DNA of 20,108 nt from a virus. Shown in pieces: positions 1 to 20,108 of the stretch (positions are counted from its first letter, which is position 1; every line of letters starts with the position of its first letter). The position numbers and the translations under genes are program-made. The stretch lies in the IMG/VR virus record IMGVR_UViG_3300023116_003441, positions 1 to 20,108 of that record. One strand, given 5' to 3'. The notes under the pieces are model-generated. The model was not told the DNA's origin. It ran no database searches and saw only the letters and a list, made by a program, of their open reading frames with translations.

Positions 1-1
1 T

Positions 2-286
2 GTCAAGGATGATATGTTCCCCAATACATCCTGGAACGGACTTACCTCAAAGTCCATTGAAGTTATCAATGACATCGTAACAAATCTCCTGTATGATGTA
101 GATCGTAAGTTCAAAGAGACACACCAAGACTATAAGACTGAGGATGATGAACTCTTCATTCCTTATCGTTCTTTCAAGGAGAATGTAACAGAAGCACTCA
201 AAGAAGCACTTCGTGCTGATCGTGGTGATTGGGAATGTCCTCCATGCGACACCCTTGCTTGTGCTGACCACCTTACTGATGAGTGA
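2..286 (+). CDS. Unknown small acidic phage protein, possibly cut at the left edge
   Basis: The reading frame is open to the left edge of the window, so the first visible ATG at 14 may not be the true start. From that ATG the protein is 90 aa, acidic and mostly helical in character, with no membrane segment. The C-terminal part has three cysteines in a CPPCDTLAC arrangement, which could bind a metal or form a disulfide; that is inference. The stop runs into the next gene: its TGA at 284-286 lies just before an ATG at 292, so the two are probably co-transcribed. I recognise the style of T4-like cyanophage conserved hypotheticals but cannot name a family or function. Confidence 0.75.
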   Translation, partial: VKDDMFPNTSWNGLTSKSIEVINDIVTNLLYDVDRKFKETHQDYKTEDDELFIPYRSFKENVTEALKEALRADRGDWECPPCDTLACADHLTDE

Positions 287-291
287 GAACA

Positions 292-552
292 ATGACTATT
301 GAAGGACGCCCTGAATTGAATGTGGACTGGAAAGCGGAATATGCAAAGCAGCGTAAGAACCGCTTAGCAGATTCTATCTTTGAGTATCTTGAAGATGATG
401 AAGTTCCTCTTGAAGTATTCTATGAGGATCTCACGAGTGAACTAAAGGATGTCATTGCATATCATGAAAGAATGAAGAGCAAGGCGTCGAGTGTTTTGGA
501 ATTGTTTCTAGGACATCGTAAGATTGACACGATTGATCTAGGTCTCGATTAG
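292..552 (+). CDS. Unknown small charged phage protein
   Basis: An 86-aa protein rich in Glu, Asp, Lys and Arg, with no membrane segment or cysteine motif. A GTG at 283 would add three residues, but it overlaps the upstream stop; the ATG at 292 gives a cleaner start (MTIEGRPELN) and I prefer it. The sequence reads as two or three amphipathic helices (for example residues 20-45 and 48-75), as in small cyanophage proteins of unknown role. It is the last gene before a late-promoter-like octamer and a hairpin terminator, so it probably closes an operon that starts left of the window. No function can be assigned. Confidence 0.75.
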   Translation: MTIEGRPELNVDWKAEYAKQRKNRLADSIFEYLEDDEVPLEVFYEDLTSELKDVIAYHERMKSKASSVLELFLGHRKIDTIDLGLD

Positions 553-553
553 G

Positions 554-561
554 TATAAATA
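554..561 (+). promoter_or_regulatory. T4-type late promoter octamer TATAAATA
   Basis: An exact match to the T4 late-promoter -10 octamer, which gp55 recognises in T4, starts two bases after the preceding stop codon. There is no -35 element, as expected for this class. It points into the 644-5858 operon, but a hairpin terminator at 622-643 lies in its path, so late transcripts would have to read through it. One such octamer can occur by chance. Confidence 0.55.
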
Positions 562-590
562 AAATTGAATATCGTCGGCGCAAACACGGG

Positions 591-619
591 TTGGCAAAAT
601 CCAACAAACGTGTTATAAT
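591..619 (+). promoter_or_regulatory. Sigma70-type early promoter
   Basis: TTGGCA at 591-596 and a perfect TATAAT at 614-619 are separated by 17 bases, the ideal spacing. The predicted start is about 626, inside the G-run of the following hairpin. It would drive the operon beginning at 644 using unmodified host RNA polymerase early in infection. Confidence 0.8.
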
Positions 620-621
620 CA

Positions 622-643
622 GGGGGGTAATGCCCCCTTTTTT
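622..643 (+). terminator. Intrinsic terminator overlapping a promoter start
   Basis: A run of six G (622-627), a short loop, five C (633-637) and then six T (638-643) form a GC-only stem followed by a U-tract. It would stop transcripts coming from the upstream genes. RNA started at the adjacent promoter (about 626) would lack most of the 5' stem and should escape. The T-tract directly touches the ATG at 644. Confidence 0.7.
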
Positions 644-925
644 ATGCGAAGAGATTATTGGTCTGTCTATGGTCCAGACGGACGCAAAATTGCTGATTGT
701 GGTATGAGGGAAGATGCTATTCGTCTTGCCTCTTTAGTTTCTGGTAGAACCTACAGAAAGAACATGATCCTCCGTGACCAAGTGATTGATATCACTGCTA
801 AGGTTGATGGTGAATTACCTGGGCAACAAGGACTTCCTGTTGCTAAAATTCAATTAGAAGATGCACAGCAGCAATGGATTCCACCTGGACTACAAATTCC
901 ATTTGAATACGGATTAGACGTATGA
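644..925 (+). CDS. Unknown 93-aa protein, first gene of the accessory operon
   Basis: A 93-aa protein starting MRRDYWSVYGPDGRKIADC. The first third looks like a small beta-rich module (YWSVYGPDGRKIADCGMREDA followed by a helix). The rest is Gln- and Pro-rich. No membrane segment and no motif I recognise. The ATG sits immediately after the T-run of the terminator hairpin and there is no classical Shine-Dalgarno; only the G-rich run 17-22 bases upstream could serve, and it would be unavailable when folded. The stop overlaps the next start as ATGA (922-925), so the downstream exported protein is translationally coupled to it. Confidence 0.75.
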   Translation: MRRDYWSVYGPDGRKIADCGMREDAIRLASLVSGRTYRKNMILRDQVIDITAKVDGELPGQQGLPVAKIQLEDAQQQWIPPGLQIPFEYGLDV

Positions 926-1581
926 AAAAATTTTTAATGGCAATCGCTGCTACAGCAGCAATCGCTTTTCCTGCTCAAGCAGAACCCACTAAAGGTTATT
1001 ACACCTATGATGCCATGGGTTGTATGCTACTACAAGAATGCACCGATGGTGTAAAACAGGTATGGGGTATTGATCAACTGAAGGAAGAATATCCTAAGTC
1101 CAATTGGGATACTGTTGCAAGTGAGTTTGCACGTATGCTTAACGCACTTACATCGGTTGAGGTTAAAGTATACCTTGCTGATGAGAAGTATTTCCCTCCT
1201 GGTCATCGTGGTGTCTATCATACGGTCAGCAATAACTTTTATCTTAATAGGGCATTCATGCACCGCCCTCATATTCTGATGAGTGTAATGAGGCATGAAG
1301 GATGGCACGCTGCACAAGATTGTATGGCAGGTACTATCAAGAATAGTATGATTGCTATTATCAAACCTGAGGAAGATGTGCCAATGCTTTGGAAGGAAAT
1401 GGTAGAACGCACTTATCCTCCTCATGCACGACCCTGGGAAGCAGAGGCAACCTGGGCAGGTAAGACGGAGGGTATGACTATGAAAGCACTTGAATCTTGT
1501 GCTGCTGGAACTATGTGGACTGATTATAAACCCACACCGCTCACTTTAAAATGGTTGAAAGAAGAAGGTTTTATTAAATGA
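922..1581 (+). CDS. Exported protein with HExxH metallopeptidase-like motif
   Basis: A 219-aa protein with a clear Sec signal peptide: Lys-Lys, a hydrophobic Ala-rich core to about residue 17, and a probable cleavage site after AQA at residue 20. Residues 124-130 read RHEGWHA, an exact HExxH zinc-metallopeptidase motif in a helical context. A candidate third ligand (Glu) lies about 45 residues later in PWEAEA (172-177), the spacing seen in gluzincin-like enzymes; assigning it is inference. Four cysteines (34, 40, 134, 193) could form disulfides in the periplasm. It is coupled by ATGA overlaps both upstream and to the thioredoxin-like gene downstream. Possible roles are processing of envelope proteins or of cell wall during infection or release; the substrate is unknown. 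Confidence 0.75.
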   Translation: MKKFLMAIAATAAIAFPAQAEPTKGYYTYDAMGCMLLQECTDGVKQVWGIDQLKEEYPKSNWDTVASEFARMLNALTSVEVKVYLADEKYFPPGHRGVYHTVSNNFYLNRAFMHRPHILMSVMRHEGWHAAQDCMAGTIKNSMIAIIKPEEDVPMLWKEMVERTYPPHARPWEAEATWAGKTEGMTMKALESCAAGTMWTDYKPTPLTLKWLKEEGFIK

Positions 1582-1871
1582 CTAAGTTTTTAATGTTTAC
1601 AAAAGAATCTTGTGGTCCCTGTGGACTTGTCAAGAGATATATTAATGCTCTAAAGGATGATCGTTCTAATATAATCCAAGAGATTTATCTTGAGGACTTT
1701 AGTGATGAACCAATCCCCGAAGAGAATCTTGCTATTGCTAAGAAGTATGGTGTAACGGCAACTCCAGTTCTTGTGATTGCTGATGAGAATGGAGAACTGT
1801 TGGAAAGTTATACGGGTGGTATGGGCATTACCCAAAACATCCGCAAACTTTGGGACAAATACGAAGTATAA
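1578..1871 (+). CDS. Thioredoxin-like protein (CGPC)
   Basis: A 97-aa single-domain thioredoxin fold. The redox motif CGPC lies at residues 12-15 after a beta strand (KFLMFTKES), and the conserved cis-proline region reads VTATPVLVI, followed by GELLESYTGG, which matches the usual C-terminal half of thioredoxins. It is shorter than E. coli thioredoxin (about 109 aa) but typical of cyanophage versions. There is no signal peptide, so it should act in the cytoplasm, reducing disulfides, for example for ribonucleotide reductase. The start overlaps the upstream stop as ATGA. A glutaredoxin lies about 3 kb further on. Confidence 0.9.
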   Translation: MTKFLMFTKESCGPCGLVKRYINALKDDRSNIIQEIYLEDFSDEPIPEENLAIAKKYGVTATPVLVIADENGELLESYTGGMGITQNIRKLWDKYEV

Positions 1872-1877
1872 GTAGTC

Positions 1878-1991
1878 ATGGGCCACTTTGCGGCATGGTT
1901 TTTGAATAATCCCATTACACTTGGGATTTTGACGTTGCTATTAATTGTTGTACCTATCATTGGAATTCAAGTCGTACACTCAAAAAAATGA
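1878..1991 (+). CDS. 37-aa single-pass membrane microprotein
   Basis: A short ORF fills the space between the thioredoxin stop and talC. It starts ATG (MGHFAAWFLNNPITLG), and residues about 12-32 form one strongly hydrophobic helix (LGILTLLLIVVPIIGI) followed by a short basic tail ending HSKK. Its stop overlaps the talC start as ATGA, and it begins 6 bases after the thioredoxin stop, exactly the spacing of the real genes around it. Tight packing on both sides plus a coherent membrane helix argue it is translated. Only a weak Shine-Dalgarno is visible. The function is unknown; small single-pass phage proteins often modify host membrane complexes. Confidence 0.7.
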   Translation: MGHFAAWFLNNPITLGILTLLLIVVPIIGIQVVHSKK

Positions 1992-2632
1992 AAATCTTCC
2001 TAGACACAGCGGAGACTGATGTCATCCGCAAATATTTTGAAACGGGATTAGTCGATGGTGTTACTACCAATCCAACTCTTATTAGAAAGAGTGGACGTAG
2101 ACCAGAAGATGTGTATCAAGAGATTAAAGATATTGGTGTCAAAGACATTAGTATGGAAGTCTCTGGTGATGCACAGATGATGTATCGTGAGGGAGTTAGA
2201 TTGTCTGATAAGTTTGGTGATGTTACAACCATCAAACTTCCCTGTACTCGCGAAGGTCTTTTGGTATGTAAACAACTTAAGAAAGAACTAATTAGAACTA
2301 ACGTTACTCTTATCTTTAGTATTCCTCAGGCAGTTCTTGCTGCTAAAGCGGGTGCAACTTATGTCTCACCTTTTGTTGGTCGTCTTGATGATCAATCAGT
2401 TGCTGGTCTAGAAGTTGTCAGAGGGATTGCTGATATCTATCGTATTCATAATATTAGAACACAAGTTCTTTCCGCTTCTATTCGTACAGTCCAACGTGCA
2501 GTTAGATCCTGGTATAATGGCGCTCACATTTGCACTATGCCACCTAAGATCTTTGATCAAATGTATGATCATATTTTGACTGATAAGGGACTTGAAATTT
2601 TTGAAAATGATCTTAAACAGACACGTCTTTGA
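1988..2632 (+). CDS. talC: Transaldolase (TalC / F6P-aldolase-like family)
   Basis: A 214-aa protein of the short transaldolase family, a well-known cyanophage metabolic gene. It transfers a dihydroxyacetone unit between sugar phosphates in the pentose phosphate pathway, which in infected cyanobacteria favours NADPH and ribose for nucleotide synthesis. Visible signature: MKIFLDTAE at the start with the catalytic Asp6, then DGVTTNPTLI (23-32), the Schiff-base lysine in TTIKLP (Lys83), TYVSPFVGRLDD (124-135) and a C-terminal phosphate-binding region around SASIRT. The length matches the family (about 215-220 aa). The start is fixed by the ATGA overlap with the microprotein upstream; the 3' end overlaps the oxygenase gene. 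Confidence 0.95.
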   Translation: MKIFLDTAETDVIRKYFETGLVDGVTTNPTLIRKSGRRPEDVYQEIKDIGVKDISMEVSGDAQMMYREGVRLSDKFGDVTTIKLPCTREGLLVCKQLKKELIRTNVTLIFSIPQAVLAAKAGATYVSPFVGRLDDQSVAGLEVVRGIADIYRIHNIRTQVLSASIRTVQRAVRSWYNGAHICTMPPKIFDQMYDHILTDKGLEIFENDLKQTRL

Positions 2633-3209
2633 AACATTTTTAAATTCTAAAGTTGACCCAGATTACGATAAGTTTAGTGATAAACTAATCAAACTTTGTG
2701 AGGAATTACCTAGCAAAGAATCTGGAGTCAACTATAGTAATGCTGGAGGGTGGCAAAGTGAACCATTTAACTGGGATCATCCAAAATACCTTGGACCAGA
2801 AATGTTCTCTTATGTTCAAAACTCTATTATAGAATGTGTTAGAGACCTACCAGTAAAACAAAATGTGGGTGCATTATTCAAAAACTTTTGGATTAATGTA
2901 AATCCCCCAGGAACTTACAACACTACACATATTCATCCAGGCGCTCAGTTGTCTGGTATTTTTTATGTAAAAGTTCCTGACAATTCTGGTAACTTAGTAT
3001 TTGAAAATACTTTAGAGCAACATAATCCACTCTCTCAGTTCTTATACGGTGTTCCCACAGAAACTGCATCAGTTACTCCTACTGCTGGTCAAACCATAGT
3101 ATTCAATTCACATTTACCTCACTCTGTAGAATTGAATAGATCAACTGAAAGTAGAATTTCCATTGCTTTTAACATCTTGCTCAGTGTAAATAGTAATGAA
3201 GTAACTTAA
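2607..3209 (+). CDS. 2OG-Fe(II) oxygenase-like protein
   Basis: A 200-aa protein with the double-stranded beta-helix pattern of the phage/marine putative 2OG-Fe(II) oxygenase family (TIGR02466/PF13759 type). Residues 107-120 read THIHPGAQLSGIFY, holding the first metal His. About 60 residues later comes HLPHSVELN (distal His at 172), then ESRISIAFN with the Arg (183) that usually binds 2-oxoglutarate. A TTG at 2592 would extend it by five residues; I chose the ATG at 2607, which still overlaps talC by 26 bases. Such enzymes hydroxylate proteins, sugars or small molecules; the substrate is not evident. It lies two genes upstream of a halogenase-like flavoprotein, so both oxidative enzymes may act on related substrates (inference). 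Confidence 0.85.
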   Translation: MILNRHVFETFLNSKVDPDYDKFSDKLIKLCEELPSKESGVNYSNAGGWQSEPFNWDHPKYLGPEMFSYVQNSIIECVRDLPVKQNVGALFKNFWINVNPPGTYNTTHIHPGAQLSGIFYVKVPDNSGNLVFENTLEQHNPLSQFLYGVPTETASVTPTAGQTIVFNSHLPHSVELNRSTESRISIAFNILLSVNSNEVT

Positions 3210-3215
3210 CTCCAT

Positions 3216-3608
3216 ATGCAAATATGTACTCCAGAAGACTTCCTCTACAATCTACAAACGTTTTCATCAACCGAAGCAAAGAGACTCTGGAGACAACATA
3301 TAAAGGAAAAATGGGGAGAGCGATGTGCGTATTGTGGTAGCAAAGAAAATCTAACAATCGATCACATTGTCCCACAAATGAAAGGTGGGAACGACCACAT
3401 CACTAATGTTTTGTGCAGTTGTAATAAATGTAATAGTTCCAAGAGTCACTACGAGTGGCAAGATTGGTATGAAAGACAAGAGTTTTTCTCCCAAGCAAGA
3501 AAGCAAAAGATTGAAGAGTGGATCACTGCGAGGCAACGTGATGAAAATCGTGTTCCTTATGGCAAAAGAAAAAACAACGCAGTTAATTATCAAGTAAAGG
3601 TGGCATGA
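3216..3608 (+). CDS. HNH endonuclease
   Basis: A 130-aa protein with a textbook zinc-type HNH domain. CAYC (37-40) starts the zinc ribbon, TIDHIVP (47-53) carries the first catalytic His, Asn64 follows in HITNVL, and CNKCN (69-73) supplies the second Cys pair and final Asn. An N-terminal helical stretch and a basic tail (IEEWITARQRDENR onwards) may bind DNA. It is a free-standing gene, not inside an intron, six bases after the oxygenase and ATGA-coupled to the halogenase-like gene. It could be a homing endonuclease that brought its neighbours along, or a packaging or host-DNA nuclease; the sequence does not decide. No good Shine-Dalgarno is visible. Confidence 0.9.
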   Translation: MQICTPEDFLYNLQTFSSTEAKRLWRQHIKEKWGERCAYCGSKENLTIDHIVPQMKGGNDHITNVLCSCNKCNSSKSHYEWQDWYERQEFFSQARKQKIEEWITARQRDENRVPYGKRKNNAVNYQVKVA

Positions 3609-4789
3609 ACGTTGCTATTATTGGTCGAGGTACAAGTTCTATCGTACAGGCATGTATCTTTCTACAACATGGACATCATGTAACAATCTATTATGATCCT
3701 GATGTGCCCACTCTTTCAGTTGGAGAGGGCACTACTCCTCATGTAGATGAACTTTTAACACAAACTATAGGAATCAGTTTTAAAAGACTGGATCTGGCAG
3801 ATATTGTATCTGTTAAAAAGGCAGCAAAGTTTGTAAATTGGGGTAAAGGTAAAACTTTTTTTCATGATCTTAGTGGATTTGGTAGTTATCCAAATACAAA
3901 CTTTGCATATCATCTAGACACTCTAGAGTATAATAACTTTGTGCATCCTATTTTAGAAGCACATGGAGTTACTTATATACCTGAAAGAGTGACCAGTATT
4001 CAAGAAACTGAGGATGCTGTTGTAGTCAATGGCACCCCCTACGATTTTCTAGTCCATTGTAGTGGGTGGACGGATGGTGATGAGTATATGAAACCAGTTT
4101 TTACTACACTGAATGCTGCGTTTTTGCGCCCTGTAAATTATGCTGAGCACGAGACAGATGTAACAACTCATGAGGCAACTGAGGATGGGTGGCAATTCCA
4201 TATTCCTTTTCCAAAAAAAGGACAGGTGCGAAAGGGATACCTCTTCAACACAGATTATATTAGTCCAGAACAAGTTAAAGAAAAACTTGGAGAAGAAGGT
4301 AGAGTTGTAACGTGGACACCGAAACAATGTAAGTTTCTTTTTAGATCTAGAAGACAAGCATACAATGGAAATAAACTTTGTTTTGTTGAACCATTGCACG
4401 CATATTCGTTTGTAATGTACATCTATTTTGCAGAATTGATGTGCGAATATCTTAATGGTGAACGAAATAATTCTTCTGTATTTGATATGAACTCTGTGTA
4501 TCGTAGAGTTATGTTAGAATATCAAACTGAAGTTGCGTTTCATTATCAATATGGTTCGGTGTTTAAAACACCTTTCTGGATTAATATTCAAGACTCTGCA
4601 GAAAAAATGACCAGACATCATCATTCTGCAAGTAAAGAATGCATACAAGATATTATTGATAGTGGATATCCTAATCCAAAACCTTTTATAGATAAGGTAC
4701 AATACGGTGGTGATCATGCCATCCGTATTTTTGGGCATACCTTCTACGAATTATTGTACATTCACCAACAAATGAACCATGAAATTTAA
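3605..4789 (+). CDS. Flavin-dependent halogenase-like protein (tryptophan halogenase family)
   Basis: A 394-aa flavoprotein resembling PrnA-type tryptophan halogenases. Features: an N-terminal dinucleotide-binding fold with GRGTSS (7-12); VGEGTTP (39-45), the family VGExTxP motif; VKKAAKFVNW (70-79), in which Lys71 aligns with the catalytic lysine of PrnA; a second flavin motif at HCSGWTDGD (151-159); WQFHIP (196-201), a variant of the WxWxIP hallmark with Phe for the second Trp; and FVEPLHAY (260-267) where PrnA has EPLES. It is shorter than bacterial enzymes (about 500-540 aa), lacking much of the substrate-binding C-terminus. It probably uses FADH2, chloride or bromide and oxygen; the substrate is unknown and it may instead be a monooxygenase. 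It overlaps its neighbours by 4 and 11 bases. Confidence 0.85.
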   Translation: MNVAIIGRGTSSIVQACIFLQHGHHVTIYYDPDVPTLSVGEGTTPHVDELLTQTIGISFKRLDLADIVSVKKAAKFVNWGKGKTFFHDLSGFGSYPNTNFAYHLDTLEYNNFVHPILEAHGVTYIPERVTSIQETEDAVVVNGTPYDFLVHCSGWTDGDEYMKPVFTTLNAAFLRPVNYAEHETDVTTHEATEDGWQFHIPFPKKGQVRKGYLFNTDYISPEQVKEKLGEEGRVVTWTPKQCKFLFRSRRQAYNGNKLCFVEPLHAYSFVMYIYFAELMCEYLNGERNNSSVFDMNSVYRRVMLEYQTEVAFHYQYGSVFKTPFWINIQDSAEKMTRHHHSASKECIQDIIDSGYPNPKPFIDKVQYGGDHAIRIFGHTFYELLYIHQQMNHEI

Positions 4790-5015
4790 AATTTATTCTA
4801 GGGACGGTTGTCCTTATTGCGAGAAAGTGAAAAAGGTGCTAGAATTAGCAAGACTAGACTATGAGGAGAACATGCTCAACACTGATTATAGTAGGGATGA
4901 TTTCTATGAAAAGTTTGGTCCTCTAGCAACATTTCCTAGAGTTACTTTGAATGAAGAACTTATTGGTGGATGCACAGAAACCATCAAATATCTTCGCGAT
5001 AAAGATTTGGTATAA
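4779..5015 (+). CDS. Glutaredoxin
   Basis: A 78-aa glutaredoxin. The dithiol active site CPYC lies at residues 11-14 after the first strand (KFKIYSRDG). Later come TFPRVTLNEELIGG, with the cis-proline of the TVP-type glutathione site, and GGCTE, the conserved glycine pair and glutathione-contact region. The length and order match compact cyanophage glutaredoxins. Likely roles are reducing phage or host ribonucleotide reductase and repairing glutathionylated proteins. It overlaps the halogenase-like gene by 11 bases, so the two are probably translated from one mRNA. It carries an extra cysteine in the GGCTE motif, which is common in the family. Confidence 0.92.
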   Translation: MKFKIYSRDGCPYCEKVKKVLELARLDYEENMLNTDYSRDDFYEKFGPLATFPRVTLNEELIGGCTETIKYLRDKDLV

Positions 5016-5025
5016 GAGATTGTCT

Positions 5026-5166
5026 GTGAATGCTGATCTAAATAAAGGTGTTGAGATCTTATTGAGGAGAAAACGAGATCCTGGCAAAACCAGATCAATA
5101 ACCCTTTTAAAACTGGGAAGACTTGTAGTTTCCCTGAATATTCTAGTACTATACCCTAGGGAGTAA
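5026..5166 (+). other. Doubtful 46-aa ORF in a 155-bp gap
   Basis: Between the glutaredoxin stop and the membrane-protein start lies 155 bp without a clear gene. A frame from GTG 5026 encodes 46 residues beginning NADLNKGVEILLRRKRDPG, which has the look of a short helical phage protein. The second half loses that character, and there is no ATG or good Shine-Dalgarno. It may be a small gene, a decayed remnant, or just leader sequence. CTAAATA at 5038-5044 resembles a weak late-promoter element, and TTGTAG (5123) / TACTAT (5147) is a weak sigma70-like pair with an 18-base spacer. Confidence 0.25.
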
Positions 5167-5170
5167 GACA

Positions 5171-5398
5171 ATGTTAGCAGCAGTAATCATCCTTGGCACA
5201 CTATGTGTGTTTCTAACATTCGCAGTTGGAGGAATTCTTGGTTATCTTTTCAAACAATATGTGTTTGAAAACACTCCTAGATATATTCATCCAGAAATGT
5301 TTGACACTGAAGGAAATTTGGTTGCTGACGACATCATCGCTTTCCGTTTTGAGGGTGGAGTTGATGAATATTTAAACAATAACGAAGAGGACGAGTAA
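5171..5398 (+). CDS. Small single-pass membrane protein
   Basis: A 75-aa protein with one N-terminal hydrophobic helix (residues about 3-28: AAVIILGTLCVFLTFAVGG, then ILGYLF) followed by a soluble acidic C-terminus ending NNNEEDE. The charge pattern suggests an N-out or very short N-terminus with the acidic tail on one face of the membrane; topology is inferred. A purine-rich GGGAG lies 8-12 bases upstream, a good Shine-Dalgarno, supporting the ATG at 5171. The middle segment (RYIHPEMFDTEGNLVADDIIAF) is well ordered and looks conserved rather than random. Similar small membrane proteins occur in many T4-like cyanophages without known function. It is not a holin by any motif I can see. Confidence 0.8.
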   Translation: MLAAVIILGTLCVFLTFAVGGILGYLFKQYVFENTPRYIHPEMFDTEGNLVADDIIAFRFEGGVDEYLNNNEEDE

Positions 5399-5414
5399 CT
5401 TTTTATTAATCATC

Positions 5415-5858
5415 ATGGCTAAACTACCAACTACACCACTAGTATCTGAGTTGTTTCAAGCAGTTTCAAATGCCAAAACTAAGGCAGAAAAAGTGAAACT
5501 GCTTAAAGAATACAAAAGAGACGACATCAAAGCAATTCTGATTTGGAATTTTGATAAGGGTATTCATTCTGCACTTCCAGAAGGAGATGTACCTTATACT
5601 CCAAATGATTCCCCCGCTGGCACTGAACATACCCGCCTTGCACATGAATGGAGAACTCTCTATAATTATGTGAAAGGCGGTAACGACAAACTTCCTGGCA
5701 TGAAAAGGGAGATGATGTTCATTCAACTACTTGAAGGACTGCACGAATCTGAAGCAGAAATTATTTGCCTGGTTAAAGACAAGCAACTGCAGAAGAAGTA
5801 TAGAATTACTCGTGCGGTTGTTGAAGAAGCATACGAAGAAATTCACTGGAGAGATTAA
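5415..5858 (+). CDS. Conserved cyanophage protein, probably DUF6433 family
   Basis: A 147-aa soluble, mostly helical protein. It has the pattern I associate with the phage family DUF6433: an N-terminal helix with KxELLKEYKRDDIKAILIWNFD-like character, the segment LPEGDVPYTPNDSPAGTEHT (54-73), a basic GGNDKLPGMKREMMFIQLLE core (88-107) and a C-terminus ending IHWRD. The family is common in T4-like cyanophages and has no known function. Its stop and the next start share a base (TAATG), so the pair is translationally coupled. No catalytic motif is visible. The family name is from memory and should be treated as probable. Confidence 0.8.
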   Translation: MAKLPTTPLVSELFQAVSNAKTKAEKVKLLKEYKRDDIKAILIWNFDKGIHSALPEGDVPYTPNDSPAGTEHTRLAHEWRTLYNYVKGGNDKLPGMKREMMFIQLLEGLHESEAEIICLVKDKQLQKKYRITRAVVEEAYEEIHWRD

Positions 5859-6145
5859 TGAATTGGACTTCTGGACAAATTGACGAACTGAAGAAAAAAT
5901 ATAGAGTTTTTGTAATTAAACCAAATTGTTCAGAGGCAGACTATAATGATAAAACTCTACCTGTAGATTCATTTGTAATTACTTATGATTTTGAGGGTGA
6001 GGAATGTATGGACCTGGTAATGGCACAGAAACGAGTATACATCTTTGATGCATACTATGACACACTGGGTCCTGGATCTATTAAATCCATCAACCAAGCA
6101 GAGGGGAGAGTCCCAACAAAGGTTTGGAATGGTAAGAAAAGTTAA
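5858..6145 (+). CDS. Unknown 95-aa protein
   Basis: A 95-aa soluble protein beginning MNWTSGQIDELKKKYRVFV. The pattern alternates short strands and turns (YRVFVIKPNCSEADYND, SFVITYDFEGEECMDLVMA, RVYIFDAYYDTLGPG), suggesting a small alpha/beta or beta-rich fold. There are two cysteines and no known catalytic motif. The start overlaps the stop of the DUF6433-like gene by one base (TAATG). It is the last gene before a new promoter at 6173, and no hairpin terminator separates them. I do not recognise a family. Confidence 0.75.
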   Translation: MNWTSGQIDELKKKYRVFVIKPNCSEADYNDKTLPVDSFVITYDFEGEECMDLVMAQKRVYIFDAYYDTLGPGSIKSINQAEGRVPTKVWNGKKS

Positions 6146-6172
6146 AAATTGTATCGCATTTTACAAAGGTAC

Positions 6173-6201
6173 TTGACTATATAGAATATAGGGGTTAAAA
6201 T
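6173..6201 (+). promoter_or_regulatory. Sigma70-type promoter of the riboswitch transcript
   Basis: TTGACT at 6173-6178 and TAAAAT at 6196-6201 have a 17-base spacer, each one mismatch from consensus. The predicted start is about 6208, which places the first base of the riboswitch aptamer (6209) at the very 5' end of the RNA. Confidence 0.8.
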
Positions 6202-6207
6202 ACCTGT

Positions 6208-6281
6208 ACGTTCATCCATTCGCTGTTTGCGAATAGCGAATAGGACGCAAGTAAGTCGCGGAACGGAGCGTTCATCCTATG
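6208..6281 (+). ncRNA. Glutamine-II (Downstream-peptide) type riboswitch
   Basis: The leader contains the landmarks of the glutamine-II/Downstream-peptide RNA known from marine picocyanobacteria and a cyanophage: CGTTCATCC at the 5' end (6209-6217), a variable hairpin, GGACGCAAGTAAG (6243-6255), then CGGAACGGAGCG (6259-6270). CGTTC (6209-6213) pairs with GAACG (6261-6265) as P1; ATTCGC (6218-6223) pairs with either of two GCGAAT copies (6229-6234 or 6236-6241) as P2. The ribosome-binding GGAG (6265-6268) overlaps P1 and lies 10 bases before the ATG at 6279, which suggests translational control. A second CGTTCATCC (6269-6277) can compete for the same GAACG. The class is assigned from remembered consensus, not a covariance search. 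Confidence 0.75.
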
Positions 6282-6464
6282 CTTTCATTGGCACTCATCC
6301 TTTTTAGTCATGTCCCATCTGAGGACTACCTTAGGTGTGAAGATTATAAATGGTTGAAGCAAGGAATTGAAGAGACAACTCTTTTCACTCCTGCCGAGAA
6401 GTTTGATATCATCCTTCATTGGATGGAGCATACTGATCCAAAGTGTTTTTTAACAGAGGCATAG
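6279..6464 (+). CDS. Riboswitch-controlled 61-aa peptide
   Basis: A 61-aa protein directly behind the glutamine-type riboswitch, the arrangement that gave the Downstream-peptide RNA its name. The N-terminus MLSLALILFSHVPSEDY is a short hydrophobic stretch that could be a signal or membrane anchor, though it has no basic residue before it. The rest is soluble with aromatic and charged residues (CEDYKWLKQGIEETTLFTPAEK, then ILHWMEHTDPKCFL) and two cysteines that could pair. It resembles small proteins common in cyanophages. The start is set by the GGAG Shine-Dalgarno in the riboswitch. By known biology it should respond to glutamine, the cell's nitrogen signal; its action is unknown. Confidence 0.75.
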   Translation: MLSLALILFSHVPSEDYLRCEDYKWLKQGIEETTLFTPAEKFDIILHWMEHTDPKCFLTEA

Positions 6465-6545
6465 GACGCACACGACTGAAGGAACGGGAAAACGGATCCT
6501 GCCACGGCAGAGAAGGTTAATTCTCATTTCTTTAGGAGCACTACA
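6462..6545 (+). promoter_or_regulatory. Structured leader with partial resemblance to the riboswitch
   Basis: The 81-base spacer before the DUF4278 gene repeats words of the upstream aptamer: TAGGACGCA (6462-6470) and GAAGGAACGG (6478-6487), matching TAGGACGCA (6241-6249) and CGGAACGG (6259-6266). The 5' CGTTC strand is not visible, so it is not a complete aptamer of that class. It can fold two small hairpins, CTGC/GCAG (6499-6510) and GAGAA/TTCTC (6510-6525), just before a strong AGGAG (6534-6538). This suggests post-transcriptional control. Confidence 0.5.
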
Positions 6546-6710
6546 ATGAACACACTCAATCTCATCAAGCAGCAAATCCAGAAGCAAGCAGCACTGCACG
6601 ACGCACAAATCGCTATGACCACCTATCGTGGTGTCAAGTTTGAGTGCAAGCAAGGTGTTGATGAAGTCCATGGTACTTTCTGCTATCGCGGTCATACCTA
6701 TAACAAGTGA
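6546..6710 (+). CDS. DUF4278-type microprotein (54 aa)
   Basis: A 54-aa ORF with an excellent Shine-Dalgarno (TTTAGGAGCACTACA before the ATG). After a helical N-terminus (MNTLNLIKQQIQKQAALHDA) it carries two copies of the YRG module typical of DUF4278: TYRGVKFEC near residues 26-34 and CYRGHTYNK at the C-terminus. DUF4278 is a small family of unknown function found in cyanobacteria and their phages, so a host origin is likely. The following ORF, which also has a YRG motif, begins inside its stop codon (TGATG), implying coupling. Calling the family rests on the paired YRG motifs. Confidence 0.8.
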   Translation: MNTLNLIKQQIQKQAALHDAQIAMTTYRGVKFECKQGVDEVHGTFCYRGHTYNK

Positions 6711-6877
6711 TGGATTATCGCTACCATTCAGACGACATGGATAGCGATAGCAGACCACCTAGTTGTTATCAACTTAAATATAGGGGGGTAACATATTGGT
6801 CTTGTTATAAGGTGCATTTGCGCGAGTACTTTGAGCAGTTGCTTAAAGCACAACCAATCTACAATAGGAAGGGTTAA
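6710..6877 (+). CDS. Second YRG (DUF4278-like) microprotein (55 aa)
   Basis: The ATG at 6710 shares a base with the stop of the preceding DUF4278 gene (TGATG), an overlap that argues for coupled translation. The 55-aa product has an acidic start (MDYRYHSDDMDSDS), then QLKYRGVTYWSCYK at residues 21-34, a clear first YRG half-repeat of DUF4278, and a basic, Gln-rich helical tail (REYFEQLLKAQP). The second YRG half is missing, so it is a half-size or diverged relative of its neighbour. Its TAA lies within the loop of the following terminator, so termination and the end of translation coincide. The function is unknown. Confidence 0.65.
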   Translation: MDYRYHSDDMDSDSRPPSCYQLKYRGVTYWSCYKVHLREYFEQLLKAQPIYNRKG

Positions 6878-6892
6878 TCCCTTCCTTTTTTT
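6867..6892 (+). terminator. Strong intrinsic terminator
   Basis: A perfect 7-bp stem GGAAGGG/CCCTTCC with a 5-base loop is followed by seven T. It ends the riboswitch/DUF4278 transcript and overlaps the last codons of the 55-aa gene. Confidence 0.92.
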
Positions 6893-7044
6893 GTGTCTAA
6901 GTATAAACACGTAGGCATAAATTTTTATTGCGAAAATGTGATAAAATGAACACTTTGTTTATACATAGTGTTAGAATTATGAGGTGGTTGAATGAAATGA
7001 AAATCTCTTTTTTATTTGATCATGCCCCCTAATGAGGAAAGAGA
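6893..7044 (+). promoter_or_regulatory. Leader of the 56-aa gene with possible extended -10 promoters
   Basis: The stretch after the terminator holds two extended -10-like sequences, TGATAAAAT (6939-6947) and TGTTAGAAT (6969-6977), neither with a good -35. Since the upstream terminator is strong, a promoter is expected here, but which one is used is unclear. A 28-codon frame at 6946-7032 lacks a ribosome-binding site and I do not call it. Confidence 0.35.
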
Positions 7045-7215
7045 ATGCACAATTTAATTTCTCGCAATCAATTGGTTGAATGGAAACATTTTGAAAAAAC
7101 TTTAGACAGATGTAATGAAGAGTTAGATCTGGTAAATGATTACTTCAATTGCTTGATTGAATGCGATGAGGATCAAGTAACGTGTAAGAGAGTTTGTAGA
7201 AGACTTCTAACATAA
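7045..7215 (+). CDS. Conserved-looking 56-aa cyanophage protein
   Basis: A 56-aa ORF with a good Shine-Dalgarno (GAGGAAAG a few bases before the ATG) and its own terminator 10 bases after the stop, so it is a stand-alone transcription unit. The protein (MHNLISRNQLVEWKHFEKTL onwards) reads as two amphipathic helices with three cysteines, in NCLIECDED (36-44) and VTCKRVCRR. It resembles small helical proteins that I recall as frequent in T4-like cyanophages, but I know no function. The isolated monocistronic setting and helix-hairpin shape would fit a small early host-takeover regulator, which is only inference. Confidence 0.75.
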   Translation: MHNLISRNQLVEWKHFEKTLDRCNEELDLVNDYFNCLIECDEDQVTCKRVCRRLLT

Positions 7216-7224
7216 TAAACCACA

Positions 7225-7249
7225 GGAGAGTTGATCACTCTCCTTTTTT
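7225..7249 (+). terminator. Intrinsic terminator
   Basis: A perfect 7-bp stem GGAGAGT/ACTCTCC (7225-7231 and 7237-7243) with loop TGATC is followed by six T. It ends the 56-aa gene. The loop region also supplies the -35 of the next promoter. Confidence 0.9.
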
Positions 7250-7259
7250 ATGGTAGAAT
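7231..7259 (+). promoter_or_regulatory. Sigma70-type extended -10 promoter of the carbamoyltransferase operon
   Basis: TTGATC (7231-7236) and TAGAAT (7254-7259) are 17 bases apart, and TGG at 7251-7253 supplies an extended -10 TGn. The predicted start is about 7266, after the TTG at 7263, so the first gene should begin at ATG 7281. Confidence 0.65.
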
Positions 7260-7280
7260 GTATTGGAATGCTATCGAACC

Positions 7281-7448
7281 ATGACCGAAAAGCAAGAAAG
7301 ACTTAAATTGATCCTTGGCAACCTTTCTTTATTGATCGATTCTTTGTACGAAGAGTTGGAATTGAATCAACCTGCACCCCCTGAATACACTGAGGTTTTG
7401 GAATACTCTACCTATGCAGATACATATGATGAAGTATTTGAAGGTTGA
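7281..7448 (+). CDS. Unknown 55-aa acidic protein heading the carbamoyltransferase operon
   Basis: A 55-aa acidic protein, MTEKQERLKLILGNLSLLID then SLYEELELNQ, followed by a Pro- and Tyr-rich acidic tail. The N-terminal half is one amphipathic leucine-rich helix that could be a protein-protein interaction helix. A TTG at 7263 would extend the protein by six residues, but the predicted transcription start is downstream of it. The stop and the start of the next gene share a base (TGATG), tying it to the split carbamoyltransferase. No family is recognised. Confidence 0.65.
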   Translation: MTEKQERLKLILGNLSLLIDSLYEELELNQPAPPEYTEVLEYSTYADTYDEVFEG

Positions 7449-8395
7449 TGACTTATACTTTAGGTATCAATTTATCTCATGATGCATCTGTTTGTCTTTT
7501 GAAAGATGCTGAGATTGAAATATATTTGGAAGAGGAAAGAACAAGTAGAATTAAAAGAGATGACTTTCCTGCTACAGCATTCAATTCTTTAAGACGGCAT
7601 TTAACTGCACCACTAGACCATATTGTCTTAGTGAGTGCAAAGTATGTAATTCCTGAAGCGATAGAATATGTTTTATATTCTCTCAGGAAACATCATCTTA
7701 TGCACAAGGACACTCAGATTTATAATTATGAGGGTCGTCATCATGAGTGCCATGCAGCAAATGCTTTTTACTCTTCTGGATTTGAAGATGCTGGATGTTT
7801 AATCATGGATGGCAGTGGATCAAAAACTCCTACGGGAGTTGAAATTGAATCACACTACCATGCTTCTGGGAATGAATTCTTCCCAGTAAAGAAAATTACT
7901 TATGATGAAAACAATCCTGGGTCAATCAGCATTGGAAGAGCATTTGATCTAGTCGCCGTATACTGCGGTTTTAGCGCCCACGGGGACGCTGGAAAGGTTA
8001 TGGGGTTAGCACCCTATGGAAACGCTAGAAACGTCCCACAACTCTTCACAGAGGGCGGAGAGAGCGATCCTGAGATCATTACTTGGGATAATATAAATTT
8101 AGATGTGGAACCTGCCGATCTTGCCGCTAGAATACAGGAAGATAGTCTATCAGTATCTACCAATTCAATTAGAGATTTGATTTTTTACACTGGATGTGAT
8201 AATATATGTCTTAGTGGCGGATACTTTCTTAACTGCGTCAACAACTACGAGTATCTCAAAACATTTCCTGAGATAAAATTTTATGTAGATCCAATTTCTC
8301 ATGATGGTGGAACTGCTATTGGTGCGGCAAAACTTTTTTATTCAACACTTCATGAGTTCCAACCACGTAAACTAGAAACATTGTATTTGGGATGA
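7448..8395 (+). CDS. Carbamoyltransferase, Kae1-like N-domain subunit (copy 1)
   Basis: A 315-aa protein corresponding to the N-terminal Kae1-like domain of NodU/CmcH/TobZ O-carbamoyltransferases. It starts LGINLSHDASVCLL (5-18), with the His (11) that matches the proposed catalytic base. Metal-site residues known from TobZ are present: HHECH (His98, His102), IMDGSG (Asp121) and ISHDGGTAIGAA (Asp286). It also has GKVMGLAPYG and LSGGYFLNCVNNYEYL. It ends at TLYLG, exactly the interdomain linker in full-length enzymes (usually 550-600 aa), and the C-domain follows as a separate gene in an ATGA overlap. The pair should carbamoylate a hydroxyl or amine from carbamoyl phosphate and ATP; the acceptor is unknown. 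Confidence 0.9.
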   Translation: MTYTLGINLSHDASVCLLKDAEIEIYLEEERTSRIKRDDFPATAFNSLRRHLTAPLDHIVLVSAKYVIPEAIEYVLYSLRKHHLMHKDTQIYNYEGRHHECHAANAFYSSGFEDAGCLIMDGSGSKTPTGVEIESHYHASGNEFFPVKKITYDENNPGSISIGRAFDLVAVYCGFSAHGDAGKVMGLAPYGNARNVPQLFTEGGESDPEIITWDNINLDVEPADLAARIQEDSLSVSTNSIRDLIFYTGCDNICLSGGYFLNCVNNYEYLKTFPEIKFYVDPISHDGGTAIGAAKLFYSTLHEFQPRKLETLYLG

Positions 8396-8946
8396 AAGCA
8401 AATTACTCTACAGTAGTTGACTTACTACTTGACCAAAAAATCGTTGCTCTTTTCCAAGGAAGATCTGAAGCAGGTCCCAGAGCACTTGGGAATAGATCTA
8501 TTCTATTTGATCCAAGGAATCCTAACGCCAAAGATATTGTCAATCGGGTTAAGAGGAGAGAATCTTTTCGACCGTTCGCCGCTTCTGTACTTTTGGAAGA
8601 AGCACCAAAATGGTTTGACATGCGTGGTCTAAAAGAAAGTCCTTTTATGATGTACGCTATGGACGCTTTTGAGGAAGGATGGGAAAAGATACCTGGAGTT
8701 CTACATGTTGATAACACATGCAGAATCCAAACGGTTACCAAAAGTCAGAACAAACACTACTATAATCTAATTAAAGAATTTTTTGAGAGGACAGAAGTCC
8801 CAATGCTGTTCAATACATCATTTAATCTGGCGGGTGAACCACTGGTTCATACCATGGATGATGCACTTGACACACTGCGCCGAAGTGAGATAGAATACCT
8901 CTATCTTCCTGAATTAGAAGAACTCATTACTGTCAAAAACACATGA
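8392..8946 (+). CDS. Carbamoyltransferase, YrdC-like C-domain subunit
   Basis: A 184-aa protein matching the C-terminal domain (Carbam_trans_C) of the same enzymes, which in TobZ makes carbamoyl-adenylate from carbamoyl phosphate and ATP. Hallmarks in order: FQGRSEAGPRALGNRSILFD (21-40), KRRESFRPFAASVL (54-67), VDNTCRIQTV, and PMLFNTSFNLAGEPLVHT with the NTSFN..GEP motif. All expected motifs are intact, so it looks functional. It starts by ATGA overlap with the N-domain gene and ends by ATGA overlap with thyX. It is the only C-domain in the window, although a second N-domain gene follows, so it may serve both. Confidence 0.9.
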   Translation: MKANYSTVVDLLLDQKIVALFQGRSEAGPRALGNRSILFDPRNPNAKDIVNRVKRRESFRPFAASVLLEEAPKWFDMRGLKESPFMMYAMDAFEEGWEKIPGVLHVDNTCRIQTVTKSQNKHYYNLIKEFFERTEVPMLFNTSFNLAGEPLVHTMDDALDTLRRSEIEYLYLPELEELITVKNT

Positions 8947-9581
8947 TTCATACTGCAACTCTTGTCTCTGTTACTCCTGATGCAGAGAAAAACATTGCTT
9001 ATTGTGCTCGTGTAAGTAATCCAGCAAATCAAGAGAATGAATCTTTTGAGGGTCTGCTGCGTTATTGCATCAAACATAAACACTGGAGTATTTTTGAACA
9101 AGCATTTATGACTCTGGAGTTGAATACTACTAGAGCAATCGCTGCTCAAGTGCTGCGTCATCGCAGTATGACATATCAGGAATTTTCTCAAAGATACGCT
9201 GACGCTACTCTTTTGTCTAAAGATATTCCTCTACCCGATCTACGTCGTCAAGACACAAAGAACCGTCAGAATTCTATTGATGATCTTGATCCTTTCGTTC
9301 AACAGAAACTAGAGATGCAGATGCAAACTCTATTTTCTTCTGCTCAAGCACTGTATGAACAGATGCTTGCTGAGGGTGTGGCAAAGGAATGTGCAAGAAA
9401 TGTTCTTCCTTTGTGTGTACCAACCAGAATGTATATGTCGGGATCACTGAGGTCTTGGATGCATTACATTGATCTGCGTACTGCTAATGGTACGCAAAAA
9501 GAACACATGATGCTTGCAGAATCTTGTAAGCAAATTTTTAAAGAACAATTCCCCGTAATTTCAGGAGCAATGGACTGGTGA
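8943..9581 (+). CDS. thyX: Flavin-dependent thymidylate synthase
   Basis: A 212-aa ThyX, which methylates dUMP to dTMP using methylene-tetrahydrofolate, FAD and NADPH, and is found in many cyanophages. The ThyX signature RHRxxSxxExSxRY appears as RHRSMTYQEFSQRY (72-85), with Thr in place of the usual Ser in the middle. Other family features: HWSIFEQAFMTLEL (47-60), where His and Glu bind flavin/dUMP; ARNVLPLCVPTRMYMSG; and SWMHYIDLRTANGTQKE. The length matches the family. It sits inside the carbamoyltransferase cluster with ATGA and GTGA overlaps, so it is co-transcribed. This may just be gene packing, or may link the carbamoyltransferases to nucleotide metabolism (inference). Confidence 0.95.
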   Translation: MIHTATLVSVTPDAEKNIAYCARVSNPANQENESFEGLLRYCIKHKHWSIFEQAFMTLELNTTRAIAAQVLRHRSMTYQEFSQRYADATLLSKDIPLPDLRRQDTKNRQNSIDDLDPFVQQKLEMQMQTLFSSAQALYEQMLAEGVAKECARNVLPLCVPTRMYMSGSLRSWMHYIDLRTANGTQKEHMMLAESCKQIFKEQFPVISGAMDW

Positions 9582-9793
9582 AAAAACTTATTCGTAAACT
9601 TCAGCAAAACGTATCTTCAACTCGCATGACCTTTCTTTCGGTCGCTGCTGTAGTTGCTATTGGAAATACTCTGACTGGTTGGACAGTGATCTCTTGGATT
9701 CTTTGGATTCCACCTATCGCACTTACTGCTGCCGCCATCACTGGAGTCTGCCCATTTAAAATCATCTGGGAAAAACTTGGATTTAAAGACTGA
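9578..9793 (+). CDS. YgaP-like (DUF2892-type) two-helix membrane protein
   Basis: A 71-aa membrane protein with a GTG start overlapping the thyX stop (GTGA) and a Shine-Dalgarno AGGAG about 11 bases upstream. After a basic amphipathic N-terminus (KKLIRKLQQNVSSTRM) there are two hydrophobic segments (about 17-32 and 36-56), then TGVCPFKIIWEKLG, which matches the TGxCPxYxxLG signature of the YgaP-like transmembrane family (DUF2892). The conserved Cys follows the second helix. In bacteria this module is often attached to rhodanese domains; here it stands alone. The stop shares a base with the next gene's start (TGATG). Confidence 0.8.
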   Translation: MKKLIRKLQQNVSSTRMTFLSVAAVVAIGNTLTGWTVISWILWIPPIALTAAAITGVCPFKIIWEKLGFKD

Positions 9794-10821
9794 TGTACAT
9801 TCTAGGTATCAACATTTCTCACCACGCTTCAGTGTGCTTGTTGAAGAACGGGCATGTTGTATACCATATTGAGGAAGAAAGACTTAACAAAAGAAAGTAC
9901 TGGGGACCCAACGAAACAGATCATTATTACAAATCAATTACTGCACTCACACAATTTACAAAAAGAATTGATCGTGTAGTTTTTGCTGGCGTTGGCGAAC
10001 CGTTTGAGATGGATGTGATTCAAAGTATCCATGATCAACTTTTTAGTCTAGGTTTGATTGGTGAACAAGCAAACCATCATTATGCACCTACGCAACACCA
10101 TCTATATCATGCAGCATGTGCATTCTACAACTCTGGATTCAAAGATGCTGCAGCACTGATTGTTGATGGTGGTGGTGCTAAGATCCGTGATGGCGTGAAC
10201 GAGGGTGAATCTATTTACCGTTGTTCTTATCCACATAAGATTGAAGGTGAGTGGCAGCACAGATTTAACTTTTATCAGATCGAAGAAGCATTTGAATTCA
10301 AAAATGCTGATGGTGAGTTATTCAGTTCACACATTACTGCGGGTAGTTTGTTCAACAACTTCGGTGACAAACTAGGATTTAATGGTGGATTTGATGCTGG
10401 AAAGTTGATGGGATTGGCAAGTTATGGTACAATAGTAGATGATGAGAGTTGGTACATGAACTTTGAGGGTGTTCAGATGACAAAAAACAGTGTCATCATT
10501 GATCGTCTCAAAGCAGATTATCCAACCTTTGAGGATCGAGCAAATCTTGCCAAGAAACTCCAAGTAGAAACTGCTAAGCACACCAGACATCTCATCAAAA
10601 AGTGTTTGGAGATTTCTCCCAGAGTTGTTCTGAGTGGTGGGTATTTTCTCAATTGTGTCAACAACTATGAATACTTAGATTTGTTCGACGATCCATCTAA
10701 TCTCTACATAGAACCGAATTCATCGGACGCTGGCACTGCACTAGGGATAGCAAAACTATTTCACTATGCATTGTCTCAGAAGAAGACACCAATCCCCTTG
10801 AAAACCCTCTATATGGGTTAA
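9793..10821 (+). CDS. Carbamoyltransferase, Kae1-like N-domain protein (copy 2)
   Basis: A 342-aa paralogue of the N-domain subunit at 7448. Shared landmarks: LGINISHHASVCLL (4-17), HHLYH (His102, His106), IVDGGG (Asp125), GKLMGLASYG, and LSGGYFLNCVNNYEYL, identical over 16 residues to copy 1, then SSDAGTALGIAKLF. It ends at TLYMG, the same interdomain point, but no C-domain gene follows. It differs from copy 1 by an extra internal segment (about 145-180, rich in aromatic residues) and by His in place of Asp in the SHDAS motif. It likely relies on the single C-domain subunit, giving the phage two acceptor specificities (inference). A late-type promoter motif follows its stop. Confidence 0.88.
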   Translation: MYILGINISHHASVCLLKNGHVVYHIEEERLNKRKYWGPNETDHYYKSITALTQFTKRIDRVVFAGVGEPFEMDVIQSIHDQLFSLGLIGEQANHHYAPTQHHLYHAACAFYNSGFKDAAALIVDGGGAKIRDGVNEGESIYRCSYPHKIEGEWQHRFNFYQIEEAFEFKNADGELFSSHITAGSLFNNFGDKLGFNGGFDAGKLMGLASYGTIVDDESWYMNFEGVQMTKNSVIIDRLKADYPTFEDRANLAKKLQVETAKHTRHLIKKCLEISPRVVLSGGYFLNCVNNYEYLDLFDDPSNLYIEPNSSDAGTALGIAKLFHYALSQKKTPIPLKTLYMG

Positions 10822-10827
10822 TAAATA
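10820..10827 (+). promoter_or_regulatory. Late-type promoter motif AATAAATA
   Basis: This is one mismatch from the T4 TATAAATA octamer and matches the ATAAATA core reported for cyanophage late promoters. It lies 12-21 bases before the next gene, giving a very short leader if it is used. Confidence 0.5.
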
Positions 10828-10838
10828 ATACATACACA

Positions 10839-11096
10839 ATGGTAATTATGGCAACTTATCCTGTAATTCATAAGGAGACTGGTGAACAAAAAGAAGTGAG
10901 CATGAGTGTTCACGACTGGTCTCAGTGGTGTAAAGACAACCCCGATTGGCAACGTGATTGGTCAGACCCATCTACTTGTCCTTCATCTGGTGAAGTCGGT
11001 GAGTGGAAAGATAAACTACGTAAGTCCAGACCTGGATGGAACGACGTGCTTAAGAAAGCACAACAAGCACCTGGATCTAGAGTGAAAACACTATGA
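10839..11096 (+). CDS. Unknown conserved-looking cyanophage protein upstream of phoH
   Basis: An 85-aa soluble protein. Two in-frame ATGs (10839 and 10848) are possible; the second gives MATYPVIHKETGEQ and seems the more natural start, though neither has a strong Shine-Dalgarno. The protein is Trp- and Asp-rich (SVHDWSQWCKDNPDWQRDW), followed by a Ser/Pro/Gly-rich linker and a basic C-terminal helix (WNDVLKKAQQAPG). It resembles a small protein widely conserved in T4-like cyanophages with no known role. It overlaps phoH as ATGA, and has its own late-type motif just upstream, so it may head the phoH-gp33 operon at late times. Confidence 0.75.
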   Translation: MVIMATYPVIHKETGEQKEVSMSVHDWSQWCKDNPDWQRDWSDPSTCPSSGEVGEWKDKLRKSRPGWNDVLKKAQQAPGSRVKTL

Positions 11097-11848
11097 CGGT
11101 TAAGAAAAGAAGAGGTTCTGATCCCATCGGCGTTGGCATGACTGCTAAGCAGATGAAGAGGAAGAAACCAATCAACAGTGCCATGATGACAGAGGTGCTG
11201 CCACTTACTCCTAATCAGGAGAAGTTGTTTGCATCTTATAAAGAGCAAAAGAACCTCTTTGTTTCTGGTGTTGCTGGTACTGGCAAGACTTTCTGTGTTC
11301 TATACCAAGCACTACAGGAAGTCTTAAACGAGATGTCACCATATGAAAAGGTGATCATTGTCAGATCTCTTGTTTCTACCAGAGAGATTGGTTTCCTTCC
11401 TGGAGATCATGAAGACAAAGCAGACATTTACCAAATTCCATACAAGAATATGGTAAAATATATGTTTGAGTTGGCAAGCGATAGTGACTTTGAGATGCTG
11501 TATGGCAACCTCAAGCAACAGGAGAGTATTAAATTCTGGAGCACGTCATTCATTCGCGGAACCACTCTAAACGATTGTATTATTATCGTTGATGAATCTC
11601 AAAACTTGAATTTTCATGAACTTGATAGTATAATTACTCGTGTGGGTGAAAACTGTAAGATCATGTTCTGCGGTGACGCCACACAAACTGATCTAGTAAA
11701 AACCTATGAGAAGAATGGAATCCTAGATTTCATGAAAATCATTCAAAACATGTCAGAATTTGATTGTATTGAATTTACAACTGATGACATTGTTAGATCT
11801 GGTTTGCTTAAGAGTTACCTTATCAACAAGTATGCCCTTGGACTATGA
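11093..11848 (+). CDS. phoH: PhoH-family P-loop ATPase
   Basis: A 251-aa PhoH-type protein, found in nearly all T4-like cyanophages. Walker A is GVAGTGKT (59-66), preceded by LTPNQEKLFASYKEQKNLFVS, the usual PhoH entry. Walker B is CIIIVDESQNL. FCGDATQTDL is motif III, and TTDDIVRSGLL supplies the C-terminal arginine motif. A basic N-terminal extension (KKRRGSDPIGVG, then KQMKRKK) is typical of cyanophage forms. PhoH proteins are RNA/DNA-linked ATPases and are used as cyanophage diversity markers; their precise role in infection is unsettled, and a tie to phosphate starvation is not shown by this sequence. The gene is ATGA-coupled on both sides. Confidence 0.93.
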   Translation: MTVKKRRGSDPIGVGMTAKQMKRKKPINSAMMTEVLPLTPNQEKLFASYKEQKNLFVSGVAGTGKTFCVLYQALQEVLNEMSPYEKVIIVRSLVSTREIGFLPGDHEDKADIYQIPYKNMVKYMFELASDSDFEMLYGNLKQQESIKFWSTSFIRGTTLNDCIIIVDESQNLNFHELDSIITRVGENCKIMFCGDATQTDLVKTYEKNGILDFMKIIQNMSEFDCIEFTTDDIVRSGLLKSYLINKYALGL

Positions 11849-12525
11849 CCTTTAATCATGTTGACATTGATCTCCCAAAACTAAAGAGGGAGACTATTGA
11901 TGGAACTCGTTATTATATGGTGGAAGGGAGACCTATGGTCTCTATCACATCAGTCACTTCTTGGTTTAACAGGAAGATCTTTGAAAACTGGAGAAAAAGG
12001 GTCGGTGATGAAGAAGCAAATCGAATCACCAAACGTTCAACTAGGAGGGGAACTGACACCCACACCCTTATTGAAAATTACATGCTCAATAAGGAACTTC
12101 CTAAGCAAGATCCACTCCCAACTATGTTGTTTAACGTTGCCAAGAAAGAACTTGACAAGATTGACAACATCTATGCCATTGAAGAATCTCTCTTCAGTAA
12201 GCAATTGGGTATCGCTGGTACGGTAGACTGCATTGCAGAGTATGATGGTGAATTAGCAATCATCGACTTTAAGACTGCAGAAAAACCCAAACCACGCGAG
12301 TGGATCGATCACTACTTTGTTCAAGCAGTAGCATACGCATGTATGTTCTATGAGATCACTGAGATTCCCGTTAAAAAGTTGGTCATTATTATGACATGCG
12401 AAAACGGTGATGTTAAGGTCTATGAAGAAAGAGACAAGTCAAAGTATATCAAAATTCTGACCCGCTACATTAAAGATTTCGTACAACACAAATTAAACGA
12501 CTATGGAGAAAAACGCACTCAATGA
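11845..12525 (+). CDS. PD-(D/E)XK exonuclease (RecB/MGME1-like)
   Basis: A 226-aa nuclease of the RecB-like PD-(D/E)XK superfamily. Motifs in order: RRGTDTHTLIE (67-77) with the motif-I His73; AIEESLF with Glu114; GTVDCIAEYDG with catalytic Asp128; IIDFKTA with Asp141 and Lys143 forming D-x-K; and QAVAYACMFYE with Gln160 and Tyr164 of the QxxxY motif. This order is that of single-domain RecB-type and MGME1-like exonucleases that act on single-stranded or broken ends. Sitting between PhoH and gp33/gp59, it probably takes part in phage recombination, in repair, or in degrading host DNA. The start overlaps the phoH stop (ATGA); the end overlaps gp33 by 23 bases. Confidence 0.9.
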   Translation: MTFNHVDIDLPKLKRETIDGTRYYMVEGRPMVSITSVTSWFNRKIFENWRKRVGDEEANRITKRSTRRGTDTHTLIENYMLNKELPKQDPLPTMLFNVAKKELDKIDNIYAIEESLFSKQLGIAGTVDCIAEYDGELAIIDFKTAEKPKPREWIDHYFVQAVAYACMFYEITEIPVKKLVIIMTCENGDVKVYEERDKSKYIKILTRYIKDFVQHKLNDYGEKRTQ

Positions 12526-12763
12526 TCTAATCAAAAGCAAGTTTCTTTGTCAAGACAAATTTTCTAATGCTATTGAAACCATCGTCAGTCAAAACCCTGA
12601 GATGAATTACATCGAAGCGATTTGTCAGTATTGTGAAGAAAACAATATTGAGGTTGAAACAGTTTCCAAACTGATTTCAAAACCACTGAAAGAAAAACTC
12701 AAGTACAATGCAGTTGAGTTGAACTACCTGAAGAAAACTTCTCGGGCAAAACTTATTATTTGA
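12503..12763 (+). CDS. 33: gp33-like late transcription co-activator
   Basis: An 86-aa protein matching the C-terminal part of T4 gp33. MNYIEAICQYCEENNIEVET (34-53), followed by SKLISKPLKEKLKYNAVELNYL, lines up by eye with the T4 region around MSYLEATTAFLEENSIPETQ. In T4, gp33 bridges RNA polymerase (beta flap) and the gp45 sliding clamp to activate late promoters read by gp55. The T4 protein is about 112 aa, so this is a short version, as usual in cyanophages. Its presence fits the TATAAATA-type octamers in this window. The start overlaps the exonuclease gene; the spacing to gp59 is 3 bases. Confidence 0.85.
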   Translation: MEKNALNDLIKSKFLCQDKFSNAIETIVSQNPEMNYIEAICQYCEENNIEVETVSKLISKPLKEKLKYNAVELNYLKKTSRAKLII

Positions 12764-12766
12764 ATC

Positions 12767-13369
12767 ATGGCACCCTTTGAGACCTACTGTCAGTATCTTG
12801 CATTTAAACAACACTTCACGAAAGAGAAGTATGATTATTTCAAGTATGCTGGCAGGTCCAGGGCATCAGAAGCGTCCTTTCAGAAACGAAAGGACAAATA
12901 TTTTTTCATAAAGTTGGCAAGAAAGTATGACGATCAAGAGATCCGAGACTTTTTTCTTGCCAACTTTATTGCATCTGATGATCCCTCTAAAGTATGGATT
13001 GGTAATCTTGCAAGAACAGGTCACGATGTATTCAATGAGTATACATCTAAAATGCAGAGTTTGAGATACAAGTTTCAGCAAGACTGTGATTTATTAACTG
13101 ACACTGAAAATTTTAGAGATCAGTTTTTGATCAAGAACCCTGGAACTCATCCAGACTTCATTAAAAAATACATGAGAGGTCAATACTCATTAGAGACGTT
13201 GACTATTTTAAACATGCTTCTAAACTTTATCCCATTTTATGATGAGAGATTAGATGATCCAATATGGGAAACTATCTCAAGTAAGGTTAAGAAATACACA
13301 CCTTTTTTGAAGATAGATACTATGATTTACCGAAACATTTTAAGGCAATCGAAAGAAAGAAATGGGTAA
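12767..13369 (+). CDS. 59: gp59-like helicase loader
   Basis: A 200-aa protein matching T4 gp59, which loads the gp41 replicative helicase onto gp32-coated forks and D-loops. The matching core includes KYDYFKYAGRSRASEASFQK followed by RKDKYFFIKLARKY (T4 has KYDVIKYNWCMRVSDAAYQK and RRDKYFFQKLSEKY), then FFLANFIASDDPSKVWIG, and a C-terminal TLTILNMLLNFIPFYDERLDD that aligns with the T4 LLDSFLNIIDKHDEQTDN. It is highly basic and all-helical, and its length is close to T4 (217 aa). It lies in its expected place between gp33 and gp32. The start ATG is 3 bases after gp33, and the end overlaps the DUF1825 gene by 8 bases. Confidence 0.95.
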   Translation: MAPFETYCQYLAFKQHFTKEKYDYFKYAGRSRASEASFQKRKDKYFFIKLARKYDDQEIRDFFLANFIASDDPSKVWIGNLARTGHDVFNEYTSKMQSLRYKFQQDCDLLTDTENFRDQFLIKNPGTHPDFIKKYMRGQYSLETLTILNMLLNFIPFYDERLDDPIWETISSKVKKYTPFLKIDTMIYRNILRQSKERNG

Positions 13370-13688
13370 GTTTTACGATTCTGATATTGTCCGCAAGCAG
13401 ATGGACGAGATTAATGAAATCCAGAAGAGTCTGTGGGTTGACATCGCAAGTTTGTTTTCCATGACTAAGCAAGAGAAGGAAGAGCACATTGATAAACTTG
13501 AAGAACTCTTGCAAAAACAAATGAACATGTACACTCGCTTGCAACTTGCAAAGGGAGATCCTGACGCCGATGAGATGCTTGAGCGTATCAAAGAGTCTGC
13601 TGTCTTGATGGGTTTTCACGATGGGGATATCAATTCCCTATTCAGAACCATGACTAAGACTATTGAGACTCTGCGCGAAAGGACTTGA
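13362..13688 (+). CDS. DUF1825 family protein (cyanobacterial family)
   Basis: A 108-aa helical protein resembling DUF1825, a family conserved in cyanobacteria and in many cyanophages and apparently of host origin. The N-terminus MGKFYDSDIVRKQMDEINE matches the family start (M-x-F-F-D-S-E-I-V). It is followed by a long central helix (MTKQEKEEHIDKLEELLQKQMNMYTR) and a second helical part ending TKTIETLRERT. The function is unknown. Its position, wedged between the gp59 and gp32 replication genes with an overlap to gp59, suggests a role tied to replication or early transcription rather than to structure, which is inference. The sigma70-type promoter of gp32 overlaps its last codons. Confidence 0.85.
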   Translation: MGKFYDSDIVRKQMDEINEIQKSLWVDIASLFSMTKQEKEEHIDKLEELLQKQMNMYTRLQLAKGDPDADEMLERIKESAVLMGFHDGDINSLFRTMTKTIETLRERT

Positions 13689-13712
13689 CAACTAAATAGA
13701 CCGTGCTAGAAT
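13685..13712 (+). promoter_or_regulatory. Sigma70-type promoter of gp32
   Basis: A perfect TTGACA (13685-13690) and TAGAAT (13707-13712) are separated by 16 bases. The predicted start is near 13719, leaving a leader of about 40 bases before the gp32 ATG. The -35 overlaps the stop codon of the DUF1825 gene. T4 gp32 mRNA is autoregulated through its leader; I see no clear pseudoknot here. Confidence 0.8.
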
Positions 13713-13758
13713 AAGTCTGGCGCACAAAAGCCAAATCCAATTAATACGGAGAATACAA

Positions 13759-14676
13759 ATGTCGTTTGCTGATCTTAAGAAGCGTTCTAAACTGGGCGAT
13801 CTGACGGCAAAACTTTCTAAGGAAGTCGAAAAACTGAACAAAGGTGGCGGCGGTGGTGCCGATGAACGCCTTTGGAAACCTGAAGTAGATAAAGCAGGTA
13901 ACGGTTACTCAGTCATTCGATTCCTTCCCGCCCCTGAAGGTGAAGACCTTCCTTGGGCAAAGGTCTGGAACCATGCGTTCCAAGGCACTGGTGGTTGGTT
14001 CATTGAGAACTGCCTTACTACCAATGGTGGTCAATGCCCTGTCTGCGAAGACAATCGTGATCTGTGGAACAGTGGTGTTGAATCGAACAAAGATATTGTC
14101 CGAGAGCGTAAGCGTAAACTTTCCTACTACGCTAACATTTACGTTGTGAAGGACACCGCTAATCCTCAGAACGAAGGTAAAGTCTTCCTCTATAAGTTCG
14201 GTAAGAAGATCTTTGATAAGATCTCTGCTGCAATGCAACCTGAGTTTGAAGACGAGCAACCCATTGATCCTTTTGACTTCTGGGGTGGTGCTAACTTCAA
14301 ACTGAAGATCAAGAAGGTTGCTGGTTACTGGAACTACGATAGTTCTGAGTTTGATCGTCCTGCTCCTCTGCTGGATGACGATGAGGCAATGGAAGCAATC
14401 TGGAAGAAGCAGTATTCTCTTGAAGAATTCACTGCTGCTAAGAACTTCAAGACCTATGAAGAACTTCGCGGTCGCATTGATGCTGTCCTGAAGACTGCAA
14501 AACCTCCCAAGCGTGATGCTGAGGAGATTGATGAGGAGATGGAGAACTTCCGTCAAGCACGAGAGACAACTGCTCCTGTTGCCACTGAAACTTTCTCTTC
14601 TCAACCTAAGCAGACTGAAGCAGCGACTTCAGACGATGATGACCTTGCGTTCTTCCAGAACCTAGTTGATCTCTGA
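13759..14676 (+). CDS. 32: Single-stranded DNA-binding protein gp32
   Basis: A 305-aa gp32, the phage ssDNA-binding protein of replication, recombination and repair. The N-terminal LAST-like basic segment is MSFADLKKRSKLGDL. The core has the zinc site His72-x12-Cys85-x7-Cys93-x2-Cys96 (NHAFQ, ENCL, QCPVC), the same arrangement as T4 gp32. The C-terminus is strongly acidic and ends SDDDDLAFFQNLVDL, the flexible protein-interaction tail that contacts gp59 and others. The length is almost the same as T4 gp32 (301 aa). A CGGAG Shine-Dalgarno lies 8-12 bases upstream. It has its own promoter and is the last plus-strand gene before the convergent late operon. Confidence 0.97.
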   Translation: MSFADLKKRSKLGDLTAKLSKEVEKLNKGGGGGADERLWKPEVDKAGNGYSVIRFLPAPEGEDLPWAKVWNHAFQGTGGWFIENCLTTNGGQCPVCEDNRDLWNSGVESNKDIVRERKRKLSYYANIYVVKDTANPQNEGKVFLYKFGKKIFDKISAAMQPEFEDEQPIDPFDFWGGANFKLKIKKVAGYWNYDSSEFDRPAPLLDDDEAMEAIWKKQYSLEEFTAAKNFKTYEELRGRIDAVLKTAKPPKRDAEEIDEEMENFRQARETTAPVATETFSSQPKQTEAATSDDDDLAFFQNLVDL

Positions 14677-14698
14677 GGTAAATTCGCCTTTTAGTTAC

Positions 14699-14729
14699 AA
14701 AAAAAGCGGAAAAAATTTTCCGCCAAAAA
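14699..14729 (-). terminator. Terminator of the minus-strand late operon
   Basis: A palindrome GCGGAAAA/TTTTCCGC (14706-14723) is flanked on the plus strand by A-runs. Read on the minus strand, it is a GC-based hairpin followed by TTTTTTT, a good intrinsic terminator for gp53. On the plus strand no T-tract follows, so gp32 transcripts have no obvious terminator and may continue antisense into gp53. Confidence 0.8.
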
Positions 14730-14753
14730 ATCGACTGTAGGGTCGCGAGCAGA

Positions 14754-15419
14754 TTATCTAGGACTTAGTAGTCTTAGGTTCTCTGCTCTTTTTGTTCTAC
14801 GGTCAAGGAATTGAGAACTATCAGTATATGTCATGATTTCTCTGAGGTCAGTTTCAACAATATCAAGATAAGAACTTCTCAGAGCATAGATTTGCCTCTT
14901 TTCATCGTTCTTTTCAACCTCATACTCATAGTTAGTTACTGAACCTCTGACGGTAGATCCAGAAATAGTGACATTACCACTAAAATCACGATATGTCACG
15001 GAATAGTCTTCATCAACCTCTAGACCTGCAGGAACGATTAACTGATTGTAAGAATTTCTAACTTCTTTAGTGACATAGTGATGAGTCGCACTTAGTTCAT
15101 TAATACCATACTTATTAGTTGCATATCTTTGAAGATCTGCTTGTGACATAGGCCACTCAGTTCTAACATTGATAATGTTATTGGAAAGGAGTATAACCCA
15201 ATCTAGTTCAGAGTCGCCGTATAGTTCTTCTGCTACTTGATCTGGTCGTTCATCCCCAGTGATTTCATACTTGTCAAATACCATGACATTCTGAAAGAAA
15301 TCCTCTCTGATTTTTGCCCTTCTAAAAATATTCTTCGCAGTTACATAATCTCTGTTTGAAGTACGATCAGAGAAGGGTGATGGATATTGAATATCTGAAA
15401 ACTCTGTAAAGTATGCCAT
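14754..15419 (-). CDS. 53: Baseplate wedge protein gp53
   Basis: A 221-aa homologue of T4 gp53 (196 aa), the baseplate wedge subunit that joins wedges around the hub. It begins MAYFTEFSDIQYP and has the diagnostic region FDKYEITGDERPDQVAEELYG then GDSELDWVILLSNNIINV, which parallels the T4 KGSPRPEELANAIYGNPQLY then WVLLMCND. The C-terminus, with EKNDEKRQIYALRSSYLDIV, matches the T4 NEKLRQIKII region. It is the last gene of the minus-strand late operon; its start shares a base with the gp48 stop (TAATG), so the two are translationally coupled. A strong terminator follows. Confidence 0.93.
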   Translation of the reverse strand: MAYFTEFSDIQYPSPFSDRTSNRDYVTAKNIFRRAKIREDFFQNVMVFDKYEITGDERPDQVAEELYGDSELDWVILLSNNIINVRTEWPMSQADLQRYATNKYGINELSATHHYVTKEVRNSYNQLIVPAGLEVDEDYSVTYRDFSGNVTISGSTVRGSVTNYEYEVEKNDEKRQIYALRSSYLDIVETDLREIMTYTDSSQFLDRRTKRAENLRLLSPR

Positions 15420-17002
15420 TAGAATCCTACATCGCCTCCTTGCGTGATTGTATTAGATCCAAGACCATCTTTGACTGATGGATCATCGGAATTTTCTGCA
15501 TAATCAGTGTCAAAGATTGGGGTCAATTCTTGGAAAGTCAATGTCATGATTGTAGACACTGGTTGTGATTCTGCCAGTGCATCATCATATGCAGCATATT
15601 GATTAGTTGGAGCATAATCAAAGTTTGCTGCAGTTAGAGCACATAATTTAAATGCATTCAATGATTTAATTCTTCGATCGTTGTTTAAGTATTCTACACG
15701 GAATACATTTGGTGTTCCGATCATGAATCCTTTGCTCTTTCCAGACAATTTTCTAGGAGACATACCCTGCTTGAAAAATCTCATGATTTTTCTTACATCT
15801 TCTGCTTCATTAGCACCTTGTGGTGCTAGATTGAAGGAGAACTGAAATGCTCTCAAAGATGGACCACTAAACAGCAGTTCAAGGTTTGGATTGGGAATTG
15901 CACCAGTTGCTCTAGCGATTGCTTGAGTTGGATCAACGTTCACGTTGACCTTGGAGAGTAGCATTTTTGCTACTACCGCAGACAACTGAAGTTTTAGGGG
16001 TGCAGGTAGATCTCCCAGTTGATTTAGAACATCACCAGCACCTTGTGCTGCTTTTCCAAATAGATCAACAACACCAGACGCTCCCGCTACGTCAGCAAGT
16101 GCCGATTGAAATAGACCTAGTGACAAAGTATCAGCACTAGATCCTTCAAAACCAACATCTTTTTTATCTTGAAGATTATTTGGTATTGGCAATCGGACAA
16201 CACCGATTGGTTCTTTGATGTTGGTATTTCTTTTTAAACCTTCAGTTGCAAGAACTGCAATATTATTTAAATTTTTTCTAAACAGATTTTCTTGTGATGG
16301 TCTATAAGTAAACTGAGTAAATCTCATAGAATCTTGAAAGGTGCCACTGGTTGCACCTGGTTTGCGATAATTGGCATCTTTGGGATATTGAAGATATGTG
16401 TCTTTAGTACGTGCAAAAATCTGTAATTTTTGACTGTTGGCAGACAATGCACCAGCATTTGAGATTTGACTGATTAGATCAACTAGCGTATCTGAAGAAC
16501 TAAGGGGTTCACCATTTGGTGAAGTACTCTCTACCTCAGGGAATGCTGGAGTACCTTCAGTAATAGTGGGGTTAATTTCTTCCTGTTCTTTAATTTGCTT
16601 AGAACTTGCTACACCAGTACCTCTATATTTGTCCCAGTTTTCGTCTGAAATTGCTGGAACTCCAGGAACTTTACCTTCTTTTAAACGTGCTAAAACTTTT
16701 TTATTTTCCGCCTGAAATTGGGTAGATGAAGTGATGGACTGCCAATCAGGATCGTCAGATTTTATCGGTACAAATTTTAATTGTGCTCCAGGAGGACACA
16801 AACCATTGGTGGGAACTGTACCAGCACCCGATCCGCAGCGAAGTTCCGTAATAGCAACTACTGCCCCTAATGTTTTACTCTTACCTTCTGAAGCAGCACC
16901 ATAATCAGCATCCCAGTTTATAGAGAAACTCCTGTTTTGATTCAAGGTATCAACACCAGTGATAGATGCTGTATATTTTATATTGCTAAATTTAGTCGCC
17001 AT
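15419..17002 (-). CDS. 48: Baseplate tail-tube cap gp48-like protein
   Basis: A 527-aa protein, much longer than T4 gp48 (364 aa). The C-terminal third fits the gp48/tail-tube cap pattern: NPNLELLFSGPSLRAFQFSF, then EDVRKIMRFFKQGMSP, IGTPNVFRVEYLNN, and a final STIMTLTFQELTPIFDTDY, comparable to the strand order in T4 gp48 (TKVFTWDLTPRS, then TFTLEITMREI). The N-terminal third carries a cysteine pair and a Pro/Ser-rich stretch and is the extra part. In T4, gp48 caps the hub and starts the tail tube with gp54. It is TAATG-coupled both to the gene upstream and to gp53. Exact homology in the N-terminal half is not visible to me. Confidence 0.85.
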   Translation of the reverse strand: MATKFSNIKYTASITGVDTLNQNRSFSINWDADYGAASEGKSKTLGAVVAITELRCGSGAGTVPTNGLCPPGAQLKFVPIKSDDPDWQSITSSTQFQAENKKVLARLKEGKVPGVPAISDENWDKYRGTGVASSKQIKEQEEINPTITEGTPAFPEVESTSPNGEPLSSSDTLVDLISQISNAGALSANSQKLQIFARTKDTYLQYPKDANYRKPGATSGTFQDSMRFTQFTYRPSQENLFRKNLNNIAVLATEGLKRNTNIKEPIGVVRLPIPNNLQDKKDVGFEGSSADTLSLGLFQSALADVAGASGVVDLFGKAAQGAGDVLNQLGDLPAPLKLQLSAVVAKMLLSKVNVNVDPTQAIARATGAIPNPNLELLFSGPSLRAFQFSFNLAPQGANEAEDVRKIMRFFKQGMSPRKLSGKSKGFMIGTPNVFRVEYLNNDRRIKSLNAFKLCALTAANFDYAPTNQYAAYDDALAESQPVSTIMTLTFQELTPIFDTDYAENSDDPSVKDGLGSNTITQGGDVGF

Positions 17003-17676
17003 TAATTTCTATAGACTGTGGTTGGTTTGATTGGAATTTCGACCCCACCTAGGTTTCTTACAAATTCTTCAACAGGGAGTAGAGATGCGGTATCCCATTC
17101 TTCCTGCGCCAAACCCAAAATAGGACTTCTCAGTTCTGATATCAAGTATTTATGCACTCCTTTGGGAAGTTGAGGGATCTGCTTCTCCTTTAATTCAATT
17201 GCAATACCAATTCTGCTTGTGGGACTGAAATAGTGGAGATTAATACCGTAAAAATATCCATTACCAATACTAAGGATGTAGCAAAGTGGATACTTATCAT
17301 AATACGGTAGATTTCTGGCAGTTTTTGCTCTATATCTGAAGAATGTTAGATTATCTGGAATTGGTGGAATAATTCTGTTCTTATCAACTCTTGCTCCCTG
17401 ATCACCCTGCTCCTGATCGAACATTGAGGTATCGCCATAAATTTCAGCAATTTCTTGCGTGAGATTTTGCTGATACCACTCTCTTGTTTTTGGTTTTCCC
17501 GCAGTTTTTGCTTTAATCTTTTCAAAGATCGTTGTATAACCACTATCACTAAATTCACCAGTTGCTTCAAGTTGGCGAATTAGTTCTGCTTTGGATAATC
17601 TAGAATATCTTGCAATTCTATATCTAGAACCGAGAGATCTTAATTGATCAAACGTAAATCTACTTAAATCTGCCAT
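17002..17676 (-). CDS. Unknown late protein with SAP/Rho_N-like N-terminus
   Basis: A 224-aa protein. The first ~37 residues (FTFDQLRSLGSRYRIARYSR then LSKAELIRQLEA) have the helix-extended-helix pattern of SAP, Rho_N or LEM DNA/RNA-binding modules. After a basic linker comes a folded region with RYRAKTARNLPYYDKYPLCY, GNGYFYGINLHYFSPTSRIG and PKGVHKYLISELRSPILGLA, a pattern I associate with an uncharacterised phage family near gp4/gp48. Its location in a structural operon suggests a virion or DNA-packaging role, perhaps protecting DNA ends or attaching DNA (inference). It is TAATG-coupled to gp4 and gp48. Confidence 0.8.
   Translation of the reverse strand: MADLSRFTFDQLRSLGSRYRIARYSRLSKAELIRQLEATGEFSDSGYTTIFEKIKAKTAGKPKTREWYQQNLTQEIAEIYGDTSMFDQEQGDQGARVDKNRIIPPIPDNLTFFRYRAKTARNLPYYDKYPLCYILSIGNGYFYGINLHYFSPTSRIGIAIELKEKQIPQLPKGVHKYLISELRSPILGLAQEEWDTASLLPVEEFVRNLGGVEIPIKPTTVYRN
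17147..17154 (-). promoter_or_regulatory. Possible internal late promoter (CATAAATA, minus strand)
   Basis: On the minus strand this reads CATAAATA, matching the late ATAAATA core. It lies inside the SAP-like gene about 145 bases before the gp48 start, so it could boost gp48-gp53 transcription. It is a single short motif and may be chance. Confidence 0.3.
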
Positions 17677-18116
17677 TACACACCTAGATCATCTTCGGTT
17701 AAAATTTTCCATTCCCAGCGACGGTCTTTACAATATTCCATCGCTGCTTTCCATTTTGCTTGATTCTTTGCAAACTGGGTAACTTCAGTAATATACTTTT
17801 TAGTTTTTCTTTTTTGTACTTTTGGACCTTTAACTTGACTCTTTGGTTTAACTTCTATCAAACTTTCAACAATCTCACCCTTACTGTTCCTGTATTTAAC
17901 ATAAAAGTCTGGAAAGTATCTATGCACTCTGCCATCCAGAGGAGAAACATAGGGAATGATAATTTCTTCAGAGTTCCATTTAAGGACGTTTTTATTTTCA
18001 TCACAGTACTTCATAAATTTTCTTTCCCACAATGATCTGTAAACGATATTCGTGGGATCACCTTTGTACTTAGAAATGTTCAAAGGTTTAAAGACGCCAC
18101 GATAACTCATATACAT
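17676..18116 (-). CDS. 4: Head completion protein gp4
   Basis: A 146-aa homologue of T4 gp4 (gp50/65), the head-completion protein added after DNA packaging. It is very well conserved: SYRGVFKPLNISKYKGDPTN, IVYRSLWERKFMKYCDENKN, WNSEEIIIPYVSPLDGRVHR then YFPDFYVKYR, and SLIEVKPKSQ. The E-x(n)-D-x-E-x-K pattern (PDF...IEVKP) resembles the catalytic core of TnsA-type PD-(D/E)XK nucleases, as noted for this family. Two in-frame ATGs (18116 and 18110) are possible starts; neither has a clear Shine-Dalgarno. It is first in the minus-strand operon, 28 bases from a divergent gene, under a late-type motif. Confidence 0.95.
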   Translation of the reverse strand: MYMSYRGVFKPLNISKYKGDPTNIVYRSLWERKFMKYCDENKNVLKWNSEEIIIPYVSPLDGRVHRYFPDFYVKYRNSKGEIVESLIEVKPKSQVKGPKVQKRKTKKYITEVTQFAKNQAKWKAAMEYCKDRRWEWKILTEDDLGV

Positions 18117-18136
18117 ATATTAGGGAATACTATTCG

Positions 18137-18144
18137 TATTTATT
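18137..18144 (-). promoter_or_regulatory. Late-type promoter motif AATAAATA (minus strand)
   Basis: On the minus strand this reads AATAAATA, one mismatch from the T4 late octamer, 21 bases upstream of the gp4 start. It ends against the start of the divergent gene at 18145 and is well placed to drive gp4-gp53. The intergenic space is only 28 bases. Confidence 0.6.
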
Positions 18145-18891
18145 GTGGCAAAGTCTGGATTAAATAACGCTGGGGAGAATAACTTATATTACAATAGTGA
18201 CAATGTAATGAGAATTATGGGCAGCCTTTCGCTGACCAATCAATACAAAGTGGCAGTTAGATGGGGCACTGCTGCAGCTACTGGGGGACTCCTTGGTTAT
18301 ATCGGTAATTTAATCGCACCCCCCTATGGCGTTGCTGAAAGTGGATATGATTTTGGATTTTATGCAACTGAAGCAGTTCTTCCTGGATCGAACTTAGTAT
18401 CGCAGGAAGTGTTTGGTAATTATCAAGGTCTTAGTCAATCATTTGCGGTAAGTAGGCAATATCCTGAAGTTGAAATTACTTTTTATGTTGATGCTGGACA
18501 TAACTCTCTGGTTGTTATGCAAGCATGGCAGGAATTTATTAATCCGACATTAGATAATAATAATGCGGTTTCTAGAAATTCTGTCAAAAAACTTAGATAT
18601 CCTGACGAATATAAGTGTGATATATTGATTAGAAAATTTAATAGAGATTTTCGTTCTACAAAAGATAAGTTACTATCTGCTGGTTCAACACAGGAACCTG
18701 CGTCACTAACTTATAATCTACTTAGGGCATATCCAACAAAAATTATTGCCACACCCATCAGTTATGGTGAGGGGCAGATAGTTAAATCCATCGTCAGTTT
18801 TAATTATGAGAAGTATATTTTGTCCAAGAGAGATAGGAGTACTGCTGATGCTACTTTGGTTGAAAAAAAATTACCAGAAAACTGGAAATAA
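18145..18891 (+). CDS. Tail-tube-fold protein, probably baseplate tube initiator gp54
   Basis: A 248-aa tail protein. The C-terminal segment AYPTKIIATPISYGEGQIVK followed by SIVSFNYEKYILSKR has the strand pattern and final YPxxIxxxP...VxFxYxxY signature of T4-type tail-tube proteins (gp19 and gp54). The length lies between T4 gp19 (163 aa) and gp54 (320 aa), and the setting beside gp48/gp53/gp26 favours gp54, the tube initiator on the baseplate; gp19 is the alternative. The start is GTG at 18145; the nearest in-frame ATG would delete the conserved-looking N-terminus (AKSGLNNAGENNLYYNSDN). No Shine-Dalgarno at normal spacing and no plus-strand promoter are visible in the 28-base gap. Confidence 0.75.
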   Translation: MAKSGLNNAGENNLYYNSDNVMRIMGSLSLTNQYKVAVRWGTAAATGGLLGYIGNLIAPPYGVAESGYDFGFYATEAVLPGSNLVSQEVFGNYQGLSQSFAVSRQYPEVEITFYVDAGHNSLVVMQAWQEFINPTLDNNNAVSRNSVKKLRYPDEYKCDILIRKFNRDFRSTKDKLLSAGSTQEPASLTYNLLRAYPTKIIATPISYGEGQIVKSIVSFNYEKYILSKRDRSTADATLVEKKLPENWK

Positions 18892-18907
18892 TCCAGAAAA
18901 TTACCTC

Positions 18908-18915
18908 TATAAATA
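18908..18915 (+). promoter_or_regulatory. T4-type late promoter octamer TATAAATA
   Basis: An exact T4 late octamer in the gap between the tail-tube-like gene and gp26, 25 bases before the gp26 ATG, with no -35 element. It should give late expression of the gp26 operon. Confidence 0.75.
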
Positions 18916-18940
18916 ATTTCACTGAAATCTATAGGATATT

Positions 18941-19669
18941 ATGCCTTTACCCAAAGTTGCAACCCCAACTTATGAGTTGAGACTCATCTCCAACGGTAAA
19001 ATCATCAAGTACAGACCATTTCTTGTAAAAGAAGAAAAGGTTTTGATTATTGCTCTAGAAAGTCAAAATCAACAAGACATCACTACTGCAATCAAACAGA
19101 CCCTTCAAAACTGTATTTTGACCAGAGGTGTTAAGATTGAAACTCTACCAAGTTTTGATCTTGAGAATCTATTTTTAAACATCAGATCTAAATCTGTTGG
19201 TGAGACAGTCGATGTTCTTGTAACATGTCAAGATGATGGCGAAACGAAAGTTGAGCACACAGTAAACATTGCTGATGTTTATGTTGATGTTCCTGATGAC
19301 CATACAGATACCATTGAGGTTTCTGAAGGTATTCATATGAAGATGAAGTACCCATCTCTTCAGGAATTTATTGATAATAATTTTGATATGACATCGGCAG
19401 ATGGCAAGGATACTGTAGATAAAACCTTCAAGATTATTGCCTCCTGTATTGACACAATTTACACCGAAGATGAGGCATGGTCTTCTAGCGATTGCACCGA
19501 AAAAGAGTTGATTTCTTGGTTGGAAACACTAGATTCCTCTCAATTTAAAAAAGTTGAGCAATTCTTCAACACCTTACCCAAATTGATGTATAAGTCTACG
19601 GTAATTAATCCAAAGACTGGTAATGAAAATGAAGTTGTTATTGAGGGACTAACAAATTTTTTCATGTGA
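18941..19669 (+). CDS. 26: Baseplate hub protein gp26-like (T4 baseplate protein family)
   Basis: A 242-aa homologue of T4 gp26 (208 aa), a protein needed for baseplate hub assembly. The N-terminus PLPKVATPTYELRLISNGKI then IKYRPFLVKEEKVLIIALES matches the family opening, and the middle has YPSLQEFIDNNF and the helical core FKIIASCIDTIYTEDEAW. In position and form the family resembles tail-assembly chaperones. A good AGGA Shine-Dalgarno lies 5-8 bases upstream and a perfect late promoter sits before it. The end shows T TTT TTC in frame just before the stop (ATG TGA), and the next ORF is in the -1 frame, so a fusion product by ribosomal frameshift is possible. Confidence 0.93.
   Translation: MPLPKVATPTYELRLISNGKIIKYRPFLVKEEKVLIIALESQNQQDITTAIKQTLQNCILTRGVKIETLPSFDLENLFLNIRSKSVGETVDVLVTCQDDGETKVEHTVNIADVYVDVPDDHTDTIEVSEGIHMKMKYPSLQEFIDNNFDMTSADGKDTVDKTFKIIASCIDTIYTEDEAWSSSDCTEKELISWLETLDSSQFKKVEQFFNTLPKLMYKSTVINPKTGNENEVVIEGLTNFFM
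19657..19663 (+). other. Candidate -1 ribosomal frameshift heptamer (T TTT TTC)
   Basis: The heptamer lies in the zero frame of gp26 as T-TTT-TTC, two codons before its TGA. A -1 slip enters the frame of the next ORF without meeting a stop. The downstream sequence has only a weak AU-rich hairpin (19683-19708), so efficiency is uncertain. Confidence 0.45.
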
Positions 19670-19848
19670 TGCTTTGTCATGCTAGTTTAGAAAATTATTA
19701 CCAAACTAATTTTCAATTGATGCAACATCATAACTATTCTCTAACCGAGTTGGAGGATATGATTCCGTGGGAAAGAGAGATCTACCTCACCCTGCTTTCA
19801 AATTATATTGAATCGGAAAATCTAAAGGCACGACAAAATGGCGCGTAG
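19669..19848 (+). CDS. Small hub-associated protein (59 aa), possible frameshift extension of gp26
   Basis: A 59-aa helical protein (MLCHASLENYYQTNFQLMQH then HNYSLTELEDMIPWEREIYL). The ATG at 19669 shares a base with the gp26 stop (TGATG); a GTG at 19666 would add one residue. The frame is -1 relative to gp26, with a slippery heptamer just upstream, so it could be made alone by coupled re-initiation or as a C-terminal extension of gp26. The LENYYxTNFxLMxxHxYSLxExExMIPxEREIY pattern recalls small proteins following gp26 in T4-like phages and the extension part of tail-assembly chaperones. In T4, gp51 follows gp26, but this is far shorter than gp51 (about 249 aa), so I give no symbol. Confidence 0.75.
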   Translation: MLCHASLENYYQTNFQLMQHHNYSLTELEDMIPWEREIYLTLLSNYIESENLKARQNGA

Positions 19849-20108
19849 AAAGCAAAATAACGAACCAGAAAAGAAGGGTGTAGATCCTGGTAGATTTTTT
19901 GCGGTCGCTGGCAAGGCAGAAAGTAAGACTAACGCAGAAGGTAAGACCAACGCCGAAGGTAAAAAAGGTTCAAGTGCCGCTGGCAGGATGGCATTTGCTT
20001 ATGATCAAAAGGCGCTAGATAAGCGCATTGATCGTAAAACTAGAGATCTTCGTGATGTTGTTGATACTATGAGGAAACTTCTCCTCAGTATCAGTAAAGA
20101 TATGAGGG
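19838..20108 (+). CDS. Structural/hub gene, 5' part only (runs off the right edge)
   Basis: An ORF starting ATG at 19838, overlapping the previous gene by 11 bases, remains open to the window's end (90 codons visible). The N-terminus is very basic and repetitive (MARRKQNNEPEKKG, then GKAESKTNAEGKTNAEGKKG), with two near-tandem copies of a T/S-NAEGK unit. It is followed by a charged helix (QKALDKRIDRKTRDLRDVVD then TMRKLLLSISKDM), probably a coiled coil. In T4-like genomes the next genes are hub and tape-measure-type proteins, so a large virion protein is likely; the identity cannot be settled from this fragment. Confidence 0.75.
   Translation, partial: MARRKQNNEPEKKGVDPGRFFAVAGKAESKTNAEGKTNAEGKKGSSAAGRMAFAYDQKALDKRIDRKTRDLRDVVDTMRKLLLSISKDMR

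Follow-up and report, generated by a model that had tools for sequence, protein, structure and literature searches.

The window analysed here, a 20.1 kb fragment of a marine phage, carries the parts of an O-carbamoyltransferase on separate genes, with two Kae1-like transferase subunits (hereafter N1 and N2) and one YrdC-like subunit (C). I estimate at roughly 60% the probability that this single C feeds both N1 and N2 as a modular O-carbamoyltransferase, in which the two N proteins would differ in their acceptor. The three intact genes, their overlapping run with thyX, the catalytic residues, the small number of amino-acid changes in N2, the synteny and the recurring excess of N genes are seen directly, while the folds are predicted. 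The relevant features are the following:

7448–8395, + strand: N1, stand-alone Kae1-like transferase subunit (PF02543; 315 aa, ending in TLYLG)
8392–8946, + strand: C, stand-alone YrdC-like subunit (PF16861; 184 aa), the predicted carbamoyl-AMP maker
8943–9581, + strand: thyX (PF02511), which shares the operon and is not a part of the carbamoyltransferase
9578–9793, + strand: small membrane protein, with a weak YgaP-like TM match under the Pfam cut-off
9793–10821, + strand: N2, second Kae1-like transferase subunit (PF02543; 342 aa, ending in TLYMG)
10839–11096, + strand: RbpA-like transcription regulator (phrog_385), a syntenic marker 3' of N2
11093–11848, + strand: phoH, a syntenic marker

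N1 starts at the ATG at 7448, and the first five genes form a single overlapping operon, joined by ATGA (N1/C and C/thyX), GTGA (thyX/small membrane protein) and TGATG (small membrane protein/N2). The initial annotation described a chain cut in the interdomain linker with an ATGA overlap, and N proteins ending in TLYLG and TLYMG; the coordinates, the junctions and both endings are correct. In 78 fused ORFs, the linker from LYxG to GPRAL has a median length of 48 residues (range 12–50), and the 27 residues between the initial Met of the window C and its GPRAL motif place the cut within this linker. An assembly frameshift had been set beforehand as a refutation of the split. The same N1|C junction is however found in four near-identical IMG/VR contigs (L006; L007/L041; L008/L043/L115; L009/L042), two of which have N1 and C identical to those of the window, and an assembly or sequencing frameshift is thereby excluded. 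The two domains are thus on separate chains in the window and in all four of these contigs.

Pfam assigns N1 (E = 1.7e-25) and N2 (E = 5.4e-16) to the Kae1-like Carbam_trans_N family PF02543, and C (E = 7.7e-62) to the YrdC-like Carbam_trans_C family PF16861. At E ≤ 0.01 these are the only matches of N2 and C, N1 has an additional HypF_C_2 match below the Pfam cut-off, and none of the three proteins matches the TsaD or Sua5/YrdC families. The metal-site residues were reported as kept in both N proteins, and this holds for the general base as well: using the Fe ligands and general base listed in PMC9633730, all five residues (two His and two Asp ligands, and the general-base His) are present in N2, as H10, H102, H106, D125 and D312, and their equivalents in N1. 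The N2 model (pLDDT 92.5) superposes over residues 1–342 on the N-domains of TobZ and NovN with Z 29.4–29.8 and rmsd 2.6–2.8 for ∼300 aligned residues (for TobZ, Z 29.7, rmsd 2.7 and 301 residues), and the C model (pLDDT 91.7) matches the C-domains of VtdB, TobZ and GdmN with a TMq of 0.88–0.92. Lys54 and Ser143 of C are invariant, and I read them as the counterparts of TobZ K443 and S530. N1 and N2 are identical at 120 of 308 aligned residues. The 16-residue identical stretch noticed between them does exist, but it is a family motif, present in 35 of 355 N-domain ORFs from viral loci (overlapping loci not deduplicated), and therefore gives no hint of a particular relationship between the two proteins, nor evidence of a recent duplication.

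The class III O-carbamoyltransferases (NodU, CmcH, TobZ, GdmN, NovN and VtdB) have these two domains too, with matching Pfam families, Fe ligands and general base, and the chemistry is expected to match. The characterised class III members are single chains, whereas in the window a gene of its own encodes each domain, and N genes outnumber C. In this family the YrdC-like domain adenylates and the Kae1-like domain transfers, with ∼20 Å between the sites and a labile intermediate, as described in PMC6022934 and PMC9633730. With adenylation assigned to the YrdC-like domain, a lone N needs a source of carbamoyl-AMP. In the shared-C model, C would bind carbamoyl phosphate and ATP and form carbamoyl-AMP, and N1 and N2 would each dock on C, by turns or as separate complexes. 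The labile carbamoyl-AMP would then reach either of them across the domain interface, and its Fe site would move the carbamoyl group onto a hydroxyl of its own acceptor. A partial parallel is found in t6A synthesis, where one YrdC-type adenylate maker (Sua5/YRDC) serves two Kae1-type transferases, Kae1 (KEOPS) and Qri7/OSGEPL1; these enzymes however belong to other families, transfer threonylcarbamoyl to tRNA, and have their two transferases in different compartments (PMC9654439).

In the marine phage contigs sampled, the split by itself is common, not rare, with 75 unique stand-alone C genes and 101 unique fused genes. Among the best 80 of at least 583 bacterial and archaeal relatives, 79 loci have the fused enzyme, and separate parts as in the marine phages were not found; within this set, L367 encodes C within an ORF of 367 aa that retains a weak trace of N, and L364 has, in addition, a C ORF truncated by the locus end. 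A search of phage genomes for C genes near N genes, proposed in the initial annotation, shows that the N excess recurs and that orphan C genes are not seen. No separate C lies within 300 bp of 25 of the 109 unique stand-alone N genes, and none of the 75 unique stand-alone C genes is a true orphan. A few of these 25 are doubtful: L100 (C ∼600 bp off), L015 (very diverged) and L262 (a 4.8 kb contig). Loci from the C-based scan have a stand-alone C without N in 0 of 13 cases and a stand-alone N without a separate C in 12 of 26; the corresponding figures for the N-based scan are 1 of 57 (L100, with N ∼600 bp off) and 10 of 75. In phage genome records (n = 22), N equals C in 20 and exceeds it by one in 2, and C exceeds N in none. 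A quick tree built from 212 N domains requires at least 8 changes, each a gain or a loss, to account for the extra-N state, and a diverged N-C-N trio occurs in L103/L104. Records G007, G014, G020, G027 and S-SCSM1 have fused copies alongside split pairs. Extra N genes in other phages are mostly found beside or with fused enzymes and not with a lone C, so that the lending of C is argued by analogy.

The cyanophages S-RIM44, Sf-CH3 and S-SCSM1, where the enzyme is labeled 'Nol-like carbamoyltransferase', also have separate N and C genes in the same thyX-rbpA-phoH neighbourhood. Their clusters have N:C ratios of 1:1 or 2:2, in contrast with 2:1 in the window, where C lies upstream of thyX beside N1. 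S-RIM44 and Sf-CH3 have the order thyX-C-N-rbpA-phoH, all as separate genes, and each of these genomes has a single C, a single N and no fused copy; a separate C thus evidently serves N proteins of the N2 group. N2 stands where the resident N sits in this arrangement, and it is N1 that looks like an addition. The reading of one C and two N genes is the best supported, but not that of N2 as a late copy lacking a C. In a careful tree, N2 falls inside a clade of 36 stand-alone N proteins (support 100/99), in a subclade supported at 95/75, while N1 lies outside this clade and gets no firm position. The branching around the window C is not settled in the C tree: constraining it with the C proteins of the thyX slot gives a lnL 2.45 above the free tree (p-AU 0.60), and constraining it with the S-MS29-type fused C a lnL 11.4 lower (p-AU 0.26). 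A fused origin of the S-MS29 type fits worse than the thyX-slot grouping, yet the test rejects neither.

It is unlikely, but conceivable, that C pairs with N1 alone, and that N2 uses another C, encoded by a separate gene or by a fused C-domain elsewhere. A second C had been named as a refutation of the sharing; none is found in the 20.1 kb window, and a 35.6 kb relative also has just one, but the window is a small part of the genome, and a second C or a C-lending fused enzyme may therefore exist. The ATGA overlap also couples N1 directly to C. Among records where the N of the thyX slot has no neighbouring C, 8 of 23 have a C-domain elsewhere (8 of 9 for records of at least 17 kb), in fused ORFs or in ORFs cut at the contig end, and an N can thus exist in this slot without an adjoining C. 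These C-less N proteins have however lost the LYxG tail, which N2 retains: within its 24-row subclade, the tail is kept in 11 N proteins with a neighbouring C, in N2 and in L087 (whose contig begins at N), and is absent from the 11 C-less thyX-slot rows, which form one clade and count as one event. The absence of orphans among stand-alone C genes, and the separate C accompanying the slot N of S-RIM44 and Sf-CH3 with no fused copy, also argue against a distant partner for N2. In the wider set the tail is missing from 66 of 69 N genes in N->C order, 3 of 14 in C->N order, 14 of 19 without a nearby C and 6 of 6 adjoining a fused NC. LYxG is thus not a strict docking signal, and as a general one it is kept only in part.

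I consider it quite improbable that N2 (or N1) is a structural or regulatory partner, with an N1-N2 heterodimer around one C in the manner of GdmN dimers. In the GdmN homodimer, loop 4' of one subunit does contribute to the pocket of the other, but dimerisation is chiefly through an additional domain at the C-terminus (PMC9633730), and the window C, at 184 aa, is too short to contain one. In one NC-N lineage (L189, L190, L193 and L223), the general-base position is Asn in the extra N and Lys in the fused N, and the general-base His is lost in 4 of 6 N genes adjoining a fused NC, all in one lineage. All five catalytic residues are nevertheless kept in N1, in N2 and in 19 of 19 N genes without a C within 300 bp. 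It is very unlikely that N2 takes carbamoyl-AMP or another donor from the host, working without a phage YrdC-like partner: tail-less, C-less N genes do persist under selection, and Sua5/YRDC and Kae1/Qri7 are separate proteins in the t6A pathway (PMC9654439), but carbamoyl-AMP is labile and handed on internally in the class III family (PMC6022934), and N2 retains the tail of its C-paired relatives. Finally, a freshly split ordinary enzyme (N1-C) with N2 as a non-functional leftover is hardly credible, since, although a related clade has lost C from a C-N unit in the thyX slot, N2 differs from its close relative L043 by 22 bases but only 1 amino acid, its catalytic residues are intact, and its C-less relatives have pairwise dN/dS values of 0.05–0.27 where dS is estimable.

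Extending the shared-C model to marine T4-like phages in general is more tentative, with somewhat less than even odds: one C, or a fused C-domain, may be common to several swappable, acceptor-specific N subunits, a form of plug-in carbamoylation. N subunits would then be duplicated, swapped and moved independently, and a phage could widen its range of carbamoylated molecules by adding the 1 kb transferase half alone. If this is true, a family described as two-domain enzymes can be taken apart into one module that supplies the donor and interchangeable ones that choose the acceptor, offering a natural route for engineering carbamoylation specificity, and the cyanophage 'nol' carbamoyltransferases, so far unexplained, become directly testable, N by N. 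In the literature searched, which covered few subscription journals, no title or abstract opening addressed split class III carbamoyltransferases, and the main text of the S-SCSM1 paper (PMC9602691) mentions neither carbamoyl nor nol. Two cyanophage papers place their carbamoyltransferase in pyrimidine synthesis. If they mean these genes, as appears, the PF02543 and PF16861 domains disfavour this assignment, and an aspartate carbamoyltransferase (pyrBI) is incompatible with them.

As for the acceptors, I would guess, with little confidence, at small molecules that carry a hydroxyl group, either sugars or nucleotides, and not at cytosines of the genome. DNA, suggested initially, receives little support from the neighbours and the motif. 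The assayed 5-hydroxymethylcytosine carbamoyltransferase from MetaGPA is phage-type and has the same Pfam pair, but it is a single 63-kDa chain acting on 5hmC, and it is found together with a homologue of the ThyA family (PF00303) that is regarded as a dCMP hydroxymethylase (PMC8670742). No PF00303 match was found among the 17 proteins scanned in the 20 kb window, where the neighbour is instead ThyX (PF02511). The C-domain motifs also differ, with GPRALGNRS in the window C and GPRALCNTT in the MetaGPA enzyme; the mapping onto this motif of TobZ W408, G421 and R423, the residues tied to modified DNA, is my own reading.

The window is a 20,108-base IMG/VR record of a T4-like phage whose neighbouring genes (talC, PhoH, gp59, RbpA-like) are of cyanophage type. 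It encodes a genuine modular form of the carbamoyltransferases, a known family of enzymes; literature searches returned no paper describing such a variant among the matches listed. Its components are as follows.

7448–8395: N1, stand-alone Kae1-like domain (Pfam Carbam_trans_N, PF02543)
8392–8946: C, stand-alone YrdC-like domain (Pfam Carbam_trans_C, PF16861)
9793–10821: N2, stand-alone Kae1-like domain (Carbam_trans_N)

All three fall in the PHROGs class 'Nol-like carbamoyltransferase', and N1, C, thyX, a small membrane protein and N2 form five consecutive genes, each junction overlapping by 1–4 bases. Four other contigs share the N1/C junction, with 0–22 base differences to the window in N1, C, thyX or N2; the split reported in the initial annotation is therefore real. 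Upstream of the operon, positions 2592–4789 encode in a row a 2OG-Fe(II) oxygenase, an HNH endonuclease and a 394-aa tryptophan-halogenase-like protein.

Among the marine phage contigs covered, such splitting is not very unusual. Scanning every collected viral locus (L-numbers) with profiles identified 109 stand-alone N, 75 stand-alone C and 101 fused genes (unique interior genes among the matches listed), counts that are not natural frequencies, since N proteins were the queries in three of the five viral scans, two scans cover the matches listed, and loci extend 6–9 kb per side at most. Within these matches, 69 N and 62 C genes are in the order N–C, and 14 N and 10 C genes in the order C–N. 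In GenBank, S-RIM44 and Sf-CH3 possess thyX-C-N-rbpA-phoH, and S-SCSM1 (L001, 4653–8235) has two separate C–N units in tandem, thyX-C-N-C-N; the latter genome also carries a fused copy elsewhere. Of the 80 best-matching loci from bacteria and archaea, 79 contain a fused enzyme. In S-SCSM2R (L156, 3001–4593) a fused ORF is labeled 2OG-Fe(II) oxygenase, and in S-CAM9 (L165, 1498–2646) the annotated carbamoyltransferase CDS covers 1149 bp, less than the open frame of 504 aa given by profile searches.

In this family, according to two papers (PMC9633730, PMC6022934), the YrdC-like domain makes carbamoyl-AMP, which the Kae1-like domain transfers; the intermediate is labile, and a path of ∼20 Å connects the two sites. 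A lone N should thus be inert, and N2 would have to borrow some C, that of its own operon being the closest candidate. For a single YrdC protein that works with two Kae1 proteins there is a precedent in Sua5/YRDC, with Kae1/KEOPS and Qri7/OSGEPL1 (PMC9654439). As for acceptors, the fused relatives of P-SSM2, S-CAM1, S-CAM3, Sf-FS3 and S-SSM7 lie amid heptose and other sugar genes; in contrast, the thyX neighbourhood is one of nucleotide and replication genes.

The proposal that one C serves two N proteins is the best-supported reading: the excess of N recurs, while sharing of C by N1 and N2 is likely but unproven. Among the viral matches listed, 19 of the 109 stand-alone N genes have neither a C nor a fused gene within 300 bp, and six adjoin a fused enzyme; 74 of the 75 stand-alone C genes have an N within 300 bp, the last (L100) having its N ∼600 bp upstream. 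Loci from C queries, the set that would favour orphan C genes, contain no stand-alone C without N (0/13) and 12 of 26 stand-alone N without a separate C; for N queries, these values are 1/57 (L100) and 10/75. In 22 phage genome records, selected because they match, N equals C in 20 and exceeds it by one in Sf-FS3 (3:2) and S-SSM7 (4:3), with C exceeding N in none. Two contigs (L103, 2623–5116; L104, 3132–5625) carry a compact, contiguous N-C-N trio of overlapping open frames, with one C per contig; the two N of the trio are sister paralogues in the tree, whereas N1 and N2 are distant. The extra-N state takes eight changes, gains or losses, on a quickly built tree with 212 N domains. In four further loci (L189, L190, L193, L223) an overlapping extra N directly follows a fused gene; in place of the general-base His, the fused N has Lys and the additional N has Asn, with the Fe ligands kept. 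L015 (10758–11672, minus strand) encodes, close to a fused copy, an N-like protein of 305 aa that is highly diverged; the length of its tree branch makes membership of the family doubtful.

N2 retains H10, H102, H106, D125 and D312, confirming the metal site noted initially, and the TobZ N-domain fold is confidently predicted for it, including the tail to residue 342. It differs from its L043 counterpart by 22 bases yet a single amino acid. Purifying selection also acts on N2 relatives that have no C beside them (pairwise dN/dS 0.05–0.27 where dS is estimable). A C is present elsewhere in 8 of the 23 such records examined, and in 8 of the 9 of at least 17 kb; it lies in a fused ORF or in one truncated by the end of the contig. 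These C-less relatives miss the C-terminal LYxG tail, which is kept in N2 and, within its subclade of 24 rows, in the 11 that have a C next to them. Continued use of a separate C by N2 would fit this pattern, but the pattern reflects a single evolutionary event, and elsewhere 66 of 69 N genes in N–C order lack the tail (among the matches listed).

In a careful tree, N2 belongs to a clade (support 100/99) made up of 36 stand-alone N proteins and no fused member; N1 falls outside, its placement not settled. The N2 context, thyX-...-N-rbpA-phoH, matches S-RIM44 and Sf-CH3, and other relatives show thyX-rbpA-C-N-phoH or the C-less thyX-rbpA-N-phoH. The C-less rows branch from within the C-bearing ones, which suggests loss of C. 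Grouping the window C with C proteins of the thyX neighbourhood gives a fit no worse than that of the free tree, whereas grouping with S-MS29-type fused C fits less well, neither placement being rejected. From this synteny, the N trees and the placement of C, N2 would most simply be the resident transferase and N1 the added copy, C now lying next to N1 and upstream of thyX.
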